Shown here piece by piece: positions 1-64,000 of a stretch of 64,000 nucleotides of DNA. The notes beneath the pieces are model-generated. The model was not told the DNA's origin. It was given only the letters and a program-made list of their open reading frames with translations, and searched no databases. Source of the DNA: an uncultured Bacteroidota bacterium. GTDB lineage: Bacteria; Bacteroidota; Bacteroidia; Bacteroidales; P3. The first letter of the stretch is position 1; every line of letters begins with the position of its first letter. Location: positions 248,001 to 312,000 of the forward strand of contig CADAWR010000003.1 in the NCBI GenBank assembly GCA_902791695.1. The letters run 5' to 3'. The translations under genes were made by a program, and so were the position numbers.

Positions 1-136
1 ATATCAGCTTACGTATATTATTGATTTACAGTAGTATATTGCATTATTTCGCTCTATTATACCTCAAAATGGCTGCCTTATTTGCAACGAGACAGGGCAG
101 ATGCACCACCCAAACGACAGAAAACAGGGAATAAAC

Positions 137-592
137 TCATGCAGCGACCAGGGCAAAGTGGCCATTCAAGACAGCGATGCGCTCCATGGCCTGTGCTGGG
201 TCAATGCCGGCGACCTCGAACTCCAACCTCACCCGTCGACCACCGTCGGCAAACTCCATCTTGTCGGCAAGGGTCCTCATCACAAAGATACCCTCCCCCA
301 CCGTCGAGTTGCCAGAAGGCAGCGAACCGAACTGAGCGAAATCGAACCCCGCGCCCTCGTCCTGCACCTCGGTGAAGATGCCGCCGCGACAAGTGCCAAA
401 AGTGACGGAAACCTGCTTGTCAGCATTAGAACCGCTACCGTGCACTATGGCATTCTCCACAGCCTGCATGGTAGCCACCGACACTGCAGAGTAGTAGTTG
501 CCCACGTTGCACTCGCGGCAGAAGTGAAACAAACGCTCCTCTACAGCAGGCATATTGGCAATATCGGCCTGTATAACAAACGATTCCGTCAT
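137..592 (-). CDS. anti-sigma regulatory factor-like ATPase (RsbW/HATPase_c type)
   Basis: About 151 residues, cytoplasmic. The central part has a GHKL N-box-like stretch (MQAVENAIVHGS) followed by DEGAGFDF and a G-rich segment ending GEGIFVMRTLAD, the layout of stand-alone RsbW/SpoIIAB-type anti-sigma kinases. Such proteins bind a sigma factor or an anti-anti-sigma (STAS) protein in partner switching; no STAS partner is visible in the window. I start at the ATG at 592, because a TTG further upstream lies inside a good -7 box (617-624). Family identity is fairly safe; target unknown. The 136 bases downstream to the window edge show no gene I can support. Confidence 0.75.
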   Translation of the reverse strand: MTESFVIQADIANMPAVEERLFHFCRECNVGNYYSAVSVATMQAVENAIVHGSGSNADKQVSVTFGTCRGGIFTEVQDEGAGFDFAQFGSLPSGNSTVGEGIFVMRTLADKMEFADGGRRVRLEFEVAGIDPAQAMERIAVLNGHFALVAA

Positions 593-616
593 ATCGGGTA
601 CAATTTTATTCTGTTG

Positions 617-624
617 CAAATATA
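617..624 (-). promoter_or_regulatory. Bacteroidota -7 promoter box
   Basis: TATATTTG on the minus strand matches TAnnTTTG and lies 25 nt upstream of the anti-sigma ATG at 592. Confidence 0.6.
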
Positions 625-687
625 CAAAAATTTCGTTAATCGGTCAAAAAATAATCCACAACCCCACACAGCCACTCCGGTTCCGCC

Positions 688-789
688 CCGTACCCTCTCC
701 GTCTGTTCTACGGTTGTTCACCGGTTGTTTTACGGTTTAAACCGTTGAACAGTCGGTGAACAACCGTAGAACAGACGGAGAGGGTACGG
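688..789. repeat. large palindromic intergenic repeat, copy A
   Basis: A 102-bp inverted repeat centred on TTTAAA at 736-741. The outer arms (CCGTACCCTCTCCG...) match for over 30 bases; inner arms carry CGGTTGTTCACCGG-type units with a few mismatches. It lies 38 bp past the DUF4175 stop and upstream of the anti-sigma gene, so an RNA copy would form a long hairpin at the end of the DUF4175 message. It belongs to a family of five in this window (copies A-E). Confidence 0.9.
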
Positions 790-826
790 AGAGGGTGCGT
801 ACCGGTGACAATGAAAAAAAGGAATG

Positions 827-3800
827 TTAGCGGTAGAAGTAGTCGTTGACCTTCTGGCGGTAATAGGGCGAGAGGGTAGGGGGTACCGTACGGAGCTGGT
901 CGGTAGCGGGACGCGACTGCTTGTTATACTTCTCGATCTCAGCAGGCGAAGGCTGGCTGTAGAGGTCACCAGCTTCATGGCTCTCGCGACGCTCTTCTTT
1001 TTCGCGCTCCATTTCGGCCTTCTCATGCTCGAGGAGGCGAGTCATTATCTGCTGCTGACGGCTGATTGTCTGCTTGGTGATGGTGCGATTGACGAGGTCG
1101 GCCTCTGTCTGCTCCATCTGGCGCATCAAGTTGTCGATCTCCTTTGCCAGCTTGGAGTTTCCGGCATCGCCCTCCTTGAGTTCCTGGCCGTATTGCTGCA
1201 TCATGCGACGTATCATCTCCTGTTGTGCGGCCATCTTGGCAAATTCCTCACTAATCGACTGACCCTGCCCTATTTTATGGCGCCCGTCAGGTTTGTTGCC
1301 CTGCTTTTCGAGTTGTTTTCTGAGGGCCTCCATCTGCTTGTTGAGTTCCTGCTGCATCTCGCGCATGGACTTGGCCGAAGGCTTGCCCTTGCCGGGATTG
1401 CTGCACTGCGAGTTGCTCTTGCTTGGATTCTTGCACTGGCCGTTCTTCTTTTTCTGGTTGTTTTGGCGCATCTGGTTCTGCATCTGGTCGAGGCTTTCGG
1501 CCAACACGAGAGCAAGATTGTTGAGCGACGTCATGCTATACTGCATGGGGGTGGCAGCGTTAGTGTTGTGGTAATTGCCATAGAAGCTCTGGTTCATATC
1601 AAGCAAACCGTTGAGGGAGCGGCTGATGCCATTATTGACGGCGGCGAGATCCTTGCTGATGGCCGATGCCACTGTCATCTGGCGGCGGGCCATCGACCGC
1701 AGCGAATCCTCGACCCCACGGAAGTCATCCTTGATACGGTTCTGGCGGGTGATTATGGTCTGGTAACGTGGGTCTTGTATGTAGATTGAGCCAAGATCGG
1801 CAATAAGTTCCTCCTGATTGAACGAAAGCCTCACCAGATTCTTGAGCAATTGGCGCACCTCCTCGGCATCCTCGGCAAGGTCCTGCTGTTCGGCATCCAC
1901 TTGGGCCTCAGCCAAAGCCTCGCTCAGCTTCTCCATGTCGTCAGCGGCATCTTTCTGGTGCTTCGAGGCATCCTTGTTCTTTCCCTTCTGCAAACTCTGA
2001 TTGGCCTCCTTCTGATGTTGCTCTACCTGCTGTTCGAGCTCCTGCGGCACGCGGAAATCGGTGCTTGGATCGAGCTCCTTGTAGTCCTGTTTTATCTGGT
2101 CGATGTCCTGCTTGAGCTGCTTGAACTTCTCATCCACAGCCTGTTGCTTCTGCATCAACTGCTCTTTGTCCTTGCTGCGGGCCTGCTCCGTTTCACGCGA
2201 AACATCGCGCTGTTCCTCGGCCAGCTTCTCCATTTTCTGGATGGTCTGCTCCACCTTCTTCTCAATTTCGAGGCGCTTCATGAGCTCGATGTTCTGGTCG
2301 AGCTGCTTCTCAAGCTCTGCATTGTCAATCTTAAGCTGTTCGAGCTGCTGCTGCACCTTCTTTTTGTCGAGCTCCTGCATCATACGCTCAATCTCGGCCA
2401 TGGTCTCCTTCATCTTGTCGTCCATCACCTCGTTCATGAGGCGGTCCAGCTCGCGCTGCTTCTCCATGAGCTGTTCGCTTTGTTCGCGATACTTCTGTTC
2501 CAGACGGTTATTCTCCTGAATCTGCTGCTGCATCTGCTGCATCATCTGGCGCACCTGTTTCTGCTTCTCGGCAATCTGCTCCAGTTCCTTCTTCTCCTGC
2601 CAGCCGAGTTCCTTCTTGTCCACCAGCTTGCGCATCATCTCGTTGATCTCCTCCTGCAGGCGCTGCAACTCCGACATCTGGTTTTCAGCGCTCTGGCGTA
2701 CGTCAGATGAGCTCTGCTCCAGCAGGCTGTCGAGCTCGTCGGCAGACGGAATCTTAATCTCATACACCTGCGAGCGTGCCGTTTTGGGGCCATGGATGGC
2801 GTCGTTGTCCGCCACCTCGAACCAGTAGGAGAGGACATCGCCCGGGGCCAGCGGCAGTTCAGCTGCGTTGAACGAGAAGTAGAACTCCTGCGACGAACCG
2901 CCCTGAAGGGCAATTTCAGCCTCGCTGACGGCCTTTCGGGTCGTATCGGCAGCATTGGTGGTCTTATGGACAAACACGAGCTTAGAGAAGCCGTAATCGT
3001 CTTTTATGCGCCCACGGAAGAGGTGGCGGTCGGGGCGCAGCGAGTCGGCCATCTCCTCAACGGCAATCATGGGCAGGGCGTCCTTGATTGCGGAGATTGA
3101 GTAATGCAGTGTATCGGCCACGGCGGAACCGTTGCGCACAGTGAAGGCGTAGTCGGTATTATCCATCACACGGCGGCTGATTTCAACACGGCCGTTGGCG
3201 TCCGGGGCAATTACGTATTTAGAATCGTGGAATATGAATGCAAGACTGTCGGCGTCCTGTGTCTGGAAGAGCCAGCGCACCTGTGTGCCTTCGGGCACGG
3301 CTGCGTCGCCGAGGTTGAGGATGGTCTCGGCTTCACGGCCCGTGTAGGCAGGGTAAGAGAGGAGCATGCGGAACGAAAGAACACTTGGGTTGGGGAGCAT
3401 GGCAAGGGTGTATTCCGGCGAAGTCACGCCACCGCCGTCGAGGTAGAAGGCCAGCGAGCGCGACACCTTGGAGAAGGTGTAGCTGAACTGAGGCTGTTGG
3501 TGGGAGCCGTCGGCGGTGAGCCTGTGACGGCGGCCGTCGATGACGATGAAGGCCTCGGCAGGCACAGCGTCGCCCTCGGTGACCACATGCAGGGTGTAAT
3601 CGGCGCCCTGCATAACATCAAGGCTCTCGTTAAGAATGCGGAAATGGAAGGGCGCCGGACGCTCGTAGGCGGTACCGTAGTTCACCAAGCGTTTGGAAGG
3701 CTCGGTGACGGTCTTAGGAGCCAATATAAACAGCAGCAGAACCACAGCCAGCGGAGGCAGGGCGTACTTGAGATAGCGACGGTTGCCCTTGAGGTTGATG

Positions 3801-4234
3801 GCGTTGAGCATCGGCACCGGCCTCATCTGGGCGGTCTTCTGCTCAATTGCCGCCTGGAGGAGCTGGGAGTCTGCAGTTGATAGCTGGGAGTTTAGCTGGA
3901 GAAGATTCAGCAGTTTGTCGCTAACTTCTGGGAAATGGCGGCCTATGATTACGGCGGCCTGCTCGCGGGTTATGCGTTTGCCAAAGCCGTACATCTTGAG
4001 CAAAGGGCGTACGACAAACCAGCCCAGCACCGCAGCAACAGCAACGATACCGGACCAGAAAATGATGCCTCTTGCAACCTGAGGCAGCCAGCCAAAATGC
4101 TCAAGCAAAACGGCAGCGAGGAAGAGGGTGAAAACAATGCCGACAGCATACAAAACACCCTTGATCAGGAGGTTCTTGTAGTACTTCCTGATGAAGGCGT
4201 CGAGCGACTGCAGTATGTAATGCTGTTGCTGCAT
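827..4234 (-). CDS. DUF4175 family giant membrane/coiled-coil protein
   Basis: 1135 residues. Two hydrophobic helices lie near residues 30-80 and another near 155-175. A large extracytoplasmic part rich in beta strands (about 180-510) follows, then a very long Gln/Glu/Lys-rich coiled coil (about 520-820), a less regular part, and a charged tail. This order matches the Bacteroidota DUF4175 family, which is uncharacterised. An in-frame TTG at 4255 overlaps the -7 box at 4253-4260, so the ATG at 4234 is the better start. Bases 3861-3891 hold a degenerate heptamer-like repeat, coding a QLNSQLSTADSQL stretch. Function unknown; an envelope-spanning scaffold is a guess from architecture. Confidence 0.8.
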   Translation of the reverse strand: MQQQHYILQSLDAFIRKYYKNLLIKGVLYAVGIVFTLFLAAVLLEHFGWLPQVARGIIFWSGIVAVAAVLGWFVVRPLLKMYGFGKRITREQAAVIIGRHFPEVSDKLLNLLQLNSQLSTADSQLLQAAIEQKTAQMRPVPMLNAINLKGNRRYLKYALPPLAVVLLLFILAPKTVTEPSKRLVNYGTAYERPAPFHFRILNESLDVMQGADYTLHVVTEGDAVPAEAFIVIDGRRHRLTADGSHQQPQFSYTFSKVSRSLAFYLDGGGVTSPEYTLAMLPNPSVLSFRMLLSYPAYTGREAETILNLGDAAVPEGTQVRWLFQTQDADSLAFIFHDSKYVIAPDANGRVEISRRVMDNTDYAFTVRNGSAVADTLHYSISAIKDALPMIAVEEMADSLRPDRHLFRGRIKDDYGFSKLVFVHKTTNAADTTRKAVSEAEIALQGGSSQEFYFSFNAAELPLAPGDVLSYWFEVADNDAIHGPKTARSQVYEIKIPSADELDSLLEQSSSDVRQSAENQMSELQRLQEEINEMMRKLVDKKELGWQEKKELEQIAEKQKQVRQMMQQMQQQIQENNRLEQKYREQSEQLMEKQRELDRLMNEVMDDKMKETMAEIERMMQELDKKKVQQQLEQLKIDNAELEKQLDQNIELMKRLEIEKKVEQTIQKMEKLAEEQRDVSRETEQARSKDKEQLMQKQQAVDEKFKQLKQDIDQIKQDYKELDPSTDFRVPQELEQQVEQHQKEANQSLQKGKNKDASKHQKDAADDMEKLSEALAEAQVDAEQQDLAEDAEEVRQLLKNLVRLSFNQEELIADLGSIYIQDPRYQTIITRQNRIKDDFRGVEDSLRSMARRQMTVASAISKDLAAVNNGISRSLNGLLDMNQSFYGNYHNTNAATPMQYSMTSLNNLALVLAESLDQMQNQMRQNNQKKKNGQCKNPSKSNSQCSNPGKGKPSAKSMREMQQELNKQMEALRKQLEKQGNKPDGRHKIGQGQSISEEFAKMAAQQEMIRRMMQQYGQELKEGDAGNSKLAKEIDNLMRQMEQTEADLVNRTITKQTISRQQQIMTRLLEHEKAEMEREKEERRESHEAGDLYSQPSPAEIEKYNKQSRPATDQLRTVPPTLSPYYRQKVNDYFYR
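2189..2204. other. parS-like near match inside DUF4175 gene
   Basis: CGTTTCACGCGAAACA differs from the canonical ParB site TGTTTCACGTGAAACA at two positions. It encodes VSRET in the coiled coil, so chance is possible. Confidence 0.3.
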
Positions 4235-4252
4235 TGGCTGAAAAACAGGCTG

Positions 4253-4260
4253 CAAAAGTA
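4253..4260 (-). promoter_or_regulatory. -7 promoter box for DUF4175 gene
   Basis: TACTTTTG on the minus strand, 19 nt upstream of the ATG at 4234. It is divergent from the SDR promoter about 32 bp away. Confidence 0.65.
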
Positions 4261-4291
4261 CGAATTATTTTCCAACCATTAAAATAATTCG

Positions 4292-4299
4292 TATCTTTG
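4292..4299 (+). promoter_or_regulatory. -7 promoter box for SDR gene
   Basis: TATCTTTG, a match to TAnnTTTG, 20 nt upstream of the ATG at 4319. Confidence 0.65.
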
Positions 4300-4318
4300 C
4301 ACCCAAAATCAAGCCGCA

Positions 4319-5122
4319 ATGAAGCAACAGGTAATCATCATCACAGGGGCATCGTCGGGCTTTGGCAAAGCCACCGCCGAGATGCTTGCAGCCAAGGGAA
4401 ATGCCGTCTACGGCCTCTGCCGCCGCGAGATGCAGGACACCAATATCCGTTACCGCCAGTGCGACGTGCGCAACCGCGAGCAGATTGCCGCCGTGGTGGC
4501 GGAGATAGTCAAGGAGCAGGGTAGGGTGGACGTCCTCATCAACAATGCCGGTATGGGCATAGGAGGAGCTCTAGAGCTGGCGACAGAAGAGGAGATAGAC
4601 CTGCAGATGGGCACCAACTTCATGGGCTGCGTGAACATGTGCCAGGCCGTGCTGCCCTACATGCGCAAGGCGCACAAGGGCAAGATTATCAACCTCAGCT
4701 CCATCGGCGGTGTGATGGGATTGCCTTACCAAGGCTTCTACTCCGCCTCCAAGTTCGCCATCGAAGGCTTCACCGAGGCCCTTGCCGCCGAGGTTACAGG
4801 CTTCGGCATACGCGTCTGCATGGTTGAGCCTGGAGATTTCGCCACAGGCTTCACCGGCAGCCGCAAGAACAGCCAGGCAACCATGAACGACCCGGACTAC
4901 GGCCCCATCTTCAAACGTAGCCTCGCCATCATTGAGAAAGAGGAGAATGGCGGCTTACAGCCTGAGGTGCTGGCTCGCCGCATAGTGAAACTTGTGGAGA
5001 AAAAGAAACCGCCGCTGCGCAACGTCGTCGCCAACCTGGAGCAGTGGCTCTCCACCGTCATCAAACGCGTGCTGACGGGCAACCAAATGGTGGGAATACT
5101 GAGGGATTACTACAAGAGCTAA
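4319..5122 (+). CDS. short-chain dehydrogenase/reductase (SDR)
   Basis: 267 residues, the normal size of a classical SDR. The Rossmann motif TGASSGFG lies at 9-16, NNAG near 75-78, a serine in NLSS at 127-128 and the catalytic YSASK at 141-145. It is a cytosolic NAD(P)-dependent oxidoreductase with unknown substrate. It has its own promoter and stands alone on the plus strand. Its stop overlaps by 4 bp the stop of the convergent gene at 5119. The basic C-terminal end (KKKPPLRN...VIKRVL) resembles SDRs acting on lipids or sterols, but this is weak. Confidence 0.88.
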   Translation: MKQQVIIITGASSGFGKATAEMLAAKGNAVYGLCRREMQDTNIRYRQCDVRNREQIAAVVAEIVKEQGRVDVLINNAGMGIGGALELATEEEIDLQMGTNFMGCVNMCQAVLPYMRKAHKGKIINLSSIGGVMGLPYQGFYSASKFAIEGFTEALAAEVTGFGIRVCMVEPGDFATGFTGSRKNSQATMNDPDYGPIFKRSLAIIEKEENGGLQPEVLARRIVKLVEKKKPPLRNVVANLEQWLSTVIKRVLTGNQMVGILRDYYKS

Positions 5123-5799
5123 TCGCCACTATTGCCAACAGTGTCTGGAGCGATTATCTCCCAAGGTTCTGTTGGTGCTGGGATTAAAACATCCCGAATG
5201 CGCCCATAGAGGATCAGGTCATTCTTCATAGCACTACCTAACGGGTGCACTTCAAAACCAGGGTGGACTAAAAGACCGAAATGGATTTTGCTACCCGAGA
5301 GATCCCTTGAGGCACTATGGTCGCCATCAAATCGGCCATTAAAGTCCCACAGACGTGGGTCGTGCGGACTGGTAATTAGTAGCCCCATCTTTTGCAGCAT
5401 ATTCTTCTGGCCGACAACAAGCACGGGCCGCAGATAACGAAACCATCCGGCGTCATAGTACGGCACATCGCGAAGTTCATCTTCGCTCGGTGGCATCACT
5501 ACGCTGCGTACCCATGTATCGCGCGACAACGTTAAGCCTTTATAATGCATCAACGTGTCGCCAAACTGCAGCACAAGAACAGAATAAGTACCAGCGGCAA
5601 CCGGCGGCAGAGTATAGTTGCCGGCATAGTCGGTCACCGCCATCGCCCGACTCCGCCCGTCCTGCATCAGGTGCACAAAGCAGAAGGGTAGGGGGTTGCC
5701 GTCAGCACCGTTTATCACTGTGCCCGTCACCCTCACATAGTCCTGCGCCACAGCATACGAAGCAAAAAGCAACGCTGCGAAAAGAGCAACATGTTTCAT
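5119..5799 (-). CDS. secreted carboxypeptidase-regulatory-like domain protein
   Basis: 226 residues. The start is the ATG of MKHVALF (5799); a TTG nine bases upstream is less likely. A Sec signal peptide ends near ASYAVAQ. It is followed by a beta-sandwich of the CarboxypepD_reg-like type (VTGTVINGADGNPLPFC, then DYAGNYTLPPVAAGTYSV), as found at the N-terminus of SusC/TonB receptors, but here with no barrel. The rest (about 100-226) is not recognised. It lies 12 bp downstream of the membrane-tethered sigma factor gene and is very likely co-transcribed, so it may be part of the same signalling unit. Confidence 0.65.
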   Translation of the reverse strand: MKHVALFAALLFASYAVAQDYVRVTGTVINGADGNPLPFCFVHLMQDGRSRAMAVTDYAGNYTLPPVAAGTYSVLVLQFGDTLMHYKGLTLSRDTWVRSVVMPPSEDELRDVPYYDAGWFRYLRPVLVVGQKNMLQKMGLLITSPHDPRLWDFNGRFDGDHSASRDLSGSKIHFGLLVHPGFEVHPLGSAMKNDLILYGRIRDVLIPAPTEPWEIIAPDTVGNSGD

Positions 5800-5811
5800 A
5801 ACAGTCAAGTT

Positions 5812-6795
5812 TTACATATCAAGCATTATCGGCGGTCGACGCCCCACCTGTATGCGATAACTGACACCGTCGCGGAGAAAGCCCACAACACATATACCAT
5901 TGCACACCTGCGATGATACAAGCGCACCACCCTGCACATACACACTAACCCTTTCGCCATATATACCTGTGACTATAAGTTGCCGCATGGAGACCACAAT
6001 TATAGGCTCTGGCAACATGGCCTCCAGCCCCGCTGGCAATGTGTCACATTCGCCGTTAATGCACGAGATAAGAGCCTTAGCATCAGCATCGGGCAACCGT
6101 TCCACACGCACTGGCGAGCAGGATGTCTCATCCTGCAGTATATCCTCTGGCTGGCTTCCCTTGACAACATCTTGTGGCTTCGTGGACGGCATTTCTCCCC
6201 GTAGCGCTCCCTTATCTTCTTTCTGATGTACTTTCTCTATCACCGTCTTACGCCACGACGGTACCACGGCGACAGCCAATGTAGACAACACCAGCACCAA
6301 GAACAATATCAGTAACACTTGCCGCATCTTTACTACAGCCCTGTGCATGCGCTGGTACACAGCATCGCGTTTCAGCCCCATAATGGAGGCAATCTCGTCC
6401 GCTTTGTAACCCTCCATCCGCAACCGCATCATGTGCTGTTCGTCGGGGCTGAGCGATGCCATAATATCCTCAATATTCTCTCCGTCACACAACGATGCCT
6501 CGTCAGTCAAACTATCCGTCTGCTCAGATGTTAGGAGCATCGTCTCTACTGACGGCTTACGAAGCTTATGGTTAATGGTTGTTCGGGTTAACCAATAAAC
6601 CCAAGCACGCTTTTCACCATGTGTGGCATCAGGTATCAACTCTTTGAAATGAAGCCAAAGCGCAATGGACACTTCTTGTACCAGATCGCGGCAGCGCTCA
6701 TAGTCACCGCCCGATCTTAACCAGCACATCCGCCATATCATATTGCGATGACGTCGCAACAATTCTGTGTATGCTCTTTGAGCGTCCATCTGCAT
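5812..6795 (-). CDS. ECF-like sigma factor fused to a membrane helix and a T9SS sorting-domain-like C-terminus
   Basis: 327 residues, roughly twice a normal ECF sigma factor. Region 2 spans about 11-80 (RCRDLVQEVSIALW, then WVYWLTRTTINHKLRK). Region 4 spans about 105-157 (LSPDEQHMMRLRMEGYKADE, then a helix-turn-helix to MHRAVVKMRQ). It runs straight into a strong transmembrane helix at 158-178, a polar linker at 179-262 and a beta-rich C-terminal domain at 264-327. That domain has the pattern L-I-V-T-G-x-x-G-E-x-V-S-V-Y, then G-V-x-x-x-I-x-V-G. It lines up with the C-terminal sorting domain of the T9SS cargo at 62846 (LVVAGATGEDVALY). Expected topology is sigma domains in the cytoplasm and tail in the periplasm. 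The gene lies 70 bp after the barrel gene at 6866 and 12 bp before the gene at 5119. The sigma assignment is firm; the sensing role is inference. Confidence 0.8.
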   Translation of the reverse strand: MQMDAQRAYTELLRRHRNMIWRMCWLRSGGDYERCRDLVQEVSIALWLHFKELIPDATHGEKRAWVYWLTRTTINHKLRKPSVETMLLTSEQTDSLTDEASLCDGENIEDIMASLSPDEQHMMRLRMEGYKADEIASIMGLKRDAVYQRMHRAVVKMRQVLLILFLVLVLSTLAVAVVPSWRKTVIEKVHQKEDKGALRGEMPSTKPQDVVKGSQPEDILQDETSCSPVRVERLPDADAKALISCINGECDTLPAGLEAMLPEPIIVVSMRQLIVTGIYGERVSVYVQGGALVSSQVCNGICVVGFLRDGVSYRIQVGRRPPIMLDM

Positions 6796-6865
6796 ATATA
6801 ATACCCACTTTTTACCCCAAATCTTACATCTGGAGCAAAAAAATGTATAGAATATGCCCTGTTAA

Positions 6866-7621
6866 CTACAAAAACATGTAGAATACCCCGAGGGTACCAT
6901 AGATGGGGTAGAGAGGCTGCTCAACGGTCTTGAAACCGGCCTTGAAGATGCTCGTGAAGCCCACTGTGAGGTCCAGCGAGAAACCAAGACGTGACCATGG
7001 TAACCAGTCGACACCAACGGTGGCGCCGGCCTGCAGTTTGCGCATGTCGTCGGAGAAGTCGTATGTGGCCTGAGCCTCAGGGGTGTCACCTATGATGATC
7101 TTCGGGCCTGTGGGGCCTCCACGACGTATGTATCCGTCAGAAGCCACACCCGTGAACTTATTGTTCAGCAGCAGCGAACCATAGACGCCGGCACGCAGCT
7201 CCAGCTTGGGGCTGATTGTGTAAGTGGCACACACGGGCAGCGTGAGCATCAGCATGGATATCTGTTGGCCAACATGTCCAGTGAATACACCCTCTATGCT
7301 CTCCGTCCCCTGCCGCATCTCCATGTGGTATCCTTTGGTCCTCACGGCGACATCCATGGCCTTGCTCTCCACGAAAAGTCCTGCCGACACGCCCCAGCGC
7401 CCAGTCAAAGGCTGCACAGCGTCCACTCCCGCACGGAACGATGGGGTAAGCCGGAATGCATCAATACCCTCGATGGCCTCAGGCATGCCGTATGGCGTCG
7501 AGGCACCGATACTATAGCCTGCCTTCACCTTGAGCGAAAGGCCGTCGCCCAACCCTTCCGCCATCACATGCACCGTCGGCAGCACCATGGCGAGTACCAA
7601 TATTATGAGCGTCTTTTTCAT
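6866..7621 (-). CDS. outer-membrane beta-barrel protein (PorT-like fold)
   Basis: 251 residues with a signal peptide (MKKTLIILVLAMVLPTVHVMA). Alternating hydrophobic strands, rich in Gly and aromatic residues, end in VFYMFL, a C-terminal aromatic typical of OM barrels. The pattern (GVSAGLFVESKAMD, TYTISPKLELRAGVYGS) is that of Bacteroidota outer-membrane beta-barrel families. Its ATG overlaps the stop of the PCMD lipoprotein gene (TAATG), so the two are translationally coupled. Specific function unknown. Confidence 0.72.
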   Translation of the reverse strand: MKKTLIILVLAMVLPTVHVMAEGLGDGLSLKVKAGYSIGASTPYGMPEAIEGIDAFRLTPSFRAGVDAVQPLTGRWGVSAGLFVESKAMDVAVRTKGYHMEMRQGTESIEGVFTGHVGQQISMLMLTLPVCATYTISPKLELRAGVYGSLLLNNKFTGVASDGYIRRGGPTGPKIIIGDTPEAQATYDFSDDMRKLQAGATVGVDWLPWSRLGFSLDLTVGFTSIFKAGFKTVEQPLYPIYGTLGVFYMFL

Positions 7622-8784
7622 TACTTTGCAGTGCCGTTGGTATTGTAGGTAACCTCCACCTCGTCGATATACAGCGTGCTGCCTATGGCGCCCTCAAAGC
7701 TGTCGCCACCTTTGCTGGAGGAGAACACGAGCGTCCAGCTATAACCGAATGCCGCCAGCACAGAGGCATCGACAGAGCCCTCATCGAATGTCATCTCGAA
7801 ACGCGTCCACTCGCTGGTGGCAGGCAGCGAGGCCACCTGAGCCTTAGTAACAATATACGGGCTGGTGAGCACATCGTCGCCATAGAGATGGATGCTCTCG
7901 CCTGCAGCGTTCTGGTTACGGAAGAACACTGCATAGATATTGGCCTCGTCAGTACGTCCTGGGACAATATCCATATTGGCATTGGTGAACTCGGCGCCAG
8001 GCTGGTACTTATAATAGCCAGCCACCTTGACGGGCTGCCTGTTCACCGGTATACCAAACACCGTGCAGCGGAGCGGGTTCGACATCACCATACTGCCGTC
8101 AAAAGAGCCAATGAACAGGTTGCCGGCAGCTATAGGCTTGTGCATCAGACGGGCCAGATAGCCGGCATCTCTCGTGGTCAGGCACAGACCCTTGCCCTGG
8201 TATCCGTTGGGCGTCTGGCTGGTGGGGTACTGCTCTGGGGTGTAGTCGCTATGCACCACGGCAAAGCCGGCGTTGCCCGAAGCCCATATATTTTCTCTCT
8301 GACCGTAGGGATTGATCTCATAGAACACATGGTATGTGGCACCTTTTTCCAATGTTTCCGCATGCTCAAAGCTGTAAAGCGTCATCGTATCCACAATGGC
8401 TTGCCGCTCCTTGAATACAACCTTGTATTGGCGGCTGTGATTGCCGTCCTCCGCAGTAACGGTGTAGGTCACCGCCCCAGCAGAGAAATCCTGCAACGAG
8501 CCGTTGGCGGGGTTTATCGTGGATCCCTCGGTAATGCTGAAGCTCACCGGCATCTGCGGTAATGCGCCGAGCGACTTCACCCAGAAGACTATCTCCTCAT
8601 CCGACGATGCAATGTTGTCGTGGCGCATGTCGGCCTTATTGTAGAAATACTGCTCGTATTGTGCACCATCGACCCATGCACTCGTTATGTCGCATTCGCT
8701 GTTTTTGGGCGTATCCTTCGAGCAGGATACGATACAAGCCATGGCGAGTACTGCCGCCATAAATCCACTAACAATCTTTTTCAT
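7621..8784 (-). CDS. PCMD-domain lipoprotein
   Basis: 387 residues. A lipoprotein signal ends in MACIVSCSKD, with the lipobox Cys near residue 21. An Ig-like N-terminal segment (about 35-130) is followed by a jelly-roll-like part (SFEHAETLEKG, then PVKVAGYYKYQPG, then ETTFDEGS-like and YIDEVEVTYN at the end). This matches the 'putative carbohydrate metabolism domain' (PCMD) lipoproteins of Bacteroidota. It sits 11 bp after the GNAT gene and is coupled to the barrel gene. Ligand unknown; carbohydrate binding is only suggested by the family name. Confidence 0.72.
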   Translation of the reverse strand: MKKIVSGFMAAVLAMACIVSCSKDTPKNSECDITSAWVDGAQYEQYFYNKADMRHDNIASSDEEIVFWVKSLGALPQMPVSFSITEGSTINPANGSLQDFSAGAVTYTVTAEDGNHSRQYKVVFKERQAIVDTMTLYSFEHAETLEKGATYHVFYEINPYGQRENIWASGNAGFAVVHSDYTPEQYPTSQTPNGYQGKGLCLTTRDAGYLARLMHKPIAAGNLFIGSFDGSMVMSNPLRCTVFGIPVNRQPVKVAGYYKYQPGAEFTNANMDIVPGRTDEANIYAVFFRNQNAAGESIHLYGDDVLTSPYIVTKAQVASLPATSEWTRFEMTFDEGSVDASVLAAFGYSWTLVFSSSKGGDSFEGAIGSTLYIDEVEVTYNTNGTAK

Positions 8785-8795
8785 GTTGCTTTATT

Positions 8796-9917
8796 TTATA
8801 TTTTCTTTGCAAACACCGCGCGCTGCATCAGCGGCTTGGTACTGTACTGCGTCTCCCAAATCTTCACGGCTTCGTTGCCGATAATCTGGGGGTTGGTGTA
8901 GGCGGTATGCACACCGTACTTGATGGCCGCTTCGTTCATGTCGCAGTAGTAAATGCTGTGCACACCGCGTTTCTGCCACTCGGGCAGCACGCCGTTGAGC
9001 AACAGGTCAATGGTGTCGAAGTGCTTGAGGGCATGCAGTATGTGGTACCAGCCGAAGGGGAACAGCTTGCCGTTGGCCTTCTTGTAGGCCTTCGTCAGGT
9101 CGGGGATGCTAAGGCCGAAGCCCACCAGCTTGTCGTTCTCGTCGACCACAAACTGCACAAAGTCCATATTCACGAATGGGAAGTACTCGTCAATGTAGAC
9201 CTTTATCTCCTTCTCGGTCATTGGCACAAAGTCGTAGAGGTCCTTGAAGCTGTCGTTGATGGCGTGGAAGAACTGCCATGCATACGGTATCAGCTCTTTG
9301 CGGTGCTTCACACGGACAAGCTTCAGGTGGTACTTCTCCATGATTAGCTTGTTCAAGCGCGCCACCTTATCGGGCACAGGCTGGTTGGCCTGCATGGAAT
9401 ACTGCTGCCAGCGGCATTTTATCTCATATCCGGCACGCTCTATGAAGCGCACATAGTATTCGGGATTGTAGAGGGTCGAGGTGTTCTGGCGCGCGTCGAA
9501 GTTGTCTATGGCCCAGCACTCTTTGTCCATGTCGGTGAAGCCGAAGGGACCCTCAATCTCATCCATACCGTTCTTCTTGCCGTACTCTATCACCTTATCC
9601 AGCAATGTGGTGCACACCTCATAATCCTCAACGAAATCGAACCATCCAAAGCGTACAGCCTTCTTGTTCCAGTGCTCGTTGACGCTGCGGTTGATGATGG
9701 CGGCCACACGGCCCACCACCTTGCCGTCCTTGTAGGCGAGGTAGAGCTCGCGGCTGCAGTGCTCCAGCGAGGGGTTCTTGTCGGTAAGCAGGTTTATCTC
9801 GTCAAAGTCCAGCGCCGGTATATACGACGGCACATCCTTGAAGAGCTTGTTGGGGAAAGCTATGAACTTGCGCAGCTCGCTGCGTTTCTCTACGGTCTTG
9901 ACTACTATCTCGGACAT
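8796..9917 (-). CDS. GNAT-superfamily acyltransferase, candidate ceramide-pathway N-acyltransferase
   Basis: 373 residues. The N-terminal half is GNAT-like (FPNKLFKDVPSYIPALDFDE, then LAYKDGKVVGRVAAIIN, FGWFDFVEDYEV, EGPFGFTDMDKECW), as in YghO-type proteins; the C-terminal half is a second acyltransferase-like lobe. It follows spt by 36 bp on the same strand. Known bacterial ceramide synthases are acyl-CoA-dependent enzymes of this superfamily, so N-acylation of the long-chain base made by SPT is a reasonable inference. A GNAT of another role in the same operon cannot be ruled out. Confidence 0.65.
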   Translation of the reverse strand: MSEIVVKTVEKRSELRKFIAFPNKLFKDVPSYIPALDFDEINLLTDKNPSLEHCSRELYLAYKDGKVVGRVAAIINRSVNEHWNKKAVRFGWFDFVEDYEVCTTLLDKVIEYGKKNGMDEIEGPFGFTDMDKECWAIDNFDARQNTSTLYNPEYYVRFIERAGYEIKCRWQQYSMQANQPVPDKVARLNKLIMEKYHLKLVRVKHRKELIPYAWQFFHAINDSFKDLYDFVPMTEKEIKVYIDEYFPFVNMDFVQFVVDENDKLVGFGLSIPDLTKAYKKANGKLFPFGWYHILHALKHFDTIDLLLNGVLPEWQKRGVHSIYYCDMNEAAIKYGVHTAYTNPQIIGNEAVKIWETQYSTKPLMQRAVFAKKI

Positions 9918-9953
9918 AATGTTTTTTCGTTATTTCGTTATAACGAACTACTC

Positions 9954-11144
9954 TTACAGCACCCCCAGTTTCTTGAAGGCTTTGTAGATCTTCTCCACTC
10001 CGATGTCAATCTGCTCATGGGTGTGCGTCGCCATGAGGGCCACACGTATGAGGGTCTCGTCGCTGGGCACGGCGGGAGCGATGACAGGGGTGACAAAGAC
10101 ACCGTTCACAAGCAGGTCGTGCGTGATTGTGAAGGTCTTGTTGTTGTCGCGGATAAAGAGCGGTATGATAGGTGTCTGCGTGTTGCCCACCTCAAAGCCC
10201 AGATCCTTGAAGGCCTTGAAGGCATAGCGCTGGTTGTCCCACAGCTGTGCGTTGCGTTCGGGCTCGCTGCGCATGATGTGCAGTGCCTCGAGCACCGACG
10301 CCGTGCTGGCGGGAGTTATGCTGGCGGTGAAGATATAGGGGCGCACACTGTGTTTCATCCAGTTGATGGTCTCCTTGTCGGCAGCTATGAAACCACCCAC
10401 CGAAGCCAGACTCTTGCTGAAGGTGCCCATGACGAGCTCCACATCCTTGAGCTTGCCGAAGTGGTCGCAGGTGCCGCGGCCTTCACGGCCGAAGACGCCC
10501 AGACCGTGAGCCTCGTCGACCATCAGCGTGGCGTTGTACTTGTTGCAGATGTCCACCATCTTGTCAACATGCGCCACATCGCCCTCCATCGAGAAGACGC
10601 CGTCGGTGACAACCAGTTTGGATGCTTCCAGGGGTGCCTTCTGCAGCACGCGCTCCAGGTCGACCATGTCGTTGTGCTTGTATTTCTGCGTATTGGCGTT
10701 GGTGATAAGACGGCCCTCCATGATGCTGGCGTGCACGCGCTCGTCGTAAAAGAGGTAGTCGCCACGGCCCACCACATCGGGTATTACGCCACTGTTGGCC
10801 AGAAAGCCCGCCGAGAAGAGCATTACGCCGTCCTTGCCGAGGAATTCAGCCAGTTCGTCCTGAAGCTGGATATGTATGTCCAGCGTGCCGTTGAGGAACG
10901 GCGAGCCGGCACATCCTGTGCCGTACTTGTCGATAGCCTTTTTTGCAGCCTCTTTCAGGCGCGGGTCGTTGGTGAGACCAAGGTAACTGTTCGAACCGAA
11001 CATCAACACCGGGTGGTCGTAACCAGTGACATAGACTTCAGTGTTCTGGGGGCTGCAGATGGGGGTAAAATAAGGATAAATTCCAGCGGCTTTCGCTTCT
11101 TGCGGCACCGTGTATTGGGCTAACTTTTGCTGTAGCGGCTTCAT
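9954..11144 (-). CDS. spt: serine palmitoyltransferase (alpha-oxoamine synthase)
   Basis: 396 residues, full length. It is a PLP enzyme joining serine and an acyl-CoA, the first step of sphingolipid synthesis. The PLP-stacking His is H138 (DERVHAS), the DEAHG motif is 210-214 and the Schiff-base Lys is K244 in GTFSKSLAS. The sequence departs from the Kbl paralogue at 60690-61720 (which has [10 protein letters not shown]) and follows the Bacteroides SPT pattern. It heads the leftward unit spt-GNAT-PCMD-barrel. The promoter region holds only an imperfect -7 box. Confidence is high for the family, somewhat lower for SPT over other AOS enzymes. Confidence 0.88.
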   Translation of the reverse strand: MKPLQQKLAQYTVPQEAKAAGIYPYFTPICSPQNTEVYVTGYDHPVLMFGSNSYLGLTNDPRLKEAAKKAIDKYGTGCAGSPFLNGTLDIHIQLQDELAEFLGKDGVMLFSAGFLANSGVIPDVVGRGDYLFYDERVHASIMEGRLITNANTQKYKHNDMVDLERVLQKAPLEASKLVVTDGVFSMEGDVAHVDKMVDICNKYNATLMVDEAHGLGVFGREGRGTCDHFGKLKDVELVMGTFSKSLASVGGFIAADKETINWMKHSVRPYIFTASITPASTASVLEALHIMRSEPERNAQLWDNQRYAFKAFKDLGFEVGNTQTPIIPLFIRDNNKTFTITHDLLVNGVFVTPVIAPAVPSDETLIRVALMATHTHEQIDIGVEKIYKAFKKLGVL

Positions 11145-11204
11145 AGTTTTGCAAGTGTTATTTTAAAGTGCAAAGTAACGAATTTTTTTTCATTCTTGCA
11201 CAAA

Positions 11205-11948
11205 TTATTTTGTTAAAAGTGAATACATACTGTCAGTAAGGCTGCTGGCACCTATCCTAAATGTCTGCGGCACAATGTATTCAGCACCCATTATCTGCGT
11301 CGCCAGTTCGGCATATTGTAACGCTTCCTCCGGTTTTCGTATGCCTCCGGCGGCTTTGAAGCCGACTGTTTTTTTACCTTTTTTAACGTTTTCTTTAATA
11401 CAATTTAACATTATCTCCGCCGCCTCAAGGGTCGCTCCCGAACTGCCTTTGCCGGTGGAGGTCTTGATGAAGTCGGTACCGCCGTCTATGGCTATCTGCG
11501 AGGCAACCTCTATCAGCTCCCTGGTCGGCAGATCACAAGTCTCCAGTATAACCTTCAGCGTGCGTCCTTCCAGCAGTGATTTCTGCCGCCTTATTTCCTC
11601 GACAGCCTCGTCGCGACGTCCCGCCAGCACAAGCCCGCGGTTGATGACCACGTCCACTTCGTCGGCACCTGCACTGACCAGCGCTTTGACATCCTCCAGC
11701 TTGGTCGCTATTGAGGACTGACCGTGAGGAAAGTCGCTGGCCACAGACACCACACGGATGCCGCTGCCTTTGAGCACCGCGGCCGCCGTGGGCACGAAAC
11801 GAGGATATACGCATACCCCAGCCACATTCATGGCCATGCTGCGCGTCTTGTGGCAGAACGCCTCCACACTCTCCACAGTGTCGGCGGTGCCGAGGGTAGT
11901 GTTGTCGATGCAGGCGAAAACTCGCGCCATCAAGTCCCTGTCTGTCAT
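11205..11948 (-). CDS. deoC: deoxyribose-phosphate aldolase
   Basis: 247 residues. It cleaves 2-deoxyribose 5-phosphate to glyceraldehyde 3-phosphate and acetaldehyde. The class I aldolase core is clear: VCVYPRFV, GADEVDVVINRG, LKVILETCDL, and the Schiff-base Lys in DFIKTSTGKGSSGAT, then GFKAAGGIRKPEEAL. The ATG overlaps the rpiB stop (ATGA), so rpiB and deoC form a pentose-phosphate salvage pair. Confidence 0.95.
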   Translation of the reverse strand: MTDRDLMARVFACIDNTTLGTADTVESVEAFCHKTRSMAMNVAGVCVYPRFVPTAAAVLKGSGIRVVSVASDFPHGQSSIATKLEDVKALVSAGADEVDVVINRGLVLAGRRDEAVEEIRRQKSLLEGRTLKVILETCDLPTRELIEVASQIAIDGGTDFIKTSTGKGSSGATLEAAEIMLNCIKENVKKGKKTVGFKAAGGIRKPEEALQYAELATQIMGAEYIVPQTFRIGASSLTDSMYSLLTK

Positions 11949-12388
11949 TTCAGCAGCTGGCTAATCTTCTCCACTCGACGCGAATGGCGGCCACCCTCGA
12001 ACTCGGTGTCGAGGTATTCGTCCACAATCTGCATGGCGGTCTCTTCGCTGATGAAGCGTGCCGGCATCGATATGCAGTTGCAGTCGTTGTGCTGACGGCC
12101 CAGATGGGCTATCTCAGGCGTCCAGCACAGTGCACAACGCACATGCTGGTATTTGTTCACCGTCATTTGCACGCCGTTGCCGCTGCCGCAGATGACGATG
12201 CCGCGACGGTATTCGCCTTTCTCCAAGGCGCTGCCAACCTGATGGGCAAAGTCGGGATAGTCGCAGCTGTCGGTGCTGTGCGTACCGTAGTCTTTCACTT
12301 CGAAACCACGCTGGCGCAAGTGGTCTATAACTTTCAGTTTCAGTTCATAACCTGCATGGTCACAGGCAATGGGTATTATCTCTTTCAT
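11945..12388 (-). CDS. rpiB: ribose-5-phosphate isomerase B
   Basis: 147 residues. It interconverts ribose 5-phosphate and ribulose 5-phosphate. Motifs: ACDHAGYELK near the N-terminus, DYGTHS, ICGSGNGVQMTVNKY around the catalytic Cys and anion hole, and HNDCNCISMPARF. It is first in the leftward rpiB-deoC pair. A minus-strand -7 box lies at 12415-12422. It borders the candidate origin region. Confidence 0.95.
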   Translation of the reverse strand: MKEIIPIACDHAGYELKLKVIDHLRQRGFEVKDYGTHSTDSCDYPDFAHQVGSALEKGEYRRGIVICGSGNGVQMTVNKYQHVRCALCWTPEIAHLGRQHNDCNCISMPARFISEETAMQIVDEYLDTEFEGGRHSRRVEKISQLLK

Positions 12389-12414
12389 TGTGTTTTGTTG
12401 TTGTTTTCCTATTG

Positions 12415-12422
12415 CAAAAATA
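12415..12422 (-). promoter_or_regulatory. -7 promoter box for rpiB-deoC
   Basis: TATTTTTG on the minus strand, 27 nt upstream of the rpiB ATG. Confidence 0.55.
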
Positions 12423-12562
12423 CGTTTTTTTCCCCTTCTATACGCGAAAGGGCAATATAATTTTCAACACAATTATAACAACGTTGATTTCTAATGTTTT
12501 ATGATGTTTATGCACACTGTGCATTTAACATCCGCATTTTTCATTGTTTCTACGAACCCTGT

Positions 12563-12654
12563 CCGTACCCGCTCCGTACCCGCTCCGACTGTTCACCGGT
12601 TGTTTAACGGTTTTTGGTCGGAGAGGGGTCGGAGGGGATACGAAGCGGGTACGG
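12563..12654. repeat. large palindromic intergenic repeat, copy B (degenerate)
   Basis: The left arm has the usual tandem CCGTACCCGCT units followed by CGACTGTTCACCGGTTGTTTAACGG. The right arm keeps only the outer pairing (GAAGCGGGTACGG) and has lost the TTTAAACC centre and inner half. It lies between divergent rpiB and nadA, next to the DnaA-box-like cluster, so it is not positioned as a terminator. Confidence 0.8.
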
Positions 12655-12661
12655 TGAGCAG

Positions 12662-13002
12662 TTGTCAACACAGAGGTCTTGATATTATTGTTAAAAACTG
12701 TCAATACCGATGTTGATAAATTCATGCTGTTGATAAGGGCAGTTTTTTTCAATACAGTATCAAAAGTTTTTCCACATCGTAACGGAATTTGCAGTAATTA
12801 ACTTTTAATTGTCAGCATGAGGTTTTAACAATAGGTTGATAAAACAATCATGTGTTTGTGTTCGACGAGGTTGCATGTTTGACAATCTGTTGACAACTAT
12901 ATGACAAATAAAGCAGCCATTTTCAGTTAGCCATATTATCAACAGAATTAACAAGCATAAAAAAGAAAAAAATAAAAATAAAGGAATAAGATTATTTTTT
13001 TT
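12662..13002. other. candidate chromosomal replication origin (oriC): DnaA-box-like cluster plus A/T tract
   Basis: Seven 9-mers close to the DnaA box TTATCCACA: TTGTCAACA 12662-12670; TTATCAACA (minus) 12711-12719 and 12728-12736; TTTTCCACA 12768-12776; TTATCAACC (minus) 12834-12842; TTGTCAACA (minus) 12888-12896; TTATCAACA 12936-12944. An almost pure A/T tract at about 12957-13002 follows, a plausible unwinding element. No gene is visible here. A perfect parS lies 2.1 kb to the right. dnaA is not in the window, which is common when oriC and dnaA are separated. It needs a skew plot to confirm. Confidence 0.5.
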
Positions 13003-13004
13003 AG

Positions 13005-13012
13005 TACTTTTG
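13005..13012 (+). promoter_or_regulatory. -7 promoter box for nadA operon
   Basis: TACTTTTG, 24 nt before the nadA ATG at 13037. It overlaps an in-frame TTG at 13010, which therefore is not the start. Confidence 0.65.
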
Positions 13013-13036
13013 CATTTCCTAAACAACACGTCCATC

Positions 13037-13987
13037 ATGATGACCAACGAACAATTGAAGCAGGAAATACTTCGCCTAAAAAAGGAAAAAAATGCCGTAA
13101 TACTCGGCCACTATTACCAGCGCCACGAGATACAGGAACTGTCGGACTATGTTGGCGACAGTCTCGCTCTGGCACAGAAGGCCCAGGAGGCCACGGCAGA
13201 CATCATTGTGTTCTGTGGCGTTCATTTCATGGCCGAGACGGCAAAGATTCTCAATCCGGGCCGCAAGGTGTTGCTGCCGGACATGGAGGCAAGTTGTTCG
13301 CTGGCCGAGAGCTGCAAGGCAGAGGATTTCGCCAAGTTCAAAGCCGAGCACCCAGGCCACATGGTCATCAGCTATGTGAACTGCTCTGCCGAAATCAAGG
13401 CTCTGTCTGACTTGATATGCACCTCCGGCAATGCCGAGAAGCTGGTGCGTTCGCTGCCCGAGGACCAGAAGATCATATTTGCTCCAGATAAAAACTTGGG
13501 TGGATATATCAACCAGGTCACCGGCCGGCAGATGGTGCTGTGGAACGGTGTATGCACCGTGCACGACGCCATGCAGGCCGAGGCTGTGCTGCAGCTTAAG
13601 GCCGAGCATCCGGGTGCGCCGGTCATTGCGCACCCCGAGTGCAACCCGGCGCTGCTCAAGGTGGCTGACTTTGTGGGCTCTACCAAGGCAATGCTCAACT
13701 ACATCAAGGCCTCATCGGCCAAGAAGTTCATCGTGGCCACAGAGACTGGCATACTCTATGAGATGAAGCGCGAGAACCCGGACAAGGAGTTCGTCACCCT
13801 GCGCGACAACAAACACTGTGCTTGCGACGACTGCGCCTACATGAAACTCAACACGCTGGAGAAGCTCTATCGCTGTCTGCGCGACGATCAGCCGGAGATT
13901 TTGATGAGCTCCGACATGATAGAGGCCGCCAAGCGCCCGATAGTGCGCATGCTTGAGATGTCTAAACAGCTTGGAATTATCAAATAA
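13037..13987 (+). CDS. nadA: quinolinate synthase
   Basis: 316 residues from the ATG at 13037 (a second ATG follows at 13040). It condenses iminoaspartate with dihydroxyacetone phosphate to make quinolinate for NAD synthesis, using a 4Fe-4S cluster. Motifs: AVILGHYYQRHEIQELSD, FCGVHFMAETAKIL, CSLAESC, YVNCSAEIKA, WNGVCTVHD, AHPECNP, ATETGILYEM and CACDDCAYMKLN, including the three conserved cluster cysteines. It is first in a four-gene plus-strand unit. nadB and nadC are not in the window, but nadK is nearby on the other strand. Confidence 0.97.
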   Translation: MMTNEQLKQEILRLKKEKNAVILGHYYQRHEIQELSDYVGDSLALAQKAQEATADIIVFCGVHFMAETAKILNPGRKVLLPDMEASCSLAESCKAEDFAKFKAEHPGHMVISYVNCSAEIKALSDLICTSGNAEKLVRSLPEDQKIIFAPDKNLGGYINQVTGRQMVLWNGVCTVHDAMQAEAVLQLKAEHPGAPVIAHPECNPALLKVADFVGSTKAMLNYIKASSAKKFIVATETGILYEMKRENPDKEFVTLRDNKHCACDDCAYMKLNTLEKLYRCLRDDQPEILMSSDMIEAAKRPIVRMLEMSKQLGIIK

Positions 13988-14559
13988 TGGCTAGGGTGGA
14001 AGAGTTGCCCGTGGTGGAGGGCTACGAAGCAGTAAAGAAGACCATCAGCATGCTGGTTGCAAACCTGCTGGCGATAGGAATGTTTGTTGTCATTGGTGCG
14101 GTGCTCGGTATTGCGTTTCACTCCATTCATGGTGGCATGGAACTGGATTCGTGGAACGGCATATTCCTCTGGTTTGTTCTGCTTATGTTGATTGGTATTG
14201 CGGTACACGAGTTGATACACGGTATAACTTGGCTTGTCCTCACTCACAAAAGTTTCAGACACCTCAGTTTCGGCTTTCTTCCGGGCGGCGTGTACTGCCA
14301 TATTGATGTACCTATGCCCAAAAGGCAGTATGTTATTGGGGCGCTGATGCCCTTGTTGCTGCTTGGCATTTTACCTACATTTGTGGCCTTCTGTATCGGA
14401 AGTTTTCTGTGGTTGCTGCTGGGCATTGTGTTCATCGTGTCGGCTGCAGGCGATATTATGATAGTGTGGGCCATCCGCAAAGAACCCTCCGATGCGCTGA
14501 TTTATGACCACCCGAGAGAGGCTGGGTGTTATGTCTACCATAAAACCGTGCAATCATGA
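13987..14559 (+). CDS. DUF3267 putative membrane zinc metalloprotease
   Basis: 190 residues with about four hydrophobic segments (near 20-45, 58-80, 115-135 and 137-157). The second segment carries HELIHG at 74-79, a zinc-protease HExxH motif inside a membrane helix. This is the DUF3267 arrangement, distantly like site-2-type proteases. It starts on the last base of the nadA stop (TAATG), so it is translationally coupled to nadA. Substrate unknown. Confidence 0.8.
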   Translation: MARVEELPVVEGYEAVKKTISMLVANLLAIGMFVVIGAVLGIAFHSIHGGMELDSWNGIFLWFVLLMLIGIAVHELIHGITWLVLTHKSFRHLSFGFLPGGVYCHIDVPMPKRQYVIGALMPLLLLGILPTFVAFCIGSFLWLLLGIVFIVSAAGDIMIVWAIRKEPSDALIYDHPREAGCYVYHKTVQS

Positions 14560-15059
14560 TCGGACAACCACAAGTATACGAAGCCCTCGAGCGGATGGGC
14601 ATATCGTTCGACTACTATGAGCATCCAGAGGCACCGACCATCGAGATTGCAGCCCAGTTCTACCGTGGCGAGGGCACGACGCTGTGCAAGAACCTCTTTT
14701 TCCGCAACCACAAGGGCAACCGCCACTACTTGGTTATCATGGACTCGCGCTTTCCGATGGACATACATGACATGGAACATCGGCTGCATCAGGGCAAGCT
14801 CTCCTTCGCGAGCCCGGAGCGCATGATGCGCTACTTAGGTGTGAAACCGGGCAGTGTGTCGCTATTCACGCTGGTGAACGATGCCAACCACGAGGTGACA
14901 TTGTTCGTTGACCGTAACCTGTTAAACGCTGATAAAGTGAGCTTTCACCCCAATGACAACCATGCATCGCTGGTGATAACTCGCGACGATATGTTGAAAT
15001 TCGTGAAAGAAATCGGCAACCCCTACGAGATTGTTGATTTGTACGACCCAAATTGTTGA
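14556..15059 (+). CDS. prolyl-tRNA deacylase / YbaK-EbsC domain protein (ProX-like)
   Basis: 167 residues, a single editing domain. It has the family's features: YEHPEAPTIEIA, GEGTTLCKNLFFRNHKG, RYLGVKPGSVSLFTLVND and HPNDNHASLVITRDD. These free-standing enzymes hydrolyse mischarged Ala-tRNA(Pro) or related species. It overlaps the DUF3267 stop by 4 bp (ATGA). Exact tRNA substrate is an inference. Confidence 0.85.
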   Translation: MIGQPQVYEALERMGISFDYYEHPEAPTIEIAAQFYRGEGTTLCKNLFFRNHKGNRHYLVIMDSRFPMDIHDMEHRLHQGKLSFASPERMMRYLGVKPGSVSLFTLVNDANHEVTLFVDRNLLNADKVSFHPNDNHASLVITRDDMLKFVKEIGNPYEIVDLYDPNC

Positions 15060-15076
15060 TAACCTACAAAAAATAA

Positions 15077-15092
15077 TGTTTCACGTGAAACA
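15077..15092. promoter_or_regulatory. parS site (ParB-binding palindrome)
   Basis: TGTTTCACGTGAAACA is a perfect 16-bp palindrome identical to the canonical parS sequence. It ends one base before the rluA-like start codon, in the gap after the deacylase gene. Canonical parS sites cluster near chromosomal origins. Confidence 0.85.
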
Positions 15093-15962
15093 ATGAACAA
15101 ACAGGAATATATCGTTTGTGAGGCACAGGAATTGTTGCCATTCCTCATGGCGCAAATGCCCGACAGTAGTCGTTCAAAAGTAAAAGAGTTGTTGGCGCAT
15201 AACGTATATGTCGACGGTCGGCGCACGTCGCAATTCAACTTTCCTTTGCAGAAAGGGATGAAGGTGTCGATAGAGAAGGCTTCGTTCAAAGACAGGCTGC
15301 GTCCGCGCGATCTCGACATAGTATATGAAGACCAGCATCTCTTTGTAATCAATAAACATGAGGGATTGCTCAGTTACTCGAAGCATCCTAATGATAAGAC
15401 GGTCATCACTGTCCTCAATCAATACCTTGCGGCTACGCACCAGCGCTGTCATGCGCACATTGTGCATCGTCTTGATCGCGACACCAGCGGCCTGATGGTG
15501 GTGAGCAAGAGCAAAGAGGTGAGCCAGAAGTTTGAGGAGGACTGGAAGGGCATGGTGTTCGACCGTCGCTATGTGGCAGTGGCTTGGGGCCACCTGGAGC
15601 AGAGTAGGGGAGAGGTGCGCTCGTGGTTCACCGATGGCGAGTACTGCGTGCTGTCGTCACCCACCGACAACGGTGGAAAATTGGCGGTGACGCACTACGA
15701 GGTTAAGCAGACTTCGCGGCGCTACAGCCTTGTGGAGCTGAAGCTCGACACGGGGCGCCGCAACCAGATACGTGTGCACCTGCGCGACCTGCAGCACCCT
15801 GTGGTACACGACCCGATGTACGGCTACAAGGAGGATTTGTCACCTGTGAACCGCCTATGCTTGCATGCATTCCGGCTATGCTTCACACACCCTGTGACAG
15901 GCAAGAGGCTGAAATTCGAGACTCCCGTCCCGACGGCTTTTATGAAACTTATGGAGCTCTGA
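15093..15962 (+). CDS. RluA-family RNA pseudouridine synthase
   Basis: 289 residues. An S4-like RNA-binding domain covers about 10-62 (SRSKVKELLAHNVYVDGR). The catalytic domain has IVHRLDRDTSGLMVVSKS, with the catalytic Asp at 128, GRRNQIRVHLRDL and CLHAFRLCFTHPVTG. It converts uridine to pseudouridine in rRNA or tRNA; which site cannot be told. The leader carries a perfect parS. It converges on nadK with a 1-bp gap. Confidence 0.93.
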   Translation: MNKQEYIVCEAQELLPFLMAQMPDSSRSKVKELLAHNVYVDGRRTSQFNFPLQKGMKVSIEKASFKDRLRPRDLDIVYEDQHLFVINKHEGLLSYSKHPNDKTVITVLNQYLAATHQRCHAHIVHRLDRDTSGLMVVSKSKEVSQKFEEDWKGMVFDRRYVAVAWGHLEQSRGEVRSWFTDGEYCVLSSPTDNGGKLAVTHYEVKQTSRRYSLVELKLDTGRRNQIRVHLRDLQHPVVHDPMYGYKEDLSPVNRLCLHAFRLCFTHPVTGKRLKFETPVPTAFMKLMEL

Positions 15963-15963
15963 G

Positions 15964-16767
15964 TTACATGCGCACTTCCGTGCCCCACGACAGTTTGTCG
16001 CGGATGGCCGAGAAGAAACTCTGGGAGCCTGTGCGTACCAGTTTTATTGTGAAGGGAGCACGGCGGATGTCCATGGACAGGTCGCCGGAGGCGATGTGTC
16101 GGCGCGAGTCGATGCCTATGGTGTAGAGACTGGCGTTATTGACACGCATGCGTATGTGTGCCGTGTCGGGAACGATGATGGGGCGCAGGGTCAGTGTGTG
16201 GGCCGAGATGGGGGTGATGACCATGCAGCGCGAGTCGGGCGTGAGGATGGGGCCGCCGCAGCTCAGCGAATAGGCTGTGGAGCCTGTAGGGGTGGCCACG
16301 ATGACGCCGTCGCCGGCATAGGTGGCTACATAGGCACCATCCACCTCTACCTCGGTGCGCAGTAGCGTGGAGGCGTCGCTGCGGTGCAGGAACACCTCGT
16401 TGAGGGCGTAGGATTGGTTGTCGACGTGTAGCAGAGTGCGTTCTTCGAGGCTGTAGCGGCCCGCCAGGAGGTCGTCGGCAAGGCCTGCGGCGCTCTCTTT
16501 GCCTACTGTGGTGAGGAAGCCCAGATGACCGAAATTGATGCCCAGGATGGGTGGGAATGCCGATGGGTCGCTGCTGTGGACAAACTGTACGGACGAGAGC
16601 AGCGTGCCGTCGCCGCCGATGGTGAAGAGGAAGTCGCAGCCGTCGACGCTGTCGCCATCGGCCACCTCGTGTGTGGCTATGCCGCGTTGATGCAGGGTTT
16701 CCTGCAGGGTGCCCAGGTAGGGGCGTGCGCTTTCGTCAATGTGTCGGATGTACAGTGCTATCTCCAT
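15964..16767 (-). CDS. nadK: NAD kinase
   Basis: 267 residues. It phosphorylates NAD to NADP. The GGDGT motif is at 51-55, followed by GINFGHLGFLTTV, NE at 123-124 and ATPTGSTAYSLSCGGPIL, all typical. It is last in the seven-gene leftward operon starting at DUF4290 (23823). It lies 15 bp after the T9SS cargo gene. Confidence 0.96.
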   Translation of the reverse strand: MEIALYIRHIDESARPYLGTLQETLHQRGIATHEVADGDSVDGCDFLFTIGGDGTLLSSVQFVHSSDPSAFPPILGINFGHLGFLTTVGKESAAGLADDLLAGRYSLEERTLLHVDNQSYALNEVFLHRSDASTLLRTEVEVDGAYVATYAGDGVIVATPTGSTAYSLSCGGPILTPDSRCMVITPISAHTLTLRPIIVPDTAHIRMRVNNASLYTIGIDSRRHIASGDLSMDIRRAPFTIKLVRTGSQSFFSAIRDKLSWGTEVRM

Positions 16768-16782
16768 GGTCTTGTTGTGTTG

Positions 16783-17979
16783 CTATTTCAGCACCATCAC
16801 GGTGCCAGTGTGGGTTTTTATGCGGTTGTCAATATATCGCACATGCAGAGAGTAGGTGTATGCTCCCTGCGGTGTTGAGGCGTCGGGTCGCCAGCCTGCT
16901 TCAGGGTCGGTGGTGTGGAACACCTGCATACCCTGGCGGTTGTAAATGGTGAGTTCGTAAAGGTCGCCCATGGGGCCTATCACCACGGGCAGGAATATGC
17001 CGTTGTCGGCGTCGCCGGCTACCACGGCATTGGGTATGTAGCATGCAGGCTCAGGTGGCTCGGGCACCACGGTGCAACGTGCCGCGCTGTAGCGTGGGTT
17101 CATGCCGCAGCCGTCGACGACCGACAGCTGGTAGCAATGCAGTGAGTCGCGGAAAGGCATGATATCGCGGTCTATGTATGTGTATGTGGGTGAACCTGTG
17201 TTGAAGGTGACTATGGGGTTCCACGGGCTACCGTCTAGGCTGCGCCACAGCGTGTATCGCCCTTCGCTGAAGGCTGTGTCTATGGGCATTTGCACCAGCA
17301 CCAGCGAATGGAGGCTGTCGGCCACCACGGTGTCAATCTTCACGAAGGCCGCGCTGTCCACGGTGCCGCGCTCCACGCTCACGGTGTTGGAGTAGGATAC
17401 CAGGTGGCGGTCTTTGCTGACAGTACGCACCTTGAGGTGCACGCGTGTGGCGCCTTCGGGCAGGGCAAAGTTATAGGCCATGGTGCCAGCGCTGTCAGTG
17501 GCATAGAGCTCCATATAGTCATCGTCGTAAGGCTCTATAAGCCCCATAAGGCTGTAGCGCCCTATGCCTGATGGCATGCCAATGTAGGCGCTCCAGCTGG
17601 CGTTAACCGTGGTTTTGCACCGTGGTATCTCGGCGTTCAGCACCATATTGCCGAACTTCGGCGTCATGGCGCTGTACTCTTCATCGTTGGTGAAGACGAT
17701 AAGGCCGTAGACATGACGCTCCAAGGCACTATGGTTGCGGCATACCAGCGTGGTGTCTGTGCGGCCGTTCACCGTGGCGTAGGTACGCAATGTGTCGCCT
17801 GTGGAAATGATATAACCTGTAGCACGAGGGTCTGGCGACGGGCTCCACCGCAGCACGATATGCTGCGAGTCATCCACAGTGGCTACCCATTCGGTGCAGA
17901 GAGCCACGGGTGTGTCATCCTGCGCTGCCATGATGAGCGGCGCGGCAAGCAGCAACAGTATGAGCATCGCGCGGCGCAT
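16783..17979 (-). CDS. secreted protein with gliding-motility-type (T9SS type B) C-terminal domain
   Basis: 398 residues with a signal peptide (MRRAMLILLLLAAPLIMA). Fibronectin III-like beta modules (about 25-310) are followed by a C-terminal domain with IPNAVVAGDADNG, YELTIYNRQGMQVFHT and GAYTYSLHVRYID. The last features match the CHU_C type exported by T9SS. The usual NPNGDG motif is replaced by a weaker version. Its ATG overlaps the stop of the ABC exporter gene. Role unknown; probably surface-exposed. Confidence 0.78.
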   Translation of the reverse strand: MRRAMLILLLLAAPLIMAAQDDTPVALCTEWVATVDDSQHIVLRWSPSPDPRATGYIISTGDTLRTYATVNGRTDTTLVCRNHSALERHVYGLIVFTNDEEYSAMTPKFGNMVLNAEIPRCKTTVNASWSAYIGMPSGIGRYSLMGLIEPYDDDYMELYATDSAGTMAYNFALPEGATRVHLKVRTVSKDRHLVSYSNTVSVERGTVDSAAFVKIDTVVADSLHSLVLVQMPIDTAFSEGRYTLWRSLDGSPWNPIVTFNTGSPTYTYIDRDIMPFRDSLHCYQLSVVDGCGMNPRYSAARCTVVPEPPEPACYIPNAVVAGDADNGIFLPVVIGPMGDLYELTIYNRQGMQVFHTTDPEAGWRPDASTPQGAYTYSLHVRYIDNRIKTHTGTVMVLK

Positions 17980-19778
17980 TAGTCGAGCGACTGTAGTAAG
18001 ACCATCTGTTTGTAACGACCGCCGAGAGCCATAAGCTCCTCATGGGTGCCTCGTTCCACTATTGTGCCGTGGTCGAGCACCACTATGCAGTCGGCGTTGG
18101 CCACGGTGGATAGGCGGTGGGCAATGACTATGGCGCTGCGCCCTTTGAGCACTTCGCCTAGTGTGATCTGAAGCATGCGCTCGCTCTCGGTGTCGAGGGC
18201 CGAGGTGGCCTCGTCGAGTATCAGCAGTTCGGGGTTGCGGAGCAGGGCGCGAGCTATGCTTATGCGCTGACGCTGACCGCCGCTGAGCATGCCGCCGCCT
18301 TCGCCGATGTTGGTGTCGTAGCCATCCGACATGGCGCTGATGAAGTCGTGTGCCTGTGCTGCACGGGCGGCTTGTACTATCTCATCGCGTGTTGCGCCGG
18401 GGCGTCCGAAGGCTATGTTTGCCGCCACGGTGTCGTTGAAGAGCAGCGTGTCTTGCGCCACCACGCCTATGCGTGAGCGCAGCTCCGCCAGCGGCATGTC
18501 GTTTATGCGCTGCCCATCGAGCATTATTTCGCCGTCGCGGCATTCGTAGAAGCGGCATATAAGGTCAGCTATGGTGCTTTTGCCGCTGCCCGACGAGCCC
18601 ACGAGAGCCAGCGTCGTGCCGCGCGGCACGCTGATGTTGATATCTTTGAGCACCGGCACACCCTCGTTGTAGCTGAAATTCACATGCCGTAGTTCCACGG
18701 CGGTAGCACTCTGTCCAGCCGTCGGCTGCTCACCGCACACCGTTCTCCACGGCTCCTCTTCTTCGTCGAGGAAAGCCTCGATGCGGTCGGCACAGGCACG
18801 TCCCTTGCGCATCTGCGATAAGGCCGTGGTGAGGTCCTTGGCTGGCGGTATCATGAGCACAAAGAGCATAACATAACTGATGAAGAGCTCCGAGGTGAGA
18901 CCGTTGTCACCGTTCATCACCAGCCATGAGCCGAAGAGCAGTATGCCTATTACTATGACGCTGCTCAGGAACTCGCTTACCGGTGAGGCGGCATCTATGC
19001 GGCGGTACATGGCGTTGCGCCGACGGGTGTAGTCGCGGTTGTACTTGCGGAAGCGCCGGTTGGAGAAGTCAATGGCGTTGTATGCCTTGATGACCTTCAG
19101 GCCCCCCATGGTCTCGTCGGTGAGGGATATCAGGCGCGAGTTCATCTCCTGCACCACCTTAGAGGTACGTTTCAGCCGCCGCGCCAAGCCTGCCACCACC
19201 AGCGCCACCAGTGGCAGCATCATCAGCACAAACAGTGTCAGCTTCACGTTCAGATACACCAGCATCGCCATGAACAGTACCATGCTGATAATGGACGACA
19301 GCAGCGACTGCAGTGAGCCGAGGACGCTCTCCTCATATTCCACCATATCACTGCTGAAGCGCGCCATTACATCGCCTTTCCGGGCACGGTCGTAGTAGCC
19401 CAAAGGCAGTCGCATGGCCTTGCTGAAGAGCCTGTTGCGCAGGTCGCGTACCACACGGGTCCTTATCACTGCAATCTGTACTGCGGCAAGGTAGCCGAAG
19501 ATGTTCTTCAGGCTGTAGAGCACAAAGATAATCACCGAGAAGAGTATTAGCGCTTCCTTGCGCCCAAAGCCTATAAGCCAGGCGTAGAGCCCTTCCAATG
19601 CCTGAGCCACGAGGTTGATGGAAGGCATTGATGTATCCTTCTCGCCGAAGAGTATCTTGAGAAAATCCGCAACGCTCAGCGCCGTGGACATGGTGAACAC
19701 TACGCTCAGCACCACCAGCAACGTATACAGCGTCCAGCGGGCGCCATAGGGCTTCAGGTTGCGGAGCGTAAAGCTCAT
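17979..19778 (-). CDS. ABC exporter, fused permease-ATPase (MsbA-like)
   Basis: 599 residues, a half-transporter. An N-terminal six-helix exporter domain covers about 1-330 and the nucleotide-binding domain follows. Walker A is GSSGSGKST, the signature LSGGQRQR, Walker B LLILDEATSALD, and the H-loop lies in IVIAHRLSTV. The size fits MsbA/lipid or multidrug exporters; substrate cannot be told. It overlaps purB by 4 bp and the next gene by 1 bp. Confidence 0.92.
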   Translation of the reverse strand: MSFTLRNLKPYGARWTLYTLLVVLSVVFTMSTALSVADFLKILFGEKDTSMPSINLVAQALEGLYAWLIGFGRKEALILFSVIIFVLYSLKNIFGYLAAVQIAVIRTRVVRDLRNRLFSKAMRLPLGYYDRARKGDVMARFSSDMVEYEESVLGSLQSLLSSIISMVLFMAMLVYLNVKLTLFVLMMLPLVALVVAGLARRLKRTSKVVQEMNSRLISLTDETMGGLKVIKAYNAIDFSNRRFRKYNRDYTRRRNAMYRRIDAASPVSEFLSSVIVIGILLFGSWLVMNGDNGLTSELFISYVMLFVLMIPPAKDLTTALSQMRKGRACADRIEAFLDEEEEPWRTVCGEQPTAGQSATAVELRHVNFSYNEGVPVLKDINISVPRGTTLALVGSSGSGKSTIADLICRFYECRDGEIMLDGQRINDMPLAELRSRIGVVAQDTLLFNDTVAANIAFGRPGATRDEIVQAARAAQAHDFISAMSDGYDTNIGEGGGMLSGGQRQRISIARALLRNPELLILDEATSALDTESERMLQITLGEVLKGRSAIVIAHRLSTVANADCIVVLDHGTIVERGTHEELMALGGRYKQMVLLQSLD

Positions 19779-21124
19779 AGGCTGTAGCCGATATAGTTGT
19801 GCGGCGTGAGCTTCTTGAGGCGTTCCTTCACCTCAGGTGCCACCTCCAGCGTGTCGACAAAGGTACTGATGGTCTTCGCCGTCACCTTTTCGTTTGTGCG
19901 TGTCAGCTGCTTCAGCGCCTCGTATGGGTTGGGGTAGCCCACACTGCGCAGTATTGTTTGGATGGCTTCGGCCACCACGGCCCAGTTGTTTTCCAGGTCG
20001 CGGTAGAGAGCCTGCTCGTTGAGCAGCAGCTTGCCCAGGCCTTTCTCCAGCGAAGCAATGGATATCATTGTGTGTGCTATCGGCACACCGATGTTACGGC
20101 TCACCGTGCTGTCCGTCAGGTCGCGTTGCATGCGGCTCACCGGCAGCTTGTGGCTGAGGTGCTCGAATATGGCGTTGGCCAGACCCAGGTTGCCCTCGGC
20201 GTTCTCGAAGTCAATGGGGTTCACCTTGTGGGGCATGGCGCTCGAGCCAACCTCTCCGGCCTTGATCTTCTGTTTGAAATACTCCATCGAGACGTATGTC
20301 CACACGTCGCGGCAGAGGTCTATCAGTATCACGTTGATGCGCTTGCATGCGTCGAACCATGCGGCCATCATGTCGTAGTTCTCAATCTGGGTGGTCAGCT
20401 GCTGGCGTTCTAGACCGAGATGCTTGCTGACGAAGTCGTTGCCGAAGCAGCGCCAGTCCACCTCCGGGAATGCCGCCAGGTGGGCGTTGAAGTTGCCTGT
20501 GGCTCCGCCGAACTTGGCAGTGAAGGGTATGCGCTCCAACTCTTCAATCTGGCGGCGCAGACGGTAGGCGAAGACGCCCCACTCCTTGCCTAGCGTCGTG
20601 GGCGAAGCTGGCTGGCCGTGTGTATGCGCCAGCATCGGTATGTCTTTCCACTCCTGCGCCTTCTCGTCTAGCAGGGCCAGCAGACGGCGGTAGGCTGGCA
20701 GCAGCACCTCGTCGTGGCATTCTTTCATGCTCAGCGGCACGCTTGTGTTGTTGATGTCCTGCGAGGTTAGGCCGAAATGGATAAACTCCTTGAGCTCCTG
20801 GAGCCCCATCTCGTCGAACTTCCCTTTGAGGAAGTACTCCACGGCCTTCACATCGTGGTTGGTCACCTTCTCGATGTCCTTGATGGCCTGTGCGTCGGTA
20901 TCGGTGAAGTTGCGGTAGATGTTGCGCAGCTCCTCGGCCTTGGCGGCCACGCCGGCCAGCTGCGGGCGCAGCCCCTTGAGTTTGTCGGCCAAGGCGATGA
21001 AGTATTCCACCTCAACGCGGACACGGTATTTTATCAAAGCCCCTTCCGAGAAGTAGGCTGCCAGTGGCTCGCATTTGCCACGGTAGCGCCCGTCGATGGG
21101 CGACACAGCGTTCAGACTGTTCAT
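19775..21124 (-). CDS. purB: adenylosuccinate lyase
   Basis: 449 residues, the E. coli-like long form. It acts twice in purine synthesis (SAICAR to AICAR, adenylosuccinate to AMP). Motifs: SPIDGRYRGKCEPL at the N-terminus, HFGLTSQDINNT, AHTHGQPASPTTLGKE and the mobile signature loop SSAMPHKVNPIDFENAEGN. It lies 3 bp after the PHP phosphatase gene. Confidence 0.97.
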   Translation of the reverse strand: MNSLNAVSPIDGRYRGKCEPLAAYFSEGALIKYRVRVEVEYFIALADKLKGLRPQLAGVAAKAEELRNIYRNFTDTDAQAIKDIEKVTNHDVKAVEYFLKGKFDEMGLQELKEFIHFGLTSQDINNTSVPLSMKECHDEVLLPAYRRLLALLDEKAQEWKDIPMLAHTHGQPASPTTLGKEWGVFAYRLRRQIEELERIPFTAKFGGATGNFNAHLAAFPEVDWRCFGNDFVSKHLGLERQQLTTQIENYDMMAAWFDACKRINVILIDLCRDVWTYVSMEYFKQKIKAGEVGSSAMPHKVNPIDFENAEGNLGLANAIFEHLSHKLPVSRMQRDLTDSTVSRNIGVPIAHTMISIASLEKGLGKLLLNEQALYRDLENNWAVVAEAIQTILRSVGYPNPYEALKQLTRTNEKVTAKTISTFVDTLEVAPEVKERLKKLTPHNYIGYSL

Positions 21125-21127
21125 AGC

Positions 21128-21865
21128 TTATAGCGTATTGTTCAAAAACTGGTATTTTTCCATCACTTTCTCCACCTTGCGGTTGTGCGTCAGGTCGCGC
21201 AGTGCCTGTGCGTACATGGTGTTGTGGGTGTCGGTGCCCATGAACTCCACCCATCCGCGTTCCAGCATCTCATGAGCGCGCTGCTTGGCCTCTTCCCCGT
21301 AGAAGCCGCCGAGCGACAGCGAGTTGATCTGGAAGTACACTCCTTGGTTCTTCAGCTGCTCCATGCGCATGCCGTTGACGTTCAGGTACGGGTATCGCTC
21401 GGGGTGCGCCAGTATCACCTCGTAACCCTTCATCTGCATGTCGAATATCAGCTCGTCGCTGCCCATCATCTGCTGGTGCAGAGAGAACTCCACAAGGACG
21501 TATTTGCCTCCCACCAACAGGAACTTCGGGTTCTCAAGCCTCTTGGCAAAGCCGCTGTCTATGCGGTATTCACCGCCGATACCGGCCAGTTCTATCTCCA
21601 GGCCCTCATCGGCAGCCTGTTTCTTGATTTCCTCGTAGCGACGCTTTATGTCTTCCTCTTCGTTGGGGAAGCGCGGATACTGGAAGTGTGGGGTGATGAT
21701 CACCTTCTTGTAGCCCACCGCGGCGAGTGTTTGAAGGCATTCGATACTCTCCTCCATGCACTTTGAGCCGTCGTCTACCTTGGGCACCAGGTGGCAGTGC
21801 ATGTCTGTGCCAAGCGGCGCGAATATCGGCCGGGTTTCATACTTTCTCTTGAATAGGTTAAGCAT
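21128..21865 (-). CDS. PHP-domain tyrosine phosphatase (CpsB/YwqE type)
   Basis: 245 residues. The metal-binding PHP motifs are DMHCHLVPKVDDGS, TPHFQYPR, GGEYRID, VILAHPERYPYL and GTDTHNT. Relatives are Mn-dependent phosphatases that dephosphorylate the tyrosine kinase controlling capsule and exopolysaccharide export. No kinase is present in the window, so its partner must lie elsewhere. It sits 12 bp after murA. Confidence 0.88.
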   Translation of the reverse strand: MLNLFKRKYETRPIFAPLGTDMHCHLVPKVDDGSKCMEESIECLQTLAAVGYKKVIITPHFQYPRFPNEEEDIKRRYEEIKKQAADEGLEIELAGIGGEYRIDSGFAKRLENPKFLLVGGKYVLVEFSLHQQMMGSDELIFDMQMKGYEVILAHPERYPYLNVNGMRMEQLKNQGVYFQINSLSLGGFYGEEAKQRAHEMLERGWVEFMGTDTHNTMYAQALRDLTHNRKVEKVMEKYQFLNNTL

Positions 21866-21877
21866 ATCGTAGATGGT

Positions 21878-23197
21878 TTAGATTCTCCTTATGTCGGCTC
21901 CCAGCTTGCGCAGGCGCTCGTCTATGTGCTGGTAGCCACGGTCTATCTGTTCAATGTTGTCTATGCGGCTCTTGCCCTCGGCGCTGAGGGCTGCTATAAG
22001 CAGTGCCACACCGGCGCGTATGTCGGGCGAGGCCATGCGCACACCGCGCAGCTTGTGCTCGCGGTCCAGGCCTATCACTGTGGCGCGGTGCGGGTCGCAT
22101 AGTATTATCTGGGCGCCCATGTCGATGAGCTTGTCCACGAAGAACAGGCGGCTCTCGAACATCTTCTGGTGTATCAGCACGCTGCCCTTGGCCTGCGTGG
22201 CCACCACGAGGGCAATGCTTATCAGGTCGGGCGTGAAGCCGGGCCACGGCGCGTCGGCCACGGTCATGATGCTTCCATCCATGAAGCGCTCTATCTCGTA
22301 GTGCTCCTGCGCCGGCACATAGAGGTCGTCGCCTTTCTGCCACACCTCGATGCCCAGCCTACGGAACACCTGCGGTATCAGTCCCAAATGCTGCACCTGC
22401 GCGTTCTTGATGGTGAGGTCGCTCTGCGTCATGGCGGCCATGCCTATGAACGAGCCCACCTCGATCATGTCGGGCAGCATGCGGTGTGTGCATCCGTGCA
22501 GCTCCTTCACGCCGCGTATGGTCAGCAGGTTGCTCCCCACGCCGCTAATCTTGGCACCCATGCTGTTGAGCATGGTGCACAGCTGGTAGACATAGGGCTC
22601 GCAGGCGGCGTTCATTATCGTCGTGGTGCCTTTGGCCATCACTGCGGCCATCACTATGTTGGCCGTGCCGGTGACCGAGGCCTCGTCGAGCAGCATGTAG
22701 CAGCCCTTCAATTGCTTCTTAGCCTTCACCATGTAGGCGCCGCGCTTGTACCCCACCTCGGCGCCGAGGCGCTCCATGCCTATGAAGTGGGTGTCCAGAC
22801 GGCGGCGGCCTATCTTGTCGCCACCCGGCTGCGGCACCACGGCCTGACCGAAGCGCGCCAGCAGGGGGCCCACAAGCATTATGCTGCCCCTCAGCGTACC
22901 GGCCTGCTCGCGGTAGTCGGGGCTCGCCAGCACGTCGAGGTTCACCTGGTCGGCCTGGAACTCAAAGGCGCGGCCGCTCTCGCACAGCGCCGAGCGGTCT
23001 TCGCGCACGCTGACGCCCAACAGCTTCAGCAGGTCGATGAGCTTGTTCACATCGCGTATGTCGGGCACGTGCTCTATGCGCACCTTCTCGCCCGTCAGCA
23101 GCACGGCGCAGAGCACCTGCAGGGCCTCGTTCTTGGCTCCCTGCGGCACTATCTCGCCTTTCAGCCTGCGTCCGCCGGTTATCTCAAAGCTTGCCAT
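21878..23197 (-). CDS. murA: UDP-N-acetylglucosamine 1-carboxyvinyltransferase
   Basis: 439 residues from MASFEITGG; the open frame extends further upstream but only through the DUF4290 tail. It is the first committed enzyme of peptidoglycan synthesis. Motifs: GAKNEALQ with the active-site Lys at 22, TLRGSIMLVGPLLARFG and VTGTANIVMAAVMA. At the catalytic-loop position where most MurA have Cys (E. coli Cys115), this protein has Asp127 in PGGDKIGRRR. Cys-to-Asp MurA variants are active and insensitive to fosfomycin. It starts 2 bp after DUF4290. Confidence 0.96.
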   Translation of the reverse strand: MASFEITGGRRLKGEIVPQGAKNEALQVLCAVLLTGEKVRIEHVPDIRDVNKLIDLLKLLGVSVREDRSALCESGRAFEFQADQVNLDVLASPDYREQAGTLRGSIMLVGPLLARFGQAVVPQPGGDKIGRRRLDTHFIGMERLGAEVGYKRGAYMVKAKKQLKGCYMLLDEASVTGTANIVMAAVMAKGTTTIMNAACEPYVYQLCTMLNSMGAKISGVGSNLLTIRGVKELHGCTHRMLPDMIEVGSFIGMAAMTQSDLTIKNAQVQHLGLIPQVFRRLGIEVWQKGDDLYVPAQEHYEIERFMDGSIMTVADAPWPGFTPDLISIALVVATQAKGSVLIHQKMFESRLFFVDKLIDMGAQIILCDPHRATVIGLDREHKLRGVRMASPDIRAGVALLIAALSAEGKSRIDNIEQIDRGYQHIDERLRKLGADIRRI

Positions 23198-23199
23198 TG

Positions 23200-23823
23200 T
23201 TATTTCTTCTTTTTCTTTTTCTTGCGCTTGGCCTCGCTGGCTTCCTTCTTGGCGGCAGCTGCGGCCATGGCGTCGGTGTATTCCTTGGTGTCGCGGAACA
23301 GGAAGCCCTCGGGCAGGCGCAGGCGCCCGTCGCTGAGCTCGCCGAGTTGTTCGGCAATCAGGGCGTCGTCCACTGTGTCGCGGTTCCACTGCAGGTACTG
23401 GCGTTTCATGGCGTGGGCTATCTGTTCCGTCAGCAGGCGCCGCTCGTCGCTCTCCGGCATCTCGGCCACGGCTTTCACCATGTCCTCCAGCGCACGGCCG
23501 TAGTGGCGGTAGCGTATGCCTCCTTCGCGGTAGTGCAGCGGCTGCGGGTGCAGGTTCTCAACTTCTTCGCGGTCAATCTCGTAGGGACAGTCCACATCCA
23601 GCTCATAGTTCGCCATCATCATTAGATGGTCCCACAGTATGTGCTTGTAGTCGGCGCGCTCTTTTATCTTGGGGTTCACGTGGGCCATCACGTCGACAAT
23701 GGTGCCCGCCATCGCCGTGCGCTCTTCGCGGTCGGCGATGGTCTTGCAGTAGTCTACCATCTTGGCCACGTGGCGGCCGTAGTCGCTAATCTTCAGATGT
23801 TCTCGTTGTGTGTTGTATTCCAA
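23200..23823 (-). CDS. DUF4290 protein with poly-lysine tail
   Basis: 207 residues. The sequence begins EYNTQREHLKISDYGRHVAKM, the usual start of the DUF4290 family of Bacteroidota; no in-frame ATG lies near, so the start codon is TTG at 23823. Mostly helical, cytoplasmic. It ends in an alanine run and then nine basic residues (RKKKKKKK). It is the first gene of the long leftward operon, directly before murA, an order seen in this phylum. Function unknown. Confidence 0.82.
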   Translation of the reverse strand: MEYNTQREHLKISDYGRHVAKMVDYCKTIADREERTAMAGTIVDVMAHVNPKIKERADYKHILWDHLMMMANYELDVDCPYEIDREEVENLHPQPLHYREGGIRYRHYGRALEDMVKAVAEMPESDERRLLTEQIAHAMKRQYLQWNRDTVDDALIAEQLGELSDGRLRLPEGFLFRDTKEYTDAMAAAAAKKEASEAKRKKKKKKK

Positions 23824-23862
23824 AGTTGTTGTATTTCAGTATTCAACCTTCAGTTTTCAATG

Positions 23863-24459
23863 TCAGTAAGGCCAGTGGCCGCCGTAAATCTCCAGGCTCG
23901 GCGTGTAGGGGCCGTACCAGCCGTGCCCGTAGGGCGGATACAGCAGGCTGCCGTAATGGTCATGCACGAAGTGGAAATGCATCCCTATCATGTTGCCGTT
24001 GCCGAGGGCGTACTCCACGCCGCCGCTTATGGCGGTAGCCTCAATGGGCATTGCCCCGTCGAGCCACAACGGCTGTGCGTAGCCAGTCACATGCATCACC
24101 GAGCCCCACAGCCACAGGCGGTCGTTGGGGTGGTAGGTGGCACTGATCCACATGGCTCCTGCCTTCGTGCCCTCGCGGCGCGGCGCCAGGCTCCGCTCCC
24201 GTCCGTGCAGCGTGTAGCCTCCCGCGGGCAGCAGGCTGCCTGCCACGGCAAGACCGCCGCTGACCTTCAGCCGGTCGCTGAAGCGGTACGACACACTCGG
24301 CGCCACCCAGCCCAACGACTGGGTGCGGCCGAACCCAGTGGCCACTGTGGCACCCGTCGACATGTGGAAATCCCACCGCGAGGTGTCGCCCTCCTGGGCC
24401 GTAGCCAACAGCGTCATACTCAACGCCAACAGCAATGCTATGCAAGCCTTTTTACTCAT
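23863..24459 (-). CDS. small secreted/outer-membrane protein, unknown
   Basis: 198 residues from the ATG at 24459, which gives a clean signal peptide (MSKKACIALLLALSMTLLATAQ); an upstream ATG at 24504 would add a charged leader. The mature part has barrel-like strands (VAPSVSYRFSDRLKVSGGLAVAGS, ISGGVEYALGNGNMIGMHF) and ends in a Tyr/Gly/Pro/His-rich tail (YPPYGHGWYGPYTPSLE). Not recognised beyond a possible small OM barrel. It lies 39 bp before DUF4290. Confidence 0.6.
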   Translation of the reverse strand: MSKKACIALLLALSMTLLATAQEGDTSRWDFHMSTGATVATGFGRTQSLGWVAPSVSYRFSDRLKVSGGLAVAGSLLPAGGYTLHGRERSLAPRREGTKAGAMWISATYHPNDRLWLWGSVMHVTGYAQPLWLDGAMPIEATAISGGVEYALGNGNMIGMHFHFVHDHYGSLLYPPYGHGWYGPYTPSLEIYGGHWPY

Positions 24460-24503
24460 CACACACACATAACGCTCTCGCGCCCGATAATATTGTGCAC
24501 TCA

Positions 24504-24549
24504 CACAAAAAAACCCTATTCCCGCTCACAAAAAAACCCTATTCCCGCT
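24504..24549. repeat. 23-bp perfect tandem duplication
   Basis: Two adjacent copies of a 23-mer (CAC, seven A, CCCTATTCCCGCT) at 24504-24526 and 24527-24549. They lie in the divergent gap just left of palindromic repeat copy C. Confidence 0.9.
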
Positions 24550-24577
24550 TTGTATCCCCTCTGCCCCCTCTCTGTAT

Positions 24578-24689
24578 CCCCTCCGTACCCGCTCCATCTG
24601 TTCTACGGTTGTTTAACGGTTGTTCTACGGTTTAAACCGTTAAACAGTCGGTGAACAACCGGTGAACAGATGGAGCGGGTACGGAGGGG
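24578..24689. repeat. large palindromic intergenic repeat, copy C
   Basis: A 112-bp inverted repeat centred on TTTAAA at 24631-24636. The outer arms CCCCTCCGTACCCGCTCCAT are mirrored on the right; inner CGGTTGTT-type units pair with a few mismatches. It lies between the divergent 23863-24459 gene and feoAB, again not at a gene end. Confidence 0.9.
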
Positions 24690-24716
24690 AGTCGGAGGGG
24701 GGTGAGAGGAAGCGCA

Positions 24717-24768
24717 TGATAACCACAATCACCAATACATGATAGACACAATCACCAATAATGGTTAT
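24717..24768. promoter_or_regulatory. candidate operator upstream of feoAB
   Basis: CACAATCACCAATA occurs twice, at 24724 and 24747, 23 bp apart, flanked by inverted ATAACCA and TGGTTAT. It ends about 23 bp before the -7 box of feoAB. A binding site for an iron-dependent regulator would fit, but no known consensus is recognised. Confidence 0.35.
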
Positions 24769-24790
24769 TGCGCACCTGCGCGTATTGTAG

Positions 24791-24798
24791 TACTTTTG
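24791..24798 (+). promoter_or_regulatory. -7 promoter box for feoAB
   Basis: TACTTTTG, 26 nt upstream of the ATG at 24825. Confidence 0.65.
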
Positions 24799-24824
24799 CA
24801 GGACGAAAATAAAGTACTACAGTT

Positions 24825-27260
24825 ATGCTACTATCTGAACTACAGACTGGTGAGCGCGCCGTAGTGGTGCGCGTATCGGGTCACGGGGCTTTCCGCAAGC
24901 GCATCATAGAGATGGGTTTCATCAAGGGTGTCACCGTTGAGGCCGTCCTCAACGCCCCGCTGAAAGACCCTATCAAGTACCGTATCATGAATTTCGAGGT
25001 GTCGCTGCGACGCAACGATGCCCGCAAGGTGGAGGTGGTCAGCGAGAGCGAGGCCGAGAAGGAGATTGTGCACCACGACGACTACCGCCCTCTGGAGGCG
25101 CCGGACTGCGATGCCATGCACCATATTGCTGAGGAGCGCTCGAAGACCATCAACGTGGCCCTGGTGGGCAACCCCAACTGCGGCAAGACCAGTATATTCA
25201 ATATTGCGGCGCACGCCCACGAGCGCGTGGGAAACTATAGTGGCGTTACCGTCGACGAGAAGGTCGGCACCTTCACCCATGGCGGCTATACCTTCAACCT
25301 GGTGGACCTGCCGGGCACCTACAGCCTCAGCGCCTACTCGCCCGAGGAGCTCTATGTGCGCAAGCATATCATAGAGAAGTCGCCGGACATCATACTCAAC
25401 GTGGTGGACGGCAGCAATCTGGAGCGCAACCTGTACCTGACGACGCAGCTGATAGACATGGACATCACCATGGTGATGGCGCTGAACATGTACGACGAGC
25501 TGCAGCGCAGCGGCGACCGGCTCGACATCGAGCAGCTGAGCACGCTGCTGGGCATGCCCATAGTGCCCACCACGGGTCGCAGCGGCGACGGTATCGACCG
25601 TCTGTTCGACAAGATAATAGAGGTCTATGAAGGGCGTGACGCCAAGACTCGCCATATACATGTGAACCACGGCAAGGTGTTGGGCGACTGCATAGCGCGG
25701 CTGCGCACGGAGCTCTACGAGCACGGTTTCAGCGACACGCTGAGCACGCGCTTCCTCAGCATCAAGCTGCTGGAGAACGACCGTCAGCTGGAGCAGTATG
25801 TCGCCGAGCGCGACCCCGACGGCAGTGTGCTCAAGATGCGCAACAGGATTGCCGAGGAGTTCAAGAAGGAGAGCGGCCGCCGACTGGTGGACAAGGACAT
25901 CAGCAAGGGGCACCAGGTGACGGTGGAGGATGAGCCTCAGGACATCGAGAGCGCCATCACCGACGCCAAGTATGCCTTTGTGCGCGGTGCCTTGGCGGAG
26001 TGCTACGTGAAGAACGAGAAGAGTACATTGCATGCTCATACCGACAAGATTGATGCTGTTGTCACCCACCGCTGGCTTGGCTATCCCGTGTTCCTGCTGG
26101 TGATGTTCATCACCTTCTTCTGCACTTTCGCTATCGGACAGTACCCAATGGATTGGCTCGAGGCGCTGTTCGGCTGGCTGGGCGACATTGTCGGTAACGC
26201 TATGAGCGACGGGCCGTTGAAGAGCCTCATCTGCGACGGTATCATAGCCGGTGTGGGCTCGGTGCTGGTGTTCCTGCCCAACATTCTGATATTATACCTG
26301 TTCATCTCCTTCATGGAGGACAGCGGCTATATGGCTCGCGCGGCCTTTATCATGGACAAGCTGATGCACAAGATGGGGCTGCACGGCAAGAGCTTCATAC
26401 CGATGATTATGGGCTTCGGCTGCAATGTGCCGGCCATCATGGCCACGCGCACCATCGAGGATCGGCGGTCGAGGCTCCTCACCATGCTGGTGATACCGAT
26501 GATGAGCTGCTCGGCGCGCATACCTGTGTATGTGATACTTGTGAGCGCTTTCTTCAGCAAATGGGCAGCATTCGTACTGATGGGGCTCTACCTGCTGGGC
26601 ATGGTGATGGCGGTGCTGATGGCCAAGCTCTTTAGCCGCTTCTTTGTCAAGGGCGAGAGTCTGCCTTTCGTCATGGAGCTGCCGCCCTACCGCATGCCGA
26701 CGGCCAAGGCCGTGCTGCGCCACACGTGGGAGAAAGGCAAGGAATACCTCAAGAAGATGGGTACCATAATCCTCGGTGCCAGCATCATAGTGTGGGCCTT
26801 GAGCTATTTCCCCACCAACGAGGACCGTCAGGTGCAGGCCGAGAACTCGTATATGGCCAAGATAGGCAAGACCATAGAGCCTGTGATGCGGCCTTGCGGC
26901 TTCGACTGGCGCCAGAGCGTGTCTCTGCTGGCCGGTGTGGGTGCCAAGGAAGTGGTGGCATCGACCATGGCTGTGGTCTATGCCACGAGCAGCGACGAGG
27001 CCGAGATGCTGGAGGAGGACTTTGAGAGCGAGGAGAATGAGAGCCGCATCAGTGAACTGATACGCAGCAATATGACGCCGCTGAGCGCCATGTCTATGCT
27101 GCTGTTCATATTGTTATACATGCCGTGTGTGAGCACCATAGTGGCCATCAAGAACGAGAGCGGCAAGTGGAAGTGGGCCCTCTTCACCGTGGCCTACACA
27201 ATAGGCCTGGCCTGGATAGTCAGCGCGCTGGTGTTCCAGATAGGCAGCTTGTTGATATGA
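24825..27260 (+). CDS. feoB: ferrous iron transporter FeoAB fusion
   Basis: 811 residues. An N-terminal FeoA (SH3-like) domain covers about 1-73 and is fused to FeoB. The G domain has GNPNCGKTS at 115-123, the switch region GNYSGVTVDE and DLPGTYSL from 161. A helical insert and the polytopic part (from about 415) follow, with GFGCNVPAIMATR and LAGVGAKEVVASTM. It imports Fe(II) across the inner membrane. The FeoA-FeoB fusion is typical of Bacteroidota. Its stop overlaps the start of the cysteine-rich partner (ATGA). Confidence 0.97.
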   Translation: MLLSELQTGERAVVVRVSGHGAFRKRIIEMGFIKGVTVEAVLNAPLKDPIKYRIMNFEVSLRRNDARKVEVVSESEAEKEIVHHDDYRPLEAPDCDAMHHIAEERSKTINVALVGNPNCGKTSIFNIAAHAHERVGNYSGVTVDEKVGTFTHGGYTFNLVDLPGTYSLSAYSPEELYVRKHIIEKSPDIILNVVDGSNLERNLYLTTQLIDMDITMVMALNMYDELQRSGDRLDIEQLSTLLGMPIVPTTGRSGDGIDRLFDKIIEVYEGRDAKTRHIHVNHGKVLGDCIARLRTELYEHGFSDTLSTRFLSIKLLENDRQLEQYVAERDPDGSVLKMRNRIAEEFKKESGRRLVDKDISKGHQVTVEDEPQDIESAITDAKYAFVRGALAECYVKNEKSTLHAHTDKIDAVVTHRWLGYPVFLLVMFITFFCTFAIGQYPMDWLEALFGWLGDIVGNAMSDGPLKSLICDGIIAGVGSVLVFLPNILILYLFISFMEDSGYMARAAFIMDKLMHKMGLHGKSFIPMIMGFGCNVPAIMATRTIEDRRSRLLTMLVIPMMSCSARIPVYVILVSAFFSKWAAFVLMGLYLLGMVMAVLMAKLFSRFFVKGESLPFVMELPPYRMPTAKAVLRHTWEKGKEYLKKMGTIILGASIIVWALSYFPTNEDRQVQAENSYMAKIGKTIEPVMRPCGFDWRQSVSLLAGVGAKEVVASTMAVVYATSSDEAEMLEEDFESEENESRISELIRSNMTPLSAMSMLLFILLYMPCVSTIVAIKNESGKWKWALFTVAYTIGLAWIVSALVFQIGSLLI

Positions 27261-27448
27261 TACAGACAATCATAGTAGGTGTAATTCTTGCGGCTACGCT
27301 CTTCTTCGCCGTCCGCTGGGTGGTGCGCACCCTGAAGGGCAAAGGCGGCTGCGGTTGTGGCTGCCAGAACTGCCCCAGAGCGGGTGGGGGAGAGTGCCAC
27401 TGTGCCGACAGGCTTCACCTGCCCGACATTGACCTTGACGACAAATGA
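27257..27448 (+). CDS. FeoB-associated Cys-rich membrane protein
   Basis: 63 residues: one N-terminal membrane helix (IIVGVILAATLFFAVRWVV), then a short basic stretch and a cysteine-rich tail (GGCGCGCQNCPRAGG, then ECHC). It overlaps feoB by 4 bp. The layout equals the small FeoB-associated proteins of Bacteroidota, thought to help iron uptake or bind metal in the role of FeoC. Confidence 0.88.
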   Translation: MIQTIIVGVILAATLFFAVRWVVRTLKGKGGCGCGCQNCPRAGGGECHCADRLHLPDIDLDDK

Positions 27449-27456
27449 ACATAGTG

Positions 27457-27489
27457 ACGCAATATTCTGACGGATGTTGCGTTTTTTTT
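27457..27489 (+). terminator. intrinsic terminator of feo operon
   Basis: ACGCAA at 27457-27462 pairs with TTGCGT at 27477-27482 and is followed by a run of T's. The stem is short but the T-tract is strong. Confidence 0.6.
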
Positions 27490-27507
27490 GCACATAAATA
27501 GAACATT

Positions 27508-29184
27508 ATGAAAAGATTCGTCATTTTGGCCATGATGGCCTGTGCATTGCCTGCACTGGCTTGTACCAACCTCATCGTGTCGAAAGGGGCCACCACCGAC
27601 GGCAGCACCTTTATCACCTACGCTGCCGACAGCCATACGCGCTACGGGCAGCTGCGCTACTGCCCCGCTGCCGACCACCCCGAGGGGGCGACACTGAAGC
27701 TCTACAACTACGGCTCGCTGAAGTTCCAGATAGAGATACCGCAGCCGGCGCACACCTACCAGGTGGTGGGTTTCATAAACGAGCACCAGCTGGCCATCGG
27801 CGAGACCACATGGGGCGGCCGCGAGGAGCTGGCCCACGGCTCGGGTAAGGGCATAGACTATGGCAATCTCATATATGTCACCCTGCAGCGTGCCCGCAAC
27901 TGCCGCGAGGCCATAAAGGTGATGCACGAACTGGTGTCCACCTACGGCTACAGCGACGGTGGCGAAAGTTTCTCCATTGCCGACCCCAATGAGGTGTGGA
28001 TATACGAGATAATCAACAAGGGCGACGAGACAGGTGCCGTGTGGGTGGCGCGCCGTGTGCCTGACGGCTACATCTGTGGTCATGCTAACCAAGCGCGTAT
28101 CACCACCTTCCCGCAGATGCGCAAGGAGAGCTACAAGAGCATTGACAGCCGCAACTTGAAATACATAGACCGTCCCGAGGTGGAGTGCGTGTACGCCAGC
28201 GATGTCGTCAAGTTCGCCAAACAGCGAGGCTGGTACAGCGGCAAGGATGCCGACTTCAGCTTTGCCGACACCTATAACCCCCTGACCTTCTCGGGACTCC
28301 GCGCCTGCGAGGCACGCGTATATGCTATGTTCAACCGCGCTGCCGACGGAATGAAACGATATGAGGCCTTCGCCATGGGCGACAAGAATGCCGAGCGGCT
28401 GCCACTGTGGGTGAAGCCTAACCGCAAGCTGGGCGTGCAGGACGTCATGGCCCTGATGCGCGACCACTTCGAGGGTACGCCGATGGATATGACACAGGAC
28501 GTGGGCGCAGGTCCCTTCCATTGCCCTTACCGCTGGCGTCCGATGGACTTTGAGGTAGACGGCAAGAAGTATGTCCACGAGCGCGCCATAAGCACGCAGC
28601 AGACAGGTTTTTCGTTCGTGGCGCAGTGTCGCTCGTGGCTACCTAACAAGCTGGGCGGCGTGATATGGTTCGGCGTCGACGACACCTACAGCACCGTCTA
28701 CTGCCCCATCTACTGCGGAGTGACGCAGGTGCCTGTATGCTTTGAGGAGGGCAACGGTAGCATGAGTCGCTACAGCGAGACGGCTGCCTTCTGGCTCTTC
28801 AACCGCGTGAGCAACTTCTGCTATCTGCGCTACGACGCCATGATACAGGATGTGGTGAAGGTGCAGCAGGAGCTGGAGACCGACTTTGTGCGCGACGAAA
28901 CAGCCCATGCCAAGCGCTGGGCACAGGAGGACAACGAGCGTCGCTTGGTGGGCGAGCTCAACCGTTTCAGCAATGACCGTGCCGAACGAATGATGCGCCG
29001 CTGGAAAGAGCTTGACCAGATGCTGCTGATGAAGTACATGGACGGCAATATCAAGACCGTCGAAGACGGCCGTATCAAAACAACCCCGACGGGTGTCGTC
29101 ACTGGCATCAAACAGCCGCCATATCCTGAATGGTTCTACCGTCAGATAGTGGACGACAGGGGTGAGGTGCTACAAGAGAGATAA
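27508..29184 (+). CDS. C69-family dipeptidase
   Basis: 558 residues. A signal peptide ends at ALPALA and the next residue is Cys (CTNLIVSKGATTDGS), the conserved N-terminal nucleophile of C69/PepD (Ntn-hydrolase) peptidases. Other family features: GETTWGGREEL, GGESFSIADPNEVWIYEI and HGNQARIT-like GHANQARITTFP. It is probably periplasmic and hydrolyses dipeptides. It fits with DPP11 and the C25 peptidase nearby as part of peptide catabolism. No clear -7 box. It ends convergent with the C25 gene. Confidence 0.92.
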   Translation: MKRFVILAMMACALPALACTNLIVSKGATTDGSTFITYAADSHTRYGQLRYCPAADHPEGATLKLYNYGSLKFQIEIPQPAHTYQVVGFINEHQLAIGETTWGGREELAHGSGKGIDYGNLIYVTLQRARNCREAIKVMHELVSTYGYSDGGESFSIADPNEVWIYEIINKGDETGAVWVARRVPDGYICGHANQARITTFPQMRKESYKSIDSRNLKYIDRPEVECVYASDVVKFAKQRGWYSGKDADFSFADTYNPLTFSGLRACEARVYAMFNRAADGMKRYEAFAMGDKNAERLPLWVKPNRKLGVQDVMALMRDHFEGTPMDMTQDVGAGPFHCPYRWRPMDFEVDGKKYVHERAISTQQTGFSFVAQCRSWLPNKLGGVIWFGVDDTYSTVYCPIYCGVTQVPVCFEEGNGSMSRYSETAAFWLFNRVSNFCYLRYDAMIQDVVKVQQELETDFVRDETAHAKRWAQEDNERRLVGELNRFSNDRAERMMRRWKELDQMLLMKYMDGNIKTVEDGRIKTTPTGVVTGIKQPPYPEWFYRQIVDDRGEVLQER

Positions 29185-29213
29185 AAAGGAAAGGGCGACC
29201 GATTGGCCGCCCT
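29182..29213 (-). terminator. intrinsic terminator of the DPP11-C25 unit
   Basis: AGGGCG at 29192-29197 pairs with CGCCCT at 29208-29213, with inner CC/GG pairs. Read leftward it is followed by TTTCCTTTTT. It lies between the convergent C69 and C25 genes. Confidence 0.65.
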
Positions 29214-29233
29214 CTCTGTTGCTGTTTGGTTGT

Positions 29234-32200
29234 TTACTTCTTGATGACGCGGCATGTGGCCGAGGCGTCGCCGTTGCGGAGGCGCAGCACATAGGTGCCG
29301 GCTGGCAGCGTGGCCATGTCGAGCGAATGCACGTCGTTGCGGCGCACTAGCATGCGACCGTTAAGGTCGAAGAGCGTTGCCTCGTCGACACTGCGGCTGA
29401 AGTGGACGGTGTTGACGGTGGGGTTGGGGTAGACGTTTATCTGGCCGCCGTCGACGGTGACAATACCGACACCGGGGGTTGTGTCGAAGGTAAGTATCAG
29501 CGTCACCACGCTGTCGCAACCGAACACGGTAGCGAAGGTCTGTGTGTATTCGCCGTCGGTGGTGTATACCGTGCCGTTCCATGAGTAGATACTGTCGAGG
29601 CAGAGGTATTCTACGGTGTCTGCAACGGATGGGTGTACCACGACATCAACGCCGATGATGCTGTCGCACTGTCCGGGGACAGAACTGGGCAGGGTGTCGA
29701 GGAAGCTTATGCTTGTGTTGTAAACCGTGCCGTTCCATATGCAGCTGTCGCAGCCTACTACAGTGTCGCGCAGGGAATAGGCGGTACGAATGGTGTAGTT
29801 GTAGATGGTTACTGTCTCGTTGGCCGCCACGGTATAGGCTGGCAGAGGTTCCGTGCCGGTGTAGCAGGTGTCGATGTCGGCGAAGATAACATTGTGCATT
29901 ATGCGCGGTAAGGTGACATCGTCAATCCATACGCAGTCGCTACCACTAGCCTGGCTGATATCTTTTTCGTAAGAGAACTTAAAGGTGTGTGTGCCGGCAG
30001 TCACGGGAAATGCGGCGCGTGTCCAGTCGATTTCGCCGCTGTTGTTGGAGGTTATCATATCGGTGCCGTCGATATAGAAATGGAACTTGTCATAGTTGCG
30101 TTCGGACGAAACCTTATAGTAGAAAGCGATGCTGTCTGGACGGGTATAGGTGCAGCTGAGGGTGGTCTCGGATTTTCCATTGTAGTTGGATAGATTCTGT
30201 GCCGAGCGTATGGAGTGAGTGCCGTTGTGGGAAATGTCGGTGACAATAATCCACGGTTTGTTGCCTTGCGTCCATCCGGAGAAGTTGAAATTGTTTTCGA
30301 AGGTCTCGCATGACTGAGCGCCGAGATAGACTGACAAGGGGTTTGAGACTGGGGAGTTAGTGGATGCGAACGAGAGTTGCATGTCGATAGGCAGTTCGAC
30401 ATTCTGAGGAAGGCTGGCATCGGCGTTGATGGTGAACAGGGAGGTCACGCTGTCGCCTGTGGCGATGTTTACGGCAGGCGTTGAGGTCGGGCTTACGGTG
30501 AGCAGCGCTGCCGGTGAATAGAGTGTGAGTTGTGCTGCATTCAGAGGTGCATGGCCGGCGTTGCGCACGGTTGCCGTGAAGCTGGTGGAAGTGCCGGGCA
30601 GCATGACGAAGTCGCTGCTGGACACTGATAGCACAGGCGAAGGTGCAACAATGGTGAGAGGCAAGAAACTGACGGCGGGTGTGGTGCAGCCAGTCCATTG
30701 TACGGTGGCAGTGAGGGTGATGTTGGTGAGGTCAGCAGCGGCAGGGTTGATGACAGCCAGGATCTGATTGTTGACATCTAATTGTGCACCCGAATTGACA
30801 GAGCCGAGGTTGAGACTGTCGGTGATGAGCGTCAGCATGTTGTTAGAGCTTGTCAGGCGCATGGTCACATTTTGGGCGTCAGTATTACCGGCGTTTTCGA
30901 CAACGAAGTTGAGCATGACGGTATCGCCAGCGACAAGCGCAGCGGCCGGGGTGACGGAGTTTACGGTCACAAAAGCATTCTGTGGGTTGATTATGGATAT
31001 AGTATGGAAAGCAGTGCGATATTGGGAGGCGCTGGCAGTTATCTCATAGCCGCCTATGGCCAGGTTTGAGGGAAGTTGTAATGTGGCGAGCCCTGAGGCA
31101 TTTGCCCATGCGGCTGCCTTGACGGTATGGGTGGCGGTGTCGGTCAGTGCCACATAGGCATAAGGTGCCGCAGTCACATTGAGTGTCGTGGCGCCGTAGG
31201 TTATTGCGGAAGGGGCGTTGACGGTCATTAGAGAAGCCTGAGTCAGGTAGTTCATCACCGAAGGATCGCCCATAAGATGATATATCTCCCAGTAATAGTT
31301 GGCGAGGCTGGAACCAGAGGACTGTACAGCCATGTTGCCGAAATAGACAAGTGAGCTTTGGTTGGTGGCCCATTCGCTAAAAGCTTCGTTGTGGGTGTGG
31401 AAGCTGCGGTCGTAGACACCGAGGTTGCTGGCGTTGTAAGCCATGGAGATATTTGCATTGATGGTGCTGCGTACACCTACGGCCCAGTAGAAGTCCTCGT
31501 CCCAATAGGTTACTTCGCTACCGCCAATATAACCCACAGCGCCACAGTAGTTGTTTCTGCGCAGCAGAGCCTCTCCAAAGCATTCACTCTCTCCAAACAT
31601 GTTGGTTTGGCAGCAGTTGCCTATCATGATGCCGAACTTCTGCGTGTTGGTCATGCTGGGGACATGGCTTGTCTCAAAGCCGGGGTTGTACCAACCGGAA
31701 GAGCTGCCGTGAGCGGTGTAGTTGATAAAACCTGCACCTTGGCTGTAATAGTTGCGAATTGTGGCAGCGTTGGACGAAGCGTTGCTGGACACAGTTACAT
31801 TGGTGACACCTTGCGGCACTATGGATGTATTATTCTTGAAGTAATAAACGTTGCTGAAGCCATGGGCACCGTTGAAATAGTTGGTGATGCCGTAGTCCAT
31901 GGCGGGATCGCCGTGTGTGTAGCCGTGGTCGCCAGAACTGCCACCGTCGATACCAGCTACCATAACGGCGCGGTCGAGGAACGACGGGTCGGCGAAGGTG
32001 TACTGCTCATACATAAGGGTTTTCTGTATCTGCGGTATCAGTTGCTCGACATTCTGTGCAGAGAAGCGGCCATAGTGGCAGTCGGGGATGATGTCGCCGG
32101 AGGTCCATGTGCAGTAGTAAAGGTCGGTGACATGGCTATTTCGTTCGGTACCGTTGAAAGCTGGAATTTGCGCCACATCGCCAACGAGTAGCACATAGGT

Positions 32201-33058
32201 AGGTGCAGGATTGGCGGCGGTAGCGTTGGTGTACTGGCTTTGCAGATAGGCTTTTATGGAGGTTGTGGTGGTGCCTACGGCGGCCTCGTCAGTGTAGACA
32301 ATATCGGCAAGGAAGCCTTTGCGCTTCTTCCACTGCACGAAGGTGCCCATATGGCCGCGGAACATGCTGTTGGCCACAATGATGTATCGCACAGGTGCGG
32401 CATTGCTCACCGTCTTGGGATATAGGCTGTTCAAGGCGTTGGCGCCGCTATGGAAGGCGGGACTGTAGTAGCGGTTGAAGAGTTTTTGTGTGGCTTCGAC
32501 ATCGGGATTAGTGTAGATGACAGTGACAGTAGCCTTGCGGCAGACGATAAGCTGGCCACTGACGGGGTTATAACTTACAGGTGAGAACTGGAGGCGGGCA
32601 AGGTTGCGGTCGCGGGCTATGCCGACAGGCTCAACAAAAGCTTGGCGTTCGCCGACAAAGGCATTCCATGAATAAACCTCATGGAGCATGAATAACTTGA
32701 AGGCAGAGGTGTCGCTCTTGCTGCGTGACGGCTGTGTGGGCACAACCAAGTGCTTCAGAGGACCGATGGTGTCGTAAATTGCGTTAGTGACTTCAACTTT
32801 GAAGCCCTCGCACAGTGGCACCTCGATGATACGCGAGAAAACAGGCAGCGCGGGTGAACCATAGTTGTCCAATGACAGGCTGTAGCCGTCGATTGTTACG
32901 GTGCTGAATGTCTCGCCGTCGAGCACCGTTTGCCCGATTTGCACATCACCTGTGTTGAATTGCACCTTCAGGCTGTTGTAGTCATCTTTCACAACTTTCT
33001 GTGCCATTACGGGTATCATGAACCCGATGGCGATAAAAAATACTATGAGCTTTTTCAT
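29234..33058 (-). CDS. C25 (gingipain-like) cysteine peptidase with T9SS type A sorting domain
   Basis: 1274 residues. A signal peptide (1-19) is followed by a propeptide-like region (about 20-215), the caspase-like C25 catalytic domain (about 220-620), Ig-like modules (about 620-960), a jelly-roll (about 970-1090), two repeats of a CDS..WNGTVY..CDS module (about 1100-1200) and a sorting domain. Catalytic His is H450 (YTAHGSSSGW) and Cys is most likely C482 (IGNCCQTNMFGES). The end has the type A pattern: NVYPNPTVN, ATLFDLNGRML and LPAGTYVLRL. It should be exported by T9SS to the surface. It starts 14 bp after DPP11, so they form a protease operon. Confidence 0.93.
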   Translation of the reverse strand: MKKLIVFFIAIGFMIPVMAQKVVKDDYNSLKVQFNTGDVQIGQTVLDGETFSTVTIDGYSLSLDNYGSPALPVFSRIIEVPLCEGFKVEVTNAIYDTIGPLKHLVVPTQPSRSKSDTSAFKLFMLHEVYSWNAFVGERQAFVEPVGIARDRNLARLQFSPVSYNPVSGQLIVCRKATVTVIYTNPDVEATQKLFNRYYSPAFHSGANALNSLYPKTVSNAAPVRYIIVANSMFRGHMGTFVQWKKRKGFLADIVYTDEAAVGTTTTSIKAYLQSQYTNATAANPAPTYVLLVGDVAQIPAFNGTERNSHVTDLYYCTWTSGDIIPDCHYGRFSAQNVEQLIPQIQKTLMYEQYTFADPSFLDRAVMVAGIDGGSSGDHGYTHGDPAMDYGITNYFNGAHGFSNVYYFKNNTSIVPQGVTNVTVSSNASSNAATIRNYYSQGAGFINYTAHGSSSGWYNPGFETSHVPSMTNTQKFGIMIGNCCQTNMFGESECFGEALLRRNNYCGAVGYIGGSEVTYWDEDFYWAVGVRSTINANISMAYNASNLGVYDRSFHTHNEAFSEWATNQSSLVYFGNMAVQSSGSSLANYYWEIYHLMGDPSVMNYLTQASLMTVNAPSAITYGATTLNVTAAPYAYVALTDTATHTVKAAAWANASGLATLQLPSNLAIGGYEITASASQYRTAFHTISIINPQNAFVTVNSVTPAAALVAGDTVMLNFVVENAGNTDAQNVTMRLTSSNNMLTLITDSLNLGSVNSGAQLDVNNQILAVINPAAADLTNITLTATVQWTGCTTPAVSFLPLTIVAPSPVLSVSSSDFVMLPGTSTSFTATVRNAGHAPLNAAQLTLYSPAALLTVSPTSTPAVNIATGDSVTSLFTINADASLPQNVELPIDMQLSFASTNSPVSNPLSVYLGAQSCETFENNFNFSGWTQGNKPWIIVTDISHNGTHSIRSAQNLSNYNGKSETTLSCTYTRPDSIAFYYKVSSERNYDKFHFYIDGTDMITSNNSGEIDWTRAAFPVTAGTHTFKFSYEKDISQASGSDCVWIDDVTLPRIMHNVIFADIDTCYTGTEPLPAYTVAANETVTIYNYTIRTAYSLRDTVVGCDSCIWNGTVYNTSISFLDTLPSSVPGQCDSIIGVDVVVHPSVADTVEYLCLDSIYSWNGTVYTTDGEYTQTFATVFGCDSVVTLILTFDTTPGVGIVTVDGGQINVYPNPTVNTVHFSRSVDEATLFDLNGRMLVRRNDVHSLDMATLPAGTYVLRLRNGDASATCRVIKK

Positions 33059-33072
33059 TGCTGTTTTATGGA

Positions 33073-35190
33073 TTATTTCTGTACCAGTGTCATCTCGTCA
33101 ATCAGATGGTGTGCACCGGCGTATTTGTCTATTATGAACAAGCAGTAGCGTATGTCGAGGCTTATATTTCGGCAATAGGCGGGGTCGAAGAGCAGGTCGC
33201 TCATGGTGCCCTCCCAGCAGCGGTCAAAGTTAATACCCACCAGTTGACCATCGGCATTGAGCACGGGGCTGCCGCTGTTGCCACCGGTGGTGTGGTTGGT
33301 GGCTATGAATGCCACAGGCAGCTCCCCTTTCTTGTTCGCATAGTGGCCGTAGTCTTTCTTCTTCCACAGCTCTTTGAGGCGCGGTTCCACACGGTAGTCG
33401 TACACATCTGGGTTTTCCTTCTCCATTATGCCGTCTATGGTGCTATAGGCGGTGAAATATGTAGCGTCTTTGGGTTTGAATCCTTCCACATGGCCATAGG
33501 TGACACGCAGTGTGAGATTGGCGTCCGGGAAGAAGTTGCTGTCGGGATACTGCTCCATCATGCCCTTGATGTATATGCGCATCAGTCGTTGGATATTGTC
33601 ATTGGCAGTGGTATACTGTTCACGTTTCTTGTCGCTATAGCAGTAGTTGTAGGCTTGTGTGAAGAGGTCAACGGCAGGGTCATCGGTAATGGCTTTGAGC
33701 ATCTTCTCGCGTTTCATGGTGAGGAGTTTCTCAAGCTTCTTGGGATTGTTGAGAGCCGACTTGGCGTAAATCTTCTTGAGGGTGGCCTCCAGTTCGCTGT
33801 CGGTACTGTGTTTGAGGTTCATATAAGGGGCAAAGCCTCGTTCCCACATGTAGATGAATGTCTCCACGAAGATAGCTTCATCGACGGGCGAATGCTGGTC
33901 GAAGTCCTCAAAATACTTGCGGCTGTCGTCGAGCATCTTCTCAGCCAGCGTCTCGTCGGCATTGCGCAGTATACGCCACAGACGCATGGCACGGTTCATG
34001 AAGTCGCTGGCCAGCACGGCCTCACTGAAGTAGGTCCACTCCAGCGACACTTCGCGTAGTTTGGCGTAGTTGTCCTCCATCTGGTCCAGCACGTCGCGAT
34101 ACTGCGGCTTGTTGGCGGCCCATTTGCGGAATTGTTCTTCCTGTTCAATTTTCTGCTCGACACCATGCAGACGTTCGATGCCAAGGCTCTCGCCCTGCCA
34201 TTTCTTCCAGCCGTTGGCTATGCTGGCCACCTTTGAGGCATATTTCAACCTTTGGGCAGCGCTTTTGCGCATGGCGTCGTTGTAGTGGTCGAGGCGTATT
34301 GTGCGCAACTCGATGCGCACGGGGTTCTCCACATTGGCGGCCAGGTCCACATAATCGTGCGTGACATAGCGTCGTGTGGTGCCGGGGTAGCCGAAAACAA
34401 AGGTGAAGTCACCCTCTTCAACGCCGTTGAGGCTTATTTCCAAATGCTTCAGCGGACGGTACGTGGTGTTGTCTTTGCTGAAGTCGGCAGGCTTGTTGTC
34501 GGCAGTGTATACGCGGAACATGCTGAAGTCGCCCGTATGGCGTGGCCACATCCAGTTGTCGGTGTCGCCGCCGAACTTACCAATATTGCTTGGCGGGGCA
34601 CCCACCAAGCGTACGTCGGTGAACACCTCGTTCACGTACATGAAGTACTGGTTGCCATAGTAGAAAGGCTTGATTACATAGCGATAGTGTGTGCCCTCAA
34701 TGGCTTTCTCGCCCACAGCCTTGATGTTCTTGTCTATCACCTTTTCGCGGTCGCTCTCGCTCATACCGTCCTCTACGCCGGCAAGCACCTCTTTGGTGAC
34801 ATCCTGCATATACACCAGTCTCGTGACGGTCAACCCCGGGCAGGGTATCTCTTGTTCGCGGGTCATGGCCCAGAAACCGTTGGTCAGGTAGTCGTGCTCC
34901 ACAGTGCTGTGCTTCACGATGTAGCTGTATCCGCAGTGGTGGTTGGTGAGCACCAGACCCTCGTCGCTGACGAACTCGCCCGTGCATCCGCCTCCGAAAA
35001 GCAGCACGGCGTCCTTGAGCGAGGCGTTGTTGATGTCATAGATGTCCTGTGCGGTGATATGCATTCCAGCCTTCTGCATGGCGGCCTGGTTGCGCCCCAG
35101 CAACATAGGTATCCACATACCTTCGTCGGCGTGGCTGACGCCCGGCAGAAGCAACATCGCAGTGGCGATAAGAGCAAACAATTTTCTCAT
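33073..35190 (-). CDS. dpp11: S46 dipeptidyl-peptidase, DPP11-type (acidic P1)
   Basis: 705 residues with a signal peptide (to SHA). It removes dipeptides from oligopeptides in the periplasm. The catalytic His lies in TNHHCG (H85) and the Ser in GGNSGSPVL (S639). Eighteen residues after the Ser is Arg657 (GINFDRCWEGTM). In characterised S46 enzymes Arg here gives Asp/Glu preference (DPP11), while Gly gives hydrophobic preference (DPP7). The specificity call rests on that one residue and its context. A minus-strand -7 box lies at 35212-35219. Confidence 0.9.
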   Translation of the reverse strand: MRKLFALIATAMLLLPGVSHADEGMWIPMLLGRNQAAMQKAGMHITAQDIYDINNASLKDAVLLFGGGCTGEFVSDEGLVLTNHHCGYSYIVKHSTVEHDYLTNGFWAMTREQEIPCPGLTVTRLVYMQDVTKEVLAGVEDGMSESDREKVIDKNIKAVGEKAIEGTHYRYVIKPFYYGNQYFMYVNEVFTDVRLVGAPPSNIGKFGGDTDNWMWPRHTGDFSMFRVYTADNKPADFSKDNTTYRPLKHLEISLNGVEEGDFTFVFGYPGTTRRYVTHDYVDLAANVENPVRIELRTIRLDHYNDAMRKSAAQRLKYASKVASIANGWKKWQGESLGIERLHGVEQKIEQEEQFRKWAANKPQYRDVLDQMEDNYAKLREVSLEWTYFSEAVLASDFMNRAMRLWRILRNADETLAEKMLDDSRKYFEDFDQHSPVDEAIFVETFIYMWERGFAPYMNLKHSTDSELEATLKKIYAKSALNNPKKLEKLLTMKREKMLKAITDDPAVDLFTQAYNYCYSDKKREQYTTANDNIQRLMRIYIKGMMEQYPDSNFFPDANLTLRVTYGHVEGFKPKDATYFTAYSTIDGIMEKENPDVYDYRVEPRLKELWKKKDYGHYANKKGELPVAFIATNHTTGGNSGSPVLNADGQLVGINFDRCWEGTMSDLLFDPAYCRNISLDIRYCLFIIDKYAGAHHLIDEMTLVQK

Positions 35191-35211
35191 TTTCTAGGTA
35201 TTTTAAAAATG

Positions 35212-35219
35212 CAAAGATA
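35212..35219 (-). promoter_or_regulatory. -7 promoter box for DPP11-C25 unit
   Basis: TATCTTTG on the minus strand, 22 nt upstream of the ATG at 35190. Confidence 0.65.
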
Positions 35220-35259
35220 CAAATAATATTCTATCTGCATCATTTTATTTTGCATTTTG

Positions 35260-36003
35260 CTAATACTCAAATACAATGCGATTGTCTACGATGCGTGCTC
35301 CTACGCCGTAGACGGTTTTGATATTGTCAGTTGTAAGCCCTTCGGCTATGGGTCCGTGGTAGAGGCCATGGCCGTCATGCAGTAACAGCAGATCATCGCA
35401 GAACTGCAACGCAAGGTTCAAGTCGTGTATTACAATCAGTGTTGTCTTGCCCTCGGCGTTTTTCAGCAGTCGCATGATGTCTATCTGGTGCGCAATGTCG
35501 AGGTTGCTCACGGGTTCATCCATCAGCAACACAGGTGTCTGCTGCGCCAGCGCGCGGGCTATCATAACTCTCTGCAGTTCGCCGCCGCTCATCTGTGCCG
35601 GCTTGGCTAAGCGCAAATGCCAGGTGCCCGTCTGCTTCATGCAGCGCTCCACGATGTCCCAGTCCTCTTGACTCTCGTTCTGCAGGCGGTGTTGGTATGG
35701 GTTGCGCCCCATTAGTACTGTCTCGAAGGCCGAGAAGTCAAAGTCGGTCTGCGCATGCTGCCTGACAAAAGCCACCTTCTGCGCCAGCGCCTTTGCCGTG
35801 TAGTCACCCACCTTTTGCCCGTCGATAGATACCTGCCCTGCGGTGGGTTCCAATAGGCCGCCGATGATACGCAACAGTGTCGTTTTGCCACAGCCGTTGG
35901 GCCCCATGACGGCGGTGATTCTTCCGTCGGCAAATGTGGCGTCGAGCCCGCGCAGTATCTCACGCTTCCCATAGTTGAGCCTTATGTCCTGCAGCTTGAT
36001 CAT
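35260..36003 (-). CDS. ABC transporter ATPase, FecE/BtuD type
   Basis: 247 residues from the ATG at 36003 (MIKLQDIRLNYGK). Walker A is GPNGCGKTT, the signature is MSGGELQRV and Walker B is VLLMDEPVSNLD. It energises the import permease encoded just upstream, overlapping it by the ATGA rule. This type takes up iron-siderophore, haem or cobalamin. No substrate-binding protein or TonB receptor is in the window, so substrate is open. Confidence 0.92.
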   Translation of the reverse strand: MIKLQDIRLNYGKREILRGLDATFADGRITAVMGPNGCGKTTLLRIIGGLLEPTAGQVSIDGQKVGDYTAKALAQKVAFVRQHAQTDFDFSAFETVLMGRNPYQHRLQNESQEDWDIVERCMKQTGTWHLRLAKPAQMSGGELQRVMIARALAQQTPVLLMDEPVSNLDIAHQIDIMRLLKNAEGKTTLIVIHDLNLALQFCDDLLLLHDGHGLYHGPIAEGLTTDNIKTVYGVGARIVDNRIVFEY

Positions 36004-36965
36004 CAATACCCTTTCTTGTTCTTGTACAGCAGATATATGAACAGCGGTGCGCCGACCATCGATGTCAGTGAACCGACAGGCAGCTCGCTTGGGCGCAGCA
36101 GGTAGCGCGCCAAGGTATCGCATACGAGCACAAACATAGCGCCGCAGAGTATGGAGTAGGGTACCACCTTGCGGTTGTCAGGTCCCGCCACCAGCCGCAC
36201 GGCATGCGGCACTATCAGTCCAACAAAGCCTATCACGCCGCAACTGCTCACGGCGAAGGCCACCATCAACGTGGTGGCTACCAGCAGCACGCGCTTCACC
36301 TTCTCCACTTCGCATCCCATGCTCTTGGCTGCCTCGCTGCCGGCAAGCAACAGGTTCAGATCGCGTCCGTACCACAGCACTACACCCATGCCAATCAGCG
36401 CCACGGGAGCCATCATCGCCACGTCGGTCCACGACGAGCTACCGAAGCTTCCCATGGTCCAGAAGATAATGCTGTCCATCTTCTCTTGGTTCAGCACCAT
36501 AAGGAACGATATGAGTGCCGATATGAGCAGCGTCAGGCACACACCTGTGAGCAGCAACGTGGTGGTATGCATGCGGTTGCCTATCGACGCTATGCGGTAG
36601 ATGAGCCACACAGTGGCCAGTGCTGCCGCCAGCGCCATGCCGCCCACGCCCCACAGCCATGCCTCCAGGCCAAGCAGTATGGCCACCGCCGCGCCCAGCG
36701 AGGCTCCACTGCTGACGCCCAGTACATAAGGGTCGGTCAGCGGATTGCGGAAGATGCTTTGGTAGGCGGCTCCGCAGACGCTCAGCACGGCACCCACCAG
36801 CACGCTCATCAGTACACGTGGCAGGCGCAGGCGCCAGAATATCTGCGAGTGCCATATCTCATCTACGCTGATGTCGGCAGCTCCCAGCAGACAGCTTCCG
36901 GCCATTGCCGCAGCCAGAAGCAGCGTCAAGCCAATGACAACCCACGGATTAGCCCTGTTCTTCAC
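36003..36965 (-). CDS. FecCD-family iron/cobalamin ABC permease
   Basis: 320 residues, nine to ten membrane helices. Family motifs: LRLPRVLMSVLVGAVLSVCGAAYQ, NPLTDPYVLGVSSGASLGA and GFVGLIVPHAVRL. The best start is GTG at 36965, which overlaps the dapB stop (GTGA); an upstream ATG at 37022 lies well inside dapB. Its neighbour dapB is unrelated in function, so the coupling is odd. Confidence 0.92.
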   Translation of the reverse strand: MKNRANPWVVIGLTLLLAAAMAGSCLLGAADISVDEIWHSQIFWRLRLPRVLMSVLVGAVLSVCGAAYQSIFRNPLTDPYVLGVSSGASLGAAVAILLGLEAWLWGVGGMALAAALATVWLIYRIASIGNRMHTTTLLLTGVCLTLLISALISFLMVLNQEKMDSIIFWTMGSFGSSSWTDVAMMAPVALIGMGVVLWYGRDLNLLLAGSEAAKSMGCEVEKVKRVLLVATTLMVAFAVSSCGVIGFVGLIVPHAVRLVAGPDNRKVVPYSILCGAMFVLVCDTLARYLLRPSELPVGSLTSMVGAPLFIYLLYKNKKGY

Positions 36966-37642
36966 TTTATATTCAATACATCGTCCATCCCATACACCCC
37001 GGCCGGAGCCTTGGCCAGCCATTCTGCCGCCGTCAGAGCCCCCAGGGCCAGGCCTTGGCGACTGTGTGCCTCATGGGTAATGGTAATGGTGTCTATCTCA
37101 CTGTCGTACACTACGGTGTGCGTCCCCGGCACCTCGCCCTCGCGGTATGATTTGATAGGTATGCTCTCTGCCGACCGCTGACCGTTGGCCGCTATCTGCT
37201 CCTGCAGTGTTATGGCTGTGCCGCTCGGCGCGTCGAGCTTGTGTATGTGGTGCGTCTCACTGATAGAGGTCTTGTATTCCACGCGCCCGCGCATCAACTG
37301 CGCCAGCCGCTCGTTGAGTGCGAACATTATATTCATGCCGATGCTGAAGTTGGTGGCCGTCAGCAGGCGTCCGCCGGCTTTGCGACAGGCTTCAGCTACC
37401 TCATCGTATCGGTCGTACCACCCGGTGGTACCGCAAACTACCGGCACACCCATCTCGAGGCAACGCAGCATGTTGTCAACCGCTGTGGCCGGTGTGGTGA
37501 ACTCTATGGCCACGTCGGCGTCAATCGCTGCAGGCCATACGTCGTCCTTGTCGAGCTTCAGCGTCACGCTGTGCCCGCGCTCCGCGGCCAACGCCTCTAT
37601 GGCGTGACCCATCTTGCCATATCCTATCAGTGCTATCTTCAT
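36962..37642 (-). CDS. dapB: 4-hydroxy-tetrahydrodipicolinate reductase
   Basis: 226 residues, the short form found in Bacteroidota. It reduces the dihydrodipicolinate intermediate of lysine and diaminopimelate synthesis with NAD(P)H. The Rossmann start is IALIGYGKMGHAI; FTTPATAVDNM, GTTGW, ATNFSIGMN and the active-site ETHHIHKLDAPSGTA follow. No clear -7 box is seen in the gap towards the AraC gene. Confidence 0.95.
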   Translation of the reverse strand: MKIALIGYGKMGHAIEALAAERGHSVTLKLDKDDVWPAAIDADVAIEFTTPATAVDNMLRCLEMGVPVVCGTTGWYDRYDEVAEACRKAGGRLLTATNFSIGMNIMFALNERLAQLMRGRVEYKTSISETHHIHKLDAPSGTAITLQEQIAANGQRSAESIPIKSYREGEVPGTHTVVYDSEIDTITITHEAHSRQGLALGALTAAEWLAKAPAGVYGMDDVLNIK

Positions 37643-37702
37643 AATTTATCATTAACGCTTAATGCCGTCAAATATTGCATCCGCTTGCGGAAGTCGTTGG
37701 GA

Positions 37703-38602
37703 TTAGGTCTGTGCTATCTTTTTTGCACGCTTTCGGTAGGCGTTGGGGGTCTCGCCGTCGCGTTTCTGGAAGAATTTGATGAACTGCGAGGCGGAGTTGA
37801 GGTGCAAATCCTCGGCGATGTCCTCGAGGGTTTTGTCGGTGTCCGAAAGCAGCAGCTTAGCTTCGAGGAGGGTCTTTTCGTTTATCCATTCCATGACGGT
37901 CTTGCCGCTGTTGTTCATCACTATTTGGCTGAGGTAGCCTTTTGTCACGCCCAGTTTGTCAGCATAGTAGGCGGGCTCGCGCTGGGGGATGCCGCCCGAG
38001 GTTATCATGCGGACGAAACGTGTGCTGAGTTCGGCGGCTCTCGACTGCCGCTCGGGCTGGACGGACTCGTTCTGCTCGTGATTCCACTCCTGGAGGATGT
38101 ACAGGAGCGAGACGATAAGGAAGTCGATGCCGTCGCTGTCGGCCTTGTCGTCGCATGCCAGCTGGCGCATGAGCGAAATGTAGTTGTCGACAAGACGCTG
38201 GTTCGCGCTGGAGAGTTGGAGGCTCATCACGTCGAAGTCCACCAGCCGCAGGCTTTCGGCCTTGGGGATGCGGAAGGCCACGCTGTGTACGTTGTAGTCT
38301 TCCGACTGTTCTTTGTTTATCAGCACGCTCCCGGCGGGGATGAGCAGCAGCGAGCCGGTCTTCAACTTGTAGTCGCGGAAAGAGACGTTGAGCACTTTGG
38401 TGCCTCGGCGCACAAAAACAATCCTGTGTTCTGGGGTGCGGGCGGGCAGATTTATCTGCACATACTTCACGTAGGGGGTGAAATCGGTGATTATGGTCAG
38501 CTTCTCGCTGAAGAAATTGTCGCCATATTTGTCTAAAAGCGCCATTTTGTCCCTTATGGAGTTGTCAATGGAGTGTGTTTTCTGGCTTATATTGTCGTCC
38601 AT
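37703..38602 (-). CDS. AraC-family transcriptional regulator
   Basis: 299 residues. An N-terminal cupin-like sensing domain (about 50-110: HRIVFVRRGTKVLNVS, LLLIPAGSVLI) is followed by the C-terminal double helix-turn-helix (about 200-295: YYADKLGVTKGYLSQIV, then TLEDIAEDLHLNSASQFIKFF). It has its own minus-strand promoter. Repeated TTGTCAA elements lie between it and the next plus-strand promoter, likely its own sites. The divergent barrel gene at 39042 is the natural candidate target. Confidence 0.92.
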   Translation of the reverse strand: MDDNISQKTHSIDNSIRDKMALLDKYGDNFFSEKLTIITDFTPYVKYVQINLPARTPEHRIVFVRRGTKVLNVSFRDYKLKTGSLLLIPAGSVLINKEQSEDYNVHSVAFRIPKAESLRLVDFDVMSLQLSSANQRLVDNYISLMRQLACDDKADSDGIDFLIVSLLYILQEWNHEQNESVQPERQSRAAELSTRFVRMITSGGIPQREPAYYADKLGVTKGYLSQIVMNNSGKTVMEWINEKTLLEAKLLLSDTDKTLEDIAEDLHLNSASQFIKFFQKRDGETPNAYRKRAKKIAQT

Positions 38603-38649
38603 GCCGTATCGATTTAATGTTCAACGTTTTTGTTTGCTGAAATTCGTTG

Positions 38650-38657
38650 CAAAAGTA
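38650..38657 (-). promoter_or_regulatory. -7 promoter box for AraC-family gene
   Basis: TACTTTTG on the minus strand, 48 nt upstream of the ATG at 38602. Confidence 0.6.
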
Positions 38658-38674
38658 TGAAAAATATTTGAATA

Positions 38675-38734
38675 ATTGTCAATCAATCGACACTTTGTCA
38701 ATCGAGAGACAATTTTTGCCGATTGTTTGACAAT
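38675..38734. promoter_or_regulatory. candidate AraC-regulator operator with repeated TTGTCAA elements
   Basis: TTGTCAA occurs at 38676-38682 and 38695-38701 in direct orientation, the second extended to TCAATCGA. An inverted TTTGACAAT lies at 38726-38734, and a weaker GAGACAATT lies between. The cluster fills the space between the divergent -7 boxes at 38650 and 38756. Confidence 0.5.
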
Positions 38735-38755
38735 GGCTAATCCACAGAATGAGTG

Positions 38756-38763
38756 TACTTTTG
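38756..38763 (+). promoter_or_regulatory. -7 promoter box for plus-strand unit
   Basis: TACTTTTG. The next sizeable gene starts at 39042, leaving a long leader of about 270 nt that contains the small ORF at 38864. Confidence 0.6.
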
Positions 38764-38863
38764 CATTCGATGATAAGAAAATGGACGTATCTAAAAATAT
38801 CAAATATAACAAACCGATAAATTATTAACATTTGTATTATGTGACCTGGCGGGAGGTGCGGCA

Positions 38864-38977
38864 ATGGCACATAACGGTACGGCACTGTTATCGGTTCATC
38901 CGTTGGTATACGGTACGGCCATAGTGGTATCTAGTGCTTTGACATCCGCAGGGAGTTACTTCCTCAACAAAAAATAA
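38864..38977 (+). CDS. possible 37-residue hydrophobic peptide
   Basis: ATG at 38864, TAA at 38975-38977. The peptide (MAHNGTALLSVHPLVYGTAI...) has a hydrophobic middle and ends SYFLNKK. A GGGAGG sequence lies 8-13 bases upstream, an unusually good Shine-Dalgarno for this phylum. It lies in the leader of the barrel gene. It may be real or chance; nothing in it is recognised. The rest of 38603-39041 holds only the regulatory elements listed. Confidence 0.35.
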   Translation: MAHNGTALLSVHPLVYGTAIVVSSALTSAGSYFLNKK

Positions 38978-39041
38978 TAGTTTGTATAATAAATGATAAA
39001 CACAGGTCGTTAATTTAACAAACACTTAAAATATAAATACT

Positions 39042-39653
39042 ATGAAAAAGGTAATTGTAACAATTCTTTTCGTTGCTTTCGGTATTGCAACATATGCGCA
39101 GGGCGACTACAAGGGGTTTGTGCTGAATGCCAGCACCGGCCTCAACAGCTACGACGCCAGCTCCGCCGTGTCGCTGTTCTCCTCCAACGAGCGCCTATCC
39201 ACCGTCTCTGGCGCCGCTATCACCGCAGGTTACCGCAACGGTGCCATGATGTATGGCCTCCGCGCCGGCTTTACCATGTTCACTACCGTCCATGGTCCCG
39301 TCGAGGAGCTGGTGAACCCGTGGGATTTCTCCCTCATGATGCGACGTTACCTGCCGCTCGGCGAGCGCTTCGAGCTCTATACCGGCTTTAGCGTCGGCTT
39401 CGGCCTGGTGCTCAACAGCTTCGACTATCTTGAGAAGAACTATTCCTATACCCGCTACGGTATCACCGAGGAGTTCGAGCTCGGCCTCGACTACCGCCTC
39501 TCCGGTGCCACTTCCGTTGGCATCCGCGCCGCTGTATCGCCCTTCAGCGGATTGTTCGACAAAGGTGGCAAGCTGCCTGACGGTCTGACCAAGAACGGCA
39601 GCACATCCTTGAGCGGCTACTCTCTGTCCCTGCACTACTCCATAGATTTCTGA
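39042..39653 (+). CDS. small outer-membrane beta-barrel protein
   Basis: 203 residues with a signal peptide (MKKVIVTILFVAFGIATYAQ). About eight amphipathic strands follow (ITAGYRNGAMMYGLRAGFTMF, LYTGFSVGFGLVLNSF, EFELGLDYRLSGATSVGIRAA), ending in SLSLHYSIDF with a terminal Phe. Length and ending fit small OmpX/OmpA-type barrels. It stands downstream of a long leader, opposite an AraC regulator, so it may be regulated by it. Confidence 0.75.
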   Translation: MKKVIVTILFVAFGIATYAQGDYKGFVLNASTGLNSYDASSAVSLFSSNERLSTVSGAAITAGYRNGAMMYGLRAGFTMFTTVHGPVEELVNPWDFSLMMRRYLPLGERFELYTGFSVGFGLVLNSFDYLEKNYSYTRYGITEEFELGLDYRLSGATSVGIRAAVSPFSGLFDKGGKLPDGLTKNGSTSLSGYSLSLHYSIDF

Positions 39654-39682
39654 CCGATGCACATGTGCAGCGCCCTTAGCAT

Positions 39683-39712
39683 AAAGCGGAACCTTAAGGG
39701 TTACCGCTTTTT
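39683..39712 (+). terminator. intrinsic terminator of the barrel gene
   Basis: AAAGCGG at 39683-39689 pairs with CCGCTTT at 39704-39710, with inner AACC/GGTT pairs, followed by T's. Confidence 0.75.
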
Positions 39713-39750
39713 TATTGCTGTTATTTTGGCTTCACCAACTTTTTTTTTCG

Positions 39751-39758
39751 TATATTTG
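39751..39758 (+). promoter_or_regulatory. -7 promoter box for ribBA
   Basis: TATATTTG, 18-30 nt upstream of the two possible ribBA starts. The gap to the preceding terminator is too short for an FMN riboswitch, and none is seen. Confidence 0.65.
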
Positions 39759-39788
39759 CAGCGGTAAAATAAATTCATGCAGATAGTT

Positions 39789-41000
39789 ATGGACTTTAAA
39801 CTCAACACCATAGAAGAGGCCATCGAGGATTTCCGCGAAGGCAAATTTGTTATTGTTGTCGACGACGAGGACCGCGAGAATGAGGGCGACTTCATCATGG
39901 CCGCCGAAAAAATCACCCCCGAGCACGTCAACTTCATGCTCAAAAACGGCCGCGGCGTACTCTGCGCCCCCATCACCGAGCAGCGCTGCCACGAGCTGCA
40001 GCTCGACATGCAGGTGCACGACAACACCTCCCTCCTCGGCACCCCCTTCACCGTTACCGTCGACAACCTCGAGGACGGCTGCACCACCGGCGTCTCCATG
40101 CACGACCGCGCCAGCACAATCCGCGCCCTCGCCAACCCCGCCACCAAGGCCGACCAGCTTGGCCGTCCGGGCCACATCAACCCCCTGCGCGCCCGCAACG
40201 GCGGCGTGCTTGTGCGTGCCGGCCACACCGAGGCTGCTGTTGACTTGGCTCGCCTCGCGGGCCTCTACCCCGCCGGCGCCCTCATCGAGATTATCAACGA
40301 CGACGGCACCATGGCCCGCATGCCTCAGCTCCAGGAAGTGGCCAAGCGCTTTGGCCTCAAGATAGTAACCATAAAGGACCTCATCGCCTACCGCATTGCC
40401 CACGAGACCCTCATCCGCAAGGAGCAGGAGGTCTTCCTGCCCACCCAGTGGGGCAACTTCCAGCTCATTGCCTACACCCAGCTCGACAACGGCAACACCC
40501 ACATGGTGCTCAAGAAGGGCGAGTGGGAGGAGGGTGAGCCCGTGCTTGTGCGTGTCCACAGCAGTTGCGCCACAGGCGACATCTTCGGCTCCTGCAAGTG
40601 CGACTGCGGCGACCAGCTGCACCGCGCCATGGAGATGATAGATCATGAGGGCAAGGGCCTCATAGCCTACATGAGCCAGGAAGGACGTGGCATAGGCCTC
40701 GTCAACAAACTCCGCGCCTACCACCTGCAGGAACAGGGCTTCGACACCGTCGACGCCAACCTCAAGCTCGGTTTCAAGGCCGACGAGCGCGACTACGGCA
40801 TCGGCGCTCAGATACTGCGCGACCAGCACGTCACCAAGATGCGCCTCATCACCAACAACCCCGTCAAGCGCACCGGCCTCGAAGGCTATGGCCTCGAAGT
40901 CACCGAGATAGTCCCCATCGTCATCGAGCCCAACAAGTACAACGAGCGCTACCTGAAGACCAAGCAGGACCGCATGGGCCACCAGCTCCACCTGAAATAA
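39789..41000 (+). CDS. ribBA: bifunctional DHBP synthase / GTP cyclohydrolase II
   Basis: 403 residues from the ATG at 39789; an ATG at 39777 would add four residues but leaves almost no leader. It supplies both precursors of riboflavin. The RibB half (about 1-200) has [18 protein letters not shown] and [13 protein letters not shown]. The RibA half (about 205-403) has the zinc site in [19 protein letters not shown], then [11 protein letters not shown] and [17 protein letters not shown]. It appears to be a single-gene unit with its own promoter and terminator. Confidence 0.97.
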
Positions 41001-41023
41001 ATCTCCACTATACTTATTACTAT

Positions 41024-41056
41024 AAAAGCCCTCCACATCGGGAGGGCTTTTTTTAT
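41024..41056 (+). terminator. intrinsic terminator of ribBA
   Basis: AAAGCCCTCC at 41024-41033 pairs perfectly with GGAGGGCTTT at 41041-41050, followed by T's. Confidence 0.9.
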
Positions 41057-41075
41057 CCCTCACGCTATCATCTCG

Positions 41076-41199
41076 CCGTACCCGCTCCGACCCCGCTCCG
41101 ATTGTTCTACGGTTGTTCACCGGTTGTTTAACGATTTAAACCGTAGAACAGTCGGTGAACAACCGTAGAACAGACGGAGGGGGTACGGAGGGGGTACGG
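41076..41199. repeat. large palindromic intergenic repeat, copy D
   Basis: Centred on TTTAAA at 41135-41140. The inner arms pair through CCGnnTGTTCTACGGTTGTTC-type units; an extra CCGTACCCGCT-type unit on each outer side extends it to about 124 bp. It comes right after a complete ribBA terminator, so it is not needed for termination. The rest of 41001-41339 holds only the -7 box at 41297. Confidence 0.9.
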
Positions 41200-41296
41200 A
41201 GGGGATGCGGAGGGGATTGGGGGCGGAAAAGGCTGTTACCGGGGGTGAAGAAACGTTAAAAATGAAAGTTTTTTTTCTCATATATAAAATATTTAC

Positions 41297-41304
41297 TATT
41301 TTTG
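41297..41304 (+). promoter_or_regulatory. -7 promoter box for the zapA unit
   Basis: TATTTTTG, 35 nt upstream of the ATG at 41340. Confidence 0.55.
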
Positions 41305-41339
41305 CAGCGCTTTTTATAGTATTATAGGTAGCGAAGGAT

Positions 41340-41630
41340 ATGTTCGATTTTGAAACATCGGTATCGGGAATCGAGTTCAAAGTGAGGCAGTTGGCTGACG
41401 AGGTGATGCGTCTGCGGACTGCTGTTGAGAGGGGAGAGGACCGCTGCCGTGAGCTAGAGGAAGCATTGAAAAACAAGGAAACAGAAATAAACAATTTAAA
41501 AGAACAGAACAAATTTATCAAATTAGGGAACAGGCTGACGGAAGGAAACGACAGTGCTGAGCTGAAATTGAAGATCAATCAGATGATACGCACTATTGAC
41601 AGGAGTCTGGAGATAATGAGGAGTGAATGA
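41340..41630 (+). CDS. small coiled-coil protein upstream of zapA
   Basis: 96 residues, almost entirely one coiled coil (about 8-65: GIEFKVRQLADEVMRLRTAV, ELEEALKNKETEINNLKEQN) and then a short helix (LKLKINQMIRTIDRSLEIM). The stop overlaps zapA (ATGA). Size and position suggest a division-associated partner of ZapA, similar in form to ZapB, but sequence identity is not claimed. Confidence 0.7.
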   Translation: MFDFETSVSGIEFKVRQLADEVMRLRTAVERGEDRCRELEEALKNKETEINNLKEQNKFIKLGNRLTEGNDSAELKLKINQMIRTIDRSLEIMRSE

Positions 41631-41956
41631 TGGAGACGGTACAGGCATCGGTAAACATATTGGGCAGGACCTACAGGCTTCGCGTCGCCGCAGGTGATGA
41701 GGCAGCGTTGCGCAAGGCGGCGGAAGCTATTGACAAACAGGCCAAACAATATGGCAACATGTATGCCTACAACGATCACCAGGACCTGCTTGCGATGGTG
41801 GCATTGACGCAAATCACCCAGTTGACCAAAATACAGGAGTCGCTGCGCTTCAAGGACACGGACCTTGCACAGCGGCTGCAGTCGATAGACAGCGTGCTTG
41901 AACAAATACTGCATCCGACAAAAGAAACATTAGTTTCGGCCCAAAACAGTTTGTAA
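41627..41956 (+). CDS. zapA: cell division protein ZapA
   Basis: 109 residues (or 108 from the second ATG at 41630). The N-terminal ZapA domain (ASVNILGRTYRLRVAAGDEAAL, then KAAEAIDKQAKQY) is followed by a helix (DLLAMVALTQITQLTKIQESL) that forms the tetramer coiled coil. It bundles FtsZ filaments at the septum. It is translationally coupled to the coiled-coil gene before it. Confidence 0.85.
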   Translation: MMETVQASVNILGRTYRLRVAAGDEAALRKAAEAIDKQAKQYGNMYAYNDHQDLLAMVALTQITQLTKIQESLRFKDTDLAQRLQSIDSVLEQILHPTKETLVSAQNSL

Positions 41957-41960
41957 ACTC

Positions 41961-42084
41961 AACACCATTTACAAACCGAGTCGGCTCAGGGGTGGGTAGG
42001 TTGTACGGCTGATACACCCGGCGCTCAAATCCTAACGTTCCAGAGTTTACCAATACTCCCGGAGGGCTCGGATGCAGTTTTTTC
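41961..42084 (+). ncRNA. candidate structured RNA between zapA and rny (6S-like?)
   Basis: A GC-rich 124-nt stretch with no ORF. CCGAG at 41976-41980 pairs with CTCGG at 42067-42071 as a closing stem, followed by GATGCAG and six T's. Inside, GGGTG...CACCC and GAGT...ACTC form hairpins. In several phyla ssrS (6S RNA) lies next to zapA; the rod-like closing stem and T-tract would fit, but no 6S core consensus can be confirmed by eye. Confidence 0.45.
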
Positions 42085-42135
42085 CCCCTCTTTGCGCCAG
42101 CGGGTTTCCCGACAAACAAACACACTAAACACACT

Positions 42136-43677
42136 ATGGTAGCATTGTACATTGCAATCGGATTAATCGTAGGCGGCGGCGTGGGCGTGTTGCTCACTTC
42201 CGGCGTGCTGCGCAACAAGCTCCTCGCCAAGAGCCAGCAGGTGCTCAAGGATGCCGAGGAGAAAGGCGAAATCTTGAAGAAGGAGAAGGAGTTGCAGGCC
42301 AAGGAGAAGTTCCTGCAGCTGAAGAGTGAGCACGACAAGCGCGTCAACGAGCAGAACAACAAGCTGCGCGACGCCGAGAATAAGCTCAAACAGCGCGAGA
42401 ACACCCTCAATCAGAAGGTGGACGAGCTGCAGAAGAAGAGCAACGAGCTCAAGGGCGTCAGCGAGAAGCTGAACAGTGAGATTGAGACCCTGCACAAGCG
42501 TCAGGCCGAGGTGGAGAAGGTCTACAAAGAGAGCGTCGAGAAGCTGGAGCACATAGCCGGCATGAGCGCCGAGGATGCCAAGCAGCAGCTGATAGACAGC
42601 ATGACCGAGGAGGCTCGCGCCGAGGCCAGCACCACCATCATGGACATCGTGGAGGAGGCCAAGATAACCGCTGCCGAGCAGGCCAAGAAGGTGGTCATCC
42701 AGAGCATCCAGCGCACCGCCACGGAGACTGCTGTGGAGAACACGGTGAGCGTGTTCAACCTCGAGAACGAGGAGGTCAAGGGCCGCATCATCGGTCGCGA
42801 GGGCCGCAACATACGCACCCTCGAGAGCCTCACCGGCGTGGAGATTATCATCGACGACTCGCCCGACGCCATCATCATCAGCGGGTTCGACCCTGTGCGC
42901 CGCGAGATAGCGCGCCTGTCGCTGCACAAGCTGGTGACCGACGGCCGCATACACCCCGCCCGCATCGAGGAGGTGGTGGCCAAGACCCGTCGCCAGATTG
43001 AGCAGGAGATCAACGAGGTGGGCAAGCGCACCTGCATAGACCTCGGTATCCTCAACATGAACCATGAGCTGATGCGCATGGTGGGCCGCATGAAGTACCG
43101 CTCGAGCTACGGCCAGAACCTGCTGCAGCACAGCCGCGAGGTGGCCAATCTGGCCGCCACCATGGCTTCGGAGCTGGGACTCAACCCCAAGCTCGCCAAA
43201 CGCGCCGGTCTGTTGCACGACATTGGCAAGGTGCCTGAGACCGACCCCGAGATACCGCACGCAATCTTCGGCATGAAGCTGGCCGAGAAGTACAAAGAGC
43301 ATCCCGACATCTGCAACGCCATCGGAGCCCACCACGACGAGGTGGAGATGACCAACCTCATCAGCCCCATCATCCAGGTGGCCGACGCCATCAGCGGTGC
43401 CCGACCGGGCGCCCGCCGCGAGGTTGTCGAGGCTTATATCAACCGCCTGAAGAAGCTTGAGGATATGGCTATGAGCTACCCCGGCGTGGTGAAGACCTAC
43501 GCCATCCAGGCTGGCCGCGAGCTGCGCGTCATCGTGGGTGCCGACAAGGTGACCGACGTTGAGGCCAACAAGCTCAGCTACGACCTGTCTAAGCAGATTC
43601 AGAGCGAGATGACCTATCCAGGCCAGATCAAGGTGACGGTGATCCGCGAGACCCGCGCCATCAACTACGCTAAGTAA
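42136..43677 (+). CDS. rny: ribonuclease Y
   Basis: 513 residues. An N-terminal membrane helix ([21 protein letters not shown]) is followed by a long coiled coil (about 25-175), a KH domain ([18 protein letters not shown]) and an HD phosphohydrolase domain ([10 protein letters not shown], then IGAHHDEV). It is a membrane-attached endonuclease that starts mRNA decay. It lies 2 bp before lgt. Confidence 0.97.
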
Positions 43678-43679
43678 CT

Positions 43680-44549
43680 ATGCTGCCGCTGGCCATACAT
43701 TGGAACGTCGACCCCATGCTCTTTCACATCGGGGGCTTCGGATTGCGCTGGTACTCGTTGTGTTTCCTGGTGGCGTTCCTGCTGGGATACTACATTATCG
43801 AACGCATGTTCAAGCGCGAGGGCGTTAAGGAGGACTACCTGAGCAGCCTGTTCCTGTACATCTTCCTGGCCATACTGTTCGGTGCACGCCTTGGGCACTG
43901 CCTGTTCTACGAGCCCGACTACTTCCTGACGTCGGAGCATTGGGTGGAGATATTCTGGCCGTTCGCGGATGGGCACTACACTGGCTTCCAGGGATTGGCG
44001 AGCCACGGTGCCGCCATTGGCATACTGGTGTCGCTATGGCTATACTGGCGCAAATACGGCCTCAACCCATGGTGGTTCCTCGACAGGTTGGTTATAGTGG
44101 TGGCCCTTGGCGGTGCGTTTGTGCGCCTGGGCAACCTCTTCAACAGCGAGATATACGGTGTGGAGACCACTCTGCCGTGGGGCTTCGTGTTCGAGCGCGA
44201 AGGCGAGACGGTTGCCAAGCACCCCACGCAGCTGTACGAAAGCCTCAGCTACTTTATCATCTTCGGTGTGTCCTACTGGTACTACCTGCGCAAGAACGGT
44301 CAGTTCAAGACTGGCACCATCTTCGGCTGGTGGCTGGTGGCGCTGTTCGGCGTGAGGTTGCTGATAGAGTTCGTCAAGAACGACCAGGTGGACTTCGAAG
44401 CCGGTATGGCGCTCAACATGGGCCAGCTGCTCAGCCTGCCGTTCATCATCGGCGGCCTTACGATAGCATGGCTCGCCAGCAAAGAGAAACTCCCCCAGGG
44501 ACCGTTCCCGAAAGGGGAGAAAGTAAATATTAAAGAGAAAAAGAAATGA
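43680..44549 (+). CDS. lgt: prolipoprotein diacylglyceryl transferase
   Basis: 289 residues with about seven membrane helices. It attaches diacylglycerol to lipobox cysteines in the inner membrane. The signature is VRLGNLFNSEIYGVET, then WGFVFEREGET and HPTQLYESLSY. Its stop overlaps the gpmA start (ATGA). Several of its likely substrates (PCMD lipoprotein, LptE, LptC) are encoded in this window. Confidence 0.95.
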   Translation: MLPLAIHWNVDPMLFHIGGFGLRWYSLCFLVAFLLGYYIIERMFKREGVKEDYLSSLFLYIFLAILFGARLGHCLFYEPDYFLTSEHWVEIFWPFADGHYTGFQGLASHGAAIGILVSLWLYWRKYGLNPWWFLDRLVIVVALGGAFVRLGNLFNSEIYGVETTLPWGFVFEREGETVAKHPTQLYESLSYFIIFGVSYWYYLRKNGQFKTGTIFGWWLVALFGVRLLIEFVKNDQVDFEAGMALNMGQLLSLPFIIGGLTIAWLASKEKLPQGPFPKGEKVNIKEKKK

Positions 44550-45292
44550 AGACACTGATACTTGTGCGCCACGGAGAGAGCGCATGGAACAAACTCAACC
44601 TCTTCACCGGCTGGACCGACGTCGACCTCACCGAGGCCGGCATCAAGGAGGCCTACGAGGCTGGCAAGCTGCTCAAGGCTGAGGGCTACCGCCCCGAGCT
44701 CTGCTTCACCAGCTACTTGAAGCGTGCTGTGAAGACCCTCAACGAGATACTTGACGCGATGGATATGGATTGGCTGCCGGTGCAGAAGAGCTGGCGCCTC
44801 AACGAGAAGAGCTATGGTGCCATACAAGGTCTCAACAAGGCCGACACCGCCGCCAAGTACGGCGACGAGCAGGTGCTCCTCTGGCGCCGTGCTTTCGATG
44901 TGCAGCCCCCTGCGCTTGACATGCACGACGAGCGCAGCCCCCGTATGGATCCGCGTTATAATGAGATTCCGGACAATCTCATACCGCTCACCGAGAGCCT
45001 CAAGGACACCATCGAGCGCCTTATGCCCTACTACCGTGGCACCATCATGCCCGCTTTCGAAAACCGCAACACGCTTATGGTGGTGGCTCATGGCAACTCT
45101 CTACGCGGCATCGTCAAGGAGCTCAAGGGCATGTCGAACGAGGAGATAATAAAGTTCAATTTGCCCACGGCGGTACCCTATGTGTTCACTTTTGACGACC
45201 GCATGAACCTCGTCGAGGATAAATTTCTTGGCGACCCCGAGGTTATCGCTGCTAAGATGCAAAGTGTTGCCAATCAGGCAAAAAAGAAGTGA
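44546..45292 (+). CDS. gpmA: 2,3-bisphosphoglycerate-dependent phosphoglycerate mutase
   Basis: 248 residues. It interconverts 3- and 2-phosphoglycerate in glycolysis. The phospho-histidine motif is LVRHGESAWNKLNLFTGWTD; YLKRAVKTL, RLNEKSYGAIQGLNK and VVAHGNSLRGIVK follow. It is coupled to lgt by a 4-bp overlap. A strong hairpin terminator lies about 80 bp after the stop. Confidence 0.97.
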   Translation: MKTLILVRHGESAWNKLNLFTGWTDVDLTEAGIKEAYEAGKLLKAEGYRPELCFTSYLKRAVKTLNEILDAMDMDWLPVQKSWRLNEKSYGAIQGLNKADTAAKYGDEQVLLWRRAFDVQPPALDMHDERSPRMDPRYNEIPDNLIPLTESLKDTIERLMPYYRGTIMPAFENRNTLMVVAHGNSLRGIVKELKGMSNEEIIKFNLPTAVPYVFTFDDRMNLVEDKFLGDPEVIAAKMQSVANQAKKK

Positions 45293-45363
45293 TTAACAGG
45301 TTTGATCTGGCCTTTTACTTGAGGGTAATGTAAAAAAAATTTGGCCAGTATTAAAAATGTTTG

Positions 45364-45371
45364 TACTTTTG
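45364..45371 (+). promoter_or_regulatory. -7 promoter box for the tRNA cluster
   Basis: TACTTTTG, 54 bp before tRNA-Ser. Its last base is the first base of the terminator stem at 45371. Confidence 0.65.
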
Positions 45372-45406
45372 CACCGCTTTTCGAGAGAGAAAAAGCGGTG
45401 CTTTTT
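45371..45406 (+). terminator. intrinsic terminator overlapping the tRNA promoter
   Basis: GCACCGCTTTT at 45371-45381 pairs perfectly with AAAAGCGGTGC at 45391-45401 across a 9-nt loop, followed by five T's. It terminates gpmA transcription. Confidence 0.85.
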
Positions 45407-45424
45407 AGTCAAATCGAAAACCAC

Positions 45425-45515
45425 GGAGAGGTGGGTGAGTGGCTGAAACCAACAGTTTGCTAAACTGTCGTACTCGATTAGGGTACCGGGGGTTCGAATC
45501 CCCCCTTCTCCGCCA
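45425..45515 (+). tRNA. tRNA-Ser(GCT)
   Basis: Acceptor stem GGAGAGG/CTTCTCC, anticodon loop TTGCTAA with anticodon GCT, a long variable arm, T-loop GGTTCGAATCC, discriminator G and an encoded CCA (45513-45515). Confidence 0.95.
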
Positions 45516-45555
45516 AACGAAAGGACGCCCCCGAAAAGGCGTCCTTTGTTGTTGA

Positions 45556-45630
45556 CGGGATATAGCGAAGTCCGGTTATCGCGCCTGCTTTGGGAGCAGG
45601 AGATCCCCAGTTCGAATCTGGGTGTCCCGA
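45556..45630 (+). tRNA. tRNA-Pro(TGG)
   Basis: Acceptor stem CGGGATA/TGTCCCG, anticodon stem CCTGC/GCAGG around TTTGGGA (anticodon TGG), T-loop AGTTCGAATCT, discriminator A. CCA is not encoded. Confidence 0.95.
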
Positions 45631-45641
45631 CAGATAGAGCT

Positions 45642-45715
45642 GGCCCTGTAGCTCAGCTGGATAGAGCGAGAGTCTTCTAAACTCTAGGTCCTGCGTTCGA
45701 GTCGCAGCAGGGTCA
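45642..45715 (+). tRNA. tRNA-Arg(TCT)
   Basis: Acceptor stem GGCCCTG/CAGGGTC, D-arm GCTCAGCTGGATAGAGC, anticodon stem AGAGT/ACTCT around CTTCTAA (anticodon TCT), discriminator A. CCA is not encoded. Confidence 0.95.
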
Positions 45716-45725
45716 CAGCCTAAGC

Positions 45726-45762
45726 GGCGCAACGATACAACGTTGCGCCGTTTCCTTGTTTT
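45726..45762 (+). terminator. terminator of the tRNA cluster
   Basis: GGCGCAACG at 45726-45734 pairs perfectly with CGTTGCGCC at 45741-45749, followed by a T-rich stretch. Confidence 0.8.
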
Positions 45763-45824
45763 ATGTCGCAGCTACACAATATTCCACGCCGCTCTGCGTT
45801 ATAAAGATTATAACAAGCATCAGA

Positions 45825-47003
45825 ATGGATATAAGCAGCTATTTTGAGCCCATAGACATGACGGTGGTGGACTATCGCAGCGAGCAGTTTCACCCCATGC
45901 TGGGCGATGATATACTGGCGCATACCGCCGAGGCGGGTTTTCCGCAGCTCGACGGAGTCAAGCTGGCACTGGTGGGTGTGCCTGAAGACCGTGCTTCTGT
46001 ATATAACCGCGGCTGTAGCTTAGCCCCCGACCATATACGCCGCTACCTATACCGCCTCGCCAAGCCGCATGACGATCTGCAGCTCGCCGACCTCGGCAAC
46101 ATCGCCTGCGGAGCCACTCCGCGTGACACTTACTTTGCCGTCATAGAGGCTTTCCAGCAACTGCTGGAACAGGGCATTACGCTCATCGTCCTCGGTGGCA
46201 GCGACGACCTCGTTTTCCCCATCTACAAGGCCTACGAGGTTCTTGGCCGCGTCATCAATATCTGCTCCGTCGATGCACGCTTCAACCTTGATGGTGGCGA
46301 CCAGATTAACAGTGGCAACTACCTCCAGCACATCATCCTCCAGCAGCCCAACTACCTTTTCGACTATGTGGCCATGGGCTACCAGACCTACTTTGTGGGG
46401 CAAGAGATGATAAAGCTCATGGACGAGCTCAAGTTCAGCACCAAGCGTGTGGGCGAACTTCAGGCCGACATGGAGCATGCCGAACCGCTGGTGCGCTACA
46501 GCGATGTTGTGGCTGTCGATATCAGCGCAGTGCGTCAGGGCGATGCCCCCGCCAACGCAAATCCCTCGCCCCACGGCCTCTACGGTGAACAGCTATGCCA
46601 GGTGGCACGCTTTGCCGGCATGAGCGATAAGACCTCCTGCTTCGGCCTCTTCGAGATGGTGCCGGCTCTCGACCGCGACGGCCAGACGGCCCACATGCTG
46701 GCTCATGCTGTGTGGTTCTTCATCGAGGGCTTTCACTACCGCATCTGCGACTTCCCAACACGTGACAAGCAGCACTACAAGCGTTTCACTGTCGAACTCC
46801 CTGACCACGGCATGGAGATTGTCTTCTACAAGAGCCTTCGCAGCGACCGCTGGTGGATGGAGGTGCCATGTGAAGACGACGAGCGCCGCGAGCGCTACCT
46901 GCGTCACACTCTCATACCCTGCCACTATAGCGACTACCAGCGCGCTATGGAGAACGAGATACCCGAGCTCTGGTGGCACTACTACAACAGAATAAATGGG
47001 TAA
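45825..47003 (+). CDS. arginase/formimidoylglutamase-family protein with degenerate metal site
   Basis: 392 residues from the ATG at 45825 (MDISSYFEPIDM). The ureohydrolase fold is visible: VKLALVGVPEDRASVYNRG, then ITLIVLGGSDD, INICSVDARFNLDGGDQ and VVAVDISAVRQGDAP, then GLYGEQLCQVARFAGM. The Mn-ligand motifs are altered: GGDH became GGSDD, DAHxD became DARFN, and DxD became DIS. Most ligands are missing, so metal-dependent hydrolysis is unlikely. It may be a structural or regulatory pseudoenzyme. It is followed by a small ORF and lptE. Confidence 0.8.
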   Translation: MDISSYFEPIDMTVVDYRSEQFHPMLGDDILAHTAEAGFPQLDGVKLALVGVPEDRASVYNRGCSLAPDHIRRYLYRLAKPHDDLQLADLGNIACGATPRDTYFAVIEAFQQLLEQGITLIVLGGSDDLVFPIYKAYEVLGRVINICSVDARFNLDGGDQINSGNYLQHIILQQPNYLFDYVAMGYQTYFVGQEMIKLMDELKFSTKRVGELQADMEHAEPLVRYSDVVAVDISAVRQGDAPANANPSPHGLYGEQLCQVARFAGMSDKTSCFGLFEMVPALDRDGQTAHMLAHAVWFFIEGFHYRICDFPTRDKQHYKRFTVELPDHGMEIVFYKSLRSDRWWMEVPCEDDERRERYLRHTLIPCHYSDYQRAMENEIPELWWHYYNRING

Positions 47004-47051
47004 TGGCATTTCACGTCATTACGTTATAACGATATACGAAAAAGGAAAGAT

Positions 47052-47222
47052 ATGGATTTAGCATTCAAAGAGAAGATAGACGCCCTTATCAGCGAGGTGG
47101 CTGCAGTGCCCGACCTCGTCACCAAGGTGGCGGTGCTCAACTACATCCAGCAGGAGTCTGGCTTCCTCCTCTGGCAACTTGAGGACGAACAACGCATCGA
47201 TGAAGACTCGCGCGATTATTAG
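47052..47222 (+). CDS. small 56-residue protein overlapping lptE
   Basis: ATG at 47052, TAG at 47220-47222. The product (MDLAFKEKIDALISEVAAVP...) is acidic and helical, with YIQQESGFLLWQLEDEQRID. Its last 23 bases overlap the start of lptE in another frame, suggesting translational coupling. Codon use is like its neighbours and I think it is real. Function unknown. Confidence 0.55.
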   Translation: MDLAFKEKIDALISEVAAVPDLVTKVAVLNYIQQESGFLLWQLEDEQRIDEDSRDY

Positions 47223-47703
47223 TCTGCTGTCAGCCATGCTGTTCGCGGCATGCACCGGCGGCTACTCCTTCACCGGAGCCTCCATACCGCCGGAGGCCAA
47301 GACCATCTCTGTGGCCACGTTCCCCAACTACGCAGCCACCGTCAACCCGCAACTGAGCCAGAAGCTCACCGACGACCTGATACAGATGTTCTCAAGCCAG
47401 ACCACCCTCGACGTCACCAACGATGATGGCGACCTGCAGCTTAGTGGCGAGATAACGGGTTACGACACCCGCGCCTCGGCTCTTTCTGCTTCCGACGAGG
47501 TTTCCATGAACCGCCTTACCATCACCGTCAAGGTCAAGTTCGTCAACACCAAAGACCCGGACGCCGACTTCGAGCAGTCGTTCTCGCGCTACCGCGACTA
47601 CGCCGCCACACAGGACTTCTCCTCTGTCGAGAGCACCCTCATGGGTGAGATTGTCACCGAACTATGCGAGGACATCTTCAACAAGGCCGTAGTCAACTGG
47701 TGA
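47200..47703 (+). CDS. lptE: LPS-assembly lipoprotein LptE
   Basis: 167 residues from the ATG at 47200. The lipobox is LFAACTGG (Cys18). The body matches Bacteroidota LptE: GYSFTGASIPPEAKTISVATF, PQLSQKLTDDLIQMFSSQTTL and DGDLQLSGEITGY. It plugs LptD in the outer membrane for LPS export. It overlaps the small ORF upstream by 23 bp and the DUF2723 gene by 4 bp (GTGA). lptC and lpxD are at 54.9-56.5 kb. Confidence 0.88.
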   Translation: MKTRAIISLLSAMLFAACTGGYSFTGASIPPEAKTISVATFPNYAATVNPQLSQKLTDDLIQMFSSQTTLDVTNDDGDLQLSGEITGYDTRASALSASDEVSMNRLTITVKVKFVNTKDPDADFEQSFSRYRDYAATQDFSSVESTLMGEIVTELCEDIFNKAVVNW

Positions 47704-49529
47704 CAAACCGAGAGCCGGGGGCAAACAGAGTGGAGGGGCATGCGTGGCGGTTTGCACTTTGCCGAGGTGAGGAAACCAGTCGGCGTAGCCAACAGGTAGG
47801 CTTCTGCCTGCTGTCGGCCATTGCAACGGCGGTCTACCTCCTCACCATGGACCGCTCGGTCTCGTGGTGGGACTGCGGCGAATTCATCGCCACAGGATGG
47901 CTGCTCCAGGTGGGACATCCTCCGGGAGCACCCACCTATCAGCTCCTCTCGCACCTCTTTATGCTTCTTTCTTTCGGCAACCCCATGCTGGTTGCACCGC
48001 TCAGCAACGCCCTTTCGGCTCTCGCCGGAGGCCTCACCGTCGGCATACTTTATCTGACTATACTTGAGCTCACCTCTTACCTCTCACCTTCCGTCTCTCA
48101 CCTTCCCGCCGCCATAGGTGCCCTGTGCTACCTCTTCTGCGACACAGCCTGGTTCTCTGCCGTCGAGAGCGAGGTCTACAGCCTCGCCATGCTCTTCTGT
48201 GCCATCGACTTCTGGCTGGCTTTGCGCTACCGCCGCACCCGCAACAGTCGCTTGCTTTTACTTATTGCATTCCTCCTCGGTCTCGGTGTTGGTGTCCATC
48301 TAATGACGCTCCTGGTAGTGCCAGCTCTGCTGCTTATTGTGCTGCCGTCTTTGGTACACTGCCGCCGCTGGGGACTCATCTTGCCAGCTGCCATGCTTTT
48401 TTTCGCCCTCGGTCTCACCACCTACCTCATCATACCTATCCGTGCCGCTGCACATCCCCCCATCAACGAGGGCAATCCCTCCACCTCGGAGGCTTTCATG
48501 CGCTACCTCAAGCGCGAACAGTACCCCAAGGCACCCCTCTACCCCCGCATGTGGCGCGAGCGCGATGAAGCCAACTGGAGCGATTGGACCTACGGCCTCG
48601 ACGGGGCTGCTGGCAACGCCGTCTACTATGTCAACTACCAGCTCGGCTACATGTATGGCCGCTACCTGATGTACAACTTCATTGGCCGCGAGAACCTCAA
48701 GAGCCATCGTATCGTCGTATTCGTGCTGCCTTTCCTCCTGGGTCTCTGGGGTCTGTTGCGGCACCGCCGGCGCAGCCGGTGGGGCTTCTGGGTTGTCATG
48801 CTGCTCTTCCTTTTCGGCGGAGCAGTGCTCAATCTCTATCTCAACCATCCCTGCTACGAGCCCCGCGAGCGCGACTATGCCTACGTTCTCTCTTTCTACG
48901 CCTTCGCCATCTGGATAGGCATTGGTGCCGGTGAGGTATTAACGTCGCCACGCCTCAAGGGTTCGTTGTCCCGTTGCCTCGTCGTCCTGCTATCTCTCCT
49001 CGCGCCGCTGCTTATGGCCTGTGGCAACTGGAGCGACCACGACCGCCACAACTGCCATTCCGTCCACGACATCGCCATGGGCCACCTGCAATCGTGCGAC
49101 CAGGGAGCACTCCTCATCACCCTCGGCGACAACGACACCTTCCCCCTTTGGTACCTCCAGCAGGTCGAGCACCAGCGCACCGACATCGACATCTATAATA
49201 TCAACTTGACCGGCGGATCCCGCACTATGCAGCTCATCGACAGCAGCCTCGGCCGCCGCCCCGTCTATTTCTCGCAGTACTTCGTCGACCGTTTTGGCAA
49301 GTACTACGAAGGCCGCCTACGCTGCGAAGGCTTCTGCTGGCAGCTGCTGCCAGACACCAACCTTTCACCTTTCACCTCTCACCTCTCACCTTCCATAGAG
49401 TGGCACATCACCGAGAGCGAGTACATCGACCCTGTCTCCTCCCGCTTCCTCGACGTCTGGCACCGTAACCTCGCGCTAATGGCTGACGAAAAAGGGCCCC
49501 GTCAAAGCGGAGCCCTTGCGGAAGAATAA
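47700..49529 (+). CDS. DUF2723 polytopic membrane protein (glycosyltransferase-like)
   Basis: 609 residues from a GTG overlapping the lptE stop. The N-terminal part has WWDCGEFIATGWLLQVGHPPGAP and about ten membrane helices; a GALLITLGDNDTFPLWYLQQVE motif lies in the C-terminal part. These are hallmarks of the DUF2723 family, related to mannosyl-type membrane glycosyltransferases. The protein is shorter than most members (often near 1000 residues). Two heptanucleotide repeat tracts lie inside the gene (48071-48105 and 49361-49395). The last residues overlap a leftward terminator hairpin, so the C-terminus may be recently altered. Confidence 0.82.
   Translation: MTNREPGANRVEGHAWRFALCRGEETSRRSQQVGFCLLSAIATAVYLLTMDRSVSWWDCGEFIATGWLLQVGHPPGAPTYQLLSHLFMLLSFGNPMLVAPLSNALSALAGGLTVGILYLTILELTSYLSPSVSHLPAAIGALCYLFCDTAWFSAVESEVYSLAMLFCAIDFWLALRYRRTRNSRLLLLIAFLLGLGVGVHLMTLLVVPALLLIVLPSLVHCRRWGLILPAAMLFFALGLTTYLIIPIRAAAHPPINEGNPSTSEAFMRYLKREQYPKAPLYPRMWRERDEANWSDWTYGLDGAAGNAVYYVNYQLGYMYGRYLMYNFIGRENLKSHRIVVFVLPFLLGLWGLLRHRRRSRWGFWVVMLLFLFGGAVLNLYLNHPCYEPRERDYAYVLSFYAFAIWIGIGAGEVLTSPRLKGSLSRCLVVLLSLLAPLLMACGNWSDHDRHNCHSVHDIAMGHLQSCDQGALLITLGDNDTFPLWYLQQVEHQRTDIDIYNINLTGGSRTMQLIDSSLGRRPVYFSQYFVDRFGKYYEGRLRCEGFCWQLLPDTNLSPFTSHLSPSIEWHITESEYIDPVSSRFLDVWHRNLALMADEKGPRQSGALAEE
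48071..48105 (+). repeat. heptanucleotide repeat tract in DUF2723 gene (5')
   Basis: Five tandem 7-mers with the pattern CACCTCT/CACCTTC, somewhat degenerate, coding TSYLSPSVSHLP. Period 7 is not a multiple of 3. Confidence 0.75.
49361..49395 (+). repeat. heptanucleotide repeat tract in DUF2723 gene (3')
   Basis: Five tandem 7-mers: CCTTTCA twice, CCTCTCA twice, CCTTCCA. They code LSPFTSHLSPS and use the same repeat type as the tract at 48071. Confidence 0.85.
49488..49517 (-). terminator. leftward terminator inside the DUF2723 3' end
   Basis: AAGGGC at 49492-49497 pairs with GCCCTT at 49512-49517, with CCG/CGG inside. Read leftward it is followed by five T's (A's at 49489-49493 on the plus strand). 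It would end transcription of the leftward gene at 50075. Confidence 0.65.
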
Positions 49530-49538
49530 GTTTTCTGA

Positions 49539-49862
49539 TGGTGTAGGCTGGGTTATCGCCAGTTTCCCCTATCAGAGCGCTATGCCCAAACGCACAGAGA
49601 ATTCTACGAGGTAAATCGTGCGGAAGTAGGAATATACCAGACCTCTATAAAATGGAAAGGACGTGGCGGTAACGCCACCTTACACCAACGTCTTGAATAT
49701 GGTTCACTCTTATACATTGAACTGCATGTTGACAATAGTCCAGACAGATCCATCCGCGACCTATGTGTCTGCGGCGAGACATCGGTAGTATTGAATAGAA
49801 GGGGGATGATGATTGACAACCAATTATTCAACACCGACTTCGTCGAGATCTTTGACAAGTGA
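49539..49862 (+). pseudogene. 3' remnant of an unknown gene
   Basis: An open frame of 107 codons ending in TGA at 49860-49862, with no usable start codon before the MMID near its end. The translation looks like real protein (GNATLHQRLEYGSLLYIEL, then RSIRDLCVCGETSVVLNRRG and NTDFVEIFDK). It follows a TGA at 49536-49538, just after the DUF2723 stop. It overlaps the leftward gene at 49824 by 39 bp, tail to tail. The family is not recognised. Confidence 0.5.
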
Positions 49863-50075
49863 GCCAATGATTTTAAACGATTTCGGGCCACCGATTTCCT
49901 CAATTTTGCCATCTTGGCTATACAGTAAAACAACAGGAAAACCCAACTCGACAGGCTCGTCAAAATGATAGCAATAAGCACCTTTCCCTTGGTACTCGCC
50001 AAGGTACTCAACGTGTCCGGCATATTCTTTGTACCAGACGTCCATTGCTTTTTGTATGGGTTTCGGTATGTTCAT
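49824..50075 (-). CDS. small protein of unknown function
   Basis: 83 residues from the ATG at 50075; a TTG at 50087 lies in the -7 box. No signal peptide. Notable: MDVWYKEYAGHVEYLGEYQG, an acidic stretch (HFDEPVELGFPVVLLYSQDG) and KIIGSLVKDLDEVGVE. It has its own promoter and a leftward terminator within the DUF2723 gene. Size and setting next to a gene remnant recall immunity-type proteins, but this is only a guess. Confidence 0.65.
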   Translation of the reverse strand: MNIPKPIQKAMDVWYKEYAGHVEYLGEYQGKGAYCYHFDEPVELGFPVVLLYSQDGKIEEIGGPKSFKIIGSLVKDLDEVGVE

Positions 50076-50084
50076 AATTAATTG

Positions 50085-50092
50085 CAAAAATA
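50085..50092 (-). promoter_or_regulatory. -7 promoter box for the 83-residue protein gene
   Basis: TATTTTTG on the minus strand, about 10 nt upstream of the ATG. Confidence 0.5.
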
Positions 50093-50237
50093 CACCCCTT
50101 TTTTAAACCGACAAAATAATTTATTAGAAATCGCATCCAATCGCGATAATTCGTGTTAAAAATAAAAGCCATGTGCCGGACCACTTCCATGGTTCTTCAT
50201 AGGTTTTTCCATTTATCCTCAGCGTACCTTCGAAGCG

Positions 50238-50261
50238 GCGCCACCAGAACACCGGTGGCGC
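50238..50261. repeat. perfect 8-bp-arm hairpin
   Basis: GCGCCACC at 50238-50245 and GGTGGCGC at 50254-50261 around an 8-nt loop, without a T-tract on either strand. It lies just left of palindromic repeat copy E, in the 370-bp gap 50076-50446, which holds no gene. Confidence 0.7.
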
Positions 50262-50306
50262 TATGCCACCGCTCCGCACCCACTTCATACCCGCTCTGTG
50301 CTTGCT

Positions 50307-50408
50307 TCGTACTTGCTCCGACTGTTCTACGGTTGTTCACCGGTTGTTCGACGGTTTAAACCGTTAAACAACCGGTGAACAACCGTAGAACAGTCGGAGC
50401 GGGTACGG
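50307..50408. repeat. large palindromic intergenic repeat, copy E
   Basis: A 102-bp inverted repeat centred on TTTAAA at 50355-50360. The inner arms are nearly perfect: CTCCGACTGTTCTACGGTTG and its complement, then CACCGGTTGTT units. Further degenerate CCGTACCCGCT-like units continue to the left. It lies 39 bp past the MBOAT stop and could end that operon's transcript. Confidence 0.9.
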
Positions 50409-50446
50409 AGAGGCACCGGCTCAGCTGTGGAGGCACGGCGGAGGTG

Positions 50447-52261
50447 TCAGAACTGGAAGTAGATAAAGGGCTGCAGGTCGGCGGTAACGAACTGGTAAAG
50501 CACGACGACGGTGACTACCACCACTATGACCATGAGCCACAGTGGCATGAGGGCGAACCAGAGGCGGTAGCGGCGCTTGAAGCGGACGGGGAGCCAGTGT
50601 ACGGCCATGCCGAGGGCGAAGAGGAGGAAGGGTGCCCAGTAGTGGCCGATGATGGAGGGTATCTGCGCCAGTTGCCAGTGCGACCCTATCTGGCCGACCA
50701 TGAGGGAGGCTGTCATCCAGGCCACTTCGTTGGCTTCGGCGGGGTCGAGGTTGGAGCCGCTGCGGAAGAAGAGGCGTGTGAAGGAGATGAAGACGAAGGT
50801 GAGCAGGGTGCTCCATACCAGCCTGCCGCGCTGTGTGCCTTTGGCGTCCTGGGGCAGCAGGTTGAGCACCGTGAATCCGACGAAGGACACCACGGCTATG
50901 AACCACAGCATGTTGAGCAGCGGTCCGCCGACGGTGAGTTTGAGCCCGAGGAGCAGGGCGCATGAGGCGGCGATGGCGGCAATCTGCGACTTCCGGCTGC
51001 GTTTACTCCACCATTTGTAGACGAGTATTCCCAGTCCGTTGAGGCCGCCCCAGGTGATGAAGTTGAAGGATGCGCCATGCCAGAGGCCGCCGAGGAGCAT
51101 GGTGTCCATGTTGTTGACGTTGGTGCCGAGGGTACGGCGATGACCGGGGCGCAGGAAGTACAGCAATACCACGGTGACTATGACGGCTGCAGCCACCACC
51201 GTGAAGGCGGTGCTGTGGAGGCGGAAGGAGGCTATGGCGAGGATGGCGGCGAGGATGAAGTAGGAGAGGAAGCCTGCGCTGCGGTTGCCGCCGAGGGGTA
51301 TGTAGAGGTAGTCGCGCAGCCAGCGCGAGAGTGACATGTGCCAGCGGCGCCAGAAGTCGGTGGGATTGGTGGCCTTGTAGGGCGAGTTGAAGTTCATGGG
51401 GAGGTAGAAGCCCATCATCATGGCCACGCCGATGGCTATGTCGGTGTAGCCCGAGAAGTCGGCGTAGACCTGCATGGAGTAGAGCATGAGGGCGGAGAAG
51501 TTCTCGAAGGGGGTGTAGAGAGTGGGGTTCTCGAAGATGCGGTCGACGAAGTTGACGGCCAGATAGTCGCTGAGCACCAGTTTTTTGACCAAGCCGTTGA
51601 GTATCCAGAAGACTGCTATGCCGAACTGGCGGCGAGAGAGGAAGAAGGGTTTGTAGAGCTGTGGCACGAATTGGTCGGCGCGGAGTATGGGTCCGGCGAC
51701 GAGCTGGGGGAAGAATGAGGTGTAGAAGCCGAAGTCGAGGATGTTGGAGACGTGGGCTATCTTGCGCTTGTAGACGTCGACGATGTAGCTGATGTTCTGG
51801 AAGGTGAAGAAGGAGATGCCGACGGGGAGCAGTATCTTGATGCCGATGCTGTATTCGGTGCCGAAGGTGGCATTGAATATATCAGTGAAGAAATAGGCGT
51901 ACTTGAAGAAGCCTAGGACGGCGAGGTTGACGGTGACGCCGATGGCCATCAGTGCTTTGCGGCGGGGCTGCGAGGGCGACGAGTCCATGTGTATGCCGAG
52001 GAGCCAGCCGAGGAGGGTGGAGAAGACGAGGAGCAGGACGAAGAGGCCTGAGGTCTTGTAGTAGAAGAGCAGGCTGACGGCGAAGAGGTAGGCGTTGCGG
52101 GCCACGCGGCGCTGCTTGGTGAGCGGTCGGTCGGTGCAGAAGAAGGTGTAGACGGCGAAGACGATGAGGAAGAAGACCCAGAAGTGTATCTGGGTGAACA
52201 GCAGCGGATGTGAGCTGTCGAAGCTGAAGAGCTGTCCAAGGTATGTCAGGAGGTCGCTCAC
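50447..52261 (-). CDS. MBOAT-family O-acyltransferase (AlgI/DltB-like)
   Basis: 604 residues from a GTG at 52261 that overlaps the SGNH stop. A polytopic membrane protein with the MBOAT core: FGFYTSFFPQLVAGPI (about 177-192), FWRRWHMSLSRWLRDYLYIP from 303, LGGN and the catalytic His395 in GGLWHGASFNF. Between LGGN and His395 it carries about 50 extra residues with two hydrophobic stretches. Such enzymes move acyl groups across the membrane to an SGNH partner that esterifies a cell-surface glycan. It is last in the long lptC-lpxD operon. Confidence 0.92.
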   Translation of the reverse strand: MSDLLTYLGQLFSFDSSHPLLFTQIHFWVFFLIVFAVYTFFCTDRPLTKQRRVARNAYLFAVSLLFYYKTSGLFVLLLVFSTLLGWLLGIHMDSSPSQPRRKALMAIGVTVNLAVLGFFKYAYFFTDIFNATFGTEYSIGIKILLPVGISFFTFQNISYIVDVYKRKIAHVSNILDFGFYTSFFPQLVAGPILRADQFVPQLYKPFFLSRRQFGIAVFWILNGLVKKLVLSDYLAVNFVDRIFENPTLYTPFENFSALMLYSMQVYADFSGYTDIAIGVAMMMGFYLPMNFNSPYKATNPTDFWRRWHMSLSRWLRDYLYIPLGGNRSAGFLSYFILAAILAIASFRLHSTAFTVVAAAVIVTVVLLYFLRPGHRRTLGTNVNNMDTMLLGGLWHGASFNFITWGGLNGLGILVYKWWSKRSRKSQIAAIAASCALLLGLKLTVGGPLLNMLWFIAVVSFVGFTVLNLLPQDAKGTQRGRLVWSTLLTFVFISFTRLFFRSGSNLDPAEANEVAWMTASLMVGQIGSHWQLAQIPSIIGHYWAPFLLFALGMAVHWLPVRFKRRYRLWFALMPLWLMVIVVVVTVVVLYQFVTADLQPFIYFQF

Positions 52262-53487
52262 CTGGTGCGGTGTTTTTTGATGGCGTTGTCAAGGGCTTGG
52301 TAGAAGAGTGTGCCCACAAGTTGGTAGCCTGAGGTGGTGAAGTGTACGCGGTCTTTCTGTGCGAGTCCGGCTTTCATCCATTTCTCCATGGAGTTGAGGC
52401 CGCCCATGACCTCGAACTGGTCCCATACGGCGCCGTCGGTGTCGTGGGCCAGGCGGTAGAAGACTTCGCGTGCCAGTGGACCGTTGGGGTTGACCTTGTA
52501 GCGGCGGCGGCCGGTCTTGCGGAAGCAGTCGTTGTTGGTGATGAAGATGAAGGCGCAGTCGGGGTTTACGCTGCGTATGGAGTCGACGAGCTGCAGGTAG
52601 CTTTGGCGGAAGGCCGCGGTGTCGAAGTCGTTGCCAAAGGCATCGTTGATGCCGATGCCGAAGACCACGACGTCGGGGTGCAGGAGGCGCAGGTCGCGCA
52701 CGAAGTTCTGGCAGCGCAGGTAGTCGCCCAGCGCGGCGCCGTTGACGCCGATGGAGTGATAGGTGAAGCCGGGCTGGCGGTTGTCGAGGAGGATGCCTGT
52801 GACGGTGAACTGGTCGCCGGGTTGACAGGGGAGGACGATGCAGAATGAGTCGACGGCCTGCCCGAAATTGAAGACATAGCGGTCGGTGCCGGCGTCGATG
52901 TACGACGGATACACTTCGCGGCTTGCGAGGCGCAGGCGTGGCACTATGCCATGGTCGCTGTGTCCGAGAAGTACCACGCGGGTGGTGGCATAGTCGACGC
53001 GGGGCTCGTTGAGTTGTATTGCTATTTCGGTAAGGGTGTCTGAGGCCGTCACAGCGATGCCGCAAAGGCCCAGGGGGTAGGTGTGCTCTTTGTAGACGTT
53101 GCGGGTGAGTATCATGCGCTGTGGGCAGTGGACGCGGTAGTCGGCGGGGTTATTGCACTTGGCAGCGGCGGAGTAGGGGAAGATCATGCCTCGCGGCCCC
53201 ACAAGGCCGGGGTTGTCGGCGAGGATGTTGCAACGCACCGTGTTGGGGAGGCTGCCGGCCTGCACATGCGAGCTGCCGATGTGGACGATGCTGAGGTTGC
53301 CATGGTTTGTGTTCTGCACTTGTTGCCAACGGTCGAAGAGCCGGTTGATTGAGGGCGATGCGCTGTCGTAGTGCAATTCGTTGAGGCTGTATCTAATGAA
53401 TTTGTGGTACGGCTCTTCCTGCGAGTGTACGGAGAGCGGCCCTGTGGCGAGAAGTGCCAGAAGTATCAGTGTAAGGTGTTGTTTCAT
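52258..53487 (-). CDS. SGNH-hydrolase-fold protein (acyl esterase/transferase), second of pair
   Basis: 409 residues from the ATG at 53487. A signal peptide ends near SVHSQ. Block I is IVHIGSSHVQAG, with the nucleophile likely Ser73 and Ser in place of the usual Asp of GDS. A later FGIGINDAFGN forms the GxND block and KDRVH (D379, H382) the DxxH block. It is periplasmic. It overlaps both neighbours by 4 bp. It likely completes acyl transfer started by the MBOAT protein. Confidence 0.85.
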   Translation of the reverse strand: MKQHLTLILLALLATGPLSVHSQEEPYHKFIRYSLNELHYDSASPSINRLFDRWQQVQNTNHGNLSIVHIGSSHVQAGSLPNTVRCNILADNPGLVGPRGMIFPYSAAAKCNNPADYRVHCPQRMILTRNVYKEHTYPLGLCGIAVTASDTLTEIAIQLNEPRVDYATTRVVLLGHSDHGIVPRLRLASREVYPSYIDAGTDRYVFNFGQAVDSFCIVLPCQPGDQFTVTGILLDNRQPGFTYHSIGVNGAALGDYLRCQNFVRDLRLLHPDVVVFGIGINDAFGNDFDTAAFRQSYLQLVDSIRSVNPDCAFIFITNNDCFRKTGRRRYKVNPNGPLAREVFYRLAHDTDGAVWDQFEVMGGLNSMEKWMKAGLAQKDRVHFTTSGYQLVGTLFYQALDNAIKKHRTR

Positions 53488-54875
53488 TGTTTGGCTCCTT
53501 TCTTGCGGCGTTCGAGTTGGTATAGGCGATGACTGTTGTCGAATGCCTCGGCCAGCATGTCGCCCATACGGTCGGCACCTTTCTGCGAGAAGTGAATGTA
53601 GTCGTTGCCGGCGAGCCCCTGGCGGGTCCACTGCGGCATGGAGTTGTAGCCGCCCATGGCATGGTAGATGCTCCAGTAGGCGGCACCGTGGGCGGTGGCG
53701 GTGGCGGAGAGGCTGTCGATAAGCTGCGGTATGATGGGGTAGGTCTGCAGCTCGCCTTTGATGCGGGTGCTCATGTCTGATGGGCCGATGAAGAGTATCT
53801 TGGCTTTCGGGCAGCAGCGATGTACGTAGTCTATCTGCTTGCCGATGGACTGGCAGTAAGTGGATATTTCGGACTCGCGCTTGATGTAAGGTACTGAGTT
53901 GCCGCCGAACTGCATGATGATGAGCCCCACGTCGAGGGTGCTGTAGGCTGCGGTGAGCAGTTGCTCGTTGACGAGGGTGAATTGCTGGCCTGAGCAGCCG
54001 CGCATGGGTATGTTGTCCACGGCCACGCCGTAGCCGGCGTCGACGGTGACGGCGTAGAGGTCGGCGCTGCCGCTGACGCGCAGGCGGACGGCGCTGGTGA
54101 TGCTGTCGGTGCTCCACGCAAGCACTCCCACACCTTGTGGGGCTATCTTCTGTTGGGGGCCTTTATTGCCTTTCAAGTCTGTGAATTCGGCTGTGAGGCT
54201 GCTGCGGTTGTTGGCTATTAGGCGTACATGCTCGAAGCGTTTGGCGGCATCGTCTACACGCGTATTGTTAGCGCTCTTGACTGTTACTGTGGCGCTACCG
54301 CCCTCAAGGCGGAAACATTGCATCATTAGGCCATAGTTGCCGCGGCTGCGCACGGTGAGGCTGTCGCCGAAGGAGGCCAAGTGAACAAGCTCGCCGCTGT
54401 TACTCTGCCGCATGGTCATGTTGGGGGTGGTTGTGTGGAACGGCAGCATTCCAGGGCCGCCGCCGCCGTAGTTTCCCTGCATGTAGGCACGCAGGCGTGA
54501 AGAGATGTGGTCAAGTTCGATCTGCGAGTCGCCGTAGTGCATGATGCGTACGGTGCGACGGTTGGCCTGGGCTTGCTCGACGGTGCTCCAGAAAGCATCG
54601 AGGTAATGAGGCTCAGGAAGCCAGAAGCGCAGTTTGCCGCTGTCGACAAGACGATGATAGTAGGCTATGGAGTCGTTGAGTATCATCTGGCCTGGAGAGG
54701 GCTCATAGACAGGTTCCAAAGGTACGGATTGGCGGCTCTCCACGAGGGAATGCAGGGAGGGGAGGCGCAGATTGAGGCTGCCAATATTTATGCCGTCGTG
54801 CGGAAAGCAGATGCTCAACGCAAACAGCGAGACAATTACGATGACGAATACCCGCAGTATTTCGCGAGCTTTCAT
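53484..54875 (-). CDS. SGNH/GDSL-family protein, first of pair
   Basis: 463 residues. One N-terminal membrane helix (VFVIVIVSLFALSICF) anchors it with a periplasmic body. Block I is RIMHYGDSQIELDH (Ser117); IIMQFGGNSV is the block III equivalent, and NDYIHFSQKG gives D425 and H428. It overlaps lpxD and the second SGNH gene by 4 bp each. The paired SGNH proteins next to an MBOAT gene suggest O-acylation of a surface polysaccharide or LPS part. Confidence 0.87.
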   Translation of the reverse strand: MKAREILRVFVIVIVSLFALSICFPHDGINIGSLNLRLPSLHSLVESRQSVPLEPVYEPSPGQMILNDSIAYYHRLVDSGKLRFWLPEPHYLDAFWSTVEQAQANRRTVRIMHYGDSQIELDHISSRLRAYMQGNYGGGGPGMLPFHTTTPNMTMRQSNSGELVHLASFGDSLTVRSRGNYGLMMQCFRLEGGSATVTVKSANNTRVDDAAKRFEHVRLIANNRSSLTAEFTDLKGNKGPQQKIAPQGVGVLAWSTDSITSAVRLRVSGSADLYAVTVDAGYGVAVDNIPMRGCSGQQFTLVNEQLLTAAYSTLDVGLIIMQFGGNSVPYIKRESEISTYCQSIGKQIDYVHRCCPKAKILFIGPSDMSTRIKGELQTYPIIPQLIDSLSATATAHGAAYWSIYHAMGGYNSMPQWTRQGLAGNDYIHFSQKGADRMGDMLAEAFDNSHRLYQLERRKKGAKQ

Positions 54876-55885
54876 CGACGCTCCAGTTTGTCTATGCGGT
54901 CAACGATTTTGTCGAGGTTACGGAACAGAACCTCTATCTTGCGGCGTTTGTTGGCGTCGATGGCCGGGCTGCCGAAGATGGTGGCATTGTCGGCCACCGA
55001 GCGGGTGACGCCGCTTTGGGCCGCCACTGTGACATGGTTGCCAACGGTGATGTGGCCCACCAGACCGGCCTGACCGGCGATTATGCACTCCTCGCCCACG
55101 TGGCAACTGCCCGCAATGCCAACCTGCGAGGCCATGGCGGTATTGCGGCCGATGACCACATTGTGGGCCAGCTGGCAGAGGTTGTCGACCTTAACGCCTT
55201 GATGCAGTATGGTGGAACCCATGGTGGCACGGTCGATGCAGGTGTTGGCTCCAATCTCCACGTTATCTTCCAGCACCACGTTGCCTATCTGGTCAATCTT
55301 GTTCCATGTTCCGTCGCCAGCGGGGGCGAATCCGAAGCCGTCGGAGCCTATCACTGCACCGGCATGGATTATGCAGTTGCGGCCTATCTCAACTCCTTCG
55401 TAGACTTTCACACCGGCGTAGATGATTGTGCCGTTGCCAATCTTGCAGTTGTCGCCGATGGTGGCGTTAGGATATATCTTGACGTCGTTGCCGATGGTAC
55501 AGTGGCGTCCGACCACGGCATACTCGCCCATGTAGCAGCGTTTGCCCAGCTTGCTGCCGCGTCCGACATGGCTGTGCCACGAGCGGCCTTTTGGGGGCTT
55601 GGTGCGCTCATTGAAGGTGTGCAGGAGTAAGGCTACTGCCATATATGGGTTGTCGACGCGTATAAGCGTGGAGCCTATGGGGTGTTCGGGTACGAAATCC
55701 TTGCGCACTATCACTATCGAGGCTTGCTGCTCGTAGATGTAATGTGTGTATTTGGCGTTGCCGAGGAAGGTAATGCCGCCTTCGCAGCCTTCTTCTATTT
55801 TGCAAGGTTTCCACACCTTGACGTTCTCGTCGCCCTCAACGGTGCCTTTCACCACACGGGCCAGTTCTTTTGCTGTCAGTTGCAT
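54872..55885 (-). CDS. lpxD: UDP-3-O-acylglucosamine N-acyltransferase
   Basis: 337 residues. It adds the N-linked acyl chain in lipid A synthesis. The N-terminal uridine-binding domain (about 1-100) is followed by the left-handed beta-helix of hexapeptide repeats (about 105-310), including DGFGFAP and the catalytic His in CQLAHNVVIG. A coiled tail (VLFRNLDKIVDRIDKLERR) ends the protein. It lies 5 bp after lptC and overlaps the SGNH gene. Confidence 0.96.
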   Translation of the reverse strand: MQLTAKELARVVKGTVEGDENVKVWKPCKIEEGCEGGITFLGNAKYTHYIYEQQASIVIVRKDFVPEHPIGSTLIRVDNPYMAVALLLHTFNERTKPPKGRSWHSHVGRGSKLGKRCYMGEYAVVGRHCTIGNDVKIYPNATIGDNCKIGNGTIIYAGVKVYEGVEIGRNCIIHAGAVIGSDGFGFAPAGDGTWNKIDQIGNVVLEDNVEIGANTCIDRATMGSTILHQGVKVDNLCQLAHNVVIGRNTAMASQVGIAGSCHVGEECIIAGQAGLVGHITVGNHVTVAAQSGVTRSVADNATIFGSPAIDANKRRKIEVLFRNLDKIVDRIDKLERR

Positions 55886-55890
55886 GCTGT

Positions 55891-56475
55891 TCAGTCTTCA
55901 AATTCAATTATACCACGTTGGTGGATTATCTGCATGTTCTCCATGCGTTGGTTGCTGACGAAGCCGTCGCCCAGCGTGATGCGGTTACCGTTTTTGGCGC
56001 GCACGGGGTGTTCGGAGTAGATACGGTCTTCGGCGGAGTTCCAGATAAGGTCCTGCAGGTAGATGGTGTCGCCGGAGCCATAGTCGATGACTACCACGCT
56101 GTCGTAGGCTTCCATGATGTCGCGGTCGTCATACGAGGTGGCCTCTCCGGCTTCAATATATGTCTTTTTTTTGTCTATGCCGTCGTAGAGTATGAGGGAT
56201 ACGCGCTGGTTACCGCGGCTGCGGTAGATGGTTTTAACCACTGGACGCTCGTACTTTTGTATCAGCGGAGCTTCAAGCTTGAGTTGCAGCTTGCCATCTT
56301 CGGTGCGATGTACGTGGGCATCGGTCACCTGCTGGCTGGCCGAGTCGCTCCAGTCCTCAGGCAGCATATCTTTATCGTTCTTGCACGACGTGGTAAGGGT
56401 GATAAACAGACAAGCCGATAGGAGCGTAAGCCATCGGCACGCCCCTATCGAATTGTCGTTGAAGTATGTCCTCAC
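55891..56475 (-). CDS. lptC: LPS export protein LptC (lipoprotein-like)
   Basis: 194 residues from a GTG at 56475. The N-terminus has a hydrophobic segment ending TLTTSCKND (Cys31, a lipobox). The LptC core is seen in ERPVVKTIYRSRGNQRVSLI, AGEATSYDDRDIMEAYDSVVV, TIYLQDLIWNSAEDRIYSEHP and NRITLGDGFVSNQ. It links the LptBFG pump to the periplasmic bridge. It starts 4 bp after the TPR-like gene stop. Confidence 0.88.
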   Translation of the reverse strand: MRTYFNDNSIGACRWLTLLSACLFITLTTSCKNDKDMLPEDWSDSASQQVTDAHVHRTEDGKLQLKLEAPLIQKYERPVVKTIYRSRGNQRVSLILYDGIDKKKTYIEAGEATSYDDRDIMEAYDSVVVIDYGSGDTIYLQDLIWNSAEDRIYSEHPVRAKNGNRITLGDGFVSNQRMENMQIIHQRGIIEFED

Positions 56476-56479
56476 TCGC

Positions 56480-57838
56480 TTAACGTGTTCTTACTATTGT
56501 CGATTCTCCTATCCAACCAGGCACTCTGAAACTCTTGCCATTCTCGAGGCCGGCCATGAAGGCGTCGGTCTTTGAGGGGAAGTGAGCAGCATAACTGTTG
56601 ATGAGTTGGTTGCAGGCTTCGATGTTATCCTCGGTAGGTTCAACGGATTTGGAGCGTTGCAGTTTGTCGACAGCGGCCCAGTAGGCACTCTTGCCGCCCA
56701 CATTGTCCTCTGATGCGCTGCTCACGGTGGAAGCGTAGAGCAGAGCTATTCTCATGTAAGGCTCACCCTTGGTGGCGTCGACGGATGCGGCGTTGTTGTA
56801 GGCTGTGCGGGCAGCACCCCAGTTCTTGGCACCCGTGTGGGCGTAGCCGAGGAAGAGGTAGGCGTTGTATTTGTCCTTATCGCCTACTCCCTGGATGGCA
56901 TCGTTCAGGTATTTGATGGCATCATTGTACTGCTTCTTCGATATGCACATCTGCCCCATACGCATAGCAGTAGCGGGGCTGGGCTCCAGGCGGTAGAGGT
57001 TCTCTGTGGCGCGGAAGAAGAGGTCCTGTTCGGTGCAGCGCTTGCGCATCATGATGCCGGTAATCTTCTTCAGCAGGTCCACGTTCTCGGGGTCAGCCTC
57101 GAACTTCTTGCCGTAGATCTCCACCAGCTGGTCGCAGCTGGCGTAGGGTGAGAAGGCGGCTTCGACACCGGCGATGTAGCCGCGGATTGTGGCAGCCTTC
57201 ACGCTGTCGGCAGCGTTCTCATGCAGCTCGTCCTCCAGCAGGTCGCTGGCTATGTCGTAGTTGTCAACCACCAGCGTGGGCTCGGCGTAGCCGGCGCGCA
57301 CATAGTTAATGGTGGCTTCCATGTACTTCACTAGGTAGGCGGCCTCAAGGTCGTCGCCACCGATTCTAACAGCCTCGCTGTATAGGGCGTAGTACTGCTG
57401 CAGACCGTCTTCTTTCAGTATCTCCTCAAGCTCGTTGGCCTTCTTGGCAGTGTACTTGGCTGCCTCGCCGTATTTGACGATACGGGTGTCGTACATGGCC
57501 ATCAGCTCGTCGATGTAGGCTTTCTTCTCCTCCTCACTTTTGGCGTTGGCAATCATGACCTTCATGATGTTGGCACCGTTTATATAGAGGTTCTTGCTCT
57601 GTTTGGGGCAGTTGGCGACTATGGTCTTCCACTGCGGATAGGCTTCCTGCAGATAGCGTTGGTCTTTCGAGGCTTTGTATTGTTTCACGTTCTCCTGATA
57701 GAGGGACACTGCCTCCATCATGGGTTGCGGGTTGGCGAGAGCCTCGTCGTTGCAGCCCCATTTCTCAAGCTGTGCCGCTGCGGGCAGCGCCGTGGCCGCC
57801 AGCAGAGCTCCGATGGTCAATGTTCTGAGTGTTTTCAT
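56480..57838 (-). CDS. secreted tetratricopeptide-like protein
   Basis: 452 residues from MKTLRTLTIGALL (57838), with a signal peptide ending at AAAQ. The rest is alpha-helical, with TPR-like repeats clear from about 300 (MGQMCISKKQYNDAIKYLND, then YLFLGYAHTGAKNWGAARTAY). In Bacteroidota a protein of this type commonly lies between lptC and an OM protein next to coaX. It is likely periplasmic; a role in envelope biogenesis is inferred from context only. Confidence 0.75.
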   Translation of the reverse strand: MKTLRTLTIGALLAATALPAAAQLEKWGCNDEALANPQPMMEAVSLYQENVKQYKASKDQRYLQEAYPQWKTIVANCPKQSKNLYINGANIMKVMIANAKSEEEKKAYIDELMAMYDTRIVKYGEAAKYTAKKANELEEILKEDGLQQYYALYSEAVRIGGDDLEAAYLVKYMEATINYVRAGYAEPTLVVDNYDIASDLLEDELHENAADSVKAATIRGYIAGVEAAFSPYASCDQLVEIYGKKFEADPENVDLLKKITGIMMRKRCTEQDLFFRATENLYRLEPSPATAMRMGQMCISKKQYNDAIKYLNDAIQGVGDKDKYNAYLFLGYAHTGAKNWGAARTAYNNAASVDATKGEPYMRIALLYASTVSSASEDNVGGKSAYWAAVDKLQRSKSVEPTEDNIEACNQLINSYAAHFPSKTDAFMAGLENGKSFRVPGWIGESTIVRTR

Positions 57839-57902
57839 TGTTATTTTGTTTTTTGTTTGTTCGTTCTTTTCTGATTTAGTATCGCCCACGGGCTTTTTAT
57901 TG

Positions 57903-59228
57903 CTAATTGTATTTTCTCTTCACGAACCAGCGTTCGCAGCTGCTTATGGCAATGCCGAAGGTGACGCAGTTGCGTTGCATGATTTCGGTTCTACCCATAC
58001 GGTTGTAATCGACACTGATGGTGAGTAGCGAGCGCCCTTTGCGCATAGGCAGGCTCAAACCAGCCCCCACGCCCCAGCGGTCCACTCTTTTGTCGCCGCC
58101 ATCTGTGGTAACATACATCAGCCCTTGTTCCATGTGAGCACCGAGGCTCCAGCCCATACGGCTGAAGTAGTTTGAGGCATCCATGTTGACCATCTTCTCA
58201 AACCCTAATGCATAACTGCTGTAGGCGCCGCTGCACATGGCGCTTTCGCCGAATATGGTGCGACCCTCTGGTTCGGTGTAACGTAACCCCTGCCAAGCAC
58301 CGAAGGCCATATCGGCAGCCACTTGCCATTGTCCATTCCGCTCAAGACTCAAGCCCACACCTATGGTGTTTGCTTGTTCCAGTAGGCCTCTAGTCTCGGC
58401 ACTCTCTCCGCGTTTTGGGAAGATGGTGTCCAGCAGACTTTCCGACGAGGGAAGGTAGGTGTATATGAGATCAATCTCTTTTGATTTCAATTTCATGTTG
58501 GGCTTGTAGTTCATACCGACAGCCAGCGTGTATCTCTCGCCTAGTGCGTGATGGTATTGTATGCCGAAATCCAGCAACGCATTGCCGAGTCGCAGCTCTT
58601 TGGCTTTTCTTTCGTTAATGAAGTTGGTGTCGGTGGAACTGTATGATAGCAGCTTTACAAGCTTGCCGGTGAGGTAGCCCACGTTGAAGCCAGCCGTCAA
58701 GCGGTTCTCCTTGTTGTCGATGATATTGAATCCCAGACCAGCGAACACTTCGTTGGCACCGCCGTCACCGCTAGCCTCTGTCCTATAGGTGAAGCCGTCG
58801 GCACCTTTGGTTTGAACAACTGTCAGGTAGTCTATTGTGGAGTAGGGCATCAGTCCTACAGCAACTTTGAGCCAATTTGTCACTGGCATACCCATGGCCA
58901 GATAGGATAGATTGCCGTCGGCGTCTTTGGCTTTCTGTGTCCCGCTGGTCAGGCGGCATGTCTGCACATTGAAGCCAATGTCGAACACGAAGCTTTCCAT
59001 TTCTATGCTGCCATAGGAGGCTGCGTTGAAGGGGTTAATGTAGTTGTTGCTGGAGCGTGTGTACACCACGCCGCCCATACGTGCCGCCATCGGCATGTTG
59101 AACGGCAGATCGCTGACACCTAACCCATACTGTGAGTAGGGCAGGTTGAAGCCATTTTGTGCTTCGGCTTTAATGCTTATAAGGCTTAAAAGCCACAGTA
59201 GTCCTATTATCAGTTTCTTATTGCTCAT
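57903..59228 (-). CDS. outer-membrane protein, FadL-like barrel
   Basis: 441 residues with a signal peptide (SNKKLIIGLLWLLSLISIKAEAQ). The mature start (NLPYSQYGLGVSDLPFNMP) and the ARMGG...NPFNAASYG segment recall FadL/PorV-like OM proteins. About fourteen strands follow, and the end reads CERWFVKRKYN. It overlaps the coaX end by 11 bp and lies upstream of the TPR-like gene. Function unknown. Confidence 0.7.
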   Translation of the reverse strand: MSNKKLIIGLLWLLSLISIKAEAQNGFNLPYSQYGLGVSDLPFNMPMAARMGGVVYTRSSNNYINPFNAASYGSIEMESFVFDIGFNVQTCRLTSGTQKAKDADGNLSYLAMGMPVTNWLKVAVGLMPYSTIDYLTVVQTKGADGFTYRTEASGDGGANEVFAGLGFNIIDNKENRLTAGFNVGYLTGKLVKLLSYSSTDTNFINERKAKELRLGNALLDFGIQYHHALGERYTLAVGMNYKPNMKLKSKEIDLIYTYLPSSESLLDTIFPKRGESAETRGLLEQANTIGVGLSLERNGQWQVAADMAFGAWQGLRYTEPEGRTIFGESAMCSGAYSSYALGFEKMVNMDASNYFSRMGWSLGAHMEQGLMYVTTDGGDKRVDRWGVGAGLSLPMRKGRSLLTISVDYNRMGRTEIMQRNCVTFGIAISSCERWFVKRKYN

Positions 59229-59901
59229 TGTATATCATTATCTCGTTCAATCCTGTCATTGTCAACAGAGGTTGGAGTTCCCAGCTTGTGGCGCCTGCTT
59301 TCGTCAGGCGCTGTGCGTCGCCGCCGGTAAGCAGTACATTGAGTTTGCCACACTTCTCGCGGTACAGAGCCACATATCCAGCCAGCGCCAGCATCGTTGC
59401 GCCGAGTGTTCCGGCCAGTATGCATTCTTCTGTTGAGCGACCCAAGGCCGGAGCACGGTCCACACCATCCAGACTTATTAGTGGCAGCCGTGCCGTCCTG
59501 TCGTGCATGGCGTTGAGGCTCATGTCGAGGCCCGGCATGATGGCACCGCCGTGGTACACGCCGTCTGCAGCGAGGAAATCCACCGTGATGCATGTGCCGG
59601 CGTCTATCACGAGGCAAGCCTCGCCCTTGTGCAGACTCCACGCACCGCAGGCCGCAGCAATGCGGTCAGGCCCCAAGGTCTGTGGTGTCTTGTAGTCGAG
59701 GCGTATGGGGAGCGGTGTCTCGGCGGTAAGCAATGGTATGTCGTACACCGTGTCGGGAAGCGTGCCGCTGGCGCAAGCCAGTACACCCTCTGCAACAGTG
59801 AGTTTGTCTGTGGGCAGGTCATAGCCATGTTCCAGCAGCGTGTGCTCCTCGAATGCAGCCCACTTTACAGCGGTGTTTCCTATATCAAGCGTTAGATTCA
59901 C
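59218..59901 (-). CDS. coaX: type III pantothenate kinase
   Basis: 227 residues from a GTG at 59901. It phosphorylates pantothenate, the first step of coenzyme A synthesis. ASKHA motifs: LTLDIGNTAVKWA, LDYKTPQTLGPDRIAAACGA, LVIDAGTCITVDFL and GGAIMPGLDMSLNAMHDRTA. Its start lies within the 3' end of pth (17-bp overlap). Confidence 0.94.
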   Translation of the reverse strand: MNLTLDIGNTAVKWAAFEEHTLLEHGYDLPTDKLTVAEGVLACASGTLPDTVYDIPLLTAETPLPIRLDYKTPQTLGPDRIAAACGAWSLHKGEACLVIDAGTCITVDFLAADGVYHGGAIMPGLDMSLNAMHDRTARLPLISLDGVDRAPALGRSTEECILAGTLGATMLALAGYVALYREKCGKLNVLLTGGDAQRLTKAGATSWELQPLLTMTGLNEIMIYNEQ

Positions 59902-60553
59902 TGTGTGCGTTACCTTTCTTGTTGTAGAGATTCATGGTTCGGTCTATGCCTTGGGTGACGTAGCACTTGATAATATCGTTAGCAGTCTTCACAGCTTCCT
60001 CCATCTTCGCCAAGTCTTCTCCTTCCATGCGCCCCAGTACATAGTCCACTTGGCGTCCGCGGCTGAAATGGTCGCCAACGCCCATGCGCATGCGTATGTA
60101 GTTGGGAGTGCCAAGTGCGGATTCAATGTCGCTTAAGCCATTGTGGCCGCCGGCACCGCCCTGCTTCTTGATACGAATAATGCCGGGGTCAAGCGCCAAA
60201 TCGTCAACTACAACCATAAGGTTTGAAAGCTCCACCTTTTCTGCCTGCAACCAGTACTTCACGGCCTTGCCACTTAGGTTCATGTATGTGGTGGGCTTGA
60301 TGAGCACCAGCACCCGCCCTTTGTGACGTATCTCCGTACGGTAGGCATGACGCTCCAGTGTCCAGTGAGCATCGGCCTCCTTGGCCAAGGCGTCGACAAC
60401 CATGAAGCCCGCATTGTGGCGCGTACCCTCGTATTCGGCACCCACGTTACCCAGTCCCACTATCAGATATTTCGCCACAGCGTCTTCTTGGTTTTCTGTA
60501 CAATCCTTTTGTTTCCAAATGGATATAAGTCTGCTAAACAGTCCCATCCTCAT
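59885..60553 (-). CDS. pth: peptidyl-tRNA hydrolase
   Basis: 222 residues from the ATG at 60553, or 220 from 60547. The core begins KYLIVGLGNVGAEYEGTRHNAGF with the catalytic His and goes on with KPTTYMNLSGKAVKYW, VVVDDLALDPG and KKQGGAGGHNGLSDIE. About 27 residues precede the core (MGLFSRLISIWKQKDCTENQ), an extension beyond the usual length. It releases stalled peptidyl-tRNA. It is the first gene of the long leftward operon. Confidence 0.95.
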   Translation of the reverse strand: MRMGLFSRLISIWKQKDCTENQEDAVAKYLIVGLGNVGAEYEGTRHNAGFMVVDALAKEADAHWTLERHAYRTEIRHKGRVLVLIKPTTYMNLSGKAVKYWLQAEKVELSNLMVVVDDLALDPGIIRIKKQGGAGGHNGLSDIESALGTPNYIRMRMGVGDHFSRGRQVDYVLGRMEGEDLAKMEEAVKTANDIIKCYVTQGIDRTMNLYNKKGNAHSESNA

Positions 60554-60565
60554 GGTTTTAAACTG

Positions 60566-60573
60566 CAAAGATA
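60566..60573 (-). promoter_or_regulatory. -7 promoter box for the pth-to-MBOAT operon
   Basis: TATCTTTG on the minus strand, 13-19 nt upstream of the pth start codons. Confidence 0.65.
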
Positions 60574-60689
60574 CAACTTTTTTATAATATACGCGTATAT
60601 TTTTTTCAAACTTGTCGCCGATATGCATAAAAAAGTGTTGGTGGAGACAGCCTCTCCACCAACACAGAATGTTATAACCACCGTATGGT

Positions 60690-61720
60690 TTAGCCTTCAA
60701 TTTCTTTGCGGACTTTCTTGAAGGCCTCGATGCACTTGTCGAGGTGTGCGTGCTCATGGGCGGCGCTGATTTGGACGCGGATACGGGCCTGGCCTTTCGG
60801 CACCACGGGATAGTAGAAGCCGGTGACGAAGATGCCTTCTTCCTGCATCTTGGCGGCATACTTCTGGCTCTTGGCGGCGTCGTAAATCATGACGGCGCAG
60901 ATGGCGCTCTCGCTGGGCTTGCAGTCGAAGCCTTCCTCCTTCATGCGGCGCAGGAAGTAGTCGGTGTTCTCGTGCAGCTTGTCCCGCCGCCGAAGGCCTT
61001 GCCGAGGGTGCCGGTCAGGATTTCAATCTTGCCGCGCAGGTTGTAACGCTCGGTGACGCCGCGTCCGGTCTTGCCGACCACACCGGCGCTGTGGCTCTCG
61101 TCCACCATCACCATGGCATCGTACTTGTTGGCAAGCTCATAGATCTTGTCGAGGGGGCATACGTTGCCGTCCATCGAGAAGACACCGTCGGTGACAATCA
61201 CGCGGAAGCGGTTCTTCTGGGCGGCCTTGAGCTGCTCCTCGAGGTCAGCCATGTCGGCGTTGGCATAGCGGTAGCGCTGTGCCTTGCAGAGGCGCACGCC
61301 GTCGATGATAGAGGCGTGGTTCAGGGCGTCGCTGATGATGGCATCCTCTTCGGTGAGCAGGGGCTCGAAGACACCGCCGTTGGCGTCGAAGCAGGCAGCG
61401 TAGAGGATAGTGTCCTCGGTGCCGAAGAACTCGGCAATCTTCTTCTCAAGCTGCTTATGCAGGTCCTGGCAACCGCAGATGAAGCGGACGGAGGCCATAC
61501 CGTAGCCACGGGCGTCCATGCCCTTCTTGGCGGCCTCGATGAGCTCGGGGTTGTCGGCCAGACCCAGGTAGTTGTTGGCGCAGAAGTTGAGGCACTTCTT
61601 GCCTTTCACCATGATTTCGGCGCCCTGGGGGCTCTCGATGATGCGTTCATGTTTGTAAAGACCGGCGGCCTCGATGTCGGCCAGCTCTTTCTGAAGATGC
61701 TGTTGGAATTTAGTGTACAT
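60690..61720 (-). pseudogene. kbl: glycine C-acetyltransferase (2-amino-3-ketobutyrate CoA ligase), internal out-of-frame deletion
   Basis: The first part (61720 down to about 60985) reads as normal Kbl: [78 protein letters not shown] and [10 protein letters not shown] with the PLP Lys. It then shifts frame and stops at 60941. The C-terminal part resumes in another frame with [20 protein letters not shown] and continues (VTGFYYPVVPKGQARIRVQIS) to 60690. Against E. coli Kbl about 51 residues are missing at the junction. Each half is otherwise well conserved, so this is a recent event or a sequence/assembly error. Confidence 0.9.
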
Positions 61721-61775
61721 GTTTACAATATTTTATGTTATTATTTCTGATTTCTGTACTCTCTTATTCAGCCTA

Positions 61776-61783
61776 CAAAAATA
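61776..61783 (-). promoter_or_regulatory. -7 promoter box for kbl
   Basis: TATTTTTG on the minus strand, 56 nt upstream of the kbl ATG. It is divergent from the trpS promoter. Confidence 0.45.
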
Positions 61784-61813
61784 CAAAAAAATATTTATAC
61801 CGAAAAAAAATGT

Positions 61814-61821
61814 TACCTTTG
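61814..61821 (+). promoter_or_regulatory. -7 promoter box for trpS
   Basis: TACCTTTG, 26 nt upstream of the ATG at 61847. Confidence 0.65.
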
Positions 61822-61846
61822 CAACAATAACGAAAACACTGATACT

Positions 61847-62845
61847 ATGGCTAAAGATATAGTTTGCAGCGGCATAAGGCCTACTGGCAACCTTCACCTC
61901 GGCAATTATTTCGGCGCTCTGCGCAATTTTGTCAAGATGCAGGACGAGATGGATTGTTATTTCTTCATTGCCGACTACCACTCACTTACCACACACCCCA
62001 CGCCTGGCAGCATCTACAACGATGCTCGCGCCATACTGGTGCAGTACCTTGCCGCAGGTCTCGACCCCGAGAAGGCCACTATCTACCTTCAGAGCGACTT
62101 GCCCGAGACAATCGAACTGTATCTATTCTTCAACATGAACGCCTATCTCGGTGAGCTCGAGCGTGTCACCTCCTTCAAAGACAAGGTGCGTCAGAACCCC
62201 AACAACGTAAACGCCGGTCTGCTGACCTACCCCACGCTCATGGCCGCCGACATACTCATACACAAGGCCACCCGCGTGCCCGTGGGCAAGGATCAGGAGC
62301 AACACCTGGAGATGACCCGCACCTACGCCCAACGCTTCAACACCATGTACAAGGCCGAAGTATTCCCTCTGCCGCAGGCCATTGGCTCAAGCACCGGTCT
62401 GGTGAAGATACCTGCCCTCAACGGCAGTGGCAAGATGGGCAAGAGTGAGGGTGAAGCCAGCACCATCTTCCTCACCGATGAGCCCGCCGTCATCCGCAAG
62501 AAGATAATGAAGGCCAAGAGCGACAGTGGCCCCACCGAGATGAACCAGAAGAAGCCCGAGGAGATTGAGAACCTCTTCCTGTTACTCAAAGCCGTCTCCA
62601 CGCCCGACACCGTCGAGTACTTCGACGACCTCTACAACCGCTGCCAGATACGCTACGGCGACCTAAAGAAGCAGCTGGCCGAGGATATGGTGAACTTCGT
62701 GGAGCCCCTGCGCCAGCGCATCCTTGAGATTGGTGCCGACGATGCCGCCCTGCGCCGCATCATGGACCGCGGCAAGGAGAAAGCCCACGACAGCGCCGCC
62801 CGCACCCTCGCCGAGGTGCGCCGCGTCATCGGATACCGCAACTAA
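61847..62845 (+). CDS. trpS: tryptophanyl-tRNA synthetase
   Basis: 332 residues, a class I synthetase of normal length. The HIGH-like motif is GNLHLGNYFGAL and the KMSKS-like motif GKMGKSEG. Also GIRPTGNLH at the N-terminus, FFIADYHSLTT, VPVGKDQEQHLEMTR and PLPQAIGSSTGL. It charges tRNA-Trp. Its stop lies right before the stop of the convergent T9SS cargo gene. Confidence 0.97.
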   Translation: MAKDIVCSGIRPTGNLHLGNYFGALRNFVKMQDEMDCYFFIADYHSLTTHPTPGSIYNDARAILVQYLAAGLDPEKATIYLQSDLPETIELYLFFNMNAYLGELERVTSFKDKVRQNPNNVNAGLLTYPTLMAADILIHKATRVPVGKDQEQHLEMTRTYAQRFNTMYKAEVFPLPQAIGSSTGLVKIPALNGSGKMGKSEGEASTIFLTDEPAVIRKKIMKAKSDSGPTEMNQKKPEEIENLFLLLKAVSTPDTVEYFDDLYNRCQIRYGDLKKQLAEDMVNFVEPLRQRILEIGADDAALRRIMDRGKEKAHDSAARTLAEVRRVIGYRN

Positions 62846-64000
62846 TCAGAAGACAATCTTACGTACCGCCTGACCGCCGATGCGGAGTACATACACTCCG
62901 TGTCGGCGGATTGGTATATACTGGTGACCGCTTGCCGTCGAGCGCCAATGGCAGCGCCCCACGACGTCGTACAGGGCTACGTCCTCACCGGTAGCGCCGG
63001 CAACCACCAGCCCCCCTTCATGTCTCTCAATCCTTATGGGCAGGTTGTCACAGCATGAGGCAACAGAGACATTGCCGCTGTCGGCAAAATAGGCCACGAA
63101 TGTCCGGTCGGCGATAACGCTGAAGGTATAGGGGTTGGCGGCTATGGTGTCGCCATCCGACAGCCAATAGTCAAAGCGGTAGCCTGATGCAGGTGTTGCT
63201 GCTATGGTGGCTTGGGCGTATACGTCATATGTGCCGCCACCGGCGACGCTACCCTGCGTGCTGTCGCTGGCCGCCACGGTGACATTATAGCTTGGCATCG
63301 CCTGCAGCGGGCAGCCCGAAATACGTATGTCGGCACGGTATCGGAACACCTCGTTTATTGTTGCCGTTGCAGGGTTAGGATTGTATTGGCTTTCATTGGA
63401 GAAGCTTCCAGCCGACGTGTACTGCCCCGGGGTTGTTGTACAGTAGAAGTGGTTCCACAGATAGTAACCGCTGCCAAGGGAGCCGCTGTTGTCGTCTACG
63501 GCCACAACGAGATTGTCGGTACCGTTGTAGTAGAACGTGCTGTCGAGTTCGATGTCGTTCCATCCGTTCAATATCGCTACTGGGCCTTGATACACTTTAT
63601 GCAGCTGGGCCAAAGGAATGAAACTGCTGAATACGCTGGCGAAAGCGCTGTCGGTAGTAGTGCCAAGGTAGACCGTTACATTGCTTTTATACATATTTCT
63701 GTAGAGATCCACATAGTTGAATGACAGTTTGTTTATCTCCAACGGCCCTCCCAGTTCTTCTGCACGGTAAATCATCTGCGTGTAGGAATAGCGGTAAATG
63801 GTGTAGAACGGCAATGTTGGTTGGGTAGTGTCGGCTATGCCTACAGCATCCTCCCTGATATCACATTGGCCGGTAGTAAAGGTGTTCCAGTCCGAAAAGA
63901 CACTGCTGTCTCCAGCGGAGCAAATGCTCCTCACGCGCCATTGATACGAGGTCTCGGGGCTGAGCGATGCGAGCTGATGGCTTTGTCCTGCCACCACCAC
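62846..64000 (-). CDS. T9SS cargo protein, 3' part only (runs off the window)
   Basis: At least 384 residues; the 5' end lies beyond 64000. It begins in a fibronectin III module (LSPETSYQWRVRSICSAGDS). A beta-rich domain follows (about 45-230: FYTIYRYSYTQMIYRAEELG, LGTTTDSAF, YYNGTDNLVVAVDDNSGS), then an InlB-like B-repeat (ASGYRFDYWLSDGDTIAANP). The last domain is a type A-like sorting domain (GGLVVAGATGEDVALYDVVG, then HGVYVLRIGGQAVRKIVF). Likely surface-exported; function unknown. Confidence 0.82.
   Translation of the reverse strand: MVVAGQSHQLASLSPETSYQWRVRSICSAGDSSVFSDWNTFTTGQCDIREDAVGIADTTQPTLPFYTIYRYSYTQMIYRAEELGGPLEINKLSFNYVDLYRNMYKSNVTVYLGTTTDSAFASVFSSFIPLAQLHKVYQGPVAILNGWNDIELDSTFYYNGTDNLVVAVDDNSGSLGSGYYLWNHFYCTTTPGQYTSAGSFSNESQYNPNPATATINEVFRYRADIRISGCPLQAMPSYNVTVAASDSTQGSVAGGGTYDVYAQATIAATPASGYRFDYWLSDGDTIAANPYTFSVIADRTFVAYFADSGNVSVASCCDNLPIRIERHEGGLVVAGATGEDVALYDVVGRCHWRSTASGHQYIPIRRHGVYVLRIGGQAVRKIVF

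Follow-up and report, generated by a model that had tools for sequence, protein, structure and literature searches.

The window, the 64,000-nucleotide stretch of DNA analysed here, encodes on its minus strand a protein of 327 residues (positions 5812-6795, a single open frame) that runs from an ECF sigma factor through a transmembrane helix and a linker into a tail resembling the C-terminal sorting domains (CTDs) of T9SS cargo. It belongs to a fused family detected in a single genus of rumen-type Bacteroidales that possess a T9SS, and profile comparison shows the family's tails to share ancestry with T9SS type A sorting domains. We tentatively read the window protein, at a little short of an even chance, as an autoregulated ECF sigma factor that would be tethered to the membrane, would make contact with the T9SS through a pseudo-cargo sensor, would be freed by proteolysis and would then recognize its own promoter. 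The known route from the T9SS to gene control in Porphyromonas gingivalis passes through PorA, PorY, PorX and SigP; to our knowledge, SigP carries no such tail. If the reading is true, a sorting-type domain on the periplasmic end of a sigma factor would couple cargo production to export capacity in one molecule, a coupling testable with simple reporters, and this suggests a cell that monitors the condition of its secretion machinery and directly tunes its genes. The small set of known membrane-tethered sigma factors would thereby gain a Bacteroidales example with a new type of sensor, and a conserved promoter-like element lets a regulon be read from sequence alone.

The coordinates given for the gene in the initial annotation are correct, and its strand, absent there, is minus: the 327 codons are uninterrupted, and plus-strand frame 1 is broken by stops. 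The family alignment points to Met3 (6787-6789) as the actual start. Both sigma regions proposed earlier exceed their Pfam cut-offs, namely region 2 at residues 12-80 (6556-6762; PF04542, Sigma70_r2, 25.1 bits against a cut-off of 24), with an ECF sigma fold, and region 4 at residues 106-157 (6325-6480; PF08281, Sigma70_r4_2, 40.3 bits against 25.7). TIGR02937 supports them with 65.3 bits (cut-off 42.9), and a Foldseek search with the modelled fold returned SigL, SigH, SigW and Escherichia coli sigma E as the top PDB matches. The window protein is an ECF sigma factor with regions 2 and 4.

The transmembrane helix, initially placed at 158-178, is found as a hydropathy peak at residues 160-178 (6262-6318), the top 19-residue window of the protein with a mean of 3.22. 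It is conserved in two family alignments, in which an AxAVVPxWR motif overlaps the helix and continues after it. Region 4 stops at 157 and the helix begins at 160, and Pfam detects no anti-sigma domain between them. Beyond the helix, the polar linker and the C-terminal domain that had been noticed by eye reappear in the AlphaFold model as a mostly disordered stretch at residues 179-262 (6010-6261), with pLDDT below 50 at 199-238, 242-245 and 247-258, and a beta domain at residues 263-327 (5815-6009) with pLDDT of about 90. The sigma regions and the tail are both modelled with confidence; the strands of the tail span residues 265 to 326, so that the domain reaches the C-terminus, and the tail modelled alone stays a beta fold with a mean pLDDT of 88.9. 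The window protein is a membrane-tethered ECF fusion, with helix and extracytoplasmic part on one chain, in the topology that we predict for it. Its N-terminus is the sigma domain, followed by the anchor at 160-178, in place of the cleavable Sec signal peptide found on T9SS cargo.

A scan of 84,980 species yielded 67 distinct loci. Those matching well past the sigma part all derive from uncultured Bacteroidales or Bacteroidetes, and many are titled as coming from the rumen, reticulum, omasum or rectum of ruminants. When 'fused' is defined as the helix plus more than 100 residues beyond it, loci L089-L149 contain 51 fused sigma proteins (49 distinct C-terminal ends) in 40 loci; the tail was detected in 51 of 51 at E 1e-3, among them all 19 that lie outside the training set. 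Within the genus, at least 21 of 59 genomes have a match extending to residue 290 or further, with 36-48% identity and often with paralogues nearby. Order-wide, one of 206 genera matched at E 1e-30 (393 genomes, with at most five candidates scored per genome), and one of 12 genera did so within the same taxonomic family (190 genomes). A query made of region 4 and the helix, run at E 1e-6 over 184 genera (295 genomes), found no frame longer than 219 residues outside the protein's own genome. The initial annotation had proposed looking for this architecture across Bacteroidales; it recurs in further loci, and in these searches the family was detected in the one genus only. A frameshift, named there as a refuting result, or an assembly artefact is rejected by the 51 fused proteins, whose 40 loci come from many genomes assembled independently of one another, and sigma part and tail stand as one gene, with a single open frame in the window and the tail in every fused member.

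SprA is present in 56 of the 59 genomes of the genus, including 35 of the 35 that are complete and clean. The genome of the window has SprA at 2388 bits and 35 CTDs above the Pfam cut-off. Because the T9SS is also present in genomes in which no full-length member was seen, the family is not needed for the T9SS. The window itself holds a T9SS cargo protein of 1274 residues at 29234-33058, with a sorting domain above the Pfam cut-off (C3:277249-277434).

The case for homology between the tails and sorting domains is made by the family as a whole. An hhalign comparison of 31 family tails, leaving out L032 (fused, with a different ectodomain) and L025 (a duplicate tail), with 30 CTDs from the window's own genome gave 95.6% and a score of 42.1, against at most 1.24% (score 12.8) in 50 column shuffles and 0.21% for the reversed alignment. 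Profiles of CarboxypepD_reg domains, outer-membrane proteins and LRR bodies from the same loci gave 0.24-1.59%, and the tails of LRR neighbours 96-97%. The result was similar with the 25 short members only (94.2%) and with a second pair of alignments that overlaps the first in part (96.4%); with the window tail and its two closest relatives only, it was 27.8%. Searched against 910 ORFs, the 30-CTD profile recovered 27 of the 31 family members at E 10 or better, 19 of these at E 0.1 or better, ranking them among cargo and slightly lower; the window protein and three other members (4 of 31) had no match even at E 10. In the opposite direction, a profile of 25 short sigma tails run against 4994 ORFs gave 24 non-sigma matches, all at most 36 residues from the C-terminus, which comprised four family members cut at locus ends, two split relatives and 18 secreted-type proteins.

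One secreted-type protein that carries the same kind of C-terminal domain lies at the far end of the window (62846-64000, minus strand, extending beyond it). The initial annotation had already seen that its end resembles the sigma tail, and the likeness is borne out by the 31-tail profile, which matches residues 327-382 of its 384 at E 8.6e-6, and by the 25-short-tail profile at E 0.0033. DUF6383 scores 22.2 bits at this position of the genome, slightly below the cut-off of 23.7. Seven secreted neighbours with the sigma-tail subtype were scanned, of which two exceed the TIGR04183 cut-off (30.1 and 28.9 bits; cut-off 23) and three that of DUF6383. A P. gingivalis paper terms DUF6383 a putative T9SS targeting domain (PMC9722745), and DUF6383 matched in none of 14 control genomes. 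Several sites in the window's own genome, such as C4:21145-21357 and C22:713-850, are matched by both DUF6383 and Por_Secre_tail. Given this co-location, DUF6383 seems to represent one branch of the type A sorting domains of the T9SS.

The window tail is less easily named. Neither Pfam nor NCBIfam assigns it, with the whole protein or with the tail alone as query (for NCBIfam and the whole protein, among the best 25 of 60 matches), and eight short tails scanned alone gave nothing above any library cut-off, with two weak TIGR04183 matches (13.0 and 13.5 bits; cut-off 23) and two similarly weak beta-propeller matches. When nine sigma-bearing relatives were compared whole with Pfam, the highest PF18962 score was that of L050 (13.6 bits; cut-off 27), and L041 came nearest to the DUF6383 cut-off among the sigma-borne tails scanned (21.1 bits against 23.7). 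By eye, the short tails neither begin with YPNP nor finish in a lysine-rich stretch, two features common among the CTDs of the window's genome; near-canonical tail ends were seen by eye in L040, L042 and L050. The proposal that the tail resembles a sorting domain is thus upheld by profiles for the family, and the window tail itself is reached by no profile library; taken alone, it is too diverged in sequence for library naming, and the family's tails, homologous as they are, are not demonstrably working sorting domains.

For the tail, Foldseek gave mainly FN3 and other Ig-like domains, with FN3 on top, none at E 0.001 or better and no CTD among the best 50 of 1407 matches, so the structural comparison proposed for the tail yielded a beta domain at the C-terminus without singling out a sorting domain. 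With the tail profile as query, a sequence search of the PDB returned mainly WD40 repeats, with no T9SS CTD among the best 60 of 89 matches. In two of these entries, single repeats had independent E-values above 20, and some other rows had one stretch with E below 10. A random beta-hairpin resemblance of the WD40 or propeller type is rejected, as shuffled, reversed and unrelated profiles score near zero and the fold search is led by FN3. Type A CTDs are described as Ig-like beta sandwiches of seven strands that PorV recognizes with plasticity (PMC12618676), a description which the tail model matches loosely. The sigma-borne tails share with the domains of TIGR04183, PF18962 and DUF6383 (PF19910) a homologous domain at the extreme C-terminus. 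They differ in that sorting domains sit on cargo bearing signal peptides, whereas the sigma-borne tails sit on a membrane anchor and all those scanned fall below the curated cut-offs.

Immediately before the sigma gene, at 6798-6827 on the minus strand, lies a promoter-like element, GTAAGATT-N16-TATTAT, which is conserved among family upstream regions. Its general form before the sigma genes is GT[A/C/T]AGATT-N16-TATTAT, and two blocks with a 16-nt spacer are a typical ECF promoter layout. The strict element occurs in 38 of 84 upstream stretches, in 36 cases with precisely 16 nt between the two blocks, and was found in 0 of 200 shuffle rounds. The copy before the sigma gene is the single match in the window at up to three mismatches, the chance expectation of this lax scan being 0.22. 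In 991 kb of loci a looser element has 70 sites (reversed pattern, 0), of which 48 lie before sigma genes, a count that is biased because most of these loci were retrieved through their sigma genes. This bias is avoided by scanning whole genomes, which gave 27 sites (reversed pattern, 1), two in the window's genome and 25 in six others picked as carriers of the family. Fifteen of the 27 stand immediately before sigma genes, fused or bare (L210 included), five before genes with a CarboxypepD_reg domain according to Pfam (L203, L204, L205, L221 and L225), two before LRR_5 genes (L209 and L213, Pfam) and three before genes that look lipoprotein-like by eye (L206, L217 and L220, one with Lipocalin_4); the remainder are one before a 65-residue frame (L226) and one at a contig end (L202). 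The last, at G000:C10:209-238, is the second copy in the window's genome. As the second block is only about 8 nt before the family start codon in many sigma genes, such transcripts would be nearly leaderless. We read the element as a sign of autoregulation and of a small surface-protein regulon; the window sigma factor would itself recognize this element.

These elements can be assembled into a mechanism. The sigma domain would reside in the cytoplasm and be connected by one helix through the inner membrane to a flexible linker, which would hold the domain of the T9SS sorting superfamily in the periplasm. There, the tail would act as pseudo-cargo, handled by parts of the T9SS that recognize CTDs, such as a PorV-like shuttle or the periplasmic ring; being anchored, it could not leave. 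Engagement of the tail, or its displacement by real cargo, would decide whether the tether is cut by periplasmic and intramembrane proteases, and the cut would free the sigma domain to activate the promoter of its own gene and the promoters of surface-protein genes nearby. An M50 protease is present in the window's genome and in 14 of 14 control genomes as well, i.e. it is universal. Cargo mimicry in the narrow sense did not hold up: that the tail copies the neighbouring cargo is rejected, since the top match came from the same locus in one of 23 cases, where it was a split membrane relative, and the median rank of the local protein was 13 of 44. Because the tails are not especially like neighbouring cargo, one-to-one mimicry is weakened and general mimicry is left.

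The main rival, which we consider doubtful and yet the most serious of the alternatives, accepts the origin of the tail from a sorting domain and holds that it was co-opted as an ordinary Ig-like sensor for another periplasmic partner, for example the CarboxypepD_reg neighbour or a surface-protein signal, with no contact with the T9SS. The match ranks speak in its favour, as sigma tails often have their top non-sigma match in the tail of a split membrane protein and not in cargo, and local cargo was never the top match in the 23 cases; the same is true of the short tails, with no library match above cut-off. Near-canonical tail ends in L040, L042 and L050 pull in the other direction. A candidate partner is at hand in the window. 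The gene at 5119-5799, on the same minus strand, begins 12 nt past the sigma stop and encodes a secreted-type protein with a CarboxypepD_reg domain (Pfam, 34.6 bits; cut-off 32.3) and a signal peptide by eye; the initial annotation had described it as secreted and probably in the same transcript. Upstream of the sigma gene, also on the minus strand, Pfam identifies an outer-membrane beta-barrel protein (OMP_b-brl_2, 6866-7621) and a PCMD-domain protein that is lipoprotein-like by eye (7621-8784). A CarboxypepD_reg relative is immediately downstream of the fused sigma gene in 12 of 48 cases and immediately upstream in two, which together with the five element sites before such genes fits a co-opted sensor; it counts against this that such a relative adjoins the sigma gene in only 14 of the 48. 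The replacement of the tail by a lipoprotein-like domain in one member also speaks for this rival; retention of the tail in 51 of 51 fused proteins, despite very different linkers and LRR inserts, speaks against it.

The ectodomains of the family are varied. L032, which is the same as L044:3426-4592 (the stretches overlap), is a fused sigma-helix protein with another ectodomain and no tail; compared with 4,689 ORFs, this ectodomain has as its top two matches proteins with a lipoprotein-like start encoded just downstream (E 2.3e-8 and 4.5e-7). In the long members, of 780-815 residues, a signal-peptide-like stretch with a conserved Met and an xAQ end lies between the helix and the LRR part in eight of the eight aligned (L096:648-3095, L041:9936-12329, L123:6001-8388, L124:6001-8403, L106:3588-5930, L042:4711-7128, L136:416-2812 and L050:1293-3686). 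The end has the AxAQ form in one of the eight, and at position -3 six members have Thr, one has Ala and one has Pro. This stretch could be an internal start, a site where an LRR protein is cut off to be secreted separately, or a remnant of gene fusion. L108:5980-7020 and L114:5995-7011 have near-identical tails (dS 0.13) at a sigma dS of 1.35, a disparity that points to exchange of the tail by recombination. It is possible, though less likely than not, that the ectodomain was swapped several times, between a short linker with tail, an LRR part with a signal-peptide-like stretch and a lipoprotein-like domain, all of them kinds similar to exported products of the same loci.

The long members also bear on an unlikely explanation, in which the ectodomain is a real T9SS substrate that is cut from the membrane part and exported, its removal activating the sigma factor. 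All eight of them look, in their signal-peptide-like stretch, as if they contained a separable secreted protein, and CTDs are reported to be necessary and sufficient for export (PMC12618676). However, a -3 residue that is mostly Thr does not make a textbook cleavage site in all long members, and the window protein and the other short members have no such stretch and the most diverged tails.

Selection on the tail argues against a passive appendage, and the residue pattern noticed in the tail exceeds chance. Among the 40 aligned family members, G290 and G318 are invariant, and G277, E281 and C302 nearly so. Eleven pairs were compared, of which six have a tail dS above 0.1 and a finite ratio; in these six, tail dN/dS is 0.08-0.25, and in four of them it lies below that of the linker. 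The tail is, on these sequence comparisons, under purifying selection, and the idea that it is a degenerate relic is rejected by the dN/dS values and by its retention in 51 of 51. Least probable of the alternatives is a sigma factor active while bound to the membrane, with a tail that merely stabilizes or orients the protein and no regulated release, which the missing Pfam anti-sigma domain between region 4 and the helix would suit, but against which purifying selection on the tail, its near-invariant residues and the differing ectodomains of close sigma relatives speak. For these same three reasons, a sensing role is favoured.

Tethered ECF fusions as such are already known, and the new features here are the T9SS-type ectodomain, the promoter-like element and the split relatives; searches of open-licence full texts yielded, among the matches listed, no report of an ECF fusion with a T9SS-type domain and no anti-sigma domain. 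In IutY (ECF243) of Pseudomonas putida, an ECF is fused to a membrane anti-sigma part and is freed by Prc and RseP (PMC8999054), so that the ECF domain, the transmembrane part and the regulatory part are on a single chain, as in the window protein. They differ in that IutY has a fused anti-sigma factor and serves iron-starvation surface signalling, whereas in the window protein region 4 passes straight into the helix, the ectodomain is CTD-like and release is presumed. ECF52 (SCO4117 of Streptomyces coelicolor), ECF48 and ECF53 have a sigma domain, a transmembrane helix, a proline-rich linker and a small extracytoplasmic domain on one chain (PMC5826349, PMC8999054), and proteolytic release of ECF52 is expected (PMC8999054, PMC5826349). 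These three groups, unlike the window protein, carry a zinc-finger anti-sigma domain ahead of the helix; ECF52 has a carbohydrate-binding end and is described as exclusive to Actinobacteria. PorA of P. gingivalis is a CTD protein upstream of PorXY-SigP; its CTD binds PorV, and it feeds an ECF sigma factor controlling T9SS genes (PMC7712824). PorA stands on its own at the cell surface and signals by way of a two-component system, whereas the window protein has the sigma factor and the CTD-like domain in one molecule.

The split form of the system occurs in five loci (L057:2345-3947, L103:1488-3072, L132:5488-8480, L031:1501-3173 and L127:6001-7597), where a bare sigma gene directly precedes one whose product, a membrane protein, consists of a short N-terminal cytoplasmic part, a helix, a VP motif beyond it and the family tail. 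The motif reads VVPQWR in L031 and L132, and TVPDLR, TVPNLR and FVPSLH in the other three. Among the three split membrane proteins scanned, LRR_5 is above its cut-off in L057 and L132 and not in L103. The short cytoplasmic domain might be an anti-sigma domain, and the split pair looks like a sigma factor with its membrane sensor, the two being joined into one chain in the fused form. A quick sigma tree of 113 rows, with long branches and with four split-type membrane-protein rows included as sigma (L031_1965, L057_2345, L103_1957 and L127_6422), has a 40-row clade that is wholly fused (SH-aLRT 93), and the split sigma genes group elsewhere. Eight fused rows lie outside this clade, namely L032, L033, L041_5657, L042, L050, L120_8828 and L136, plus L115, which is fused according to the locus listing and labelled standalone in the tree.
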